Source: Nothopassalora personata (lineage: Eukaryota; Ascomycota; Dothideomycetes; Mycosphaerellales; Mycosphaerellaceae). From it: a stretch of 64,000 nucleotides of DNA. Below the pieces are notes generated by a model that was not told the DNA's origin, made no database searches, and was given only the letters and a program-made list of their open reading frames with translations. The stretch is taken from positions 1,488,001-1,552,000 of the forward strand of contig CM066291.1 in assembly GCA_033816765.1 (NCBI GenBank), in the 5' to 3' direction. The translations under genes and the position numbers were made by a program. How positions within the stretch are numbered: the first letter of the stretch is position 1; each line of letters begins with the position of its first letter. Positions 1-64,000 of the stretch are shown one piece after another.

Positions 1-378
1 CGGCTTGGAGACGTACACCTTCTCAGCGCTCTTCCTCCGTGCTGCCAGTGCCGTTCGTATTGCTCGAATGTCTTTCCCGGTGTTGTTGACGGCCTTCATT
101 GTGACATATCCCTCAATCAGTTTCTCGACGTTCGTCGCTGCCACAGGTAGCGTCTTGATGTTCTGCTTGTTCCAGCTATATACCGATGTCTGCCACTCCA
201 TACCACCTGTCACTGACTGGGCTTGTCGTACAATGGGTATCGAGTTCTGCCATAGCGCTGTTTCTGGCGAGTCAAAGGAGAGTGTTGAGGCGAATCGTCG
301 CGATGGGAGGTGGTTCCGAAGATGTTTTGCGTGGGAGGCGAAGCTGCCTCGCGGGATTAGGAGCGTGCGAGGCGGCAT
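1..378 (-). CDS. Mitochondrial protein, possibly nuclear-encoded uS3m/Var1-like; 3' part outside window
   Basis: An open frame runs without interruption from an ATG at 378 to the left edge (126 codons), so the C-terminus is missing. The first 35 residues are rich in Arg, Ser, Ala and His with no acidic residue, the usual look of a mitochondrial presequence. After it comes a block containing VYSWNKQNIKTLPVAA followed by an LIEGY segment. I recall similar Tyr-Asn-Lys ... Leu-Pro-Val-Ala blocks near the N-terminus of fungal mitochondrial ribosomal protein uS3m (rps3/Var1), which is usually encoded in mtDNA. Coding and mitochondrial import are well supported; the uS3m identity is tentative. Another mitoribosomal protein is the main alternative. 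Confidence 0.6.
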   Translation of the reverse strand, partial: MPPRTLLIPRGSFASHAKHLRNHLPSRRFASTLSFDSPETALWQNSIPIVRQAQSVTGGMEWQTSVYSWNKQNIKTLPVAATNVEKLIEGYVTMKAVNNTGKDIRAIRTALAARRKSAEKVYVSKP

Positions 379-696
379 GATGTCCAAATGGCGATCTACT
401 GTACCGTGAACAAGAAGTCCTATGATCTTGATGTCGATGTCGTGGTCCCAGTGGACAGCTCCGCGGGGATGCCAAGACACTGGACCTTGTCCTCGAGCAA
501 CAACTCTCTTTTCTCTCCTCTGCTTCGACCACAGATTGTCAATGTCATAGCAACTGATGTGCAAATTTATGGAAGGCCGCCGACTTGCAAAAAGGGCTTT
601 CGGGGCCAGGGGAGGCGACGCGGGCTATGGCCGAGGTGCCTGTGTGTAAACGTGAGCAAGTATTCGGTGCACATGTTGCGCATAATCACTACTGAC

Positions 697-1053
697 CTAG
701 GGTGGTGGGAGCGGAGTAGGCATATTGGCGTTCTGTTGTAGACCGCGCACGTAGAAAATGATGGGACTGTAGAGGATCTTTATGACGGATCGGTCTGAGT
801 CGGTGTCGACGAGTCCGTTTGATAGTTTGAACATGGTGAAGAGCTGAGAGTCACGGCCGGCGACGATATCGCCGGGCTTTTCGAGGTAATAGCGTCGTGC
901 AGTGGCGTCTACGGTAGCGCTATCGGCATTGAGGCAGCTTGAAGGGAGTGATGGGGTGTTGCTTTTGGTGGAAGCGTAGTGTCGCGCGCGGTGGTGATAC
1001 CCGCAGGCAAGTAGGATGTGGCGCTGCGGTGGCAGTCCTTTATAGGTGTTCAC
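697..1053 (-). CDS. Hypothetical protein, 118 aa
   Basis: A 118-codon ATG-to-stop frame, divergent from nothing obvious and 319 bp upstream of the partial mitochondrial gene on the same strand. The centre holds a hydrophobic stretch near residues 90-102 (VIKILYSPIIFYV), the only notable character. The stop overlaps a possible splice donor (TAG followed by GTCAGT), so the real gene could continue into another exon. I do not recognise a family. Codon usage is not clearly different from neighbouring genes. This is a weak call that may be a chance frame. Confidence 0.3.
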   Translation of the reverse strand: MNTYKGLPPQRHILLACGYHHRARHYASTKSNTPSLPSSCLNADSATVDATARRYYLEKPGDIVAGRDSQLFTMFKLSNGLVDTDSDRSVIKILYSPIIFYVRGLQQNANMPTPLPPP

Positions 1054-1265
1054 TGTTGACTCTGGTTGTAAGTTTAGGAAGAAAAGCAGCTATAAGAACA
1101 CATTTCTCGGGCAAATCAGGGAATGAATCTCTTTGAGGCATGTGGACGTATGCCACGTTACATTGCTACAAGTTCAAGGCTGACCGAAGTCTTAACACGC
1201 CAGACTCCGGTTTATCATGATTGCACGCTGCCAGAGCTCTCAAGGACAGCCTACGGTCGACATGC

Positions 1266-1909
1266 TCAGGCAACATCAGTGAAACCCTTCTCCTTGCCCC
1301 ATTCCTCGACTTCCGCAGCCCTTTCCTTCGCCAGCCTTTCCTCCTCGTCCTGGATAATCGCCATGACTCTATCATGCGGCGTCTCTCCTTGGGCTTCAGT
1401 GTGTCCACTCACAGTATGACTCCAGGTGGTAGCTCGCTTTGGCTCCTTCTTCTTAGGTGGCGGAGGAGGTTCGACGCCACCGAGCATGGGGAATGGGTTC
1501 TCGTTTGAGTAGCCGAAGACCATCGGCCTATGGCCTTGTTCCGATAGTGAGTCGAACATATCTTTTACGGCCATGGCTTTGTGAAGAGGATAGTCTTTTT
1601 GGCCTTGGTTGCCGACGCTCTGTGAAAATTTGGTCAGCAGTTCATCGTGGAAAAGACAGCTCCCCTTACCGTGTAGAAGATAATCCGCAGGTAGCCAGGC
1701 ATGAGATCCTTTGGATACCATAACGCTGGCCGACCTAATCGTGAGAGCCCATCGAGCCAGTATTTCTGCCAGTATGGCAGCTTGTCTTCAAACCCGCCAT
1801 ACGCTCGGTTGTCGTAGAAAATTTGTATTGTGCCTGGGTCATAGGCGCCAGCCTTCGAGGGCTCAAACGAGTGCAGATCGTTGAGCTTGTGTGCCATGAT
1901 AGATGTCAA
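1266..1909 (-). CDS. Hypothetical two-exon protein, 197 aa
   Basis: Exons are 1909..1670 and 1619..1266 (minus strand). The 50-nt intron has a GTAAGG donor and a TTTTCACAG acceptor, and removing it joins two open frames in phase 0 (Phe-Tyr-Thr / Ser-Val-Gly). An in-frame ATG at 1897 may be the true start, giving 193 aa. The N-terminal half is rich in aromatic residues (Tyr, Trp) around a Tyr-Asp-Asn-Arg-Ala-Tyr motif. The C-terminal third has a run of five prolines, three lysines, then a charged helix likely to form a short coiled coil. There is no signal peptide or membrane segment. I do not recognise the family. Divergent from HRQ1, sharing about 440 bp of upstream DNA. Confidence 0.6.
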
Positions 1910-2351
1910 GGGAAGGGAGGTGCAAGGCTGCGTGAACTTTTAACACCTGCCGTGAGCACTTGCTGCGGGACTTAACGGACTGCTGCTGCTATCTTGTCAT
2001 GGCGTCCGGCTGAATTGAAATAGCTGGTTTCAAGGTTTGACCCGTGAATTTTGTACAGCCGTTCGTCCTTGACTTGTATCAGATCGATGTTGTCGGTGCG
2101 GATGGTCGAAGTGAAAGGCAAGCCGACATGTGGTGTAAACCGAGACCCTGATCGAGCTAAATCGCGGGCACGTGGCGCCGTGTGGAAGTGGCGCACGCGT
2201 CGAAGCGCGTTCCCTGTTCTCGGATGTCGTCACTCAATCTCTTTGAGCATTCACTTACCACATTCACACCTTGTGTAGGGACGAGCACATGCTTCGCGTA
2301 ATGTCTCGGCTATCTCCTGATCTACGATAGCATACCTCCCTATCCTGAGCC
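1910..2351. promoter_or_regulatory. Divergent intergenic region upstream of HRQ1
   Basis: 442 bp lie between the start codons of two diverging genes and should hold both promoters. Short open frames here lack any protein-like composition. No TATA box or repeat stands out to me. Confidence 0.4.
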
Positions 2352-5300
2352 ATGGCCAAGCTGCAGGCGGCTACTGATCGGCCTCCTGAGATTGTCCGCA
2401 AGCCGAAGCGAAAACGACAGACACCAGCGCCACAGGCTGAAGAGGTGAATGACGGCTCCACGACAGATGATGCAGTAACGATAGTGCCCACGAAGACGCA
2501 CGATGGTGGCAAGAAGCCTCGCAGGTCGAGAAAGAATGCCAATGCCCCAACTCTACAACGGAACAACTCGTCCACCATAGTTGAGTCGTCGATACCATGG
2601 CCTGCCGAGTTCACGCAGCTTGCCCAGGTCCATCGAGCACTAAACTTGGTGTATACATTCTGCTGCACTCGCAAGCACTTCGCGACCACAATCGAGAACC
2701 TTCGCAGTACAGTCGAAGCAAACCTGAAGAGGAAGCTCGAGTACGCAGATGTGGCCAAGATCAAGCTGCTCATCCCCCTTGCCGTTAACTTCTTGTACGT
2801 CGATGAGACACTGCTGGAGATACAGCTTATGGGGGAAGAGGATCTGCGAGGCAAGAAGGCGGCGGGCGACATGTTCATGGACAGCCCAGCAGAAGTACGG
2901 AACGTCAAGGAAGGCCTCGGCAAGGAAGAGCACCAGGATGTGTTGTTCTTCGAGTTCGTCGATGGCGAACTGAGGCGGCAAGTCGCAGATCCAGTCACAG
3001 GCGAGCCGATCAATGCATACCAGAAGATCAGGAAAGAGGATCTCAAAATGCCAGTCTTCAGCCAAAAGACATTGATGAAGTTGATCGATAAGAGGAATGT
3101 CAAGTTTACCTCTGCCATCAACGGGTGGCTCAATGAATGTGCCGAAAAGGATGTCGACCCTGTGCAGCGGCTAGAGGAAGAGCATAAGCAGTACATACCA
3201 CAACAGCCTCAAAGCAGGCAAGGCACGCCTCCGGAGTTGTCGAAGAGCACTCTTCCTGCCAGTATACCAGAGGATCGAAAACAGATACCGGAGATCATCG
3301 AGGAGCTGAAAGGCTTGGAATGGTACACTGGTCAAATCGTGCCAGACGGACATCGTGTCTTCGACCCACAGCAACCTGTGTACGGCGAGCTGAACTTCTC
3401 CCTTAGTCAGGACTTGGTAGATGCCATGTACAACACCAAAAGCATCACGAGCCTCTATAGCCATCAGGCAGAAGCTATAAATGCACTCCAAGAAGGACAG
3501 AATGTCATCGTGTCCACCTCGACGAGTTCTGGAAAGTCGCTGATTTACCAATTGCCGGTATTGCACTCCCTTGAAACGGAGCCACAGATCCGAGCAATGT
3601 ATATCTTCCCAACGAAAGCACTAGCTCAGGATCAGCGTCGGAGTCTCAAAGCCATGCTTTCGTACATGCCTGAGCTATCAGATGTGGTATGCGAGACATT
3701 CGACGGCGACACCTCATTTCCCGATCGCAACTACGTTCGAGACGAAGCGCGTATCATCTTCACGAACCCGGATATGCTTCACCTCACAATATTACCACAG
3801 GAAGAAGCGTGGCGTACGTTTCTCAAGAACCTTCGATATGTGGTCATGGATGAACTACATGTGTACAACGGTTTGTTCGGCGCTCATGTCGCTTTGATCA
3901 TGCGAAGGCTACGAAGGATATGCGCAGCGGTGGGAAACCGCAATGTCAGGTTCATCTCTTGCTCGGCCACGGTCGCGAATCCTGAAGAGCACATGCGCAC
4001 GATCTTCGGCATCGAGGATGTGAAGCTCATCGATTTCGATGGCTCACCTTGTGGGAGGAAAGAGTTCCTTTGCTGGAACACACCATACAGGGATCCTGCT
4101 GATCCTACCAGTGGGCGAGGAGACTCTTTCATCGAAACTGCGAGGCTTTTCTGCCAGCTCGTGCTTCGCGGTATAAGAGTCATATGTTTCTGCAGGATTC
4201 GAAAGTTCTGTGAGATCTTAACCACTGCCATTAAAAACGAGCTTAGTGCTCTTGGGCGTGCAGAAGTGATGAATAGAGTTATGGCATATCGAGGCGGGTA
4301 CACGCCTCAAGACCGCCGACGGATCGAGAAAGAGATGTTCGAGGGCAAGCTCGTTGGCATTATTGGTACCAGTGCTCTCGAACTTGGTGTCGACATCGGC
4401 AGCTTGGACTGTGTCATCTCTCACGGATTCCCTTACACTATTGCCAACTTACGACAGCAGTCTGGTCGAGCTGGGCGACGAAACAAGGACAGTCTATCGA
4501 TCTTGGTCGGTAATAGCTTCCCAACAGACCAGTACTTCATGGCAAACCCGGATGAGATCTTTACCAGGCCAAATTGCGAGCTGCAAGTCGATCTGACAAA
4601 TGTCCTCGTCCTCGAAGGCCACATACAATGCGCAGCCTACGAAATGCCCATCAGCGCTGATGAAGACGATAAGTGGTTCGGCAAACAACTCCCGGAGATC
4701 AGCTCTGAACGTCTTCGCAAAGACGACCTAGGCTTTTACCACCCAGCAGACCGCTTCCTTCCCTACCCATCTCGAACCGTGGCAATACGCGATACCGAAG
4801 ACGATCACTTCGCTATAGTGGATATGACTAATGGTCGCAACGTGGTGCTCGAAGAACTCGAAACCAGCCGTGCCTTTTTCACAATCTATGAGGGAGGTAT
4901 TCACATTCATCAGGGCAATAAGTATCTGGTGAAACACGTCGATACGGAACGCATGATCGCCCGAGTGGAGTTCGTCAAAGTCGACTGGATCACTCAGCAA
5001 CGGGACTACACAGACATCGACCCCGTCGAAACAGAAGCAATTCGTCGGATTCCCGACTCGAAGTCGAGGGCTTTCTTCGGTACGATCAAGATTCACCAGA
5101 ATGTCTTTGGCTTCTTCAAGCTTGACAAGAAGAACCGCATCCTCGACGCCGTCCAAGTCGACAATCCACCTATCATCATTTTTAGCAAAGGCATGTGGCT
5201 TGATGTTCCGAAGCAGGCGGTGGAAATTCTTAACGAGAGGAGACTGAATGTTGCGGCTGGGATCCATGCAGCTGAGCACGCACTCCTCAGCCTCATGCCA

Positions 5301-5861
5301 AACTTCGTCATCTCCATGCCGGGCGACGTGAAGACGGAGTGTAAAGTTGCCATCAAAGAGTTCGCGAAGAAGGAGTCGAAGCGCAAAAGACCTGCACGGC
5401 TTACGTTCTACGATGACAAAGGTGGACAGCATGGCTCGGGCATCGCTGCTAAAGCGTTCGAGTTCATCGACCTTCTTCTGCACCAAGCCCACGACAGAGT
5501 TGAAGCTTGTCATTGCTTGGAGGGATGCTTAGAATGCTGCTGCTCGGAACGCTGCAAAGAAGCGAACCAAGTCATGTCGAAAGCAGGTTGCGAAGTCATC
5601 CTGAAGAGCTTGTTGGGCAAGGAAATTGACGTCGAGAATCTGCCGTGGGGCCCTGAGGATGAGAGAGTCCCCGCTGGAATTGAGACTATTATGTTAGCAG
5701 AAGAGATTAGACCCCGCGCTGGGAATCGTATTGAGGTCATTGAAGTGAAGAGAGAAGGAGGCGGAACTAGGAGGGTTGTAGTGGGGGAGGAAGGAAACGT
5801 CGTTGATGTGACGAATGATGATGAGGTAGTGGTCATTAAGGATGAGCCTGAAGATGACTGA
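2352..5861 (+). CDS. HRQ1: Hrq1-type RecQ4-like ATP-dependent DNA helicase
   Basis: An uninterrupted 1169-residue frame. Hrq1 is a 3'-5' nuclear helicase of the RecQ4 group that acts on interstrand crosslinks and telomeric DNA. Seen here: a basic, disordered N-terminus (residues 1-75), a helical region, then two RecA-like domains. Walker A with Ser-Gly-Lys-Ser is near residue 395, a DELH box (in place of the usual DEVH) near 499, an SCSAT motif III near 535, and a QQSGRAGRR motif VI near 702. The C-terminus carries the family's cysteine cluster (CHCLEGCLECCCSERC, near 1052-1067), the DUF1998/MZB-type metal-binding region. Length matches fungal orthologues. The ATG at 2352 follows GAGCC, a good context. 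The long open frames on the opposite strand are shadows. Confidence 0.94.
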   Translation: MAKLQAATDRPPEIVRKPKRKRQTPAPQAEEVNDGSTTDDAVTIVPTKTHDGGKKPRRSRKNANAPTLQRNNSSTIVESSIPWPAEFTQLAQVHRALNLVYTFCCTRKHFATTIENLRSTVEANLKRKLEYADVAKIKLLIPLAVNFLYVDETLLEIQLMGEEDLRGKKAAGDMFMDSPAEVRNVKEGLGKEEHQDVLFFEFVDGELRRQVADPVTGEPINAYQKIRKEDLKMPVFSQKTLMKLIDKRNVKFTSAINGWLNECAEKDVDPVQRLEEEHKQYIPQQPQSRQGTPPELSKSTLPASIPEDRKQIPEIIEELKGLEWYTGQIVPDGHRVFDPQQPVYGELNFSLSQDLVDAMYNTKSITSLYSHQAEAINALQEGQNVIVSTSTSSGKSLIYQLPVLHSLETEPQIRAMYIFPTKALAQDQRRSLKAMLSYMPELSDVVCETFDGDTSFPDRNYVRDEARIIFTNPDMLHLTILPQEEAWRTFLKNLRYVVMDELHVYNGLFGAHVALIMRRLRRICAAVGNRNVRFISCSATVANPEEHMRTIFGIEDVKLIDFDGSPCGRKEFLCWNTPYRDPADPTSGRGDSFIETARLFCQLVLRGIRVICFCRIRKFCEILTTAIKNELSALGRAEVMNRVMAYRGGYTPQDRRRIEKEMFEGKLVGIIGTSALELGVDIGSLDCVISHGFPYTIANLRQQSGRAGRRNKDSLSILVGNSFPTDQYFMANPDEIFTRPNCELQVDLTNVLVLEGHIQCAAYEMPISADEDDKWFGKQLPEISSERLRKDDLGFYHPADRFLPYPSRTVAIRDTEDDHFAIVDMTNGRNVVLEELETSRAFFTIYEGGIHIHQGNKYLVKHVDTERMIARVEFVKVDWITQQRDYTDIDPVETEAIRRIPDSKSRAFFGTIKIHQNVFGFFKLDKKNRILDAVQVDNPPIIIFSKGMWLDVPKQAVEILNERRLNVAAGIHAAEHALLSLMPNFVISMPGDVKTECKVAIKEFAKKESKRKRPARLTFYDDKGGQHGSGIAAKAFEFIDLLLHQAHDRVEACHCLEGCLECCCSERCKEANQVMSKAGCEVILKSLLGKEIDVENLPWGPEDERVPAGIETIMLAEEIRPRAGNRIEVIEVKREGGGTRRVVVGEEGNVVDVTNDDEVVVIKDEPEDD

Positions 5862-6125
5862 TGTGTATATAGATGATGAGTGCGAGGAAAATAGCGTCGC
5901 ATTTACAGACACAGAAGTGTATGATCAGACGAATCGAGCCTCAGGAGCCTCCCCAGGCATCCAGGTTGCACAAGGATGTGGGGCGTACTACTCACCGGAC
6001 TGGTTGCCTGCAGCCCAGCCCAACACCTTCGATGCTGATGAGCTTTGATGACTGCTACCATAACGACAACCCTTCATTGCAGCCACAACATCGCTGTGGC
6101 AAGGACAAAGTCCGAACGCTGCACG

Positions 6126-6959
6126 ATGGAACCGACAGTCCAGCTCCAAGAGCCCAAGTAAGCTTCCTCCATTCCAGTCTGCCAACACACCGCTCACAGT
6201 CACATCAACAGAAAGCTCGACCGTACCATCATCGCATCAGCTCACAACAACCAACGCGGCCTCCTCCGCCTCCCAGCAGAACTTCGAAACCAAATCTACT
6301 CACACGTCTTCCCCACTGACCAAGTCATCGGCCTCTTCACCAACGACCGCCACATTTTCCAGGTCTATTACCACAAACTCCACCTCGAAGACGACAAAAC
6401 GTCCTGGGCCTGCAAAATCAAACGCCATCTAGTCGGAATATGTCCTCCAGATTTCTCCCGCATCTCAACCTCCCTGTTCCAAGTCTGCCGCCAACTCCGA
6501 ACCGAGAGCATGACCTTCTACTACGGCTACAATTCCTTCGTCTTACCGCTATCTTTTCCCGACTTACCGCGGACGCTTGGTTGGCTTGCGTCCCGGCCTG
6601 AGGAGTTCTATAGAGTGTTGAAGAGGGTTTATCTGAGCCAGGAAATTCGACGGTGCAGTCGGAGGTCTACTTCTACACATTTGCGACTGCTCTTCGTTGA
6701 TCTTGAGACGTTTTCACTCGAGGTCGTGCCGATGGCGGGTGTGCATGATGGGTGTGTCAGACGGTATGTTGAGTATATGGAGAAGAAGGAGACGAAGGCG
6801 GAGTTTGTGGCGTTGAGGACGGAGTTTTTGAGGTCCGCTGAGGTTGAGAGTGACATGATGGTTAGGTTGGTGGAGTGTTTGCAGCATGGAGGGAAGAGTA
6901 GGGAGAAAGTGGAGAAGGAGAAGCAGCTTTGGAGGGAGCTGCCTTTTGGAGCTGACTGA
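6126..6959 (+). CDS. F-box-like (2EXR-type) protein, 259 aa
   Basis: Two exons, 6126..6157 and 6212..6959. The 54-nt intron (GTAAGC ... CATCAACAG) joins an 11-residue start to a long frame; exon lengths sum to 780 nt, a whole number of codons. Near residue 28 is RLPAELRNQIYSHVF, the Leu-Pro-x-Glu-Leu-Arg-Asn-x-Ile-Tyr signature of the large family of fungal F-box-like proteins, followed by a VCRQLRTES segment typical of the same family about 70 residues later. Such proteins are presumed adaptors of ubiquitin ligases, but most have no assigned target. The second half is a charged alpha-helical region with no domain I know. The start is chosen because it is the only ATG giving a consensus intron into the family motif. 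Confidence 0.8.
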
Positions 6960-7233
6960 TCCATTTTGGCCGCATGACACAATCTCTAATACATTTTGGC
7001 TTCTTTGGAGTACTCGATGGCCACGGTACCAGGACGATGGGCTGACAAATGCTTATTGGGTTAGAGCAACGCGCGCGTTGCTTCAATCAACCCAAGACAA
7101 CCGAAAGCACAGGGAGCCTTTTTCGAAAGCGGAGAACATGATGCATTACTTTTCAACAGCGCTACAGCTAGCTTCCTTGTTGGGAGATCGAGGTCAATCT
7201 GCCACTCACTTCGTCTGTATCGGGTTTGGCATA

Positions 7234-7693
7234 TCAGCCCAAAATGAAGTCGTCATGCCAGGCGGACCCTGTATTCTCGTAACGACAATGACCACCACTG
7301 TGATAATGGTCGTCGTCGTTAGCGATGATCGCGTAGAACACGGCTTCGCAGCATGGGCATTTGAATTGTGGCTGCTTTGGGATTCTCGACTCCTCCTCGC
7401 GACGAGCCTCCTGTGCTCGTACCACCTCAATTAAGAACCGAGGGTACTCGAAAGTCATTCCCTCCTTTTTGTCCTTGTCTGCCGAGAAGGCATCGTTATT
7501 GATGAGGTCCAGCACAAGGGCTTCGTGGATCTCGGCGGTAACCAGTTCGGCGCTTTACGCTTGCTCAACAGGCTCGGCACTGTCAAGCATTTCCTCCGCA
7601 TCTCCCAAGGTTTCCTTGAACTTGGTCATGGCAAGTGCCTCCAGGCAGGGGATGTCGTATTTGTCGGCAATGACACAGCTATAGATAAAAGAT
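7234..7693 (-). pseudogene. Broken BTB/POZ-protein gene
   Basis: Read on the minus strand, the frame begins inside a BTB family motif (CVIADKYDIPCLEALAMTKF) that normally follows the BTB fold. A TAA stop sits in frame 37 codons later, and then the same frame stays open to 7234. The downstream half has the C-terminal cysteine pair region often seen after fungal BTB domains (FKCPCCEAVFY ... GGHC). The N-terminal BTB fold is missing: sequence upstream of 7693 gives no matching frame. A nonsense mutation plus loss of the 5' part makes a functional product unlikely. The TAA could derive from CAA by a C-to-T change. A GTAAAG donor overlapping the TAA is a less likely alternative. Confidence 0.65.
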
Positions 7694-7954
7694 CAGAGTT
7701 ACTCAGTGTGTTGGATCGAGGGCCACGGTCATCTTATCCTGTCGTCAAGTCCATTGGAGTCTTTGCCGGGCTTGTTGCAAGTGTGGGTGTGCATTTTCTT
7801 GCGATGTATTCGCGGCGAATAACGGAGTAGTGAGTGAAAGAAGAAAGCAACAGTCAGGGAGGCGGCAAGCTCGGCCCCCATCGGCCGCCATCTCCGCTCT
7901 TTCCCTGCCTAACATCTCGCAACGCGTCTCCATCCACACCAGTGGACAACGATC

Positions 7955-9110
7955 ATGCCGATATGCATCGAATGTCGCTATCCGGTCAGCAATCTATACA
8001 CAACCTACAGCAAAGCCGATGACAAGGCGCTCGGTAAAGGCGTCCGTCTAACGCAATGCCCACGATGCAAGCGATTTGCCGACAAATACGTCGAGCATGA
8101 CTTTGTTGTGCTGTTTATTGATTTGGTGTTGATCAAGCCGCAGGCAAGTGACCCGGAGCGATCGTTGGAGTGATCCAAGTGGTCTTGTTACTGAGACGAT
8201 TTGAACATCTGCCATGCTCAACTCCAATTTCTTGGCATTGTTGCCCTCTACGCTACGCTACGCTGCACGAGCTAGACTGACATGGCCAGGTCTACCGGCA
8301 TCTCCTCTTCAACAGACTGGGGCGAGAAGATGAGAAATTCGATGTATGTACCTCCGTCCCTATACAAATCAACACATGCCTACCTAATAAACACCCAGCC
8401 CTCGATCATCCGCCTCGGCATTCTCCTCCTCCTCTTCGACGTCTACCTAACCTGGGCCCGAATTGAAAAAGCAACCTCAACCTCAACATCCCTCCCCTTA
8501 TCACCGCCTCCGCCACTTCCACCCTTCTCCTCCGGCTCCAACACCACAGCAACCCACCACCAGGACTCGGACGACTCCAGCTTCCTCGCCACGCAACCAA
8601 TCCTCCTGCAATACCTCTTCTTCCTCTTCCTCTGCACGTTGGAAACCGCCTCCTTCCACCTGCCGATTCGCTGGATCCTCTCGCTCAAATTGCCGCTAAT
8701 TCCGCACTATCCACATGCCGCGTTGATCAGCACGGCGCTGCTGGTGAGCAGTTTCACGAAATTGTTTCCGCTGATGTTGCTGGTGTGGAAGTATGATCTT
8801 CCAAGCAGTGCGAGCGCGGTGAGCTGGGCGGTGATTATCAATAATGTGGCGGCGCTCGAGATCTTACTGGATTGTGGCTATGTTAGGGCGGCATTGTTGG
8901 CCGGTGTGGGGGCCGTGGGAAGAGCCGGGGTTGGTTGGGTGAGTACTCTTTGCCATTGTGCTGTGCGTATGTGGATGATGCTAACATATTTGATAGGGTA
9001 TCTTGCGAGGTGTGGGAGTTGGCGGAGGCGTAGCTGCCGCAGGAGTGGTGGAGACGGGAGATCTGATCGATATGTGGAGACGGCTCATGGAAACTGTTGG
9101 GCTGGGCTAG
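7955..9110 (+). CDS. ARV1: ARV1 sterol/GPI-lipid homeostasis protein
   Basis: Four exons: 7955..8143, 8290..8343, 8399..8938, 8997..9110, giving 298 aa. All junctions keep frame. Arv1 is an ER membrane protein needed for sterol distribution and GPI-anchor precursor handling. The N-terminus carries the Arv1 homology domain with paired cysteines (CIECRYPV ... CPRCKRFADKYVEHD) and then the conserved VLIKPQ-VYRHLLFNRL segment, split by intron 1. Several hydrophobic segments follow (IIRLGILLLLFDVYLTW and three more). Intron 1 uses a GC donor (CAG/GCAAGT) with a normal AG acceptor; introns 2 and 3 are GT-AG of 55 and 58 nt. The protein carries a Thr/Ser/Pro-rich insert of about 30 residues after the first membrane segment. 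Converges on VMA9. Confidence 0.92.
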
Positions 9111-9303
9111 ACGTACAGCTTTGGATCGCAGCGCTGGCTCAATATGAGGTTATGACATGCAATGCTCGCTACTCCATGCTTGTCGTTGCGCACACGTCCA
9201 TGTCTCTTACTTGCTCCTCGCGCTCTTCCTGATGCTCGAATACGCCATGCTATACAACCAAAACGCCTCTTACTCCCTCGTATTTCGTTTCCCTCCGCCC
9301 CCC

Positions 9304-9725
9304 TCAAAACATCGAATCCGGACTCGGCTTCGCAGGCCCAGGAACTCCATTGAATTCAGGTCGTAGATCTTTGCGCTCGGGACTGATGAGAGGATGCCAT
9401 TGCGCGAGGAACGTTGTCGCTGTGCAAACGTCAGCTGTGCCCACGACCAAGCCCCAATGTCCTCCGCATCTCAGGCCTTCGCAACCAGACTCTCCTCGCC
9501 CAGCCTCACGACGGTCGAAGACTCACCCCACATCAGCCAACAACTCGCGGTCGCAAGTATTATGCTGGACCTCCAGACTGCTTGATTCTCGCCTTTGGGA
9601 CTGAAGAACCAGGCGGCGACGCCGATGAGGGCCACGACAATGATGGAGATGATGAGGGACCAGCTGTGATGCCGTGTCAGTAACCGATGCAAGGCACAGT
9701 GTCAGCGCGCCTACCCGTTTGCCAT
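9304..9725 (-). CDS. VMA9: V-type proton ATPase subunit e
   Basis: Three exons on the minus strand: 9725..9715, 9663..9527 and 9419..9304, summing to 264 nt and an 87-residue protein. The first exon is only 11 nt (Met-Ala-Asn-Gly). The V-ATPase e subunit is a small two-helix membrane protein of the V0 sector, required for vacuolar proton pumping. Seen here: a first transmembrane segment (IISIIVVALIGVAAWFF), the family hallmark SPKGENQAVWRSS, a second membrane segment ending SCWLMW, and the tail HPLISPERKDLRPEF. These match the fungal family closely in order and length. Introns are 51 and 107 nt with GTAGGC and GTGAGT donors. The gene is easy to miss because of the tiny first exon. Confidence 0.9.
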
Positions 9726-10218
9726 GATGTGTACTGTCGTGAGAGGTGATGTGTTTCTGCTGTGCTTGTTGCGGCTGCTCTGGCTGGCCTGGAGCTTCGT
9801 TCAATGAGGTCAGGGTTCGCGGAGCTGGCTCCGGTGGCAGGCGCGACTACACTTGACCCTTGAGACGATGGCAGCCTTCAAGCAATGCCATCACGGTGCG
9901 TAAGACGGGTGGGTGATGCCACAGTAACATGCAACACGTTCTGCTAAGGCATATACGGCACCGCTGAAGATGCTAACCGAACAGCAGAAGAGTTGGCGAC
10001 ACGCGAGCTAAGGCACGCGATACATGACCTTTGAGCTACGACCATCAAGATTGAGATAAAACATATTCGCTGTCTACATTTTACGCTGACTCCACACCTT
10101 CGAAGAGCGACTTGGTCGCGTAGAGCTTGAAGTTGACGCAGAATTGTCAAAGGCCAGTGACTGTCACGCCAGCGGCCAGGATTAAAGATGAATCACCAAG
10201 TCGCATGCGGGACTCTGC
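9726..10218. other. Intergenic stretch upstream of VMA9
   Basis: No convincing coding frame or repeat. It should include the VMA9 promoter. Confidence 0.3.
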
Positions 10219-10605
10219 TCAGGAGCGTATCAGGAGTTCATAGTGGACCACGGCCGCTCCCAATCGCTCAGTGAAGATGTGCTGGCCGATGTCGGCATTG
10301 GCATCGTGTAGGATTATGGTGATTGCCATGATATTCGCTGACAGGACTATTGTGAAGAGCAGCTTGTAGATGCTGGAGTAATTGCTGCTCCAGGCATCGT
10401 GCATTTGAATTAGTGGGCGTTGAGGTGGGTTCCGGTGTTCATTGTGGTGTTGGGATAGTTTTAGGTCGTCCGTGGTCGAGACGGAGTTGGTCTTCTGCTG
10501 TGTGTTCGATACCTCCTCGGTGTCTCTTGTGTTTACTTGGAAGTTTTTGGCCAAGACTGAAGATGAGGACAGCAGTGCGTTGATCGTCATTATTCCTGTT
10601 GCCAT
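10219..10605 (-). CDS. Hypothetical or remnant membrane protein, 128 aa
   Basis: An ATG-to-stop frame with a polar, Ser/Thr/Gln-rich N-terminal half and one hydrophobic segment near residues 81-100 (YKLLFTIVLSANIMAITIIL). The arrangement loosely recalls fungal multi-pass membrane proteins of unknown function, but only one membrane segment is present. It lies head-to-head with the acyl-CoA ligase remnant, in DNA that otherwise shows gene decay, so it may be a fragment. No family recognised. Confidence 0.25.
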   Translation of the reverse strand: MATGIMTINALLSSSSVLAKNFQVNTRDTEEVSNTQQKTNSVSTTDDLKLSQHHNEHRNPPQRPLIQMHDAWSSNYSSIYKLLFTIVLSANIMAITIILHDANADIGQHIFTERLGAAVVHYELLIRS

Positions 10606-11330
10606 CCCTGCAAGGTCGAGACTGTGGAAGCATTGTGGCGACCAAGAGTGTTATCACTCTATGCAGTGCCAACAATTTCATAACGATGCCCAGCCACATC
10701 CGGGAGCAGGACATGAAGAGTGGTTCTTCTCGACATTTGCGGACTCGCATCGCTAGCGGCTCGCCAGTGCACTCAGGTTTACCGAAGCGGGTCCAAGATG
10801 TGCTCCATCTGCCTGAGTTGGTCGTCGCTTGGGGCATGAGGGAGACCACGGGAGCAGCTACTATGTCGCAACCAGCGGACGATACAATCTTGCAGCGCAC
10901 GACTACTGTTGGAAGACCATTGAGACATACGCACGTGCGTGTGGTCTGCAGATCAGAGAGGTGGACTGGTTGCGTCCGGGTACCTTTGATGAAAGGCAAC
11001 TGGGCGGACATCGCCAAGGCCAACACCGTCATGGCCCGCCATACATGGACTAGGTACGTGACGGTGACTGGTCGCATCAAGGACGTGATCATTCGTGGAG
11101 GAGCGAACATCCATCTAGCTGGCACCTTTGTTGTACAAGCCAACCACTTTCACCTCTGTCACAGATCTGTTCGAGGTTGGCTGGCTACCAGACTTGAAGG
11201 AACGTGGCTAGCGAAGGAAATCTTCTTCGTGACAGATCTTCCAAACAAAGTCCCGAAGTTGAGCTTCAAGAGAGAGCCAGCCAACTTTAGCAGATACAGT
11301 CAAGTGGAGTTGCGCCACGGATGGCTATAG
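10605..11330 (+). pseudogene. Remnant of an AMP-binding acyl-CoA ligase
   Basis: The plus strand encodes several recognisable pieces of the ANL (acyl-CoA synthetase) superfamily in the right order: HLRTRIASGSP, then LVVAWGMRETTGAATMSQP, which is the family's YGxTE motif with Met-Arg-Glu in place of Met-Thr-Glu, then TTTVGRPL, and VTVTGRIKDVIIRGGANI, the hinge/A8 motif with one Glu-to-Ala change. A C-terminal EIFFVTDLPNKVPK segment matches the end of the family's small domain, though TGK is lost. About 60 residues are missing between the A5 and A8 motifs, and the N-terminal half with the P-loop is absent. The family activates fatty or aromatic acids as adenylates. The frame is open, but key residues and half of the protein are gone. 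Confidence 0.65.
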
Positions 11331-11571
11331 TGGAGGGATTCGACAAGCTCCAGGCCGGGTCGCTGCTCGCTTGATAGAGATGGCCGACCGCGTCCAGCCC
11401 ATCACTAAGAGCTCTAATGCCATCGGTGTCGGCGCTGGCACCAAGGCGGCGACGATGATCCTTATCGTTGCGACAGATACTGCACCTCTTATGCTGGACA
11501 AGATCGTGCTGTAGTGCACGCCATCGGCCAGCAAAAGACTGGAAAAGCGAGTGCTAGAAGTCTCCACCCTA

Positions 11572-12087
11572 TCAAAAGCCTTCTCTCGCCACACATATTC
11601 TCATACCGTTTCGAATATGCGCTTGCACGTCCTCGAGGATCCTCCAGCAGCGGTCAAGGTGATGGCGACCATTACCCGCTCTGATGGCATTCTCGCTTAG
11701 GTTATCACGGGCACACCGGTGTATCCCTACGTTCTGTGGAAACGTGCTTGTCAACCTTCGACGATACATTTCGAGTTCCCGATCCATTTCCCCATCGATA
11801 ATGTACGCCGCAGGACCTTCGGAAAGCTTTCGAAGCTGTAGGTGCCCGGGGGTTAAAGATCTAGGAAATTTGCGTGGATTTGCCTTTAATTGATGGACAT
11901 CACTTCGCCAAGTTGATGGCAGAGATGCAAAGCAGTTGTTGCTGCATGAAAGGGCTGTAGTGACAGCTCGTCGCAAGCACTTGTCAAAGTCCCGAGCAGG
12001 ACTTTGACTTAAAGCTGTAATCGAAGTAGGAACCTTGGCATGATGAGGCAAATTGACCGCAAAAGCGGGACAGCGGGTCAGAAGCAT
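11572..12087 (-). CDS. Hypothetical protein, 171 aa (weak)
   Basis: An uninterrupted frame with no signal peptide, membrane segment or motif I recognise. The C-terminal half is rich in Arg and Cys and predicted helical. It sits between the acyl-CoA ligase remnant and the MAPEG gene. It may be a chance frame in a decayed region. The 240 bp between 11331 and 11571 hold nothing I can support. Confidence 0.2.
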   Translation of the reverse strand: MLLTRCPAFAVNLPHHAKVPTSITALSQSPARDFDKCLRRAVTTALSCSNNCFASLPSTWRSDVHQLKANPRKFPRSLTPGHLQLRKLSEGPAAYIIDGEMDRELEMYRRRLTSTFPQNVGIHRCARDNLSENAIRAGNGRHHLDRCWRILEDVQAHIRNGMRICVAREGF

Positions 12088-12209
12088 TCTCGTTACAAGA
12101 GTATGCTCCTACACATACATTTATCATTCCGTCCCGCGACTATGCGCCATTCTCCTGTCCTGCTGGAGTCACTTCTTTGAACCACGCCTCCACATATCGA
12201 TCTATAAGC

Positions 12210-12706
12210 CTAGTAGACGAGCGTGACGAGTCTGCCGGTCAAGCCAGCAAGCAACACAGAGCTCGTGGCGAAAATCGACAACCTGACCATAACCTTGTTG
12301 ACTGTCGCGTGGATTACCGAGTGGATAATCCTAGCCGCAACGTATGCCCACGCACCATAGACAGTGTATGGGTGATCATCGTCAAGGACGGCCAAAGAAA
12401 GGGCAATTGCGTAGAATACAGTTGGTTGCTCATGCAAGTGGTTATAATTTTCGGCCTTGAAGCGAATGCTTGGTGGAATCTTGGTCTGCAAATCGTGCGA
12501 GACCTTGTCGGGGCTAATGTCCACTGGGTTGGTACAGTCAGGTGGACTCGTGGCCGCAACACACGATAAGACTTACCCTTGTACTTGGAGATTGCTGGGA
12601 CTCTGGTTGCGTACATCCAGAGTTCCATAACAAAGGTCCAGCCCGCGAGGGCCGCAATTGGACGGATTAGCGGCGCTTTGCCGATGCTAAGGGCCATGTT
12701 CGACAT
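12210..12706 (-). CDS. MAPEG-family membrane protein, 147 aa
   Basis: Exons 12706..12577 and 12523..12210 with a 53-nt intron (GTAAGT ... CCAACCCAG); the junction restores a continuous protein. MAPEG proteins are four-helix membrane proteins related to microsomal glutathione transferases and eicosanoid enzymes. Seen here: a first hydrophobic segment (LIRPIAALAGWTFVMELWMYATRVP), then the diagnostic loop ENYNHLHEQPTVFYAIAL with the conserved Asn-His-x-x-Glu-Gln-Pro, then AWAYVAARIIHSVIHATVNKV with the conserved Arg ... His-Ser, and a last hydrophobic helix. Length fits fungal MAPEG proteins. Substrate is unknown; fungal members are mostly uncharacterised. A second ATG at residue 4 could also be the start. 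Confidence 0.85.
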
Positions 12707-13430
12707 CTGGGGTGCTGTGGCTAGGGTCTGTCGACGTTTAGTAGAGATCTGGTTGTTCGTTGTGCTGACAGCTGTTCCACCGGAGAGGACATCAGAAAGC
12801 TTTTAACTGCCGCAGTCCGAAGATTAGCCGGCAGCTGCACAAGTTGTGCGCCAGCTCTTGGCCTGCGTCCCTACAACACATATGATATCCAGAGATCGAA
12901 GAGAAGCGGTCGTAGCCGCGTTACTCATGGCTGTGGGCCAATAAGAGAAGCATCGAAGAAGAGGTGGTTTGTTGTATGATGCTCACCAACTCGACATAGG
13001 CACTGTCAATCACACATCAATTCCAAGACAAAAATATCACCAGCAACCTGGTTGAGGCACGCTAATTCCGCAATGCGGTCTGGTCTATACATATCGCGTT
13101 AAGGCAAGTTGATGGTTCACTTGATTTGGGCTTATATATTAGGTGTTTCAAAAGCAAGCAGCGTACTGAAGGTTGCTGCAAATGAGAAGGCTGTAGGTGA
13201 CTAATTAAAGTCACTTGTTTCTTGGCGGTAGATGCCTTAACTTGGATCGTGACACATCGCACCGACTCTTTCCTCGCAACACCGACTGACACTGGCAGCA
13301 CTCTACACTTCACCTCCTGAACTTCACCTCTGCAATTCCACCCGCCAACTTTCATGCCTCCCCGTCTCTGTGCGATCTCCGTTCTCTAACCCTGAATCAC
13401 TGCAACAACTTCACTGATATCTCGCCCATC
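12707..13430. other. Intergenic, contains a dispersed repeat copy
   Basis: 724 bp between the diverging MAPEG and zinc-finger genes. It holds the minus-strand repeat copy at about 13085..13210 and is otherwise without a supported gene. Confidence 0.4.
13085..13210 (-). repeat. Dispersed repeat, copy 3
   Basis: Its reverse complement closely matches the tandem repeat at 24962..25220: shared blocks in order include TTTGCAGCAACCTTCAGT, CTGCTTGCTTTTGAAACACC, ATCAACTTG and CGCGATA. The match continues outside into ATTAGT..CCTACAGCC, which also joins the two tandem copies. The copies differ by small indels. No terminal inverted repeat or open frame is visible, so the type of element is unknown. 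Confidence 0.65.
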
Positions 13431-13841
13431 ATGCCGGCATGCCCAACTTGCTACCAATACTTCGGCAGCACCGATGCTCGTGCCCAACACATGAACGACA
13501 CAGATCATTGGCCATACGATTGTGATACTTGCTGCGAGGGCTTTCTATCGTGGAAAGCCTGCCACAACCATACGAATGATTATGACCACTGGAAGCCCAC
13601 GGTGCCATGCGAGTCTTGCCGACTCGTCTTCCATACACAAGAGGAGTGTAACGACCACATGAATGATTATGCACACTGGGCGCCAATGGAGCCATGTGAG
13701 GCCTGCGACAGGATGTTTCAACGAAAGGCTTTGCCATATTTCCGAGAGAAGAGCCTATCAAATGGAGCTGTAGCTCGACTCGTGGGGCGGAGCCTTGAGA
13801 GAGCAGCAGCTGCATTCCTACGTAGATACCAGGCACCTTAA
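13431..13841 (+). CDS. C2H2-type zinc-finger protein, 136 aa
   Basis: The first 100 residues contain four regularly spaced Cys-x2-Cys pairs (CPTC, CDTC, CESC, CEAC). Each of the first three is followed about 12 residues later by a His-x3/4-Asp-x-His-Trp element (QHMNDTDHW, NHTNDYDHW, DHMNDYAHW), a degenerate C2H2 finger repeat common in Dothideomycete proteins. The fourth pair has lost its His partner: after FQRKA the frame changes character, and a different frame continues with protein-like composition. This suggests a small frameshift or an unrecognised intron near 13725. A nucleic-acid or protein-binding role is likely but unproven. Confidence 0.6.
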   Translation: MPACPTCYQYFGSTDARAQHMNDTDHWPYDCDTCCEGFLSWKACHNHTNDYDHWKPTVPCESCRLVFHTQEECNDHMNDYAHWAPMEPCEACDRMFQRKALPYFREKSLSNGAVARLVGRSLERAAAAFLRRYQAP

Positions 13842-14426
13842 CGAATTGTTCCTGGTCGGGAACAAGTCTGGAGGATCGCATCGACTTGGAAATTATGCTG
13901 ATCGATGAAGTGGAGCATCTCGTCCGCGGCTGTTGTTGACATACGTGCTACATCATGAGCTCGCTCGCGCACGGGTCAATGATGAAACAGTGTGTTCGTT
14001 GAGGCTCGTTGACGACATACTGCCATGTCTCTGTCGACAGTTCGACGAACGTGCGAATCTCGAGTTTCGTAGATGGCCTGGTCCGGTCGAGAGGTGCGCT
14101 GTGTGACTACCGCTTTGTCAAGCCCTGGAACCCATTGACATCCATCAAGTCAAGTGAAGTAAAAGACAGGGCTAGATGGTGACAGCGTTCAATGAGCCGA
14201 CTGAAAGTCCAGAAGCGAGACTGGATTCTACAGTTAAAACCTATTCGTCCTGTTTCATTCCTCCCCGTGGACGCCGAGCTGTCGAAATAAGGCGATTTGT
14301 GCGTAGCTTCGGACCTCGAAATTGAAGCAGTCTGAGTCTTGGTCAAAGGCGACTGGTTGATAAGCTTGCGCCTGCCTGATCAAGTCTGGTTGACTGGCCT
14401 GTCGTGGCTAACATGCTGCCAAGACT
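13842..14426. other. Intergenic between zinc-finger gene and MSH1
   Basis: 585 bp without a supported gene. Short protein-like stretches in the first 250 bp may be decayed 3' sequence of the zinc-finger gene. Confidence 0.3.
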
Positions 14427-17400
14427 TCATCCAGCAGCAGCTACATCCGCAAGATAGCTCTGGATGTCATGAGTATGGTTCGCGCCATATGCCGCGGCCT
14501 TGCTTCGTTGCAGCTCTGTAAGCACTTGGGCCGCAATTGAAACTGCAGCGACCGGCATTCCCGCAAGCTTCGCCACTTTCAGTGCGTGCGATGAGCGATT
14601 GACACCACGACGTAGCTTGTGGTCGTACCTCCAGCTGTCACCGCCCTGCTCGGTCACATCTGTACAGTAGCAAGCCAAGTTGTCGAAGTCTTTCGTCATG
14701 TCTGCGAGTACGTGGAAGTGAGTTGCAAATAGAGAGCGACACTGGTTGATGTTATGCAAGTGGTGCAGACAAGCGTAGCCTACAGCCACTCCGTCCTCGG
14801 GCGTGGTGCCTCGACCGACCTCGTCCATGACAACGAACGAGCGGGTAGTGGCCTCTTTGAGAATATCTGCGGTCTCCAACATCTCCACCATAAACGTGGA
14901 TTGGTCTTGGTAGAGGTTGTCAGCAGACCCGACTCGGCTGAAAATCTTGTCGACCAGGCCAATTTCAGCATAATCGGCTGGAACGAAGCAACCTGTCTGG
15001 GCGAGAATGGTAATGAGCGCAGTCTGGCGGAGAAAGGTGCTCTTGCCTGCCATATTTGGACCAGTGATGAGCAGAATCTTCTCCGTGTCTCCTATGGTGC
15101 AATCGTTAGATGTGAAGTCCCGTCCCTGGTCCTTGAGACCTACGTCGACAGTCGGATGACGCCCGCCGAGGATCTTCGTGGTACAATTATCTTTGAGTAC
15201 CGGACGCACGAGATTTCGTTCACTGGCCACCAGCGCTGATGAGCATGCCACGTCTAGCTCATCCAATACAGCAGCGTTTCGGCGAAGCTTCATCAAGTTC
15301 TCCAGTACTTCAGCACGCAGCTTGTCGAAGACCCGATCTTCCTCTGTCCTGATCCGCAGTTTACTGTCATCGATCCGCACACCAAGGTGTGTCCAGTCTG
15401 ACAAGTAGAATGATCGAGTGCTCTTGGTGCTTCCTATCACTCGAGCCCCGGGTAATGCAGACAAAGTACCTTGAGCATCTTTTCCTTTGATATGGCAGTA
15501 GTGACCGAGCTGTGCGCTCCATTTGAGCGTTAAACTCGAAAATCGCAGCTCTTGCTTTAGTCTGCTCGTCAGCTCACGCTTCGCATCAAGAACATTGTCG
15601 AGGTCGGTATGCGCTCTCCTCAGTGTAGCTGAAGCATCTCTGCGCATGATCCATATGTCTTCGGGTTTCTCTTCAGACCCCTTGTCCGACGTTGTCGACT
15701 TTGCTGCTCGGCGGGACAGCTTTGGTATCTTCGTCCCCGCCTCATCAGCGGCTACGACTTCCTCCGTCATCTGCTCGGCTTCCTCCATTGAAGCTTCTGT
15801 CGCAAGTTGCTGCTGATTGAGACCAGCTTCGTCAATGGCAGCCAAGATCTTTTGCGCGACCTTCGATGGGGTGTCGAGGTCCAGTCGCTCTAGTATATCC
15901 CAAAGGAAGATCATGTCGGCATCCTGCACAGTGTCTTCGGAAGGAAAACGGTCTTGATTGCTCAGGATATGCGTATGAAGAACATCAGCTACTGCGTGCA
16001 TGACTTCGACCGTGCGAGCTAGGCCGAGAAGATCATCGGCATCACCTCGCCCGATAGAGAACTTCTGCAAGAGGCGAGAGGTATCGGAGGTGCGCTTCAA
16101 GAGGCCAGTGATTTGTTCGCGCAGGGTCTCGTGGCGAAGAAGCTCTTGCACAAGATCAAGCCTATCGTCGATGACGGAAAGTGACATTGATGGAGATACC
16201 AGCCGTTGACTCAGCAAACGAGCTCCACTTTTGGTCGCGGTCCGGCGGACAGCGTGCAGCAAGCTGCCGTGATGCATTCCATCCCTTAGTGTCGTCCGTA
16301 CTTCCAAGTTCCGCAGAGTTTGTCGATCGATCGTCATGGCTTCATCGTGAAGGCGTTGTACGGGTGTTTGAAGTTGCAAGTTCGCGTCACCCAGCGTCTC
16401 TTTGACGTAGTCTAGCACGAGAGTACCCGCAGCCACTTCCGAGGACAAGAATGCTGATTGCTCGTGCCCCGGGACAGGCTTTGCCAGCATGGATGACCAG
16501 TCGGCCACAGTAGACAGGGTTGCGCTTTGCGTGTGAAAGTGAAGTGGCAGATTGGCGTCGCCGATCAGCCGCCGAAGTACGTTTTGATCTGCGGACGCAA
16601 GCGATGAATCTAGTACAATCTCTCTTGGGCCTATCCGTGCTATCAAGGAAGACAGGCTGCCAAGGTCCGAAGCTTGTGTGAAGAAATCGCCACTGGATAT
16701 ATCTACCCAGGAGCATCCGACCTTAACGCCACGGTTCTGACCCTCGTGGCTGGCTCGGCCGCGGGCGTCGGTCGTTCCAGATGGCAAAGCACCTGCGATG
16801 TGCACTGCAAGCAAGTAGTTGTTTTCGAAGCCCTCCATAAAACTTTCATCAATCAGGGTTCCAGGTGTGACAATGCGGGTCACCTTTCGATCAAACAGCA
16901 TACTACTACCCTTAGCTGTACGTTCAGCTTCTGGCAAGCGTATTTGCTCACTGATAGCTACGTGTTTGCCCAGATCTTGAACGAACATCTTGAGATAGCG
17001 ATCGAGCTGGGTGTGCTGGAAGCCCGCCATTGGCACATCACCCAGAGAAGTCGCTCGCTTTGCCTTCTTCAGGTTGACGAGAGGGGCGTACTCTTCGACT
17101 TGGTCAAAGTACATCTCGTAGAAGTCGCCGACCCTCGTCAGGACGATACAATCCTTGAACTTTCGTGTGTTGTTCAAGTGCTGCTGTAAGACGGTGGGAT
17201 ACATCTTCTCCGGCACAGGCTCGACATCTATTTTCGGCAGAGGTGCGAGGGCGCCTTGTGGAAGGCTGCCGGCTTTGAGAATGCTTCGTGTCTTTGCGCC
17301 TCTGGTCTGTCTATGCTGTTGGAGAAGTGCATGGCTGCGGCCATATTGGTTGGTCCGCAGACTAGGCGAGCCTGCCGACGTGCGGTGCAAGCTACATCTC

Positions 17401-17429
17401 GCTAAGCGGCGAAGAGTTCCACCGTTCAT
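14427..17429 (-). CDS. MSH1: Mitochondrial DNA mismatch-repair protein MutS homologue 1
   Basis: A single 1000-residue frame. Msh1 is the MutS protein of fungal mitochondria; it recognises mismatches and limits mtDNA rearrangement. The first 50 residues are basic and Ser/Arg-rich, a mitochondrial presequence. The mismatch-binding domain motif appears as RVGDFYEMYFDQ near residue 100, with the Phe-x-Glu element. The ATPase domain has Walker A TGPNMAGKSTFLRQ near 790, a Walker B region FVVMDEVGRGTTPEDG near 868, and an ATHFH element near 905. Length matches the family (about 960-1000). A charged acidic linker near residues 540-590 is likely species-specific. No intron is needed. A complete gene, with no sign of decay. 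Confidence 0.95.
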   Translation of the reverse strand: MNGGTLRRLARCSLHRTSAGSPSLRTNQYGRSHALLQQHRQTRGAKTRSILKAGSLPQGALAPLPKIDVEPVPEKMYPTVLQQHLNNTRKFKDCIVLTRVGDFYEMYFDQVEEYAPLVNLKKAKRATSLGDVPMAGFQHTQLDRYLKMFVQDLGKHVAISEQIRLPEAERTAKGSSMLFDRKVTRIVTPGTLIDESFMEGFENNYLLAVHIAGALPSGTTDARGRASHEGQNRGVKVGCSWVDISSGDFFTQASDLGSLSSLIARIGPREIVLDSSLASADQNVLRRLIGDANLPLHFHTQSATLSTVADWSSMLAKPVPGHEQSAFLSSEVAAGTLVLDYVKETLGDANLQLQTPVQRLHDEAMTIDRQTLRNLEVRTTLRDGMHHGSLLHAVRRTATKSGARLLSQRLVSPSMSLSVIDDRLDLVQELLRHETLREQITGLLKRTSDTSRLLQKFSIGRGDADDLLGLARTVEVMHAVADVLHTHILSNQDRFPSEDTVQDADMIFLWDILERLDLDTPSKVAQKILAAIDEAGLNQQQLATEASMEEAEQMTEEVVAADEAGTKIPKLSRRAAKSTTSDKGSEEKPEDIWIMRRDASATLRRAHTDLDNVLDAKRELTSRLKQELRFSSLTLKWSAQLGHYCHIKGKDAQGTLSALPGARVIGSTKSTRSFYLSDWTHLGVRIDDSKLRIRTEEDRVFDKLRAEVLENLMKLRRNAAVLDELDVACSSALVASERNLVRPVLKDNCTTKILGGRHPTVDVGLKDQGRDFTSNDCTIGDTEKILLITGPNMAGKSTFLRQTALITILAQTGCFVPADYAEIGLVDKIFSRVGSADNLYQDQSTFMVEMLETADILKEATTRSFVVMDEVGRGTTPEDGVAVGYACLHHLHNINQCRSLFATHFHVLADMTKDFDNLACYCTDVTEQGGDSWRYDHKLRRGVNRSSHALKVAKLAGMPVAAVSIAAQVLTELQRSKAAAYGANHTHDIQSYLADVAAAG

Positions 17430-17819
17430 ATGATGAGCAGTGTGTCGTGTCTTTGATGTTGCGTTGTCGGTTGCAAGTTCTCCTTGGAAGTTGATGCTGG
17501 CGCGTCCCGACTGCGCGTCTCGATCGGCAGATGCGGCACGTCCCGAACCTCATCCACTTTTTGCCGAACCGCAATAATACGACCACAACAACACCACGAG
17601 AGTCACAGCGGGCATCGACTCTGGACTTTAAGAACCGCTGAACATGGCATTCGGGTCTCCACCGGGTCTGGTCCTATATTGAGGCTCTCCACTACTTGGA
17701 AAACGAAGAACTCCTTGAACCATGCCTGAATCCCTATAAGCTTCGAAGCATTTTGAGGCTAGCTATATGGCCTTTTCATGTCACATGACATTAAAGGAAG
17801 CGCTTGGCGTACGAAACTC

Positions 17820-17942
17820 GCCCGCTTAGGTGAGTTGACTTGCAAAGCCCAACCTTGACGCTATGCTTACGTTTCCGAAGCTCATCGGTAGAGCGCGTCA
17901 CTAGTAATGACGAGGTGATTGGTTCGATTCCAGTAGCGGGCA
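17820..17942 (+). tRNA. tRNA-Thr(AGT) interrupted by a 51-nt insertion in the D-arm
   Basis: All parts of a 72-nt tRNA are present: acceptor strand GCCCGCT (17820..17826), TA, one D-stem G (17829), then after an insertion the rest of the D-arm CTC-ATCGGTA-GAGC, an anticodon arm CGTCA-CTAGTAA-TGACG with anticodon AGT (17903..17905), AGGTG, T-arm ATTGG-TTCGATT-CCAGT and AGCGGGC plus discriminator A. Acceptor, D, anticodon and T stems all pair (one G-T wobble in the T stem). The insertion 17830..17880 begins GTGAGT and ends AAG. Eukaryotic tRNA introns lie after position 37, so tRNA splicing enzymes would not be expected to remove this. The B box is intact; the A box is split. A T4 run at 17966..17969 could terminate Pol III. 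Confidence 0.8.
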
Positions 17943-18859
17943 ACTGCGGTTGTGCCTCTCTTCTCTTTTGCTGCAGTCGTCGCCAACTTTTTGGTCCAGA
18001 TACGACCTTTGAGGTTTCCGGAGGCGTTATGTGAACACTTATGACCACATTGAGCACGCTGGATATCGACCTCACTTTGCTGGAACGATTGGTATGAGTC
18101 TTGTCATTGCTGTCGAAGAAAATTTCACAGGGCACTTTTTTTTTCCAGCATAATCGGTTTCTCATGCCCCTAAACGCTGCTCAATGCTCTTCCAGATCTT
18201 CCGGGCACTCCAGAAAACCCTCCTTCCTGTCGATGATCGATATGTGTCCATTGGAAATACCATATTGATGGGCCAAATTATCGTCAACTTATGCACACCA
18301 GTCTTCGCTTAAGGCTTCTGCGAACGAGCAAGCTCTTCTTCATGCAACGAACGGCTGTCATCGCCGCCGTCGATCGAGACACATCATCATTGTTCGGCTG
18401 TGGCAGGAGCCAGGTCGTTGCACGACAGCACAATTGTACCAGGATGCTCAAGCCACGCTTTCATCCCTCCCAAAGTCGAACATCAATCTCTGTCGATCAC
18501 TGGAGGACTACGAATACTCGCTGCGCAGCACAGGGTTTACCGGCGATACGTCCGACAATACCGTCACGTCTCAACGCCGTACATATGTACATCTTGTTCC
18601 TTGTGCATCGTGATGATGCGAAGCGACAGAGCTCATGATACACATCTATCTGCAAAGTGAGCTCCAACTGCTGTCAGCCTGTGCAACAGGCAGTCTGTCC
18701 TCGTGAGAGATAATGTGCCCCATGGAGGATAATGTCTGGCAGCTCTTTCTTGCTTCTACGGACAGTCGATTTTTTGATCCTCACACGCCTTTGCTGCAGG
18801 CGTATTCTCACATTCATACGGCCGTCCTCATTGTCAGCCCGCTTGAATCACACTGAACG
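17943..18859. other. Intergenic upstream of the aquaporin gene
   Basis: About 900 bp. Short open frames on both strands lack protein-like composition. The last few hundred bases should hold the aquaporin promoter. Confidence 0.3.
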
Positions 18860-20121
18860 ATGGGCCCTCCAAAGTTCGATCAGCCTTTCGCAGGGTACGC
18901 TCGACCCCGGGACCCAGCTAAGCAAAACGCTGCCCGTAACCACTTTGTTGCAGCGACCGGCGAGTTTGTCGGCACATTTATGTTCCTCCTCTTTGCTTTC
19001 CTGGGCCACACCATGGCAGTGGCACAAGCACCCGGCACTGCCCCGAACGGAGCCAAGAGCAGCATGACCGCCATCTACATCGCCATGGCCTACGGCTTCT
19101 CCCTCTTAGTGACTGCCTGGACGATGTTCAGAGTCAGCGGCGGTCTCTTTAACCCAGCCGTGACAATTGGTCTGGGTCTATCTGGACAGCTACCTTGGAC
19201 ACGAGCCTTGATCTTCCTGCCAACACAACTTCTGGCCGCCATCTGTGCGGCGGCGGTATGCAGTTGCATCATTCCTGGAGATATAGCAATAATTCAGACT
19301 ACGCTGGCGTCTAATGTCAGCATAGCTCAAGGACTGTTCCTGGAGATGTTCCTGACTGCTGAGCTTACCTTTACCGTGCTCATGCTCGCTGCCGAGAAGC
19401 ACAAGAGCACTTATATCGCACCCGTTGGCATCGGTTTGGCATTGTTCGTTGCTGAGATCGCTGGGGTATACTACACTGGAGGATCGCTGAACCCAGCTCG
19501 ATCCTTCGGGCCATGTGTCGCCGGAGCATCTTTTCAAGGCTACCATTGGAGTATGTGTACGACGCATGAACAGGGAGAGCCAGCACTTACATATCTCAGT
19601 CTATTGGGTCGGTCCCTACCTGGGAGCCCTGATTGCCGCCGGCTATTACCACTTTGTTAAGTTCTTCAACTATGAGCAAGCCAACCCTGGCCAAGACAGC
19701 GCCGATGGTGAGTGTCAGCCAAGGGATGGACACACATCTTGAAGAAGCTGGACAGCGCTGCACTGCCCGACGGATAGCATAAGCTTGTGTTACAGCGTGC
19801 AGAGCTGCTCAAAGGAATGTCTCGAGAGTCGGACACGCCCTCTACCGCAGCAAGCTGACAAACAGCCCGGAGCCTTCCTCCCACATAAGGACTCGATCGA
19901 TACTACGCCAGGAACGAGACCTGAAAGTGGAACCGGGGCAAGTAGTACAGTCGGGCAGAGAAATGGCGAGAGGTTGGCGTGAGTACGAAGACGACTTAAG
20001 ACAAAGAGCGACCCGGTTGTTTGGGTGTTTGGGGGGGGGGGGACCCACAAGTATAAAAGGTAATGATCAAACAAGTGAAAGCGTTTACACGGCAGAACAT
20101 AGTGTAGTTATACATGAATGA
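18860..20121 (+). CDS. Aquaporin (MIP family)
   Basis: Exons 18860..19550, 19600..19707 and 19796..20121 (374 aa if read to this stop). Introns are 49 and 88 nt (GTATGT ... CTCAG; GTGAGT ... TTACAG). MIP channels pass water or small solutes across membranes. Both pore motifs are canonical: GGLFNPAV near residue 97 and GGSLNPARS near residue 210, with the Arg of the selectivity filter after the second NPA. Six hydrophobic segments are visible. The N-terminus is a short hydrophilic tail. The C-terminal tail encoded by exon 3 is hydrophilic and Arg-rich; it crosses a run of 12 G at about 20030..20041, where a length error would shift the frame, so the last 30 residues are uncertain. Water rather than glycerol transport is suggested by the short NPA-flanking loops, not proven. 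Confidence 0.88.
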
Positions 20122-20507
20122 GAGTATCCACGACAGACATGAATGCATGCATGAATCGCAGAGGTGAGGTCAAAGTAATGAATGTATACATACATCTCGC
20201 AAACTACACCATATCTGGAATGAATTCAAGGCTTCAACCATCACGCGACACTTACGACCAGCACCAATAAAATGCAAGTCCATCAGAGCTGCCGCTGACG
20301 ACAGGCTACAACCAAACCACCTAACTGAAAGCTTCACCACAACCCTCATCCCAAAAAGCAAACACTTCGAAGCACACAACATTCAAGCTCTCATTCTGAC
20401 TCCAATGTTCGTTCCATCCTCATCATCGCCAGCATCATCAAGCAGTGACAGCAAAGACCCAATCAGCATCCACATCACTAGCCATCTTCAACCAAAGTGT
20501 TATATCT
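20122..20507. other. Intergenic between aquaporin and the knottin-like gene
   Basis: About 390 bp, moderately AT-rich, no gene seen. The two flanking genes converge here. Confidence 0.3.
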
Positions 20508-20764
20508 TTAAACACAGATCCCACTCCCACTACAAACGCCACTACAACATGCTGCTGCGGTCCTACATGGAACTAAAAAAGACATCATCAGTCTCGAGAC
20601 CCAATGGGTCTTGAAACCTCTCGCCGCGAAGCCAGTCCAGACGTACCGTCGTTGTTTCTACAGTCCCTCTTAGCAAAGAATGTCTCTGCTTTTGTTGGCA
20701 TTGCTAGAGCAGAGGCGATGATTTCGGACGAGGCCAGGGCGAGGACGATGGCGTGGAGTCTCAT
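20508..20764 (-). CDS. Predicted secreted cystine-knot-like peptide precursor, 60 aa
   Basis: Exons 20764..20647 and 20572..20508 on the minus strand. The 74-nt intron has a GTACGT donor, a CTGAT branch-like site and a TCTTTTTTAG acceptor. Without splicing the frame shows one cysteine and ends quickly; splicing produces six. The precursor has a signal peptide (residues 1-21, ending ASALA), a short pro-segment ending in Lys-Arg at 32-33 (a Kex2 site), and a 27-residue mature part with spacing C-X6-C-X5-CC-X3-C-X5-C. That C-C-CC-C-C order is the classic inhibitor-cystine-knot frame, also used by some fungal effectors. The last Cys lies one residue before the stop. Function unknown; an apoplastic effector or defence peptide is inference. 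Confidence 0.6.
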
Positions 20765-21959
20765 CGTAATGGTTAGGTAAAGTATGACAGTGCGAGGGGG
20801 TGCGTGTAGGATTTGTAGTGATTGAGCTGCAGTTAACTATCCGAATGGAGAAGATGCGATAGTTTCGCGGCCGAGGATGTATGATGGCGATGACGGGAGT
20901 TCTACCAGAGATGGACAGAGTGATGGCGGATGTATGTTCGCTGGAAGATATGTCGACGATAGTGATTCCTGTTGGTATCGCTCGCATAGATGTTGGTGTA
21001 TCCAGACCCTGGTCAAATACTTTACTTTGGAGAGAAGGCACCTTAACACGCATTCACCTCACTTGATATATCTGAAGCCTCAGCCCTCAGTCCTATCGCC
21101 CAAACCACCCATGACCAAGCATGACAGTCTCGACCCATCAGCCATAGCATCCACCAGGATCACTTGAACCCTCAGCCGACAGCCAATTGGCGACGAAAGT
21201 GGCACATGAAAACCCTAGGTAATTTCTGTGCACGATCGCAGCTGTCAATCTGCCCCGGTGAAAGGGTCGACAGAGATCGTGCTGCTAGGGGCCAGTCGAT
21301 GATCGGGAAATTACCCTCGAATCTTTTCTCGATGTGTGCCTCATAGTAATACCGCTTGATCTCGTACGTCTGAGCCCTTAAGAATGGCATCGAGAAAGGT
21401 GGTACAGTCAATGTCGATCGACATAGGGTCCAAAGCTCGAAGTCGCTGTGCATGTCGTGTCTTACTCAGGGCGTGACCTGTTTGCCTAGCTGAGACACTC
21501 GCTCCTGTACGGCGGCGTGTGGCTTTGCTCCCGAACGGAGTTCCACACCACTCCCGGAGAGGTGGTGCTATTGATCTCTGCGCGCCTGAGGATAGGACAT
21601 TGACATTTCCAGCTACGCCGCCACATTCAGGTCTGACGCGAAGCCGTTGAGTGCTCCCAGCGAAAGCCATCGCCGTCCATCGGCACAGCTGCGAAAAGCT
21701 GCACGACCACCATGCCTCGAGGAAAGTTCCGCCTGAGGGTTTGTCGCGGCGGAGGCGGTAATCTTCACCGACATGCACATCATGTGGAGATGTCACACTA
21801 CCATCGCGCGAGTGGCACAGATGTCATGGTTGTATGCCTTGGCATTCTTGCTCGCGTCTTTCATAATTCTAACGTTGACCCAGCGGGGGCATTGCCAGCG
21901 AGTCTGAGACAACTTGAGGGATGAACAGAGGTATCCTTACTGCCTTGTGCGGTGATGTC
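20765..21959. other. Intergenic, no supported gene
   Basis: About 1.2 kb. Open frames on both strands (for example 21341..21796 minus) have no recognisable motif, and their composition is not protein-like. The first 150 bp are upstream of the knottin-like gene. Confidence 0.3.
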
Positions 21960-22215
21960 TATTGTTGCACCCAAAGATTCATCCGCCGGGCGGACCAGTT
22001 CAAGCAAGTTGCGCGTGAAGCCCAGAACGTCGCGACTTGATTAGCCTTGCACAAGAATTCCCAGCTGATCACACTGTGCGACCCGTGTAAGGCGCCTTTC
22101 AGCATGCCGGGTGAAAATTATCATAGCGACTGGCAGACCGAGAACCATGCCGAGGAGCACAAGACCTAGCGTAAGGTCGGTGGCCCACTGCGCAAACTTA
22201 AGACTCTACGATCTT
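21960..22215 (-). pseudogene. Possible remnant of a membrane protein gene
   Basis: The minus strand reads a protein-like segment with a good transmembrane helix (LTLGLVLLGMVLGLPVAMII) followed by FTRHAERRLTR, then after a frame break a polar segment (DVLGFTRNLLELVRPADES). No start codon and no complete frame are present. Family not recognised. Low confidence. Confidence 0.2.
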
Positions 22216-22493
22216 GCGCCCATCGAATCAGTCTCGTCTCCTAGAACCAGCTCCTACCACCAGTATCGTGACGGCTGGTCTAGGTCCTCTGATGTACTGC
22301 CGGGTTGGCGGCCTGTTGGGTCACGAGCACGTCGTGCTGTTGACATTCCATCTACTTACGCGCTGCTACAGTATCATGCTCATTCCTCATCATAAAGTCA
22401 TGCTCAAACGCTAACGGCCCAACCAGACGCGATTCAAGCGATGCTCGTGTGCTTTTATAGCTTCGTCAAAGCTCCGGCAATTCCAGACTCGAT

Positions 22494-24961
<2,468 letters not shown>

Positions 24962-25220
24962 AGCAACCTTCAGTCTTAGATAGACACATGCAATGCAATG
25001 CACTGCTAGCTTTTGAAATACCCAATATGTGAGCCCGAATCAAGCAACCAACCAATCAACTTGCCATAAAGCGATATTAGTGCCCTACAGCCTTTTTGTT
25101 TGCAGCAACCTTCAGTCTCAGACAGACACATACAATACACTGCTTGCTTTGGAAACACCTACTATATGATATGAGACCAAACCAAGTGATACCAATCAAC
25201 TTGCTATAACGCGATACATC
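24962..25220 (+). repeat. Two tandem copies of a roughly 120-bp dispersed repeat
   Basis: Copy 1 (about 24962..25080) and copy 2 (about 25104..25220) share AGCAACCTTCAGTCT, AGACAGACACAT or AGATAGACACAT, a TGC..GCTTT..GAAA block, and ATCAACTTGC.ATAA.GCGATA, with several point differences and indels. The linker between them (CCTACAGCCTTTTTGTTTG) also matches the third copy near 13.1 kb. The array ends 44 bp before the transposon TIR. No open frame. Confidence 0.7.
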
Positions 25221-25264
25221 AATATCTAGGTGCGACATGCTACGTTACACGATGGGACTCGCTA

Positions 25265-27092
25265 ACGTGTTTGATAAGCATGTGAATCAGATAGGCATGT
25301 GCATCAACTTCTATCTCGTATCTACCACCACTACTAAACGCGTCCATTATTCCACCATTCTACGCGATGGCACCTCCAAACGAAGAGTGTATTTAGAATG
25401 CTGTTCGCGATTACCTGTCAGGTCGTTTTCCAAGCGTGCGACGCGCTGCAGCCGCCTACGGAGTCAAATATTCTACCGTTAACCGCAGACTCTATAGTAC
25501 GGCTCTAAAGACTAGTACACCGCCAACGAACAGAGCCTTGACTCCGGTTGAAGAGGAGGTAGTTTATTAGAAGATTCTAGACCTAGATTCACGTAGTTAC
25601 TCGCCAACACAGGCTATAATCAGAAGCTAGGCGTCCTCAATAACCAAGGCACGGAATAGACAAGAAGTTGGCCAAAGATGGGCTTATAACTTTGTTAATC
25701 GTTATCTAGGCTTAGAAACAAGGCTATTACGGAGGTTATTAAGCCAAAGGGCAAAGAATAAGGACCTAGAGGTTATCGCAGAGTGGTTTAGGCTCGTTCA
25801 CAACATAATAGCCTTCTATGGAATTATATAACACGACATTTACAACTTTGACGAGAGTGGATTTAGGCTTAGACATAGTAAGAATACTAGGGTTGTAACT
25901 GCTACAGAGCGTAGGCAACGACCTAAGGCCTTGGTTTCTAATTTAACGCAGTGGCATACTGTTATTGCCTATGTCAATGCAGAAGGCTGGTTAGTGCCTC
26001 TATATGTTATCTTCTCTAGCAAGGAAATAAACAGAGCCTGGTTTGAACACCTACTAACAAACTAGAGGCTTGGAGTTAGTCCTAAAGGCTAGACTTCCTA
26101 TAACTATAGAATAGCATAGATTTAGCACTTTAATAACTATACTAAGCACAGAACTGTTGGTTAGAAGAGGCTCTTAATTCTAGATAGCCATAACAGCTAT
26201 ATAACACCAGAGTTTGAGTCATTCTGTAAGGAACAAGGCATTATTACCCTCTATATGCCTACACACTCTTCTTATTTATTACAGCCTTTGGATGTTGGCT
26301 GTTTTGGTCTATTAAAGAAGGCATATTTAGCTAGAATCCAAAGGCTTAGCATAGTTAGATATCACTTCTTAATTAAGGAAGACTTCTTACTACAACTCAG
26401 GCCTGCCTATAAGGCTGCATTTACTTCTTAGAACATTAAGGCAGCCTTTAGAGGCTTAGGTTTATTGCTATTAGATCTAGAGGCTATGTTGTCCAAGCTA
26501 ACACTACGTTACAAAACACTAACTCCACTACTACCTTGTTTATTAGACACGCAGAATACCCCTTAGAATCTAAGGCAGGTTAAGAGGCAAACAAGCAAGA
26601 TTAAGGCTAGGGTTATGAATCATCAGAATAGCTCACTAACTTCAATCCTTAAGGCAGTAGACAGGTTATTAAGAGGGTTTAAAAGGTTATAGGCTGCTAT
26701 AATATTACTCTAGGCTAAAAAAACTAATATAAAGACTATAATTGAAGAATTACAGTCTTATAGGGCACTAAGGAAGAAAATCAAGCTTACTCTTAGACTT
26801 AACACTAATAAATTGGCTGCTAGAGACATGGCTTAGTCACAGGCTCAAATAGTAATAGAGTTAGTTAGTCAGATTGAGAAACAGCCAAGAGCCAAACCAA
26901 CCTGCAGCAAGTGTGGTATACAAGGACACAACTCAAGAGGTTGTCCATTAGATAGAGTAACTTCTAAGCATTTAATTGATCCATCTTTGAGGTAGTTCTG
27001 ACACCTATAGCATAAGATATCAAGAATCAAAGTTATCCACCTCGTAAAGTTGATGCACATGCCTATCTGATTCACATGCTTATCAAACACGT
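25265..27092 (+). mobile_element. pogo/Fot1-type DNA transposon, complete but inactivated
   Basis: Perfect 46-bp terminal inverted repeats at 25265..25310 and 27047..27092, starting ACGTGTTTGATAAGC, flanked by a TA target-site duplication (25263..25264 and 27093..27094). Total 1828 bp. The TA duplication, single transposase gene and zinc-knuckle tail place it in the Tc1/mariner superfamily, pogo/Fot1 group. Intact identical TIRs suggest insertion was not very old. Element DNA is clearly more AT-rich than its surroundings. Confidence 0.9.
25367..26995 (+). pseudogene. Transposase of the pogo/Fot1-type element, many in-frame stops
   Basis: From the ATG at 25367 one frame can be followed for 542 codons with no frameshift, interrupted only by in-frame stops. 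In order: a Psq/CENP-B-like helix-turn-helix (RRAAAAYGVKYSTVNRRL), the DDE domain with its three acids in NFDESGFR, LILDSHNSY and LLQPLDVGCFGLLKKAY, and a C-terminal CCHC zinc knuckle (CSKCGIQGHNSRGC). I count about 14 TAG and one TAA among the internal and terminal stops; aligned positions suggest former Gln or Trp codons. Catalytic residues themselves are preserved. No protein can be made, so mobility would depend on a transposase supplied from elsewhere. Confidence 0.9.
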
Positions 27093-27291
27093 TAGTAGAA
27101 GACCGGCAATATACCGACGCTAAAGACGTCAGTATGTTTCGCGATACGGGCAAGGCTCTTAGCTGTCACAGACCGCGAGAAGAGTAGTTCCAGATACAAA
27201 ATGTCCTGGAGATACCAGAACAACTCGCCGCGCCTCGTAGAGAGACAGCGATCAATCGACAACAAGAAAGAATTCGCCTTAAACAACAACC

Positions 27292-27636
27292 ATGAAATCC
27301 TTCGCCCCTCTGCTCTTTGCAACATTCTTCTCTGCAGCGACATCTTTGTACTGCGATAGTGGCACCTCAGGCGACGGTTCTTGCGAGCACAAGCATCTGA
27401 ATTCCTACTGTGTAAGTCTACCATCGAGGAAACAGATAGACGCAGACAACGCATCTATGCCAGACCTTCGCGAAGTTGTTAGCACTAATGCGTAATCCGT
27501 ATAGTGCATAGCCACCCAGGACAAATTCTTCCCGATCTGGAGAGATACCAAGGAGCAGAGTCGAACCGCGGATGGAGATGACGTGTGTATAGCGAACGGT
27601 GAATGGAACGACGGTGCAAGGGTATGGTGTGCTTGA
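27292..27636 (+). CDS. Small secreted cysteine-rich protein, 83 aa (candidate effector)
   Basis: Exons 27292..27411 and 27505..27636; the 93-nt intron (GTAAGT ... CCGTATAG) falls exactly between two adjacent cysteine codons and keeps frame. Residues 1-19 are a clear signal peptide (MKSFAPLLFATFFSAATSL). The mature 64 residues carry six cysteines, C21, C31, C40, C41, C68 and C82, spaced C-X9-C-X8-CC-X26-C-X13-C, the last one residue before the stop. There is no Kex2 site. No family assigned; the pattern is typical of fungal apoplastic effectors. It starts 200 bp from the transposon end, a common setting for such genes. Effector function is inference. Confidence 0.65.
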
Positions 27637-27888
27637 GAAGCGCAACCACGTCTAGGGAAAGATATAGTTCTGCGTCTGAAATTACAGTCAGTAACCAGTG
27701 GTGGAGCGATATGCCGAATGGCTGACAGAACTTCTCCATCGTCTCATTTCCGACAATTGTCACGCCTAAGCTGCGCCACCTCATTATTGCTCCCTCCGCA
27801 ATGTCAAAGCACACACCATGGAGCGAGCGCCTCCGCTGGCCGCTCTCGACATTCCTGCACCGTCCCAATGCCCTGCTGGATGATCATC

Positions 27889-28615
27889 TCAACACGATTC
27901 TGCGCGTGGCGCTGTCAATGATACGTCGGCATTTCGAAGGACCAGGTGACGCAGATAGCATATTGTGGCGTGAATGCCATCCGCACCGCTTTTACCTCGC
28001 AGAGCTGCATCAGAAGTCTGAGGTTTGGGATTTGGGACTCCAAGATCGCATGCGGCACTGCTAAGGTCCTCAAACTCAGGACCTCGGCGAGTCTGCGCAA
28101 AATTTCTCCTCGCCTTCATGTACGTAAGTTTCAGTGAGGATGGTGTGGGATCGATCGTCTCAGAGCCAAAGGTGACACTTTGGAAGACAGTGCAGTGGAC
28201 GCAGTCGTTGTTGTTCGCCGAGTCATGCTCCGGACAGCTTAGTCGCGGTTGTACGTCGACGGTCGTGGAGAGCGCGGATTCGGAGAGCTGAAATGTGGGT
28301 CTGACAGAGCGCGAGCCAGGTTTGCGTGATTTTGAAGCCTTGTACAGACAGCTGGGAATCGCTTGTGGAATCGTCTCCAGACTTTCATGCACGGTCCCAC
28401 GAGGCTGTTAGATTTGAAAAGCTTGTGACACGGCCATCTTCTCGTCGGATGAGAGAAATAGATCCCATGCCTTTTACCGGGAAACTCCGTGGCCCCTCCG
28501 CCTCCGGACTCATCTGCTTCGCCTGGCTATTCTTATTAGAACGGCACCTCTGGCAATAGCGAGGGTTCTTCTTCTTAGCCTGACCGTGCGTTTGATGGGC
28601 CATGGGTTTGCGCAT
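27889..28615 (-). CDS. Hypothetical gene, minus strand (weak)
   Basis: Two open frames could be exons of one gene: 28615..28385, starting MRKPMAHQTHGQAKKKNP with a Lys/Arg/Gln-rich head and a CQRC pair, and 28392..27889, Ser/Thr-rich. I could not place a consensus intron between them. No domain recognised. May be non-coding. Confidence 0.2.
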
Positions 28616-29498
28616 CGGATACCTTCAGGGAGAGTGTCAGGGCTGCGCTAAAGTCCACAGAATCCGGAAGTCGTCTGTAAGATTATGGTTCCAAGCGCGG
28701 AAGGCCTTCGTCTAGCCAAGGTCGTCCAAAAAGTCGTCTCTCCATTTCAGGAGATGCAGTAGACATGCGAGAATCCAGGTGTTGCTCTAGAAGAAAGAAA
28801 TTGAGCACCGCGGGGAGCGGAGCAGTCACCAACACGAATGACGCCGCTCTGACTGGCCATGGCGAGCTCGTAAGGTATATGATGTCCTAAATGTGCTTGA
28901 GTAGGTAGAGCAAGCGACGAGGCTCCATATATACTTGAAGTGAATAGGTCATCGATCCGTTCCCGTGCACAAGCTGGTTCTATAGCGGTCTTTCTTCGTA
29001 GAACACACAACCAAGACGCGCTCCACACATCAAGTTATATGTCCTCACAGACCTCTGAAAAAGGCAAGGCCGGCATCTACTGGGCATTCTGTGTTCGTGA
29101 GTCAGAATGGAGTATAAAAAACCTTTGGCATACGCGTGGGAGAGGCTGGCGGGCGCGCTCGGTGGTATCAACTCGTGCCTTGTCAGGAGGAGATCTGGTG
29201 CCGCATCGTTGCGTTATAGATTTTGCCGCCCCAGGCATCTATTCAGCAGTCGGCAGTCCTTGAAAATATAGATGAAACGACCTCGAAAGGTCGTTCTCTT
29301 CCAGTATATGTCCAATCTGACATTGCAGTAAATATGGTATCGCTATAAGCACAGCCTCTTCGGCGCGAGGAAATTTCACACCCATTATGCTGCATTTCCC
29401 ACCTGCACATGGAGCCTGTTTGTTCACACAGCTTACAATATCTGCTACACACCTCAAAGTCAGCAACACAGATCCCATCAATACGAAGGACGACGATC
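28616..29498. other. Intergenic, no supported gene
   Basis: About 880 bp with only short, unconvincing open frames. Confidence 0.3.
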
Positions 29499-30376
29499 TT
29501 ATAGTACCCTTTGCCGCTTCCTGCCCGGAGCGCCGCTCGACGCACCACCCTCGGTCCTCTGCGACCTCTTCTCCTGCGCATCGAGCACCAAGCTGAGCAC
29601 ATCGAAACCAAACTGTGGGAACTCCAAGCACATCCTCTTGAACTCCTGCTCCGCCTCGTGACGGAGGACGTGCGAGCGCGTAGCCCAGAAAGTCGCAACC
29701 GGCTTGCGAATGTTATCGTCGTCGACGGAAGTCTCCTTGTAGACAAATCTCGCGTATGCGATCTCGCCCTTGGCCGTGCTCTGCGTGAGGTGAATCTTGC
29801 GGTGTGCCATGGCAGAGAGTGCAGGGAGCTCGAACTTTTGCGCGAGAGTGTAGACACGCGCATGGCGGAGAAGGCCGACACCTTCGTTGTCTGGTTGTGG
29901 GACGGTTGTGTCGTATTCCAGGTTGGTGTTGCCGGTGAGGGCGGGGAAGTAGTCGCCCTTGTAGAGGTATTCGATGACGGAGGCGGTGGCGGCCATGTCG
30001 TCGCCTGTGAGGTCGATGCGACGGCGCGCGTTGTCGGAGAAATGCTCGACGGCGCGGGCGAAGAAGGGGGATTGGGTGAGCAGGCCTTGGTGGGCGTTGA
30101 GGGTGCTGGTCTCGTCGCCGTCGCCCACGACGAGCTCGATGATCGGCGAGCGCAGGTAGCTGTGCATGGTGTATTAGCCATCGCAATGCGCGGATGCGAT
30201 CGTCGTGTTGGCGCTTACTCAAGGAAAGTGGTGCGCGTGGGAACATTGGGCTCAATGTCTTCGAGGCCGCCCGGCGCGGTGCCATCGTCGCCGTTCTCTT
30301 CCGCCTCGCCCATCTCCTCATCGGCGGCGGTGACATCGTCTTCTGGGATGACGACTTCGGTCTCTGGGTCGGCCAT
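29499..30376 (-). CDS. BTB/POZ-domain protein, 272 aa
   Basis: Exons 30376..30219 and 30159..29499 with a 59-nt intron (GTAAGC ... CATGCACAG). The first 50 residues are very acidic (many Glu and Asp) and probably disordered. The BTB fold follows: SPIIELVVGDGDETSTLNAH, FFARAVEHFSDN, IDLTGDDMAATASVIEYLYKGDY, then the post-BTB helix ARVYTLAQKFELPALSAMAHRKI. These are the standard elements for fungal BTB proteins, including the Val-x-x-Tyr-Leu-Tyr-x-Gly-Asp-Tyr strand-turn. The C-terminus ends in a basic tail (GRKRQRVL), a possible nuclear signal. BTB proteins mediate dimerisation and often act as Cullin-3 adaptors; the target here is unknown. Unlike the BTB copy near 7.5 kb, this one is intact. 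Confidence 0.88.
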
Positions 30377-31349
30377 TGCTGCGACGCTATTGGGCGGTAT
30401 ATTTGTATAGTATAGCTGGGACTGTAACGAGTGTGGGAGCTGTTGCTCGATCGATTACTGCGCGATCACGATGCCGTCAACGCCGAACGGACGATGGCCA
30501 GGAGGGATGAAAGTGGTGGAGAGAGAAAGTCGCAGTTGGAGGCTGGCGTTGGAGAGCTCGAAAAGCGATGGCTGGCAGCCTCCTGTTCCTGAAATCCTCC
30601 AGCAAATCATCGACAGCGGAGTTAAAGACCGCCGACATGGGGTCTCAAATGCCATGCAGGTACACGACTAGCTACATTTCCGACGTGCAAGAGGACCTTC
30701 TCCCTCCAACGGCGATAAACTCAACTACCTCACCACAGCCTTTAACGTAGCATACTGCATCATGCCGTTCCGTACTGCTACCAGAACGGTTCGCAGCCGC
30801 TGGTACCGAACTCCTGTGCCAGCTTCTGTGTGGCACCAATCAATCAAGGCCCAATATGAGTCGGTCAAACAAGAGCTGTAGTAAGTCAACTAACCTGACT
30901 GACTACACACCGCGCGAGGCAGGTATCTAAAGATTTTGCGCGATTTATGTTATTTATGCCATTTAATGCTCGAAAACTGTACTTAGTCTTAACTGCAGTT
31001 TCCACCGTCAAATTGCTAGTCAATCAGTCAACCAAGCGAGTTCGAACCAGATCAGTCACTCAGTCAACTTTTTATTTTGTCAGTCAGTCAGTCCACAAGG
31101 TGTCAGTCAAGCCGACTGATTTACTATTGCGCTCGCTGATTGCTGATCCCCTCGCAAATCATCATGACCTACGTCCGGCCATCCTAGTGGCTCCCTGGAT
31201 TGGAAATTGCCTGGGACTTTATGACGGGCTTGATGGCGATGGTCACGATCGGGGGTAGGCTTACAGCATCAGAGTCTTCATTCAGGCGCGTTGGAAAGTA
31301 GTGCGTGGCCTGATGCGATGACGTCGTTTATGCATTGGTCTGGTCTACA
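30377..31349. other. Intergenic, no supported gene
   Basis: About 970 bp. A small plus-strand frame at 30471..30671 has no recognisable feature. The stretch 31020..31110 is rich in GTCAGTCA-type short repeats. Confidence 0.35.
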
Positions 31350-32310
31350 GTACTCGCGCGGAGCTGGCGAAGAGGATGGTGTGTCATCATAGTTGTCAGG
31401 CGGTGGGGACTATGCTAAGTGGGGCTTCTCAGGCGACGATATGGGGAGAGCTTTTGCGGGGCATCTTCATGTTGCCGGATTATCCTAATAAGAGGAATCC
31501 GCGAGCGGTGTGGTTGTGGAGGAATGAGCAGCGGTTAGCGATTGAGAGGTTGGCAAGAAACCGAAGGGCGGAGCCGAGAGCTGTCACGCTGGAGAGTGCG
31601 AAGAGGACGTTTTCGAGTTGGGCTGTTGACTTTATTGCGATCCTATATGCGGGAACTGTGCTAGCGACGTATGGCTATGTTTACTTTGGACTTTTCCTTA
31701 AGTCCTTAACGAATGCGGATGGGGCTAAGAGGTAGAGCATCGAAGTGATGAACATTATTCCCACCGTCGGTGGAGCGATCAATGTAGTTTTCGTCTAAAT
31801 CTGGGCTCTACTCTCCAACTACCTCCCAACGCGCTGGATTCAACTTCCATACCAGTCAGCGCGGCCTATGCGAGGTCATTCATCTACTACATGACTCTCG
31901 ACATGGCACCGTTGATCTTCGCTTGGTTGTCGGACCTCATCCCGCAGGGTGCTGAGGTTCGATCTTTTACTGTGGGCGTGAGTGTCGCTGGATACTACGC
32001 CGTCTCTGCTTAGAGCCAGGTTTTGGCTTGGCCGGCTAGTCAGGCGCCGTGTTATAGGTATGCGTGGCAGTCGTTTCTTGCGATTTGGCTCCTTTGTACT
32101 GGTACGACTTGAGTGTTGAGGTGTGTGCATGTTAGAATTTTGCTGCCGACGCGATTGGCGTTCCCGGCTGGGTTGGAGTCGGGAGAAGTTATCGTTGCGG
32201 GACACACTGTGGTTGATGGAGATGTTGTGGCGGCTGATGCGCTGGTTGGCAAGAAGAGTGCGGACGTTGTGGTGAAGAGGAAAGATGAGAGGGAGATGGG
32301 TGCTCAGTAG
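31350..32310 (+). pseudogene. MFS transporter pseudogene (allantoate/pantothenate permease group)
   Basis: The plus strand shows the C-terminal two-thirds of a major facilitator of the Dal5/Liz1/Tna1 group: GIFMLPDYPNKRNPRAVWLW, RLAIERLARNRR, then NIIPTVGGAINV and LLSNYLPTRW, DLIPQGAEVRSFTVGVSVAGYYAVSA, ASQAP..YAWQSF and a hydrophilic C-terminal tail ending KRKDEREMG. At least four in-frame stops (TAG after AKR, TAA after VVFV, a TAG where Trp is expected in AVSAWSQ, TGA near 32112) and at least one frameshift break it. The N-terminal membrane bundle is absent. Intact relatives import organic acids or vitamins such as allantoate, pantothenate or nicotinate. Confidence 0.8.
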
Positions 32311-33165
32311 CGAGTTTGTAACAGTATGTGATTCTGACGCATCTTACTCCTTGCACGCGTGACGCCACACCCGTGAGCATTCCACTCAATCCTCTGCGCA
32401 ACTTGAAAATATTTGCAGCATTCTCCAATACGCCCGCCACTACTATGGTTATAGCACAGCATGGCGACTCCAGCACTGCCGACGATCGATCGTCTTCTGA
32501 TTCTTCGAATTGGTATAAGGCACAATGGACACGCTGTCAAGTATGAGCATATGAGGTATCGAGGACCGAATCGATATCGGCCGCCTTGTGGCTGAAGAAC
32601 GTGTTGAGGCTCACACACGAGGGGCCCAGTGGGTCTCTAAATCGCCTGGAGCATGACATGACTAACACCTAACGGAAGTTGTACCTGTCTGGCAACAAGT
32701 CAACCTCAGTCTGCCTGTGTCTCGAACAGATACTCGGAATATCACTCAGTGGTGTCTATACTCTCGGAACTCCAGGACGGCATCTTTGGAGCCGCTGCAT
32801 GTCTCTTCAGCTGCCCATTGCAAGCTGACGTCTGCTGATCTGCACCACTTGATGAATCCATCGCAAGCAATCACTGGTGGCATCTTCGAAGCCGTGATGC
32901 TGCCCGAGGCTGACAACGCTGTTTGTTTAGGCCTTCAGACGAGCAGATTCCTCCGGCCGGATATTGTTCGGAATGGAACAGTGATCAGGGACATTCCCGC
33001 TGCTGTTGCTGGAGTTGTGAGCGAAGTTTCGCCGCTCTTGCATGTTTCGAGTTCTCAGCGAAACCTGATCGGGAAGACGGAGCTGCTTGATGTCTGTCCT
33101 GGTTGAATTGGTCGCGATGACGGTGTCCGAGTTCGTAATGCTGACTTCATGTGGTTGTTTCCGCT
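32311..33165. other. Intergenic, no supported gene
   Basis: About 850 bp. Open frames such as 32717..33106 (plus) show no motif. Confidence 0.3.
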
Positions 33166-34145
33166 TCACATGCCATTACTTTTCAAGAATGTGTTCATCG
33201 CATTGCCAAGCGCTCTCTGCATCGCCATGCCAGGATGTATGAAGTCCGCCCCCAAGCAAGGCTGACCTGCAGGATAGCTATAGCATGTGCTGTTCGGCGC
33301 GCCATACCGCTGCGGGTTGTTAAGTATCTGGTTCATAGTCATCGTCGGATCGAAGATCACCATCTTGGCACCGGAATACTTGGATGAAAACGATCTGGCC
33401 GAGCTTTGCACTGCATTGTTCCAGTACGTCGTGAGGTTCCGGATTTGGGGTGCTGTGGTGCTATTGCCATATCCAAAAACAGAAGCGCGGTAGATGGGTG
33501 GAACCAATATCGTGACAAATCGACGTGCGCCTAGGCTGTATTGATGACCGATCTGAGTGAAGTAGTTGGTGAGATCAGCCGCTAGTATCTTCGTGGCATT
33601 ATCGTAGCTGCGCCCGGAGAATACTTGGACGGAGACGTCATTGATGCCAAAGAAATTGAAAAAAAACGCTGTTAGTCGCGTTCCACGAGACCGTTTCGGG
33701 CAGTTGGCGAAAGAGGTTCATCTGATCATTGAGATCTTTGACAGGTCCTGAGGGTGCATATGCTTGACCCTGAGCGGCTGTCAGATTGACAAAATTGGCG
33801 CCGACAGCATAGTTGTAAGCCACAGTATCGTTGCGAGTACTGTTGTAGACGACTACATCGATCCAGTTATCCGCACCCGAGGTCGTAGCTATCGATCCTC
33901 GTCAGCCATTTATATTGGCATTGTGCCGTGAAGTGTCCTTCTTACTGCCAGGATATGGTGGGTTGCCCATTGGATTACTCAACGAGGGTTGAGTACTTGC
34001 CATGTCGAAGCCTGTAGTCGTGTAAGAGTCGCCGCTGGAGTATGGTCAGCTGGTTGTGCTGGGGCTATTATTCGATGCCGACTAACAAAGCGAAGAGGTA
34101 TCGCGATGGCAGCACGACCGCTGGTGCAGATGTTGCGGCGCCCAT
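33166..34145 (-). pseudogene. GDSL/SGNH-family esterase, single-base frameshift
   Basis: Exons 34145..34087, 34034..33946 and 33888..33166, with introns of 52 nt (GTTAGT ... CTCCAG) and 57 nt (GTAAGA ... TCGATAG). Splicing builds the catalytic block [15 protein letters not shown] with the nucleophile Ser, and later NFFGINDVS with the oxyanion Gly-x-Asn-Asp, and near the end LGADFIHPGMAM with the Asp-x-x-His pair. Such secreted esterases (carbohydrate esterase 16-like) deacetylate plant polysaccharides. In exon 3 a run of eight A (33659..33666; T on the coding strand) shifts the frame right before FFGIND; seven would restore it. The rest is open. It may be a true null allele or a sequencing error. 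The start and any signal peptide are uncertain; the ATG used is not preceded by a clear leader. Confidence 0.75.
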
Positions 34146-35681
34146 GTTGACTTGCTGCGGGTTCAATGTCACGAAAAGTGCTGGAGGCCACAACACCACG
34201 TTGTAGTAGGACGAGCAGCATAATGTAGCTGCCCAGTTCAACGGCGTGTAAGGCTGGAAGACTTGTTAGTGCTTCTAGCAAGAGACTACTTGGTCCGAGA
34301 TGAGAGAGGCTTCGAGGCATGATGTTCATTTCGAGGCAAGCATGGATATCTCTTCTGCCTGCTATTGGGCGCATGAAACGGTCGCCGCGCGTCCTGTATG
34401 CAGGCAATGCCGTGGACCGGGTCTGTTGCTGGCCGCCCAGTCACCACCATGCTGCGCTGTGCTTCTCTGGCCGACTCACCATGTTGAAATGATCCTAAGC
34501 GATACAGTCGAGGCGCGCAAGAGGCGTCCAGATGTGGTCAGACCTTGTATCGGTACTTGTCCTTGGATGCGGCTCCAAAATTTTCCGTAATGGCGCTCTT
34601 CAAGAAGCTTCCGGAGTTGCCAACAACGTGGGCGCCATGGCTTATTGGCAAGGTATGGCGAAGTGCAATGCTGAGCCTCGATGAGATTCTTTCGCATTAG
34701 TACGTTGGAAGACATCAGCGCAAGAGGGCTGGCTGAGTCAACATTCTTCTTGTAATCTTAATCCCCTCAGCGAGGTGCCCTTGCCATGCTGTCGAGGATC
34801 CCCTTGCAACGATTGTCATCACTCCAGACCTCAAGAGACGTTCTTCGCATCGCATGGACATGGCTCGTGGCTGAGTATTGATGGAATGGAAGACGCTGCG
34901 GACGCCAGAGAATCAAGGATGAAGCCACAAAGTGACAAAAGTGGTCTGCACTGTCTGGGCCACGTGGTTCAAGACCTCGCCAAGCCGAGCGGTTAAGAAT
35001 TCCCCGAGCTCAACATCAGCAGTAACCTACCTTCTCCATTTGAAGATGCGCCTCGTACCTCTGCCAGTCCCTTGTGGAAGTCTCAGCAACGTTGAAGAGC
35101 TATCCATGACCCACCGTCTCGCGATGTTCCTCTATCGACTGTGGTGTAAAAACGAACAATCGAGACCAGCTCCATCAACATTTCCAGCGGAAGGGCAGCA
35201 AAAGCTAGGGCAGAGGTCTACATGAGATTGTACGGAGCCTCTGACCACAGATCACTCATTGAAGAGAGGCGACGCCGACTCACTGGGTGCTGTGTCGTGT
35301 CTCGGGCGGTACAGCAGATCACGAGCTGCCAGGGTACCCCGGAGATTATGGATTGGACGTGCTGGCTTTGGGAAACAAGGTAAGCAGACACTATCCAACC
35401 TGAAAGGCTCAATAGCAGTACATCAAGGGCAAACTCGCGATCCAAGACTCGAACGCGTCCAAACAAGAAACTCTTAAATAGACCTTAGCCTGCCAGACCA
35501 CGGGAACGCATTGCAAAGCATGCATGTGCAAGTATGCGACTGAGAGCGTCTTAGCCGTATCGCATGTCGTAGCGAGAGTCGTCTCGAGTAAGCAGAATCG
35601 TCTGCCACGTAGGTCAACCGTATGTAAGGATGTCACCGAGTCGTGGGAACAGCAGCGTATAAGGAATCCTTATCTGACACG
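34146..35681. other. Intergenic, no supported gene
   Basis: About 1.5 kb. Short frames on both strands do not resemble proteins. The 5' end of the GDSL gene may extend into the first 150 bp, where a minus-strand frame continues upstream. Confidence 0.3.
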
Positions 35682-36236
35682 TTACACCCTGGCACCGCGG
35701 TGAGGTGCGCTCCCGTCGTCAGGGACGAGGGGTCGTGGGATTGTCTGGAGGAAGGAGTCGGAGCAGCGTCGACGTTTGGTTGCTGCCGAGGAGTGCCCAT
35801 GGTCGTCATCTTGCTCGGAAAGAGACCGCGGCGAGAGTCCAGGTCTTGAAGCTAATTGAAGCCATGTCCTTCTTGCACTGGGCTCTGCTGCCGATCTGTT
35901 CTGTGTTCGGAGGAGCGGGTCGTTCGCATCGTCCATCGGAGGTGCTTTGCGCTTGCGCTTGGTGCCGTCCACCGGTTCCGCTCTCTCGTGTACCTCCCAA
36001 TGGCGAATGAGATCTTTCCGCCACAAGAAGCCTTTGCCGCATTCCTGGCACAGATGCGGGCGTTCTTGGTCCGGCAAGTGCGTCGTCAGATGTTTCTTCA
36101 TTACGCATCGGAGCTTGAAGGCTTTGGTGCAGGTAGGACATTTAAACCGCTTGAACTCGTTTGGTCGCTGGGAAAGACACGTGTGCACCGCACCAGTACA
36201 GTAGCGGCGGGAGGTAAGTTGGGAACCGTTGACCAT
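35682..36236 (-). CDS. C2H2 zinc-finger transcription factor, about 184 aa
   Basis: Two canonical C2H2 fingers lie in tandem near residues 33-82: FKCPTCTKAFKLRCVMKKHLTTH and LCQECGKGFLWRKDLIRHWEVH, joined by a linker with DQERP. A basic stretch (GTKRKRK) follows and may be a nuclear localisation signal; the remaining 90 residues are Ser/Arg/Pro-rich and look disordered. The layout fits a DNA-binding regulator. The start is uncertain: a minus-strand frame just upstream with an ATG near 36263 (MPGRFSRWSTVPNLPP) could be a first exon ending with a donor near 36170. Target genes unknown. Confidence 0.65.
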   Translation of the reverse strand: MVNGSQLTSRRYCTGAVHTCLSQRPNEFKRFKCPTCTKAFKLRCVMKKHLTTHLPDQERPHLCQECGKGFLWRKDLIRHWEVHERAEPVDGTKRKRKAPPMDDANDPLLRTQNRSAAEPSARRTWLQLASRPGLSPRSLSEQDDDHGHSSAATKRRRCSDSFLQTIPRPLVPDDGSAPHRGARV

Positions 36237-36694
36237 CGGCTAAACCTTCCGGGCATCTTGCATGTGGATGCAAGGATGATGACTGCCGCGTCGCTGACGA
36301 TGGTGATGAGATGCGGTCGCCGGTCGCGGTCGCGTTCCTGCGGGAAAGCAGCAGCATCTCGAGGACACGCGTAGGTGGGGGCTGTAATGTTTGTTGATGC
36401 TCGGTTTCAGCAGCAGGACCTGTCTGTACACACAGTACGCGTGATTATAGGCTCCTATACTTCGGCAACCCAATTTATTATTAGGGGTTGTGTACAATTT
36501 GCTTGACTTTGTGGAGTATATGAGGTAAGACATGCAGCAATAGAATTAACCAACTCGCCCGCCTGATCTTCTTTCACGGCAACAACATCTTTCCACACCG
36601 CGTGTCGCACAACCCGCGATCCTCCTGAAACCACGCCTGCACGCGCATCGACGATATCTCAAACACATCTAGACACATCAGTGGAGACGCCATC
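36237..36694. other. Divergent region upstream of the zinc-finger and CLIP-170 genes
   Basis: About 460 bp, holding promoters of two divergent genes and possibly a first exon of the zinc-finger gene. No repeat seen. Confidence 0.3.
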
Positions 36695-38925
36695 ATGGCG
36701 CTGCAAACACCCCGGCAGCGGTCTGGCCTACAGCGACCGAGCTATACAGCATCTTCGCCCTCATTGCGCGTCTCCACCGCCGATGCACAGCGCAAAGCCA
36801 GTCTCCAAGCACTGACCGGCGCGCCGACCACACCGGGATCCGCCGGCATGGACGCGACCGATCTTGAAGTGGGAGACATGGTCAATGTGCCGGGCGACAT
36901 GTTTGGTACCGTCAGATTTGTGGGCACCGTCAGAGGCAAGGCTGGGAAGTTCGTTGGCGTAGAGCTCGCCAGAGAGTTTTCTGCTAGAGGCAAGAATGAC
37001 GGAGACGTGGATGGGTATGCACAAGATACGCATGCCATGATACGGGCTGTGAGCTGACACAGATGCCTAGGACACAGTATTTCAGCACCTCAATACCCGG
37101 CTCAGGCATCTTCCTGCCAGTCCATCGCGCTGAGAAGCGGGATCCGCCAGCAGCATCCCTCGACTCCTTCCCATTGACACCCAACACACCGTCATATAGC
37201 ACGGTCGATGGACAAAGGGCACCGCCCGCGAGCTCTGGGCTGAAGTACTCGCAGTCTGCGGGGCCCGGCGCGCGACCCTCGAGTCCCACTTTCAAACCGA
37301 AGCGACCATCTCTACCACGACCCGAATCACCGTTCAGAAAACCGGCTCCTGATCTGCGCCCAACACCCGCGCGAAACCTTTCCGCCAGCACGAGAACACC
37401 GGGCCGCGGAGCAACACCAGCCAAGAACCCGCTGTCGAAGACCACCACTTCTCGACCTTCTACAGCGAACAGCCAGCCAGCACGACCATACTCTCGCACA
37501 GGCTCTAGGCTGGGTCATAGACAAGAATCAGACATTCCCGAAGATAGACGGCCCTTGGCTTCACTTCCAAATGGGCGTGGAAATAGTGGCAGTCAGGGCT
37601 CCGCGAAGTCTTTTTCGCAGACGACCCGATCCTCGTCCAGACTGGGCAGTAGAGAGGGAGCACTTGAGCAAGAGCTTCTGTCTCTCCGGGCAGAGCTCGC
37701 GGAACGGGACAAACGACTCGCAGAGCAAGCAGCGAACTTGGCGGACATGGAGGCCAGCGTGAAAGAGCTATCTGGACTTATACCTGCAGACGGAAATCTC
37801 TCCTTCGACAAAGGGGATCAGTCCACGGCAGAGCTCCGACAGATGCTCCGCGAGAAGAACGAGAAGATCACAATCTTGACATCAGAATTCGATGCACATC
37901 GAGCAGACTTTCGTAGCACTTTAGATTCGCTGGAGATGGCTAGTACAGAAACTGAGCGTGTCTATGAGGAACAGAAGCGGGATCTACTTGCCCAGATCGA
38001 GGAATTGAGCGAACGCAATGCACAGCTGGAAGAGCTGGGTCAAAGCAAGAAGGAGTTTGATGACGTCGCAAGACAGCTTAAGCAGCTCGAAGAGTTCGTG
38101 CAAGAGCTCGAAGAGGGCCTTGAGGACGCCAGGAGAGGCGAGGCAGAAGCTCGGGGCGAAGTCGAATTCTTGAGAGGCGAAGTGGAGCGTGGACGATCCG
38201 AGCTCAAACGCGAACGCGAAAAGGCAGCGGCTGTCATGAATTGCTCGGGAGCGAGCCCGAGCCCGAAAGACCTGGAGCAGAAAGAAGATGAGATTCGCGG
38301 GTTGAAGGCTATCATACACAACTTCACGACCAGTCCAGAGAGCTCGGCACACAACAGCAACTCGTACATCAAGTCGTCCGACGAGGTTAGCAGGTTACAA
38401 GCTGCACTGAACGAGAGCCAGAAGGCGAAGGAGGAACTGGAAGAGGAACTGGAGCAATTTCGCCGCGACTCTGCCATAACAAACGGTCATGCTCATGCAC
38501 GAAATGAGAGCGTACAGACAGCCAGGGGATCGCGGCCTCGTGCTGATACAATCAAGGCCACATCCACGGAGCATGCAAAAGCTTCTGCCACCACCACTGG
38601 CAGCTCCAGAGATAAGCTGTTCTGCGAGATGTGTGAGTCTTCAGAACATGATACGCTCGACTGTGGTCACTTTCAGCCCAGCAACGATACGACGTCGGAT
38701 TCAGAGGCCGCTAAGGACGCTCTCGATGAACACGATGAAGCATCGATCGCAGGCATTGAGAAGCCTGCGCCTCTGTCGCCTTCTCTCTCGAACAGAGAGA
38801 ACCAGAAGCAATCCGGCCGCGACAAGCTTGGTGATAAGACTGAATCGGACCCTTCAGACAAGTGGTGTGCACTATGTGAGAAAGAGGGCCACCTCGCGTA
38901 CGAATGCCCAGATGAGCAGTACTAG
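36695..38925 (+). CDS. CLIP-170/Bik1-type microtubule plus-end protein, 724 aa
   Basis: Exons 36695..37014 and 37071..38925; the 56-nt intron (GTATGC ... ATGCCTAG) falls inside the CAP-Gly domain right after GKNDGDVDG. Domain order: basic Ser-rich head, CAP-Gly domain (about residues 57-125, with the tubulin-tail-binding GKNDG motif), Pro/Ser-rich basic linker (130-230), a long coiled coil (about 230-500, dense in Glu, Lys, Leu), and two CCHC zinc knuckles near 623 (CEMCESSEHDTLDCGHF) and 704 (CALCEKEGHLAYECP). The last residues, Asp-Glu-Gln-Tyr, resemble the C-terminal aromatic motif (EEY/F-like) that CAP-Gly domains bind. CLIP-170 tracks growing microtubule ends and links them to dynein and cell cortex. 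All expected parts are intact. Confidence 0.92.
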
Positions 38926-39310
38926 ACATGCTGCCTAGCACCAAATGCGGTGCATCAAGATTGCACTGCCAGAACGAAGGCCTCACACGTCACGAAGGCA
39001 GCAAGGCTCAGTATGCGGAAGAGTATGCCCTCCGTCAGAGGCAGCTTGCGACGCATGAAGCAATTGAGCGGCCTGAACAGCGTAAGGAGTTGGTGGCATA
39101 GCAAGGGCTTCTGCAGCAATGTGGATGAGAAACGGGTACTTCTTGCTACACACTGGGAATCGGCATCTGGGGATTTCGTAAGGCCGCAGCGAGCTTTGTT
39201 TGAAGGGAAGACGCAGGAAAGGGCGCAGATTCCCGCCTTGTGGTTGGGGTTGGGTGTATGATAGAGAGACCGCGGGACGGGTTGTTGACAGTGATAATGG
39301 TGGTGTAGTA
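38926..39310. other. 3' intergenic between CLIP-170 and the next minus-strand gene
   Basis: About 385 bp between convergent genes. No supported feature. Confidence 0.3.
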
Positions 39311-40056
39311 TTAACGGCTCGTGGCGGTGGCTGCGAGAGCGAACAGGCACAGTAGGTATTGATGTGAGGAAGAGTCGTTACGCGGCCGCCTTCCTGTTTG
39401 GTCAAGATTCTGGGGATCGCGTGGCGCCAAGCATGTCGCCGGCAGGTTCTCAACAGGGAACAAGAACAGCACGAACCATGGTCCGATACGCACCCCCATA
39501 CTGGCCTGGCTTGCCAAAACTCGCCAATAAGCACTACTGGGAAGTCGACGATGCAGAGAATGACACTCCAGAACGCCTCCTCGAGCGCTTGCAACAATGA
39601 CGGCCAGTGAGTCCAGGCCATTTATCTGGGCCAGCAGCTTCGCCATCCATTCTGGAGTCGAGTGCATGCTGTCTTTAGACTTGATTCCAGGCTGGATTGT
39701 AACCTGACGGATTCTGATGGTGGCTGGTGAGAGAACTGCTTCGTGGTATCGCACGAATCGACACTTCGGGTCCGTGTCCCGTGTATCTCTGACAGTCAGA
39801 TGGCTATGCTTTTGAGAACGCTCTTCAAGGTCGGTCTTGAGCTGCTTCGAGAGGAGGAGAAGGTTGATAGACGCTCACCCTTGGCGCTAAGATGGAGGCT
39901 CATCTCAAGCGTGAGGATGCGGTCATTGAGGGTGTCCTTGTGATGCTGAGATTGTGGTTGGTGATCGTTGGGGTCGGAGCTCGACAAAGGGATTAAAGAG
40001 GAGGTCCGAAGCGGCGGCACAAATGGGGAGATCTGGTTGGAGGGAGCGGCTGCCAT
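39311..40056 (-). CDS. Hypothetical multi-exon protein
   Basis: The first exon starts at 40056 (MAAAPSNQISPFVPPLRTS), is Ser/Pro/Gln-rich, and ends in a short coiled coil (DTLNDRILTLEMSLHLSAK) before a GTGAGC donor near 39878. A second frame begins near 39841 with another charged helix (LKTDLEERSQKHSHL) and runs on with a protein-like stretch (SMHSTPEWMAKLLAQINGLDSLAVIV). The exact acceptor is not clear to me, since the candidates I tried change frame. After about 39580 the sequence loses protein-like character, so a further intron or the end of the gene is likely there. No domain recognised. Confidence 0.45.
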
Positions 40057-40975
40057 GGTGGACGTTCTTCTTGTGATCTGGGTTTGTATCTGCCTTTGTG
40101 TTATGTCTTTCTGCTCTTCTTGATATTGGTGGGCCTTGCCAATGCGGACAGTACTGTCGAAACGAAAAGAGAAAAGTATGAAGCTGGGGTTCTTGATGTT
40201 GACTCAGGCTATGAGAGCCACGATGCTTACGACACTGATATGAACGACATATTCTCTTGGATCGACAATGCGTTATCCGGAAGCGACTGATGTTTTGGAT
40301 ACTCACACAAGATCGATGGAGGGTGATAGCTCCCACGAGTACGATCGATGTGCTAGCTCTGATGCTAGACGATGCCCACTGACTGTATCCTGCGTGAACT
40401 CTTCGGGTACGGCGTCAGGATCAACATCATAACCAGATTTGCTGTAGAGCAATACGGTCAAGCTCTGCGGTCGACTAAGCGATAGATGAGGTTTTCAGCG
40501 ACGAGGCGGAACCTTCAATATGGCAGCATGTCCCTCCGATCTCCTTCGACTACCAGGGACAGAAGCAGCAATTTCTTTGTTCTTTGATTATGTCTAATTG
40601 CTATATTGAGGCTGTAGCTCCTTCAAGTTATGTGAACAGAAATATACCTGTATCTCCACGGCGCAGCTTGAAGCATCGGCCGCAGCAGCAGCAAGCACGA
40701 AAAGGCTGATGGGCCCTTCCACACGAGCCTTGTGTCACCCTGGCTTTGATACAGGAAAGACTGCGAAGCCACCATCACATCCACAGCACAGCGGCACGAT
40801 GTTGGTGGCAACCTACGCGATTCCCGGATCCTTTGATCTTTGGACCTTGCAGAGCCACACCCAAGATGAGTGGCTGCGTCTGTATTACCTACCTCAGCGG
40901 CAGTGTAGTACGATGCTTCGCCGCAGCATAAAGGGAGAACGGCGACATCTCGTTCCTTGAACGGAATCTCAAAAG
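40057..40975. other. Intergenic with no firmly supported gene
   Basis: About 920 bp. A plus-strand frame ending at 40290 begins with a signal-peptide-like hydrophobic stretch and ends in an acidic segment, but it has no ATG and no clear upstream exon. Confidence 0.3.
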
Positions 40976-41482
40976 ATGACCTTCTCGCTCTCTATCAGAA
41001 GTACTGTGAGTTTCAGCTGTCTGGTTACGTATTCCTTCCCTGGGCCAAGAATACGGCAAATTTGCAACATGCTTCCGTCACGACACATAACCGTACCAAG
41101 AGCAATACATTCTGGAGCTACACATACTTCGACGTACATCACCATCGGCATCGTCACTGGGCTTCCAGTTCTCATCCTGCTGTGTCTCGCTATCTGTCTC
41201 TGCCCCAGAGGCAAGGGTTGCGATGCGTCAAAGCGAAGGAACACAGCAGAGTTAGACATCGAAAGAGTCGACCAACTCAGAGCAGCAAGAGCGGAAGCAG
41301 ATCTGCCACTTCATCCAGCACTGCGTTCCGTCCGTGAAGAAGAGCTCGAAGAAAGATCCGAGATTGTCCGAAGCAGTGAAGACACCAAAGTGGCTACCAA
41401 TTCCGAAGGAAAATCGCTGGCAACGCAATCGAGCGATGAGATTTTGGCGATGAAGTATGGATTCTCGTGGGTTCGGGCATGA
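40976..41482 (+). CDS. Predicted single-pass membrane protein, 168 aa
   Basis: One hydrophobic segment near residues 53-75 (YITIGIVTGLPVLILLCLAICLC) is followed by a basic, cysteine-containing stop-transfer stretch (CPRGKGCDASKRR) and an acidic, helical cytoplasmic tail rich in Glu, Ser and Arg. The predicted topology is a short lumenal or extracellular N-terminus and a 90-residue cytoplasmic tail. The annotated start gives a long Ser-rich leader; an unrecognised upstream exon could supply a real signal peptide. No family recognised. Layout resembles the 181-residue protein at 58657..59202, although the sequences do not look alike. Confidence 0.5.
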   Translation: MTFSLSIRSTVSFSCLVTYSFPGPRIRQICNMLPSRHITVPRAIHSGATHTSTYITIGIVTGLPVLILLCLAICLCPRGKGCDASKRRNTAELDIERVDQLRAARAEADLPLHPALRSVREEELEERSEIVRSSEDTKVATNSEGKSLATQSSDEILAMKYGFSWVRA

Positions 41483-41542
41483 TCGAGTCCCTGCGTTGAC
41501 CACAGATCTTTGTGACGAAGGATCAGGCACGCAATCATCTTC

Positions 41543-42736
41543 CTAGTCCTGGTCATCATCGAACGGAATCACCGCCGCCACAATCTCATGCCTCTCAAAC
41601 CGCCTATACGCCTCCGGAGCCTCCTTAATCTCGTTGACATCGCTCACGATGAACCCAGTTCGTGCCCTCCCCTCGGGTACCAAGTTCAGCAAGAACGGTG
41701 TCAACGCAATGGGATCCGAAGCTCCAATTCGCCATTTGGAAACCCGTCCGTAAAGGATTCGGCCATATTAAAAGTGATCTGGTCCTGCGCTAAAACAGCC
41801 CTCGGCGCCGTAGTCCCACTGCCAATAATAGCCGTATCCACTCCCACCGTTCCCAGGTCCCCTCCAGCAGTCGTCACCTGGAGCATGTTCGTCGCAATCA
41901 CATCCGCCTGGACCATGAAGTTACGATTGACCTGTCATATCCCACGGCATCAATACTGCGGGATACGCCTTCTGGCTCCAAGGTGAGGATCTGCTCAACA
42001 GGTTGGTAGGTCTGAAAGTTGCTGGGGATGAGCACCCTTGGATCGAGCGAGAGCCAAGCGGTCGGAGACATAATCGACACTATGGACCCGGGACCCGCCG
42101 CGAGGGAGGGCAGAGTCTGCAGCCATCGATCCTACGGGTCCGGCACCGAAGTGGCTGACGGTGTCGCGGGCGTTGAAGTGGGTGTAGTCGAGGGCGAAAA
42201 TGTCAGAGAGCATGGCGAAGTCGTTCAGGATGGAGGTTGTCTCATTGGTGGTCGGGTCGATGTACGTTGTTGTCAGGGCGGGGATGAGGCCGGGGTCGAC
42301 CATGGGCATGTGGATGTGGATGTATTCAGCTGTTGGGAGGAACGATCAGTACCACATGAGGAGGCTGAAGTGTAGGGACGAAACTTAATGCTGCTTACCC
42401 TGCTTTACCCCCATGTCATTCCCATTACCATCCCCACCGTACATACTCGCGCCGTTGTGAATGGCATGATGACTGGGTCGGGTCGTCAACGCTCAGGGAT
42501 CACACTGCATCTCCCACTTCAGAGATATATCCAACGCCCTCGTGGCCGCGTCTGAACAAGATTGTAGATCTTAATCGTAGATGGCAGCTAGCTCTGCTCA
42601 GCTTGACAACGGCGTCGGTCTGTTTAACGACGATGAGCCGGGGAACATCTTGTACACTGACAGAGTAAGCATTGCCTCCCGACACTACGACGCGCATTGT
42701 GGCGCCGAGGACGGATGTGATTTTTGAGAGAGTCAT
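41543..42736 (-). pseudogene. Zinc-type alcohol dehydrogenase pseudogene (formaldehyde-dehydrogenase-like)
   Basis: On the minus strand, pieces of one medium-chain dehydrogenase appear in order: MRVVVSGGNAYSVSVQDVPR, KQTDAVVKL, RGHEGVGYISEVGDAV, IDPTTNETTSILNDFAMLSDIFAL, DTVSHFGAGPVGSMAADSAL (NAD-binding GxGPVG), RVHSVDYVSDRLALA, SRSIDAVGYD, TGFIVSDVNEIKEAPEAYRRFERHE and a terminal acidic tail ending at a TAG at 41543. They fall in different frames, separated by stops and deletions. The zinc-ligand segment CGSDLH is scrambled (ASCHLRLR). The order and motifs match the glutathione-independent formaldehyde-dehydrogenase-like group. A complete enzyme cannot be made. Confidence 0.75.
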
Positions 42737-43480
42737 GATGTACTTCGATGGTCAAAGCGGTTGTAGGGAGTACAGCTATACTCTTACAAAAGCACTTACG
42801 GCCTTCTTTACGGCTCGAGGAAACCGCGACCATAGCTCCATTAGCATAATTCAACTTATGCGTAGCGTCCCGCCTTGTCGCAGGACTTCAGTATTCGCAC
42901 GCTAATCTTATACCCCCAACTTCTCAAACCTTGACGCGTTGTCAGACAGCACAGGAGATGCCGTGTAACTGATGTCGTTGCCAAGTGCTCAATGCATCAT
43001 GCATGGCATGGCGTTCGCTAGCGATACAGCATAGCAGAGATGACATCGTCGCTGTCGAATAGAAGAGTCCTAGCCAAGATATAGTGGAGCTCAGGGCATG
43101 ACGCAGCCGTGGTAGGCTCACCCTATGGAGAGGCCCCGATTCCGCGCGCGGCCGCGTCTTGGCGTTGCACAAGCTGCTGCGCTCTGATGGAGGCAGGCTC
43201 AGCGTCGCTTGCATGTTGCGTGTAGGCAGTGCTCTGTTCTCGGCACATGACGATGAAGACTACGCCTCTTCGTCTCCTTTGGCTCTCTGCTGATGTGTTG
43301 GCAATACTCGTGGTTCTCAACCCTCTTGCCGGACTTGGTCAGACTTGGATTGTAAGACGTGCGGCCCTTATAGCCAGCCACGTGGACTGTATTGCTCACG
43401 ATCAAGATCGGCATAGATCCGAGAGACCAGTAAGAGGCCTACAACAGAAATGCATATGATGTGTCTTCATTCCTACATGA
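42737..43480. other. Intergenic, no supported gene
   Basis: About 740 bp between two minus-strand loci, without a convincing frame. Confidence 0.3.
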
Positions 43481-46096
43481 CTATATTTCTCTACACCACC
43501 GACCCCAGGCACCCAGCTCAACACCACTCATGCCGATCTCTTCTAGTCCCACGTCAACTCTCGCAACCTCTTTCCCGCCAGATCGTCCTTCTTGCATCAC
43601 CAGGCCAGACTCGATGAGTTCATCCCAAGCTCCTGTCGCCACCTCTTTGCCCCAGACTCTGCTTCCTGCACCTTGTGCTGCTCCTGCCGCTGAAGCCTGC
43701 AGCTTGGCCTTGCTGGCGAGGACTTTATACTCTTCGTAAGCAAGCGCGAAAGAGATGACTTCAGTGTTATAGATGTTGGTCAATCGAGCTGCACAGACGA
43801 GGAGTGCGAGTTGGAGGGTGCTCAATGATGGCAGAAGAGAGAGCTTCGAGTCCGGTGGTTGTAGGGCAGGTTGTGCGAAGTATGAGGTGAAGTGCTCGTA
43901 CAAGTCTTCGGAAGTCTTCGGCGCGAGGACGGGTAGTGTTGCAATTGCCAGGGTAAGTATAGCTAGGAAATCGGGTACTGACTTTGTCGTAGTGTAGAGC
44001 CGGCGAAGGTAGCGAGTACATTGCTCCGACGCAAGTATTTGCTCGCTCAAGGCATTCCATTCGGCCAAGTCAACTGAATGGTCCGCATTGGCGCTTCTCC
44101 TGCTGAGACCTGCCGTGGAAGAGTCGAGCTCCGAAGGCGCGATGCGCAGCGCATTCTCACAGATCTGCTGGAAGCTTTGCAAACTCTTTGCCAAGCTCAA
44201 ATACACGTATCGGTGGCTGAAACGACTCTTGACACGCTTCTCGAGGCTCTCGGCGACATCGATTCTGGTTGTCAGACCCAAGACAGCAATGGGAGCTTTC
44301 CGGCTCTGCGCAATGTCGAACAAGTTGTAAAGCAGAGTCTGGCGGGGATGCGTGGCAAAGAGCTCAAACTCATCAAGCACAAAGATGACGCTCTTCGTCA
44401 CCTGCTCGGGCTGGTCAGTGCCGGTCTCAGCAGGATGTGAGAGCAAGGCCAGCAGCTTCGACATTGTGTCGGCATAGTTCTTCGAGTTAGCTTCGTCGTC
44501 TTCAAGGTCCATTTCCCGGCCGAGCTGCCGCCATATCTCTCGAAGTGCGATCTTGTCGTCCGTGTGTGAGAAGCCATTCAGTCGCACAGCATGGAAATCG
44601 CCTGGGTGTTTGGTGCTCTGTTCTCGTAAGATGCTGTCGACCAAGGCAGTCTTGCCGCTCCCTCTAGCGCCGATGAGTAGCATGCTGTTGCTCTCTCCAG
44701 CAGTCACCGTTTGATTGACCAGAGAGAATACCTTTGCATACTCATCATCAAGATTCGTCAGAGGTATAGCACGCTTCTTGATAGCTTTCTGAAGTACTAC
44801 TGTCTGTATCTTCTGAAGTTGTTTGGGTTGGAATGTGCAGGCTGGGAGAGCGACCGGCTTCTTCTTCGATGGAAGTGTTGTTGCTTCCCTTGGAGTGATG
44901 AGAGTCTTCTGGGTCGCAGGCTTTGAGGTCAAAGCTGGCTCTATAGATTCCAATCGTTCGTCTCCGGAGTCATCTATCTCCATACGATTCTCTGGGTTAT
45001 GGCTCGGGGCTGACTTGACGCTGATACTGTCCTGGTCCTCTTTCCGCCTATCCAATGGCTTCGGCGTCCTCTGCACTAGATCCGGCTTGAAGATCTCTCG
45101 TTGAATCGGCTGCCTCTTAGACGAGCGACGAACTTCAGGATGGGAGGCCAGCTCATCTTCACTGTCAGCCACATCCGCCTGCTTTCGAGCTTCTTCTTCT
45201 AGCTCACGTATCTCATCCTCGAACGTTTTCTTCTCACCATACGTCCAGGTATGCTTCGTTGGATTGCTGTGAGTCCGAGCTGCTCGTGTTGGCGACACTT
45301 GCTGATGCCGTGCTCTTCTGTCCGTAGGAGGTTGTGGTACTTCTGCCGCCTCTTCGAAGCCATCTTCACTCTCGAGCTCACTCTCTTCGATGACCATCTC
45401 CTTCTCTTTCGGCTTGACGAAGTTCTCTCCAAATGTGGCAGCACCAGTCACAGCCTTCGCCTCGATGCCATTCGTTACGCTGCCATTCGTGGTTGATGTT
45501 CCTGACTGGACCGGTGGGCGACTGAACTGCTTGAAGAAGCCCGGAGTCGTGCCCGTCTTCTCTGGGCTGGCACTTTCCTGGGGTGTCTGGTTCCTCAGCG
45601 GATCCAAGACTTTCCTCGTGGGTGTTATGCCATTCCGTACGGGTGGCTTGCTCGCAGGTGGTGTTTTTGGTTGGGCTCGTCTCCCGCCGATTCTGCCAAA
45701 TGGTTCCCGGCCAACATTGGCCCCTTCAATATCATCGTACACATCCCCATTTTCACTCTCCCGCTTGGCTGAAAGATTCTTCGTCTTCTTGCCCCGTTCC
45801 AGCTGTCGCATCGCCTTGGCCTCTTTCCACGCATCCTTGGCGGATGGAGCGTTTCTGGGTGCTGATGATGGGTCATTGCGAGATGACTTGACTGCTGGCG
45901 ACGACTTGGAGTGTCTGACATCTGCCCCGTTGGCTGTGGTTGAGGCCGGGGGGGTCTGTCCGGTTGCTGGCGAACTCTGATGGGTTTTGCTGATCGGCGT
46001 GTCGTCCAGCTTTCTGCGCTTCGGCGCCCGCGAGGCTGACATAGTCTGCATGCGGGCTAGGGAGTCGACATGGTGCGCAATCCCAGTATCGAGCAA
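43481..46096 (-). CDS. ORC4: Origin recognition complex subunit 4
   Basis: A single 871-residue frame. Orc4 is an AAA+-type subunit of the six-protein complex that marks replication origins and loads the MCM helicase. The first 430 residues are low-complexity, rich in Ser, Pro, Lys and Glu, with basic patches, and probably disordered. The AAA+ core starts near 440: Walker A LLIGARGSGKTALV near 470, Walker B KSVIFVLDEFELFA near 574, a sensor region VLGLTTRIDVAESLEKRVKSRFSHR with the conserved Arg residues, then the C-terminal winged-helix region (residues 700-871). The core matches Orc4 in order; the N-terminal extension is long relative to yeast Orc4. The start could be at the second Met (residue 16), since the first 15 residues look unconserved. 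Confidence 0.93.
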   Translation of the reverse strand: MLDTGIAHHVDSLARMQTMSASRAPKRRKLDDTPISKTHQSSPATGQTPPASTTANGADVRHSKSSPAVKSSRNDPSSAPRNAPSAKDAWKEAKAMRQLERGKKTKNLSAKRESENGDVYDDIEGANVGREPFGRIGGRRAQPKTPPASKPPVRNGITPTRKVLDPLRNQTPQESASPEKTGTTPGFFKQFSRPPVQSGTSTTNGSVTNGIEAKAVTGAATFGENFVKPKEKEMVIEESELESEDGFEEAAEVPQPPTDRRARHQQVSPTRAARTHSNPTKHTWTYGEKKTFEDEIRELEEEARKQADVADSEDELASHPEVRRSSKRQPIQREIFKPDLVQRTPKPLDRRKEDQDSISVKSAPSHNPENRMEIDDSGDERLESIEPALTSKPATQKTLITPREATTLPSKKKPVALPACTFQPKQLQKIQTVVLQKAIKKRAIPLTNLDDEYAKVFSLVNQTVTAGESNSMLLIGARGSGKTALVDSILREQSTKHPGDFHAVRLNGFSHTDDKIALREIWRQLGREMDLEDDEANSKNYADTMSKLLALLSHPAETGTDQPEQVTKSVIFVLDEFELFATHPRQTLLYNLFDIAQSRKAPIAVLGLTTRIDVAESLEKRVKSRFSHRYVYLSLAKSLQSFQQICENALRIAPSELDSSTAGLSRRSANADHSVDLAEWNALSEQILASEQCTRYLRRLYTTTKSVPDFLAILTLAIATLPVLAPKTSEDLYEHFTSYFAQPALQPPDSKLSLLPSLSTLQLALLVCAARLTNIYNTEVISFALAYEEYKVLASKAKLQASAAGAAQGAGSRVWGKEVATGAWDELIESGLVMQEGRSGGKEVARVDVGLEEIGMSGVELGAWGRWCREI

Positions 46097-47200
46097 GTCT
46101 AAACGCGTCTCAGGTAGAAGGAGGAGACATGCAAGACTCGAGGTACGCGGAGTCGCGTCGTGGTGGGGGGACGCGCTTTAGTTCTACCGCTGATCTTCAG
46201 GTTGCAACTCCACTCCGATTCAACCCATAAGGCTGGGTACGACAGAAGATGAACACAAACTGTCTGCACTCTACTGCCTTCTGCTGCACCATCTTCAGCA
46301 GCTTCGGATTGGTGGCGCCATCGGCCGTCATGGCAGCAAGAGTCTGCCTAGTCTAGACAACACGAAGCACTCAGACTTACTTCTCATGCCTGCTTGAGCA
46401 ATCGCGCACCATGTCCAAGTCCTCAGACAGCTATTGCGGACAGACGAAAAGCTGGCTTACAGCAGCCGACCGCCGACGGTGTTTGCAACGCGTCCCTTTG
46501 GCAAAGCCCTTTTACATATGGTCGGGGACCTGGCTGCCATAATTCCGAAAGGTGTACGCCCACAGCAACTCAACGCGACTATAAGTGAAGAGTACGATCT
46601 GTGTGGTACAAGCAAGCAGCTCTGTTGGAAGTGCCAGCCCTGCCAACGAAGGAGCCTCTTGAGGCGTATCCAGTCACGACATCAGCTCGCTGAGGAGGTT
46701 ATCGGATCATTTGGCGGCGAAGTCTGAGGTTTTGTTAACCGCAGCATCGAGGGCGGAGGGTTGTGTTGGATGAGAAGGTTTGAGGGGGGTTGGATGTTGA
46801 GGACTTGCGTTTTAGCGGCTTGACTGTATCAAGATTTGCTCCCTATATCGTTCCGCAATCAAGTATAGCATTGGCACGATTTCAGCTCATGATACGACAT
46901 CACACCGTGTGTCTTAAGACGTGCTTGGCCTACGGCCATACCACAGCAGACTTTGGTGGTGATCAAGGTGTGGCCTATGGCATCGGAGGATCACTCACGG
47001 ACGAGGGCATCTGGTATCTTTGACGATGATCTTTTAATCATTACTTGCGTTACAGCATCTAGTTCTATCATCTCCGTCATGGCCCAACGACATCCTGCCG
47101 CCCATGCATTAACATTAGTGCTTCCTGTCTCATTAGTTCATCCCATTAGTTCGTGTCTGTCATCACTGCATGCCATTAACTTCATGCTTCAGCCGTCATC
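46097..47200. other. Intergenic, no supported gene
   Basis: About 1.1 kb between ORC4 and the repeat-peptide gene. No frame with protein-like composition, no tRNA or obvious repeat. Confidence 0.3.
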
Positions 47201-48178
47201 TCAAAGCACGCAAACCTTCGAGCCATCCTCCTCAGTATAACACGTCGGCTCAGTAGCACAATTCTGTTGCCCCTCCTCATCGATGGAGCACTGTCGCTTC
47301 TCGACCCCATCACGCTTCAGCACACAGGATTCACTGCCATCGTCATTCTCCTGGCACTGAGACTCTGTTTCGCAGTGCTGCTCGTTGTTCTCGTCGACGT
47401 AGCATTGCCGTTTCTTGAGAACGCAGTACTTTGAGCCGTCTTCGTTCTCGAAGCATTGTGGCTCAGTAGCGCAGTGTTGCTCGCCGTCTGCGTCAATGTA
47501 GCATTGGCGTTTGGTGAGGTGCTCGCTACGTTTGAGGACGCAGGCGATGGTGCCGTCTGATTGAGTCGTGCAGGTGGGTGTGGTGGAGCACTGGGATTCA
47601 CCCTCTTCGTCGACGTAGCATTGACGCTTGGCGAGGTCTTCGTCACGCTTCATGACGCAGGCGAGTGAGCCGTCTGATTGAGTCGTGCAGGTTGGCGTGT
47701 CATTGCACTGAGCCTGGCCGTCTGTGTCGATGTAGCATTGGCGCTTGGAGAGTTCACTGCGCTTCATGACGCATGTGATTGTGCCGTCGTCGTGATTGGT
47801 GCAGGTGGGAGTGTCGTTGCAGTGAACTTCGCCATCTTCGTCAACGTAGCATTGTCGCTTCGCGAGTTCTTTGCTTTCGGCACGCTTGAGTACGCAGGTG
47901 GTGGTGCCGTCGTCGTGCTCAGTGCAGATAGGTGTTGTGCTGCAGATTTGCTTCCCGTCTTGGTCAATTTGGCATTGTCGCTTGGCCAGTTCGTTCTCAC
48001 TTCGTCGCATCACACAGGCGACGGAGCCATCCTCTTGGGTTGTGCATTTGGGTGTTGTGCTGCATGTTTGATTGCCAGCTGTGTCGATCTGGCATTGTCT
48101 CCTGTCGAGTGGCGCTGCGAGGCTTGTGCCGGCTAGGGTAACGGCAGCCACTACTGCAGCGACGAAGGAAGACTTCAT
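47201..48178 (-). CDS. Secreted precursor of eight Kex2-flanked four-cysteine repeats, 325 aa
   Basis: An intronless frame. Residues 1-22 form a signal peptide, followed by PLDRR. Then come eight repeat units starting at residues 28, 68, 109, 147, 186, 225, 258 and 296. Every unit core is exactly 30 residues, begins Gln-Cys, ends Cys-Val-Met/Leu, and has cysteines at core positions 2, 12, 18 and 28 (C-X9-C-X5-C-X9-C). Each core is followed by a dibasic site (RR, KR or KKR), most by a spacer of 4-7 residues ending in a second Lys-Arg just before the next Gln; unit 6 has no spacer and unit 8 ends the protein. The design is that of KEX2-processed repeat proteins (KEPs): the Golgi protease would release eight similar peptides, each with an N-terminal Gln that can cyclise. 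A conserved Asp-Gly-Ser/Thr sits before the last Cys in most units. Function unknown. Confidence 0.85.
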   Translation of the reverse strand: MKSSFVAAVVAAVTLAGTSLAAPLDRRQCQIDTAGNQTCSTTPKCTTQEDGSVACVMRRSENELAKRQCQIDQDGKQICSTTPICTEHDDGTTTCVLKRAESKELAKRQCYVDEDGEVHCNDTPTCTNHDDGTITCVMKRSELSKRQCYIDTDGQAQCNDTPTCTTQSDGSLACVMKRDEDLAKRQCYVDEEGESQCSTTPTCTTQSDGTIACVLKRSEHLTKRQCYIDADGEQHCATEPQCFENEDGSKYCVLKKRQCYVDENNEQHCETESQCQENDDGSESCVLKRDGVEKRQCSIDEEGQQNCATEPTCYTEEDGSKVCVL

Positions 48179-48300
48179 GACGATGCAGTCGAAATTTGTA
48201 CTACTGTTCCCGACTACGTGCGGTCCGGCCGATGAAAGGACGAAAAGGGGGGATAATGGTTCTTATAGATATGTGTTGGGCAGGTGAATGCTCAAGCGGG
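48179..48300 (-). promoter_or_regulatory. Proximal promoter of the repeat-peptide gene
   Basis: Reading on the coding strand, a TATA-like ATCTATAAGAA lies about 85-90 bp before the ATG, followed by CCCCCCTTTT, which contains the CCCCT core of stress-response elements. Both are short and could occur by chance. Confidence 0.35.
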
Positions 48301-50206
48301 TAGCCCCGTGAATCAAGATTATGTATGCTCGCGGCGAAAAGTGTCTGGAGATAGAACGTCAGTCACGTCGTGCCTACGGTCGATCTTATGTAACGAGTGT
48401 GCCGCAGTGGTATGTGCCCCTCGTGGCGCTGTCTTCCACCAGGCCGTGCATTCACAGACCGCATGCTGTTGCAGTAGCATTCGTGAGCCATTAGCGTCTA
48501 CTAGCGGAGACCTGAGGCGGTAGAGGATGCGTCCTGTCTACTTCCGACAGCGTTGCCATTCGGCATCAATCCGTCACGGGGTGGCACAGTTGAAGCGTCG
48601 GTCGTGTGTCATGATGGCTAAGAATACACGGACACGAGTCGCTGTCTGCATGGCGAACGTAGCACTGCAATGCGACTTCGGAGCAGAGCGGCGTGAGCTG
48701 GTGGTTGTGGTATGGGGCGAATCTTCCATGCGCACCTTCTGTATCAGTTTGATGCATCGGAAGAAAAGATGGTGCACAGTGCATGTATGTTATGGCAGGG
48801 ATCGAACGAACATATGCCGATCCGCTAATCGTCGTCGCATACTGTACCCATCGACCGATCCGAGGCAAGCCGGTGAGGGTGCCCGCTCGCTCCTGCACAA
48901 GGAGACTCCAGTCTTCCTTAACGGCTGCTGACTGTTTCTCACTCGCCACGAACAGACGGCAACCCCATACAGCAGACACTGCGCCATCCCGCAGAGCATA
49001 CGCCCACTCGTAAGAGAGTGGTCTGAAGCAACGTTGCGGACTCTGCGGACGTGGTCATGGAACCGTCGCGCATGGCAATGTCTGTGAAACAGTAAGCTCC
49101 TCTTTCGTCTTTCTCATGCACTGGTCCGACGTACGATCGCACGCGATGCACCGCTTAGCGTACCGCCCGCCCGCTTTGCATCGCATGTCGCTGTTCTGTT
49201 GCAGAGCGTCGTGTGCAGCCCGGTGGTACGAGTACGAGTAACTATTTCCTGCAGAGCGAGACACGAGAAGCGACATCAGCACCGCAAGATTTTCACGGCG
49301 ACGACAGCCTTGGCACACGGATTGACCGTAGCACAATATCAGTGAGTGTTACGAGCGCGAGGCAGAGTATTCGGGAACGTGTACATATGGCCAGCTCCCC
49401 GATTTCGTCTATGGGCAGACCCCACTCTGACTAAGCAATCAATTGCCATCAAATGGACATTCTCTACCTGAACTCCAGCCCTCCGCTGCCATCATATGCC
49501 AAGCTTTGGTCAAGCTACGATATCTATTGCTCTGGATGGATTGCATGTTTCTGTCCTCAGGCAACTTCTATACTCATTGGTCGACAAGCGCTACATCTTC
49601 CTGTCCTCGAGGATCATGTCCTGGCTTCCCGGTCAGTGGACCGTAAGGCTCTTACCCCCAAGAGTCACGTTGATAACGAAGTCTATATCCATTTCGGAGC
49701 GAGAGCGGAATGGCTTTGTGGAGGCAGTCACACCGCTCTGGTATATACTGTGGGATCCGACTGCTACTATGCCTCGCAATGCACTTGCCTGGTTGCCAGG
49801 TAAGTGAAAACGAAGCTCACGTGTCGCGTTCCCATTGAGAAATATGGGTGGCTGGTAGACTTCGAGGACTTGAGGAAAGTGAATGGTTTAGACTTTCTCT
49901 GTGTCCCATGAGTGGACTCATATTGAGGACTGACATTCGTGACTGGAATATATCCGTACATATCTCTTTACATTTCACTCGTACATCACTCCCCAAGTCA
50001 AGAGCAGTATCCGGACAGTCAATACTTCCACCTCCAGCAGCAACCACTACCAGAAGCAACAAGCGCTTGAGAAGCATAGCACGAAGCTGCAAATCGAAGT
50101 AGCAACAAAGATTACAAGCCAGCAAGCCAAACCGCAGGCACAGATAAAGACATCCTACGCAAGATCAATAATACGACACACCATCAAGACGTACGACCTC
50201 ACCAAC
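48301..50206. other. Long intergenic region, no supported gene
   Basis: About 1.9 kb. Frames on both strands (for example 48566..48979 minus, 49453..49803 plus) are not protein-like. The last 200 bp before 50207 are A/C-rich and pyrimidine-poor, consistent with the leader of the next gene. Confidence 0.3.
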
Positions 50207-51202
50207 ATGATCAGCTACGGTATCGAAGGCATCGTCTGCGCTCAAGTCGCCTCTGAGCGCGGCCGGACCGATGAGTGGAAGACTGTCAAGCGCACCAAGA
50301 AGTGCACTCCAAGCATCCGCAAGGTCGTCGTGGTGAGCACAGAACCCACCAACTCCTTGAGTGACAACTGCGACTCGGCGATAGTCATGAGCGACTCCAG
50401 CAATGACTGCAGCGACTCTACCGAGGACCTCGAGCTCCCATGGCACAAGAAATGCACCACTCCCAACAACCCCTTCGCCTGCCTTGACTACTTCCTCGAC
50501 TGGGACGAAGCGCCAGACGACTTCCTCATCCACCTCGCCGGCGTAGACTTTATCGACAAGCAAGATCCATGGATCAACGACACCAGCGACGTATACCTGG
50601 ACCTCGCCTGCCCAGCCACCCACCACTACGAACTGTGGGAAGAGATCGACCGACCTTTCCAGCAGGCTGAGTTCCGCATCATGGAGGAAGAAGAAGCACT
50701 CGAGGCAGCCGCTCGCGCTGCAGCCTGCACAACCCCAGCTCCCCTCGATCTCGATGCCCCGGACTGGACCTTCCCAGAAGCGTGGACCGAAGTAGACCCG
50801 CACGATTCCATCAGCGTATGCGGTTTGAAATGGCGGCACGAAGCCTCCTTCGGCTCCATCCCCATCCAGGAGCACATCAGCCCGGACTACCGCGACACGG
50901 CCGGCGCCGGCTTGATGTCGCCGCTCGAGCGCAGGTCGCGTCTCCGCGACTGGCTGATGGCTAGCGAGCACTGCGGCACCTGGGATTTCTCTAGTATCGA
51001 GCAAGATCCAGCGACTTTGTTTCAACTACACGCCATCAAATTGGAACTTCAGTGGGGGACGCGCCGTGATCTGCATTGGGGTAACGAGGGGGACGAGGCT
51101 TTTGAGACGTTGTGTTCGGAGCAGGGATTGGGTGACGACGTCTCAGCGTGGCCCGTTTCAGGGGATGACGGTGGCGTGTGCGAAGGCCTTGATGATGGCT
51201 AG
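50207..51202 (+). CDS. Acidic orphan protein, 331 aa
   Basis: An uninterrupted ATG-to-stop frame with codon choice rich in C at third positions, like the housekeeping genes nearby. The protein is rich in Asp, Glu, Ser, Trp and Cys. A Ser/Asp-rich acidic stretch lies near residues 55-80 (SDSSNDCSDSTEDLEL), a Trp/Asp-rich part near 95-150, and an Ala/Glu helix near 155-180. There is no signal peptide or membrane helix. No family recognised; it looks like a lineage-specific nuclear or cytoplasmic protein. A 286-codon frame on the opposite strand is judged a shadow because its composition is skewed. Confidence 0.65.
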   Translation: MISYGIEGIVCAQVASERGRTDEWKTVKRTKKCTPSIRKVVVVSTEPTNSLSDNCDSAIVMSDSSNDCSDSTEDLELPWHKKCTTPNNPFACLDYFLDWDEAPDDFLIHLAGVDFIDKQDPWINDTSDVYLDLACPATHHYELWEEIDRPFQQAEFRIMEEEEALEAAARAAACTTPAPLDLDAPDWTFPEAWTEVDPHDSISVCGLKWRHEASFGSIPIQEHISPDYRDTAGAGLMSPLERRSRLRDWLMASEHCGTWDFSSIEQDPATLFQLHAIKLELQWGTRRDLHWGNEGDEAFETLCSEQGLGDDVSAWPVSGDDGGVCEGLDDG

Positions 51203-51792
51203 GGGAGCTGTGGTGGAGGGGGAATTGTTGGGGAGATGCTGGTATGCATGGGACTTGTTGACAAGGTGATGATGGCGGTCAGGGCGTTGTATTCAGATGC
51301 CTCATGTCAAGGGCAGGATTTGGTTCGAAAGGGATGGTGATGGTGATAATGATGCGGCGGGAATTTTGGCAGAGAGTTTGACGATTACCATGATCATGAG
51401 ATTGGATGGGTCTTTTGGCATTGGCGTTGCATTGGGATTGCACGGAGAGCCAAAAATCTTGGCACTGTGTTTGCACGCTGTCGATAGCTTGAGCACAAGA
51501 GATCTGATTGGAAAGATGGGTTGCGCGATAGGTTAAGCTTGGGCGGGAAAGCATGAGCGTTCTGTCCTGATATGAGCGATACGATACATATTGAGGAATT
51601 GCATTCTACACGCGTACTAGAAATCTCTCTTGATCATACCCAGTCAAATCTTTACATTGATTCTTTCACAGTCCAAGCCAACAAGTCCCGCGATGTAGAA
51701 GCTGATGATCTCATGAAGAGAGACGATCACCAGTAAGATTATCTAAAGGGCATGCGTCATCGCATGATCCGAAATTCTTCGTACAATGCTGG
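51203..51792. other. Intergenic, no supported gene
   Basis: About 590 bp, including an A/T-rich stretch around 51580..51760. Nothing recognised. Confidence 0.3.
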
Positions 51793-52068
51793 CTAGCGGT
51801 CTAGGATGATCGGGTAGCTGACAGCGTGCAGGACAATGGATAATGTTGCCATTGAAGCACAACCCAGCCAGCTCATTCTCATGAGGGGATGTTCGTGACA
51901 ATGGTGCCGCCGGTGCCAACCAGAGACCATGAAGTCGATGAAGGGAAGGCCCAGGGTTGTGGCGCCGGCGACCAGGAAGGAGCCACCAATGGGTTCATGG
52001 AAGATATTGATCTTGTGCCACACCATTGCAGCTATGTCTTCGATCATGATGATGTTGTAGCCGAGCAT
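51793..52068 (-). CDS. Small hypothetical membrane protein, 91 aa
   Basis: Two or three hydrophobic segments are visible: around residues 27-45 (IGGSFLVAGATTLGLPFIDFM) and 65-85 (WLGCASMATLSIVLHAVSYPII), separated by a His/Arg-rich loop (HRRHHCHEH). It starts at the ATG at 52068, but the frame could have an upstream exon. It ends 160 bp from the 3' end of the AMID-like gene on the same strand. No family recognised. Confidence 0.4.
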   Translation of the reverse strand: MLGYNIIMIEDIAAMVWHKINIFHEPIGGSFLVAGATTLGLPFIDFMVSGWHRRHHCHEHPLMRMSWLGCASMATLSIVLHAVSYPIILDR

Positions 52069-52227
52069 GGTGTTCGGAATGTGACGTCACTGCCGGGCGT
52101 GGTTGAGTAGCCTGAAGATGGATGGTGGCACTGTAATATATGCCATACAGTACAGCCCAAACCCTGTTTACGACGCGTGTTTCCCACCGCAAGACGTGCA
52201 AGTGTCTGGAGGACATTCTCCCCTGTC

Positions 52228-53526
52228 TCAAAGCTCAGCGCGAGCTTCCTGTTCCACAGGCTTGCTGATCGGCACATTCAATCTCTCCCACATGCCTTCC
52301 ACGTTCATGTCTTCTCTGCCATCAAACTTCTCGATCACGATCGGCTCAGACTTGCCTGCGGCCTCGTCAGGATTAACGAAGACGACGTTCCGCTTGAGGC
52401 CGAGAGTCAGGTGTATCGCTCTCGGAGACTTCTCGAATTCTGCCGCAGCCTTTTGACCTTCGATCAGAGACAGTATGTTACTGGCAACGACTTTGGCCTG
52501 TGCTGCCCCTGGTTTGGCGGCTTTGTGTAGACCTGTATCCGCGATGTCACCGACAGCGAAGATGTTGGGATACTGATCGTCTTGAAGCTGCAGAGTCTTT
52601 TTGACACGAATAAAGCCGTTCGCTGGGTTGATGAGGGAGTTGGGATTCGTGGTCGGGAGGCTCTTAATCATGCCATTGTTCGCCTTTTGACCAGTGGCCA
52701 GTATGACGAAGTCCGCGGGGACTCGTTGGCCGTTTGTTAGCTCAACATCGACCGTCTTGCCGTCATTGCGGAAGCCACCTTCAGGTATCTTGGCTCGGAC
52801 CTCGGTGATCAACTCGATACCTTTCTCATCGAATGCGTCTTTCACGATTCTGTGGAAGTCGCTGTGGAATTGATGCATCAAGTTTGCCCGAGAGTGAACC
52901 AGCGTGACGCTCTTCTCCGGGTAGATCTCCTTGAGGTCTAGAGCCATCTGAACCCCAACCGCACCGCCCCCGACAATTACCACCGACTTCGATCGCGCAA
53001 GCTGACTCTGATAGCCTTTCAGATAATTTACCGAGGATGCATTATCGTCGTACGGCATCATTGATGGGGCGGCCAGGTGAGTACCGGTCGCCAAGACCAG
53101 ATAGTCGAAAGGTATCTTGTTCGAGCCGTTCCATTTGGAGTCAATCTGAAGATGGTCGAGATACACATGGGTGGCTCGAGCCGCTATCGTGGTATGCCGT
53201 GATGAGGGCGAGAACACGCCATTGTACGGTACAAAAGCCTTTTGTTCATGACCTGGCAAGATGGCGAATCTGGGCTGCATTGGCTGGTCAGTCTCGAGAA
53301 TGCACGGCAGGGTAGAAGGCTTACGAATGTAAAGATGTGATGGAAGTGGCTATGCGGCTCGACAAGAAGAACTCTGTGAGAAGCAGGTATAACGCTCATA
53401 AGCTCTCGAGCTGTGCTCTGATACCAAGGTCAGCTATAGTCCCGTGTTCGTGGACGGGAGGTCAAGCCTTACAATACCGACATAGCTGCCTCCTACGACT
53501 ACAACATTCTTCAGTGCAGAAGCCAT
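52228..53526 (-). CDS. AMID/AIF-like FAD-dependent oxidoreductase, 397 aa
   Basis: Exons 53526..53473, 53417..53325 and 53274..52228, with introns of 55 nt (GTAAGG ... GGTATCAG) and 50 nt (GTAAGC ... CCAATGCAG), both in phase 0. The N-terminus is a Rossmann dinucleotide fold (NVVVVGGSYVG) completed only after splicing. FDYLVLATGTH and a second nucleotide fold SVVIVGGGAVGVQMALDL (NAD(P)H binding) follow, then VILATGQKANN and NIFAVGDIADTG, the FAD-binding C-motif. The order and length match the AMID/AIF2 group (pyridine nucleotide-disulfide oxidoreductase superfamily; fungal members are linked to oxidative stress and NADH oxidation). No mitochondrial presequence is evident. The exact electron acceptor is not known. 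Confidence 0.9.
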
Positions 53527-54076
53527 TTGAGCGATATAAAGGAAGAACAACACGCAAAGGAACATATTAGATAGATCTGATAAACACTACAATACTCATC
53601 TTATATGCCTTTTTTACGATCGTACGTTGACGTGCCGAAGACGGCGCGCGGCCGTCATCTCGGAGCATCGGTGTTAGCAGAGCCGAGCACCGTCAGCATG
53701 AGCGGGATTTTTCCATGGTGCTCCTTGCGAGTCAAAGGCTGCGAATTTCGCAGCGGTCGTGACTGTGATGGCGAGGAGACGGGCCAGGTTTTATCAATAC
53801 AACGGAAGCTCAGGGAAAAGATTCACGTGTCGTCGGCTAGAGCTTAGCACTATGACTAAGCTCAACCTTAAGTTGACGCGAAAGTGCTTCCCTTCCACGG
53901 TTTTGAACCTGACCACCTGAATTGCTGCCCCCCCCCCCCCCCCCCAAAACCTCCCGCTCCCCCGCCCCCCAAACGCCTGTGCCTGTCGAGTTTCGAAGGT
54001 AATCAATGGAGCATGCTGCTACTCGTCGATATACTAGCCGTGCGCAGCTCGGATACTGTTCTGCCGTTGCTCTCGA
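53527..54076. other. Intergenic with a poly-C tract
   Basis: About 550 bp between two minus-strand genes. It contains a run of about 16 C near 53930..53945 inside a longer C-rich tract to 53970, a length-unstable homopolymer. No gene seen. Confidence 0.5.
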
Positions 54077-54742
54077 TCAACACTTGTCCACGCTGTACTC
54101 CTCTGCCACGCGCTCGAAGCTATCGTCCCCATCGAGCACCGTGGTCAACACGACTCCGAGATCCTTCACCTTGAACCGGCTTTGGGAGACCTTCCACTCG
54201 CCATTCTGCTCATCCTTGTCGCAGTGCACCACAATCACTCCCTTCTCCCTCCAATCACGACTATCGACAGCTACGAAGCCAGAAGGATACAGACAATGCG
54301 AGTTCCATGGATCCGACTGCTCACTCTTGAGAGCTCGTTGCACATGCTCAATATGCAGGTGAAGTGCTACGTGCACGTTTTCAGCGCTGCTGTTTGCAGG
54401 CCTGGCGAATCCCAACTCGTCCCATTCTGATTCTGGCTCGTGAAGGTTGGTTTCGTTGTATGCTTTCATTGCTTCGTGGCACACCTCTCTTGCCGCTGGA
54501 AAACCTGCACCGCAGGCGTATACCAACCATTTGCTAAGGTCCTGGTTCCACTTGTTGGACTCCTCCAGTGCCGCAGCTGCATCTTCCGGACAATCCAGAG
54601 TCTGCGACTGTGCCATGGTCAACATCTGTTGGTGATCTTTGTCCAAGACTAGCGGGTGTCCTTTGCGTGCTGGTGTTGCAGAGGATGTCGTTAGAAACCG
54701 AGAGGGAAGAAAGACTGCTGCTTTAGACAAAAGAGGAGACAT
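54077..54742 (-). CDS. Putative mitochondrial protein of unknown function, 221 aa
   Basis: Start chosen at the ATG at 54742 (MSPLLSKAAVFLPSRFLTTSSATPARKG), which opens a typical mitochondrial presequence: Ser, Arg and Ala rich, no acidic residues, Arg near a likely cleavage site. The upstream in-frame ATG at 54829 adds 29 residues that look like leader. The body is acidic and helical, with Trp-rich segments (SNKWNQDLSKWLVYACGAGFPAAREVCHEAMKAY) and several Glu/Asp pairs, ending with Cys. No domain recognised. One intact frame with a normal amino-acid composition supports a real gene. Confidence 0.6.
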   Translation of the reverse strand: MSPLLSKAAVFLPSRFLTTSSATPARKGHPLVLDKDHQQMLTMAQSQTLDCPEDAAAALEESNKWNQDLSKWLVYACGAGFPAAREVCHEAMKAYNETNLHEPESEWDELGFARPANSSAENVHVALHLHIEHVQRALKSEQSDPWNSHCLYPSGFVAVDSRDWREKGVIVVHCDKDEQNGEWKVSQSRFKVKDLGVVLTTVLDGDDSFERVAEEYSVDKC

Positions 54743-55293
54743 TCGGTCTTGGCGTTTTAGTACGGCATGTAACGAAGGTGGCTCGTACTGAACAAGGCAC
54801 ACCAGTTTGAGTGTCACGATCAAGAGCATACTTCACTGGTAGCGGGAGGTAGCCCTCCTTGTTTCGGCGCAACCGACTTTCAAGCAACAGAAACGATAGA
54901 ACTGGGCTTCCAGTGACACGAGCATTAGCTACAGTCGCACATGCACAACTCGACTGGTCAGGCGGCGCTGACTTATATCGTCCACCCTCTGTCGTCTGGT
55001 ACAAATCAATTCGAGTTGAGCTACAGACTTTACACCACGAAGACCGACTGTGCAAGCGCTGAAGTTATGCTCTTCATTGTACCACTCAGCTGTGTCTCAA
55101 GCCTGATCTTCAGCTCAGGAAATCTGGTACAGGAAAGGCTGAGTGACCGCAAATATAGAGCATAGTCTCAATGCCAACATGCCAGACGAGGCACTACTTA
55201 CACGCGCGAAACTTATAAGAAGCGCCCAAGCCCAGAGCTTGGAGATGGCACACATCAGCCATACCGTCGTGCACAGGCGCATCATCGCTCAAC
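54743..55293. other. Intergenic, divergent promoters
   Basis: About 550 bp between the minus-strand mitochondrial gene and the plus-strand nuclease gene. No further feature supported. Confidence 0.3.
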
Positions 55294-56147
55294 ATGAAGC
55301 TTGATATCTTTCTCTCCTTCGGCCTGATGGTCACGACGCAGGCCTCAGTCATCGATCAACGTCAGTCTGGTCCAAATGACATCCTCAATTACGTGTGCGT
55401 TGGAGACCCCAAGGGAGATATGCCTGGTAAGGTTTCCCCTGGCGAATTCCCATGCCAAGTCACTTGCAAGAACATGTGCTACGGTTCGTGTAAACACTTC
55501 ACCGCGACAGTCGTCAGTCATAACACGTCACAGGTATCAACTGCCAAGACTTTTCGTCAACAATGTACTGGGACAAGCCAGGCAAAGATACCAGCTCAGG
55601 CAGAGCGAAAGCTGCAGGTTGCGGGAGTGGGAATCGCTGTGGCAAGGCTCCGTACTGTTTTGGCTACCAGTGTGACGAGTTCCCTTTTCGCTCTGTCACG
55701 AGGCCGTCGGATCTTCTTCCTGTCAATCGTTGTGTTCCGGGTGGACAAAATAGGAGTACGCTCAACTTGGTTTTTGACGATGTTCTGAGCGCGGTTCCCG
55801 TAGTCATTGTCGAGGTGGTGCGAAGGCCTTGGCTGAGAATGGTCCAGGGAACGAGCAGATTTGGTCGTGATGACAGAAGCTATCGATGCGTTCCTGTTGC
55901 TGAGATGATAGAAGGAAGAATGACAAGGAGCCATGCCAAGACCGAGGCATTTGCCGGGCGGGTCACTTCACCCGGGTTTGCTGCCACGAGCACATGCAGC
56001 TGTACAGTTCGCGTACTTTGTGCTTGCTGGACGAATACACGCCTCCAGAGAGTGCATCCAGAACCGAAGAAGACGTTCGAATTGTTCTCGCGGATCCGAC
56101 TACCAGCGACGAAGCATGACGCCCTGATTACCGACCACGATCCGTAG
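55294..56147 (+). CDS. Secreted NucA/NucB-type deoxyribonuclease-like protein
   Basis: Exon 1 is 55294..55483 and exon 2 starts at 55534; the 50-nt intron (GTTCGT ... CACGTCACAG) restores a continuous protein. Residues 1-19 are a signal peptide (MKLDIFLSFGLMVTTQASV). The central part is rich in paired cysteines (CQVTCKNMCYG, CGSGNRCGKAPYC). The NucA/NucB signature QCDEFPF follows, and about 20 residues later RCVPGGQN. Bacterial family members are extracellular DNases; fungal members are secreted and mostly untested. In known members the protein ends 30-40 residues after the last motif; here the frame runs on for over 100 atypical residues, so another intron (a GTACGC donor lies at about 55752) or an earlier end is likely. 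The C-terminus is therefore uncertain. Confidence 0.65.
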
Positions 56148-56179
56148 TCTCGGGAAACAGCAAGAGAAGGGACCACCAC

Positions 56180-57850
56180 ATGGCGTGGAGAGAAGCTGGC
56201 AGGGTTTTGCGGAGCCTCACCAACAAAGCTTCCCACACCACACTGGCCATACGGCAGCACAGGCGGTCGATATGCGCACAGTGCCTTGCAAGCCGCACGA
56301 CAAGCTGGCATGGCAGGATCACGGGCGATCTCGGGGAGATGCCAGCAAGAGCAAACCTTCGACACAATAGCCCGGCGCGGCGACATATGGCAACCATGGC
56401 AGACTACACGATCGATGAATACGGTAGGACGGGGCCAATAGCAGAGTACGACCGCAGAGTGAACTCGGGGCGGCTGCGGAACGATGAGCATCAGCGAGTC
56501 CTCATACACGAGCTACAGAGCCTACATGAGACATTAAGTGGCTATCAGCCTCCTCAGGTTGTGAGGCCAACTATCGAGTCCTTACGCCCGAAGAAGAAGT
56601 CCATCTTCGGCTCACTACTGGGTATCAACACCGTAAGCGAGCTCCAGATGCGGCCCCGACCAGATCTGCCAAAAGGGCTATACATGTATGGCGATGTAGG
56701 AAGTGGAAAGACCATGATGATGGACCTCTTTTTCGACACATTGCCGAGCAACATCAACCACAAGACTCGGATCCACTTCCACAACTTCATGCAGGATGTC
56801 CACAAGGAGCTGCACAAGATGAAGATGCAGTATGGCAATGATATCGACTGCATACCTTTCGTCGCGGCCACGATCGCCGAGAAGTCTTCTGTGCTGTGCT
56901 TCGACGAGTTCCAATGTACGGACGTGGCTGATGCCATGATTCTCAGACGACTAATAGAGAGTCTGATGGCTCACGGTACGGTGCTTGTGACCACCAGTAA
57001 CAGGCATCCGGACGAGCTGTACAAGAATGGCATTCAGCGAGAGTCATTCATCCCTTGCATACGCCTCCTCAAGGCTCAGCTTCGAGTCCTGAACCTTGAC
57101 TCGAAAACAGACTATCGCAAGATCCCTCGGCCTCCTTCGGGAGTATATCATCACCCGCTAGACGCTGCAGCCAAGACGCATGCCGAGAACTGGTTCAAAT
57201 TTCTGGGCGACCCTGAGAAGGACCCGGTACATAAAGCAACACAGACAGTCTGGGGTCGCGAGATCGTAGTACCTCGCGCATCGGGCAAAGCGTGCTGGTA
57301 TACATTCAACGAGCTGATTGGCAGCGCAACAGGTGCAGCAGACTACTTAGAGCTCGTGCAGCATTACGATGCCTTCATCGTGACTGATGTACCAGGTATG
57401 AACGTCCGATCCCGAGACCTTGCACGCCGCTTCATCACATTTCTAGACGCCGTCTACGAGTCAAGAGCGAAGCTGGTCTTAACAACAGCAGTACCTCTGA
57501 CTCAGCTCTTCATGTCTCGAGACGAAGTCGGCGATTTGCTTGAAAAAGCAGCGGGGTCTGGCAGTTCCGCCGCAAAAGAAGCCAAACAGGCGGCCAACGG
57601 TGGCGACGTCGATGATGCAATGAGGTTGATGATGGACGACCTGGGTATGAACATGGAGAGCATGAAGAAGAGCAACATGTTCACGGGTGATGAGGAAGCT
57701 TTTGCTTTTGCTCGTGCATTGTCTCGTCTTACGGAGATGGGCAGCCAGGAATGGGTTGAGCGCGGCCTGGGTCTTGAGCATCGAGGTGGCAAGAAGGAAG
57801 CAGATGATTGGATCAAAGTTAGGGGCCATTGGAGACAGGACAGTTATTGA
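56180..57850 (+). CDS. AFG1: Mitochondrial AFG1/LACE1-type ATPase
   Basis: A single 556-residue frame. Afg1 is an AAA+-related ATPase of mitochondria involved in turnover or quality control of respiratory-chain subunits. The first 70 residues are basic with many Arg and His, a long presequence. The ATPase core has Walker A YMYGDVGSGKTMMMDLF near 165-181, Walker B SVLCFDEFQCTD near 233-244, and TTSNRHPDELYKNG near 272-285, the sensor and arginine segment typical for this family. Downstream lie VTDVPGMNVRSRDLARRFITFLD and a C-terminal helical region. Length and motif order match fungal orthologues. The start at 56180 is the first ATG; a second Met near residue 70 (MATMADYTIDEYG) begins the conserved part and could be used for a non-imported form. 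Confidence 0.95.
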   Translation: MAWREAGRVLRSLTNKASHTTLAIRQHRRSICAQCLASRTTSWHGRITGDLGEMPARANLRHNSPARRHMATMADYTIDEYGRTGPIAEYDRRVNSGRLRNDEHQRVLIHELQSLHETLSGYQPPQVVRPTIESLRPKKKSIFGSLLGINTVSELQMRPRPDLPKGLYMYGDVGSGKTMMMDLFFDTLPSNINHKTRIHFHNFMQDVHKELHKMKMQYGNDIDCIPFVAATIAEKSSVLCFDEFQCTDVADAMILRRLIESLMAHGTVLVTTSNRHPDELYKNGIQRESFIPCIRLLKAQLRVLNLDSKTDYRKIPRPPSGVYHHPLDAAAKTHAENWFKFLGDPEKDPVHKATQTVWGREIVVPRASGKACWYTFNELIGSATGAADYLELVQHYDAFIVTDVPGMNVRSRDLARRFITFLDAVYESRAKLVLTTAVPLTQLFMSRDEVGDLLEKAAGSGSSAAKEAKQAANGGDVDDAMRLMMDDLGMNMESMKKSNMFTGDEEAFAFARALSRLTEMGSQEWVERGLGLEHRGGKKEADDWIKVRGHWRQDSY

Positions 57851-58656
57851 GCGTTGCAGTGGTGTAGGACAGCGTTGCTTGGTGGAGAGATGCATGAGTG
57901 ACGATACCCCCATGAAGCGAGTGAAGCGTTCAGGCGGCATTGCATTGCGATGATTTGGGGCAGCTGCTTCTTGCATATAGCATGGAAAAATCCGTTTCGA
58001 ACTCCAGCCAGTATCCTTGGTGATACTCGAGCAGCACAGTACGAAGCATCCGTGACCGTTTTTTCATGGAAGCTATAACAATCACAGCATGACAATGGAC
58101 TGCGTCAAAAAATCTAGCCATGTATCGAGAGAGAGCAGCTCCTCAATTCTGCCTTCATATGCATCGCAGCCAAGCACATCGCCGCGCTTCAACCACGGAT
58201 TTAGTAGGTCTTTACATCGTCGAAGGGGGACGACATGCTTAACCGGCCGAGAACCATATTGAGTCCCGGCACTGACGTTGCCGTGGAGGCTGCGCTCTAC
58301 TGCGCCGCACAGGGATGTTACACAACAGGCGCCTAAACCAGCGCCAAGAGCTCTGAAGCGCCAGTCGTTGATTTCGCATACCACGCGCCAGAGCTATTTT
58401 CCACTGAAACATGCAGCACCAAACACCGGCCCTGCTTTCAAAGCCACAGGTCGGGTTCTTAACGGTTCACGACCTTCTCGACAGCCGCATACCGGTGTCG
58501 ATCATTCCTGGTCAGGGACTTGAAATGATCAGCAATGGCGTTTCTTCATTTACTTCCGTTCATTCTGTTCGGCGACGTCCACCGCCACAATTCAGCGCAG
58601 CTTTGTGAATACATATCACACGTCAAGGGGACAGCACAACAGGGCAGCCGCCCAAC
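57851..58656. other. Intergenic, no supported gene
   Basis: About 800 bp. Small frames on both strands lack motifs. Confidence 0.3.
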
Positions 58657-59202
58657 ATGGCAACAACGACCTTCTCTACCAGTACCCTTAGTACACCAAC
58701 ACCAACACGCACAACAAGCGCCAGTAATGCCAGCACCGCCACGAGTACATCTCTAACCGACGACACAACGTGGGACTTCAGCATCAAAGAAGAGACAATT
58801 CGCAATGTGGCCATTACTCTTGGGATCACGTTAGGAGTCCTCCTAATCTGCGCATTGGTCGCCATCGAGATCATGAGGAGAAGGATGAAGAAGATACAGA
58901 TAGAGAGGGACCAGTGTAGGGAGAAGTTGAGGAATTATAAGGGAATCATTACTCCGAGCTTGTCAAGTGGGAGGAGTAGGAGCCTTAGTGCCGTTGAGAG
59001 TAGTGTTGGTGGTCATGAGTCTAGAAGGGGAGGATATGAGCCTGTGCCCTCGAGCGTGCCGCCGAGTGCGGGTGAGGGTGCTAGGACGGAATATCAGCAA
59101 TCATCACACTTACAGTCCAGCGCACTTGAAAGTGAGAGAGGGAATCTGGAGAGGGTTGAGTTGAGTGGGACGGAGGGGAGGGTGCCGGTCGCGATGCGGT
59201 AG
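58657..59202 (+). CDS. Predicted single-pass membrane protein, 181 aa
   Basis: The first 40 residues are almost entirely Thr, Ser, Ala, Asn and Pro, suited to O-glycosylation. One transmembrane helix is near residues 51-73 (NVAITLGITLGVLLICALVAIEI) followed by a basic stop-transfer stretch (MRRRMKKIQIERDQCREKLR). The cytoplasmic tail is Ser/Gly/Glu-rich. There is no cleavable signal peptide, so the protein would insert with its N-terminus outside. This layout is common among uncharacterised Ascomycete surface proteins and sensors. No family recognised. Confidence 0.6.
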   Translation: MATTTFSTSTLSTPTPTRTTSASNASTATSTSLTDDTTWDFSIKEETIRNVAITLGITLGVLLICALVAIEIMRRRMKKIQIERDQCREKLRNYKGIITPSLSSGRSRSLSAVESSVGGHESRRGGYEPVPSSVPPSAGEGARTEYQQSSHLQSSALESERGNLERVELSGTEGRVPVAMR

Positions 59203-60603
59203 TATTAGACAAAGGATGGAACTTATCAATATTGGATGTATGTTCACATGGGTCGGAAGTCTCAATGAGGAAGGGAACACTCTGTACTGTACGGGCAGTA
59301 ATTGCAGAAGGCAAGCTGACACACTTAGGCTCCTGGCCATTAGGGCCTGATTATGTCGGCTTGGCCGGCAATAGCGACTGAAGCATATCCTCTGGCAGCA
59401 AGTATCTGCCTGCTTCGTCCTTGGTTCGGCACCTTAAGAAGGCTGCCGACATCGGAATCCTGGAGAGGAATGTCGAAGTACATGCGAGGGAACCAGACAA
59501 CAAACAGTGCGTATGCCTTTCCCGTCAGGGTGATTGTGGTTATGTTACACAGCCAAGGACCTGCTCCCGATGGCGTTAGCCACATCAGCTGAGAACAAAG
59601 CCAATCGACTAGTCTCTCAAGCTGCATGTCACCACATGGCTTTTGTGTATCATCCCTTGGCCGAAGGCAGCTGCTGAAGTTCATGATATTCAAGCCATGA
59701 GCAATGCCGCGACTCTTGGCGACATATTTTGAGATCAAGGTCAAGGTCAGCCGATCGACAGACTGGGACCTACGCGGCGCCGATGCAAGCCTGGTTTAAA
59801 CGGCTTGGTTACCTTCTACTCGAAGTTCAGGAGACCACCTCTTCCTTGCTATCCGTTCCTCAGAAACTGAAGGCATACCTAGCAGGCTTCGCAGAATTAT
59901 CGCCATGATACTTTCTATCATAACACTATCAGTCGCCACTCTTGCAGCCACATTCCCTGTTGGGAGTGCCCGTCCAATCGTCCTCTCACCACACTTAGCA
60001 TTGGGACGTCAGACTTGCCATCGCCCGTGAACTGAGCGGAGCGCAAGTGAGCTGACTGCTTAATAGGTCGACAGAGCGAAAAGCTGGGACTTTTCGACAT
60101 AGGCACCGCCATGGAGATCATCGCAGATTTCGCGTACATCCAGGCCTACGGCACACCAGAAAGCGCTTCCGACCCTACCATCGAATCCAATGACCAGCGT
60201 GTCAGCGCTTACGCGGATACAGAGGCTCTAGGAAACGACGATGCTGAATGCAATGCGGATCCGGAGTTGTGTCTCGAGATGACCGACATGGTTGCTGATG
60301 TGGCGGACGATGGTTCGGACTCTTTGACGAGCATCTTCGAATGAACGTGAGGGCAGTCATGGAGTATCGCTATGATCGCTTTGGCATTCTTGTACACTTG
60401 GTAATAGCCGGGGGATTGACAGGGATGTAGCGCAATTGGCATGTGATCATGACGTAAGCTCTTGCTCGATTCATGCCGTCGCCGCACCTTCTCATCTCTT
60501 CTCTGCAACTACACTTCATCACACCTCACCGCACTTCGCCGCAATTCATCACGGCTCAGCCACAACAAAGTCCACCGTCAACATACCCGCCAGCACCCAC
60601 ATC
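59203..60603. other. Mostly non-coding; two weak small frames
   Basis: About 1.4 kb. A minus-strand frame at 59340..59744 (134 codons) and a plus-strand acidic frame at 60111..60344 (77 codons; starts MEIIADFAYIQAYGTPESA) have somewhat protein-like composition but no motif and no neighbours supporting them. Confidence 0.25.
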
Positions 60604-60879
60604 ATGACAACACTGACGCCCACGAAGAATGTGCAACCATTCTTCAAAATACTGCGAGCGCTGCGCGACCTCATTTACTACCAAGCCCTACAGACACGAG
60701 TGAGTAAGTATCGACCAGTGGAGGACTGTACTCGAGAAGATTGTACACACTGGCTCTTGTTCACGGCAGAACGCGCCGCGGGCTCGGAACTCGTCGGTGT
60801 ATTGCACCAGTTCAGCGAGGAGCACAAGAAGAGAGTGGCAAAATTTACCAGGGTAGTCGTAATCGAGCATGGATCGTGA
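60604..60879 (+). CDS. Short F-box-like family protein, 91 aa (possibly truncated)
   Basis: From the ATG at 60604 the frame reads MTTLTPTKNVQPFFKILRALRDLIYYQAL, where the Leu-Arg-x-Leu-Arg-Asp-Leu-Ile-Tyr element recalls the N-terminal motif of fungal F-box-like proteins (compare the intact gene at 6126..6959). Only 60 residues follow, with two cysteines, whereas family members are usually longer than 200 residues. It may be a truncated copy, or its first exon with the rest lost. The following 2 kb contain no matching continuation. Confidence 0.35.
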   Translation: MTTLTPTKNVQPFFKILRALRDLIYYQALQTRVSKYRPVEDCTREDCTHWLLFTAERAAGSELVGVLHQFSEEHKKRVAKFTRVVVIEHGS

Positions 60880-62979
60880 AGTACACTGTCAAAGCCCGAC
60901 TTCGGCTTTGCCAAGCAGGTTCAGGCCTTCAGCAGAGTCCATAATCGAGCTTCACTTCCTGAACCCGGATGACATCCATTCCCATCACGAGTGGCTCCTA
61001 CGTTTACTTGCACGAATGGGAAGCTCCACTACCTGACTGGACGCATCTCCATAGTGAGGGACAATTTCGGCGGGCTAGGCGATGGGTTCCGATACGATGA
61101 AGCTCGAAAGCCACTCAATGATACATGGACAAAGTCGCCATGTCTGCAAGCACTCGACGTTGGAGAGGTTCGCCACGCCGACCGGCATCAGTAAAATGAG
61201 TCGTCACCGCTCGTGTGAAAGCTTTTTAGAGAGACTGAGAGGGTAGAGAAAGGGGGGTCTCGGCATGAACAAGCAAGCCATGCATTTGCTGCTGCATCAT
61301 GGCTGTGCGCGTGGTGGAGCGTCAACGCGAATGGGGGAACTTCTCGATTCGCTCAAGTCATCGAAAGCCCTGGGTTGGCCGCGACGAACTCAAGGCATGG
61401 GAACTACGACACACTGAAGAGGTACTTGAGCTCGTCGATAAAGCTACCGACGGTCTGCACCACTATTCGTGACACAAAAATAATGCGCGTGAAATCGACA
61501 GGACAATCAGGTGAAGGGGCGAGCAAGTCGATGGGGTCCCCTGCACTAAGTCTTTCACTAGGATAAGACAAAGCATTGTCTACTGTACTTGTGTTCTTGC
61601 AATGTGATCGCAGTAAATTTGGTTTCTGCACCTCGTAATATCAGCCAGTTCTCCAATTGTCGAGCGACACTCAAGACGAACCGCAAGATGACCCACATCA
61701 CTCAAACAGCCGCCGCGCCATGAGACCGACATCTTTCGCTCCTTTGACCTTCCGGCGAGCTCCGCAATTCCACCTACGACAGATCCCTCCGATGATTCGT
61801 CAAGCTCTCAACGATGGCTTCTGGACGCAGGTCCCGCGTCTTGTGCTGATGGAGATATGGAACGTACCACTGAAGAATATGTGCTGGCCATTCGACGAGC
61901 GTGTGCTACATGCGAGGTTGGCACTGTAAATGGACTGCGATCGTGGAGGAGGATCCTTGGAACTGTGATTGATTGGGACATGCACGTAAGGCTTGTAGAA
62001 CTGTGTAGAATCGTCTCGCAGCGTCAATAGCGTAGTACATAGGAACATAGTACCTCACCCGCTGCTACCTCGTCTCTTTGTCGTTGTGAGTGTGGCTGTG
62101 TATGTGTCGGATCTGAGGAATTTGAGAACCCAGACTGGTCCATACCTTTGGTCAAGGCTCTGTCTCGCAGCCTAAGCATTCGGTGTTCTGATTGATTCTT
62201 CAAGGCGTCATGGTTTACCAGCTTTCGTGAGGTTCGTCAGTGCAAGCCAACAGGAGTCCACGCCTGATTCCCGAGGCATTCTGAAATCCTTGAAGAAGTT
62301 GCACAACCACATGGCGAAGCCTACGAAAGGTCTATGCAACTTTGAGTCAAAACAGTCTGAATGTAGTAGAGGTAAAGTGCTGAACAGATAGGATGCTCTT
62401 AGTCTCTCGAGGTCGAAACGGATAGTGGTCCGAAGGTAGAAACTGAACGCGGTCCATGGGATGGTAGTGCCCGCTGTTTACCATGCCTATCGTATGATCG
62501 AAAGTACAGTGCAGCAGCAGCGACATGATTTATCACGCCCCAACCACATGTCAGCCGCCGTGTGAGTGGAGCGCAGCTCGTGCCTGTCCAGTGGCGTTCG
62601 CTTGCACCGATAAGAGGCGGAGTTCTTCAGCCTCACATGCATCCCTTGCAGAATCCCGCATGGCGCATGAAATAGACCGGCCAGCATTCCAGACTCGGTC
62701 TGGTCTGTTGAAGGCGTGCCGCTATATGAAGTGCGTTAGCGCTGTCTGTGCTGAACCGCCCGGAGTGGCCGCCCTCTGCTATCGGTGGATGTGGCCCGCT
62801 TCAGTCTGTGGAGGCTATGCTGTCGGTTTCAACCGGACGTCGACAACCAGACATGTAGTGGTGGTTGCCTACCGCGTGTTCGCATGTTACTGGCAGTGTG
62901 ATCAGAGATTTGAAGGGTGTTCGGGTTCCACCCGCAAAGAGTTCATCATGCTTCTCGTTGGAGAAGCCACAGACTCACC
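60880..62979. other. Long gene-poor stretch
   Basis: About 2.1 kb. A Pro/Arg-rich plus-strand frame ending at 61929 lacks an ATG. No repeat, tRNA or motif recognised. Confidence 0.3.
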
Positions 62980-64000
62980 ATGTCGCTCATCTGGCTACTA
63001 GCCTCAGTCCCGTTCGCACGACCTGTTGCGGCATACTCGTACGAAATCTGCTGCGACAGTGCAAACCGTGCAGGCTCGTTACTTAGCATGAGAAACGATA
63101 CTTTTTACCCACTATCCGCGAAGAAGTACCAGGACTGTGGTCAACAGTACGGTCCAGATACTGCGCCTGCTATCGACGTGTATGTCCCGTACCAATGGTG
63201 CACATCTAATTGTGGCGGATTCGCCAGAGCGAAGGTCAAGGAGCCAAGCAAGTGGGCTGCGCCGTTGGTGCAATTCATCTTGCCTTCAATCATCTTCAGC
63301 ATGAGTATACCGCGGAGACGACTCTTCGTCTGGTCGCCAGCATGGAAGTCTCTGGAGGGTACGACTACATCCCTTTGGGCTGCGCTAGGTTCTGTTATCT
63401 ATGGGCTGGCTCTTTCGATCTTGGCGTCGCTCGACACGTTGATCTGGGTAGCGATCATACTGGCCACGGCAGGGCCTCTGGTAGTCTCGGGCCTGGTGGA
63501 AGCATTGCTTGACTGCCGGATACTCCGAGTGATCTCTCCGGACAGAACGTCGAACCTCGATCGGACATCAAAGCTTCGATTATTAATAGCGGTGGTGTGT
63601 GGAAATCTGTTACTGCCTTCTACGGATCGGGAAGATGCCATAAATCCATTATTGAGCGGTGAAGTACAATATCAACATGGAGATCTCGTCGCTCTGCTTG
63701 CGATGGAGATAGTGAGACACGACAACCACAATGCCCACAATCGACACCTCGCAGTTGCACAAGTGGACTGGAAGGTGGTCGATCCACTGAGTGAGGTCTT
63801 CGACGCTTTGTTGAATTTGGACTCTGCCGGAATGAAAGCAGTGCTGCTGGACTTGATGAGTGCGCAAGGCGATTTTGGCGCACTTGTCGGAGCTCCAGTG
63901 ATGTTCTATCTTGGCGCTTTTGTCTATACCATTCTCGAACAGCTGGATGATCCGAGCAAGCAAGATGCGGCCATTTCTCTTGCCTTTGGTGTGAAGTGGA
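62980..64000 (+). CDS. Multi-pass membrane protein with cysteine-rich N-terminus, 3' end outside window
   Basis: From the ATG at 62980 the frame stays open for 340 codons to the window edge. Residues 1-18 are a signal peptide (MSLIWLLASVPFARPVAA). The next 70 residues are extracellular and hold several cysteines, including CC at 24-25 and CTSNCGG near 74-80. After that, hydrophobic segments alternate with short loops: about 95-112 (PLVQFILPSIIFSMSIP followed by RRR), 132-152, 157-178, 200-212 and, after a hydrophilic stretch of about 90 residues, 305-325. The layout (signal peptide, Cys-rich ectodomain, FILP...IPRRR, then more helices) matches a family of uncharacterised integral membrane proteins in filamentous ascomycetes. 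The function is unknown. Confidence 0.75.
   Translation, partial: MSLIWLLASVPFARPVAAYSYEICCDSANRAGSLLSMRNDTFYPLSAKKYQDCGQQYGPDTAPAIDVYVPYQWCTSNCGGFARAKVKEPSKWAAPLVQFILPSIIFSMSIPRRRLFVWSPAWKSLEGTTTSLWAALGSVIYGLALSILASLDTLIWVAIILATAGPLVVSGLVEALLDCRILRVISPDRTSNLDRTSKLRLLIAVVCGNLLLPSTDREDAINPLLSGEVQYQHGDLVALLAMEIVRHDNHNAHNRHLAVAQVDWKVVDPLSEVFDALLNLDSAGMKAVLLDLMSAQGDFGALVGAPVMFYLGAFVYTILEQLDDPSKQDAAISLAFGVKW

What the first reader, a model, noticed from the sequence alone, without database searches (positions are those of the whole stretch)
47201..48178. Eight-unit Kex2-processed precursor of 30-residue four-cysteine peptides
The gene encodes a signal peptide and eight repeats whose cores all have exactly 30 residues, start Gln-Cys and keep cysteines at positions 2, 12, 18 and 28, while positions 3-10 and 19-22 vary. 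Dibasic sites bracket nearly every core. This looks like a precursor that delivers a small family of related disulfide peptides from one message, perhaps with pyroglutamate N-termini. Fixed core length and Cys frame with variable loops suggest selection on structure. I saw no DUF3328 (UstYa-type) or tyrosinase gene in the window, so a ustiloxin-like ribosomal peptide pathway is not indicated.
Basis: partly seen in the sequence, partly recalled or inferred. Interest (0 to 1): 0.9.

Follow-up and report, generated by a model that had tools for sequence, protein, structure and literature searches.

The report
Fungal precursor of eight disulfide peptides
A fungal gene encodes a secreted-type protein made of eight similar but distinct four-cysteine mini-peptides, each framed by cutting sites, so that one message can probably release a small family of disulfide peptides whose job is still unknown.

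Summary
On the minus strand, 48178-47201 is an uninterrupted 325-codon frame: a signal-like N-terminus and eight cores of exactly 30 residues, Q-C-x9-C-x5-C-x9-C-x2. All 8 cores follow RR/KR; 7 of 7 non-terminal cores are followed by a dibasic site; none of 15 dibasic positions lies inside a core. All 14 sites with P1 Arg have Leu or Val at P4, which Kex2 prefers (passages of PMC8528282). Correction: D5 is invariant and G8 is in 7 of 8 cores, so positions 3-10 do not vary freely.

Relatives occur in Zymoseptoria brevis, Cercospora zeina, Sphaerulina musiva and Ramularia collo-cygni, all Mycosphaerellaceae. No Pfam match reached its cut-off and no PDB sequence matched. AlphaFold2 predicts two beta-hairpins per core.

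Best reading: a lineage-restricted KEP-like (Kex2-processed repeat) precursor of acidic, non-identical double-hairpin disulfide peptides. Its cores are diversified (37-67% identical), not near-copies as in textbook KEPs. It is not an alpha-pheromone, UstYa-type RiPP or Cin1-like protein by the features tested. Cleavage, disulfides, expression and function are undemonstrated; earlier listing in supplementary KEP tables could not be checked.

The parts
47201..48178 (-). whole precursor frame, 325 codons plus stop, no interruption (no transcript seen)
48116..48178 (-). signal-peptide-like N-terminus (residues 1-21, MKSSFVAAVVAAVTLAGTSLA); exact cut not computed
   Evidence: sequence; similar MK/MR...F...AAP starts in the five homologues aligned
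48098..48115 (-). short pro-segment APLDRR ending in the first dibasic site
48008..48097 (-). core 1 (residues 28-57)
47978..48007 (-). spacer RR-SENELA-KR
47888..47977 (-). core 2 (residues 68-97)
47855..47887 (-). spacer KR-AESKELA-KR
47765..47854 (-). core 3 (residues 109-138)
47741..47764 (-). spacer KR-SELS-KR
47651..47740 (-). core 4 (residues 147-176)
47624..47650 (-). spacer KR-DEDLA-KR
47534..47623 (-). core 5 (residues 186-215); the sequence folded by AlphaFold2
47507..47533 (-). spacer KR-SEHLT-KR
47417..47506 (-). core 6 (residues 225-254)
47408..47416 (-). KKR, the only thing between cores 6 and 7
47318..47407 (-). core 7 (residues 258-287); the one core with N at position 8 instead of G
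47294..47317 (-). spacer KR-DGVE-KR
47204..47293 (-). core 8 (residues 296-325), followed directly by the stop codon 47203-47201

Best explanation
The gene encodes a secreted polyprotein that works like a KEP (Kex2-processed repeat protein). It enters the secretory pathway by its signal peptide; each core folds as two beta-hairpins, each probably closed by one disulfide (C2-C12, C18-C28); Kex2 cuts after the KR/RR on both sides of each core; a Kex1-type carboxypeptidase trims the trailing basic pair; and eight different acidic 30-mers, possibly with pyroglutamate ends, are released. The spacers are discarded linkers. The most likely role of the released set is outside the cell, as ligand- or effector-type peptides with a shared scaffold and diversified surface loops, in fungi whose named relatives are plant-associated (recalled). 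Shown here: the architecture, the cut-site pattern, relatives in other genera, one kexin-type match in the genome, and a predicted hairpin fold. Inferred: cleavage, disulfide pairing, pyroglutamate, and above all the role.
For: 8 of 8 cores of 30 residues in one Cys frame, all preceded and 7 of 7 non-terminal ones followed by dibasic sites. 14 of 14 sites with P1 Arg have Leu or Val at P4 against 11.9% L/I/V in the protein after residue 22 (the binomial 1e-13 overstates it, since the repeats share descent). Kex2 preference for KR with aliphatic P4: passages of PMC8528282. Spacers vary in length and sequence while core length does not. Homologues in Z. brevis (E 4.9e-51) and C. zeina (1.3e-40), S. 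musiva and R. collo-cygni, with similar signal peptides and KR-QC junctions at most cores. In the 22 cores counted (picked by their Cys pattern): G24 in 22; G8, Q1 and D23 in 21; P16 in 20. AlphaFold2 on core 5: mean pLDDT 85.8 (five models 76.6-85.8), strands 2-4, 10-12, 17-20, 26-29, which in antiparallel register puts C2 opposite C12 and C18 opposite C28. In the whole-precursor model 7 of 8 cores show four strands of 3 or more residues; core 7 shows two. One P_proprotein (kexin) match in the genome.
Against: No transcript, peptide or cleavage data. The full-precursor model is poor (pLDDT 51.0, pTM 0.23) and the core model has pTM 0.30, so the arrangement of the two hairpins is unknown and the pairing is read from strand register only. 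Site 1 has Asp at P3, which PMC8528282 calls unfavourable. Some relatives have fewer or weaker sites: S. musiva P0005 has only two cores and no dibasic pair after core 1; P0006 and P0007 have Asn at P4 before their last core; L/I/V at P4 is 7 of 10 in P0001, 5 of 7 in P0002, 1 of 2 in P0005, 3 of 5 in P0006 and 2 of 5 in P0007. Nothing in the sequence identifies a target.
Confidence: 0.72

Rival explanations
1. Uncut repeat protein: the eight modules stay joined and act together as a multivalent secreted or wall-bound protein, as Venturia Cin1 is thought of; the dibasic sites are incidental or partly used.
For: No cleavage data exist. Relatives with only two or three modules (P0005, P0006, P0007) still look like secreted modular proteins. 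Cin1 is an eight-repeat candidate effector listed with unknown function and location (passages of PMC4617103).
Against: Placement of the 14 Kex2-type sites strictly between cores, none inside, all with Leu/Val at P4; spacer length ranges from 0 to 7 residues; cores 6 and 7 are separated by KKR alone.
Confidence: 0.15
2. Alpha-type mating pheromone precursor or a close derivative.
For: Same general layout (signal peptide, KR-framed repeats). Distant relatives P0004 and P0011 carry single two-Cys units such as KRQCYINEKGEQIC, and a two-Cys alpha pheromone is reported for 13 Dothideomycetes (PMC6339444, Results read). The genome has a Ste2 receptor.
Against: Cores of 30 residues with four Cys exceed the 9-24 aa pheromone range given in PMC6339444. 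Cores are 37-67% identical instead of near-identical. No XA/XP follows any of the 14 sites. No MF_alpha family among the Pfam matches.
Confidence: 0.04
3. Surface peptides of the repellent (Rep1) type that coat hyphae. This shares the cutting steps with the best explanation and differs in the role.
For: Rep1 is cut by Kex2 into peptides of 35-53 aa (and one of 228 aa) that form amyloid-like fibrils on hyphae (passages of PMC4617103). Beta-rich cores could assemble.
Against: Rep1 peptides are described as amphipathic. Cores here are acidic (computed charge -2.3 to -9.2), with a fixed cystine frame.
Confidence: 0.12
4. Antimicrobial peptide polyprotein like Ib-AMP of Impatiens. This too shares the cutting steps and differs in the role.
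For: Ib-AMP1-4 come from one precursor with six four-Cys peptide domains and acidic spacers (passages of PMC10136942).
Against: Ib-AMPs are highly basic with Cys order CCX8CX3C; the cores here are acidic, with C-x9-C-x5-C-x9-C.
Confidence: 0.08

Closest known systems
Kex2-processed repeat proteins (KEPs), Le Marquer 2019 PMC6339444 and Umemura 2020 PMC7329392
   Same: Signal peptide, at least three repeats framed by KR/RR, core length within 8-100 aa; no UstYa gene near, as for most KEPs (22% have one, abstract of PMC7329392)
   Different: Cores are 37-67% identical to each other, not identical or nearly identical; each has four Cys in a fixed frame. I did not meet this motif in the parts of the two papers that I read; their supplementary tables were not available, so earlier listing cannot be excluded
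Uncharacterised Mycosphaerellaceae proteins: Z. brevis TI39_contig392g00031, C. zeina BST61_g6384, S. musiva SMMN14_06133, R. collo-cygni RCC_03651
   Same: Homologous: similar signal peptide, Q-C-x9-C-x5-C-x9-C cores, KR-QC junctions at most cores
   Different: Fewer full cores by the strict pattern: 4, 3, 2 and 3 against 8 here; S. musiva core 1 has six residues in the middle loop; one Z. brevis core starts Ala-Cys
Ustilago maydis Rsp1, Hum3, Rep1 (passages of PMC4617103)
   Same: Repeat proteins with Kex2 sites between repeats in a plant pathogen
   Different: Not compared by sequence here; repeats of 18 or 21, 31-36 and 34-55 aa, with no cystine frame mentioned in the passages read
Venturia inaequalis Cin1
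   Same: Eight imperfect repeats, Dothideomycete, function unknown
   Different: Repeats of 52-64 aa with helix-loop-helix fold, another order (Venturiales); here 30-aa cores predicted as beta-hairpin pairs with Kex2 sites
Ib-AMP precursor of Impatiens balsamina
   Same: One transcript, several four-Cys peptides, acidic spacers
   Different: Plant, 20-aa basic peptides, other Cys spacing; analogy only

Membership tests
KEP (Umemura 2020 criteria) | Signal peptide | tested here: inconclusive
   Typical charged start, hydrophobic stretch and A-x-A by eye, similar in the five homologues aligned; no signal-peptide program available
KEP (Umemura 2020 criteria) | At least 3 repeats of 8-100 aa between KR/KK/RK/RR | tested here: met
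   8 cores of 30 aa; criterion from Methods of PMC7329392
KEP (Umemura 2020 criteria) | Passes that survey's tandem-repeat scoring step | not tested
   The scoring (seed of 40 aa, score over 0.6) was not rerun
KEP (Le Marquer 2019 wording) | Repeats identical or nearly identical | tested here: not met
   11-20 of 30 residues shared between cores in the 28 pairs; wording from abstract of PMC6339444
KEP | Kex2 actually releases the peptides | not testable with these tools
   Only the site pattern: 14 of 14 with Leu/Val at P4
Ascomycete alpha-pheromone precursor | Near-identical repeats of 9-24 aa | tested here: not met
   30 aa, 37-67% identity; range from PMC6339444
Ascomycete alpha-pheromone precursor | Ste13 signature (XA or XP after the Kex2 site) | tested here: not met
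   After the 14 sites: QC eight times, otherwise SE three times, AE, DE, DG
UstYa (DUF3328) type RiPP precursor | UstYa gene nearby | tested here: not met
   15 match stretches in the genome, none in the window; nearest on this contig about 4.2 Mb away
Cin1-type repeat protein | 52-64 aa helical repeats | tested here: not met
   30 aa cores, predicted strands and no helices
Rep1 repellents | Amyloid-like fibrils at hyphal surface | not testable with these tools
   none

The most novel reading that the evidence does not exclude
One fungal message carries a library of non-identical, cystine-closed double-hairpin peptides. The scaffold is fixed and the surface loops are diversified, each core is a separate ligand, and lineages lengthen or shorten the library by local duplication followed by divergence: the units of this gene are on average about as unlike each other as units of different genera. 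This would be a diversified-ligand polyprotein strategy in fungi, distinct from pheromone-like copies of one peptide.
Probability: 0.3. Interest if true: 0.7.

Novelty: new variant of a known kind. Interest (0 to 1): 0.47.

Why it matters
The KEP definition read here rests on near-identical repeats (abstract of PMC6339444), and the function of most KEP peptides is unknown (abstract of PMC9769878, as shown in the listing). A family with a hard structural frame (30 residues, four Cys, two Gly turns) and diversified loops gives a clear test object: predicted masses can be looked for directly, and the core frame can be used to search other genomes whose repeats may be too divergent for identity-based KEP detection. 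If the eight cores prove to be separate bioactive ligands, one gene would offer a natural scaffold library.

Tried and rejected

Internal duplication: both halves of a core have C-x5-G-x3-C (7 of 8 cores for the first half), so I tested whether they are duplicates. Over all 362,880 column permutations the fraction as good was 0.033 (8 cores) and 0.029 (23 cores); without the Gly column 0.28 and 0.26. Only the acidic-Gly turn agrees, so duplication is not shown. A first version wrongly included a phase-shifted ninth unit and is replaced.

Other copies in the genome: C6:3356486 (E 0.05) is in a Ser-rich frame; C6:3892094 (E 0.012, one stop) showed no convincing relative in its six frames. Neither is taken as a paralogue. 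The unit tree (23 units, 28 columns; 2 of 20 inner branches starred, 16 open) is too weak for firm orthology. The sigma-70 scan does not apply to a fungus and is not used. Two lines of notebook entry 2 are too strong and are corrected in this report: V29 is P4 at 6 of 7 downstream sites, not all, and cores 3-5 are not a resolved group in the tree.

Rows dropped before counts: P0008, P0009, P0010 and P0012 (apparently misframed predictions), P0003 (near-copy of P0005), P0004 and P0011 (single two-Cys units), the incomplete third repeat of P0001 and the truncated fourth of P0002 (no full four-Cys pattern). P0005 core 1 was left out of the 22-core column count because of its six-residue loop, but is in the 23-unit tree and. 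The unit pattern asked for Q or A before the first Cys; the looser pattern, with any residue there, found the same cores plus the phase-shifted one. Homologue searches: 4 proteins at E up to 0.001, 11 at E up to 10 (only 7998 candidates scored), 3 at E up to 1.

Papers: searches (listings with starts of abstracts; two searches returned none). Read: PMC6339444 abstract, whole Results, first part of Discussion, passages; PMC7329392 abstract, Methods, passages; passages of PMC4617103, PMC5412055, PMC8528282, PMC10136942, PMC9769878. PMC12676973 and PMC4979122 were searched for the gene numbers and Kex2 in the main text without a hit.

Full report
What is there. The window lies on contig C5 of an unnamed 54.5 Mb genome in 40 contigs. 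On its minus strand 48178-47201 is an uninterrupted reading frame of 325 codons. The protein begins with a signal-peptide-like stretch (MKSSFVAAVVAAVTLAGTSLA-APLDRR) and continues as eight cores of exactly 30 residues, all Q-C-x9-C-x5-C-x9-C-x2, separated by spacers of 6, 7, 4, 5, 5, 0 and 4 residues between their dibasic sites; cores 6 and 7 are joined by KKR alone. Invariant in the eight cores are Q1, C2, D5, C12, C18, D23, G24, C28 and V29; G8 is in 7 of 8, and position 4 is I or V. So the finding's 'positions 3-10 vary' needs correction.

Cut sites. Of 15 dibasic positions none lies within the 240 core residues, although only 63 residues lie outside the cores after residue 22. The 14 sites with P1 Arg have Leu (7) or Val (7) at P4, against 11.9% L/I/V in the protein after residue 22. 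Kex2 is described as preferring KR with aliphatic P4, best Leu (passages of PMC8528282). The repeats share descent, so the binomial value of 1e-13 is not a true probability. The invariant V29 of the core is the P4 residue at 6 of 7 downstream sites (at KKR it is L30), which may be why it is invariant; core 8, which has no downstream site, keeps it too. The first site has Asp at P3, which the same paper calls unfavourable. The genome has one match to the P_proprotein domain of kexins.

Relatives. A protein search gave Z. brevis P0001, C. zeina P0002 and two weaker unnamed hits. A profile of this protein and three of these hits (A1) reached S. musiva P0005, R. collo-cygni P0006 and the unnamed P0007-P0011 (P0008-P0010 look misframed). 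Lookups place all four named species in Mycosphaerellaceae. The window's organism is therefore probably of the same order, an inference. By the strict four-Cys pattern P0001, P0002, P0005, P0006 and P0007 have 4, 3, 2, 3 and 3 full cores, against 8 here. In the 22 cores with the five-residue middle loop (picked by their Cys, so the Cys prove nothing) G24 is in 22; Q1, G8 and D23 in 21; P16 in 20. Two distant hits, P0004 (phmmer E 7.8e-5 with this protein, 1.1e-10 between P0004 and C. zeina) and P0011 (profile E 5.8e-4), carry KR-framed single two-Cys units. A wider family of one-hairpin relatives is possible.

Diversification. Cores of this gene share 11 to 20 of 30 residues (28 pairs). Mean identity within the gene is 0.53 over 28 columns, against 0.51 between proteins (188 pairs), so the array is not kept uniform. 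Against full independence, the window cores do cluster in the unit tree (3 changes of label against a shuffled mean of 6.8, 0 of 500 shuffles as low), as local duplication would give. The tree pairs window cores 1-2 (95/87), puts them next to Z. brevis core 1 (84/77), groups 6-8 (89/95) and pairs the first cores of P0006 and P0007 (98/90); cores 3-5 are nearest to each other by path but not resolved, and 16 of 20 inner branches are open. Crude Nei-Gojobori values give dN above dS in 2 of 17 usable pairs, and 11 pairs give no dS. Old duplications under constraint fit this better than recent positive selection, but 30 codons give little power.

Structure. AlphaFold2 on core 5 with the eight window cores as alignment gave mean pLDDT 85.8, pTM 0.30 and strands 2-4, 10-12, 17-20, 26-29. 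In antiparallel register C2 faces C12 and C18 faces C28. That pairing is my reading; no coordinates were available. The whole precursor with five homologues folded poorly (pLDDT 51.0) but shows four strands in 7 of 8 cores. No fold match was significant. The two halves of a core look alike (C-x5-G-x3-C), but a test does not establish duplication.

Surroundings. Of 34 frames of 170 aa or more I scanned 20 with Pfam, besides the precursor itself. Ten of the 20 had a match over its cut-off: ORC4 at 43481-46096, AFG1 ATPase at 56180-57850, a pyridine-nucleotide oxidoreductase at 52228-53280, phosphoglucose isomerase (two frames), MutS, aquaporin (MIP), ARV1, HRQ1-type helicase and an AMP-binding fragment; ten had none. 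UstYa-family genes occur in the genome (15 match stretches) but none in the window. No peptide-modifying cluster is indicated, within these limits.

Interpretation. The best reading is a KEP-like precursor of eight acidic, disulfide-framed double-hairpin peptides acting outside the cell. By the wording of Le Marquer 2019 (identical or nearly identical repeats) it does not fit; by the length and site criteria of Umemura 2020 it does, apart from that survey's repeat-scoring step, which I did not run. It is not an alpha-pheromone by length, Cys number, copy identity and lack of Ste13 signature. It is not Cin1-like by predicted fold and length. It differs from antimicrobial Ib-AMPs by charge and Cys order. 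Cleavage, pairing, expression and role are undemonstrated, and the supplementary tables that could show an earlier listing were not available. The odds given to the role rivals (surface coat, antimicrobial) overlap with the best explanation, since they share its cutting steps.

Noticed in passing
P0007 residues 22-43 and P0012 residues 22-24 onward: In Ramularia-like P0007 and Sphaerulina-like P0012 the frame after the first KR begins VS or VC and rejoins a QC core later (P0007) or is lost (P0012), as if an intron were retained exactly at the KR/QC junction; the window frame is contiguous there. Judged from protein predictions only.
   Followed up: no
P0001 residues about 107-170: The third repeat of the Z. 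brevis protein loses its second half and runs into a Pro/Glu-rich stretch, a decayed or re-used unit.
   Followed up: no
P0001 and P0002 spacers: Spacers such as KREAEAEV... and KRDAEEAEA... in Z. brevis and C. zeina resemble Ste13-type XA dipeptides after a Kex2 site, but sit before a further KR rather than before the core; the window gene lacks them.
   Followed up: partly
P0004, P0011: Single two-Cys KR-framed units (KRQCYINEKGEQIC; KRQCYFWIDEQGVEHYSC) from an unnamed ENA contig and a JGI contig; possibly a wider family of one-hairpin peptides.
   Followed up: partly
G000:C1:4422504-4423529: Ste2-type receptor gene in the same genome (PF02116, two stretches, best E 5.4e-63).
   Followed up: no
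window 43481-46096 (-) and 47201: The precursor gene lies about 1.1 kb from the ORC4 gene in a region with several housekeeping genes; synteny in relatives could date the gene but could not be examined.
   Followed up: no
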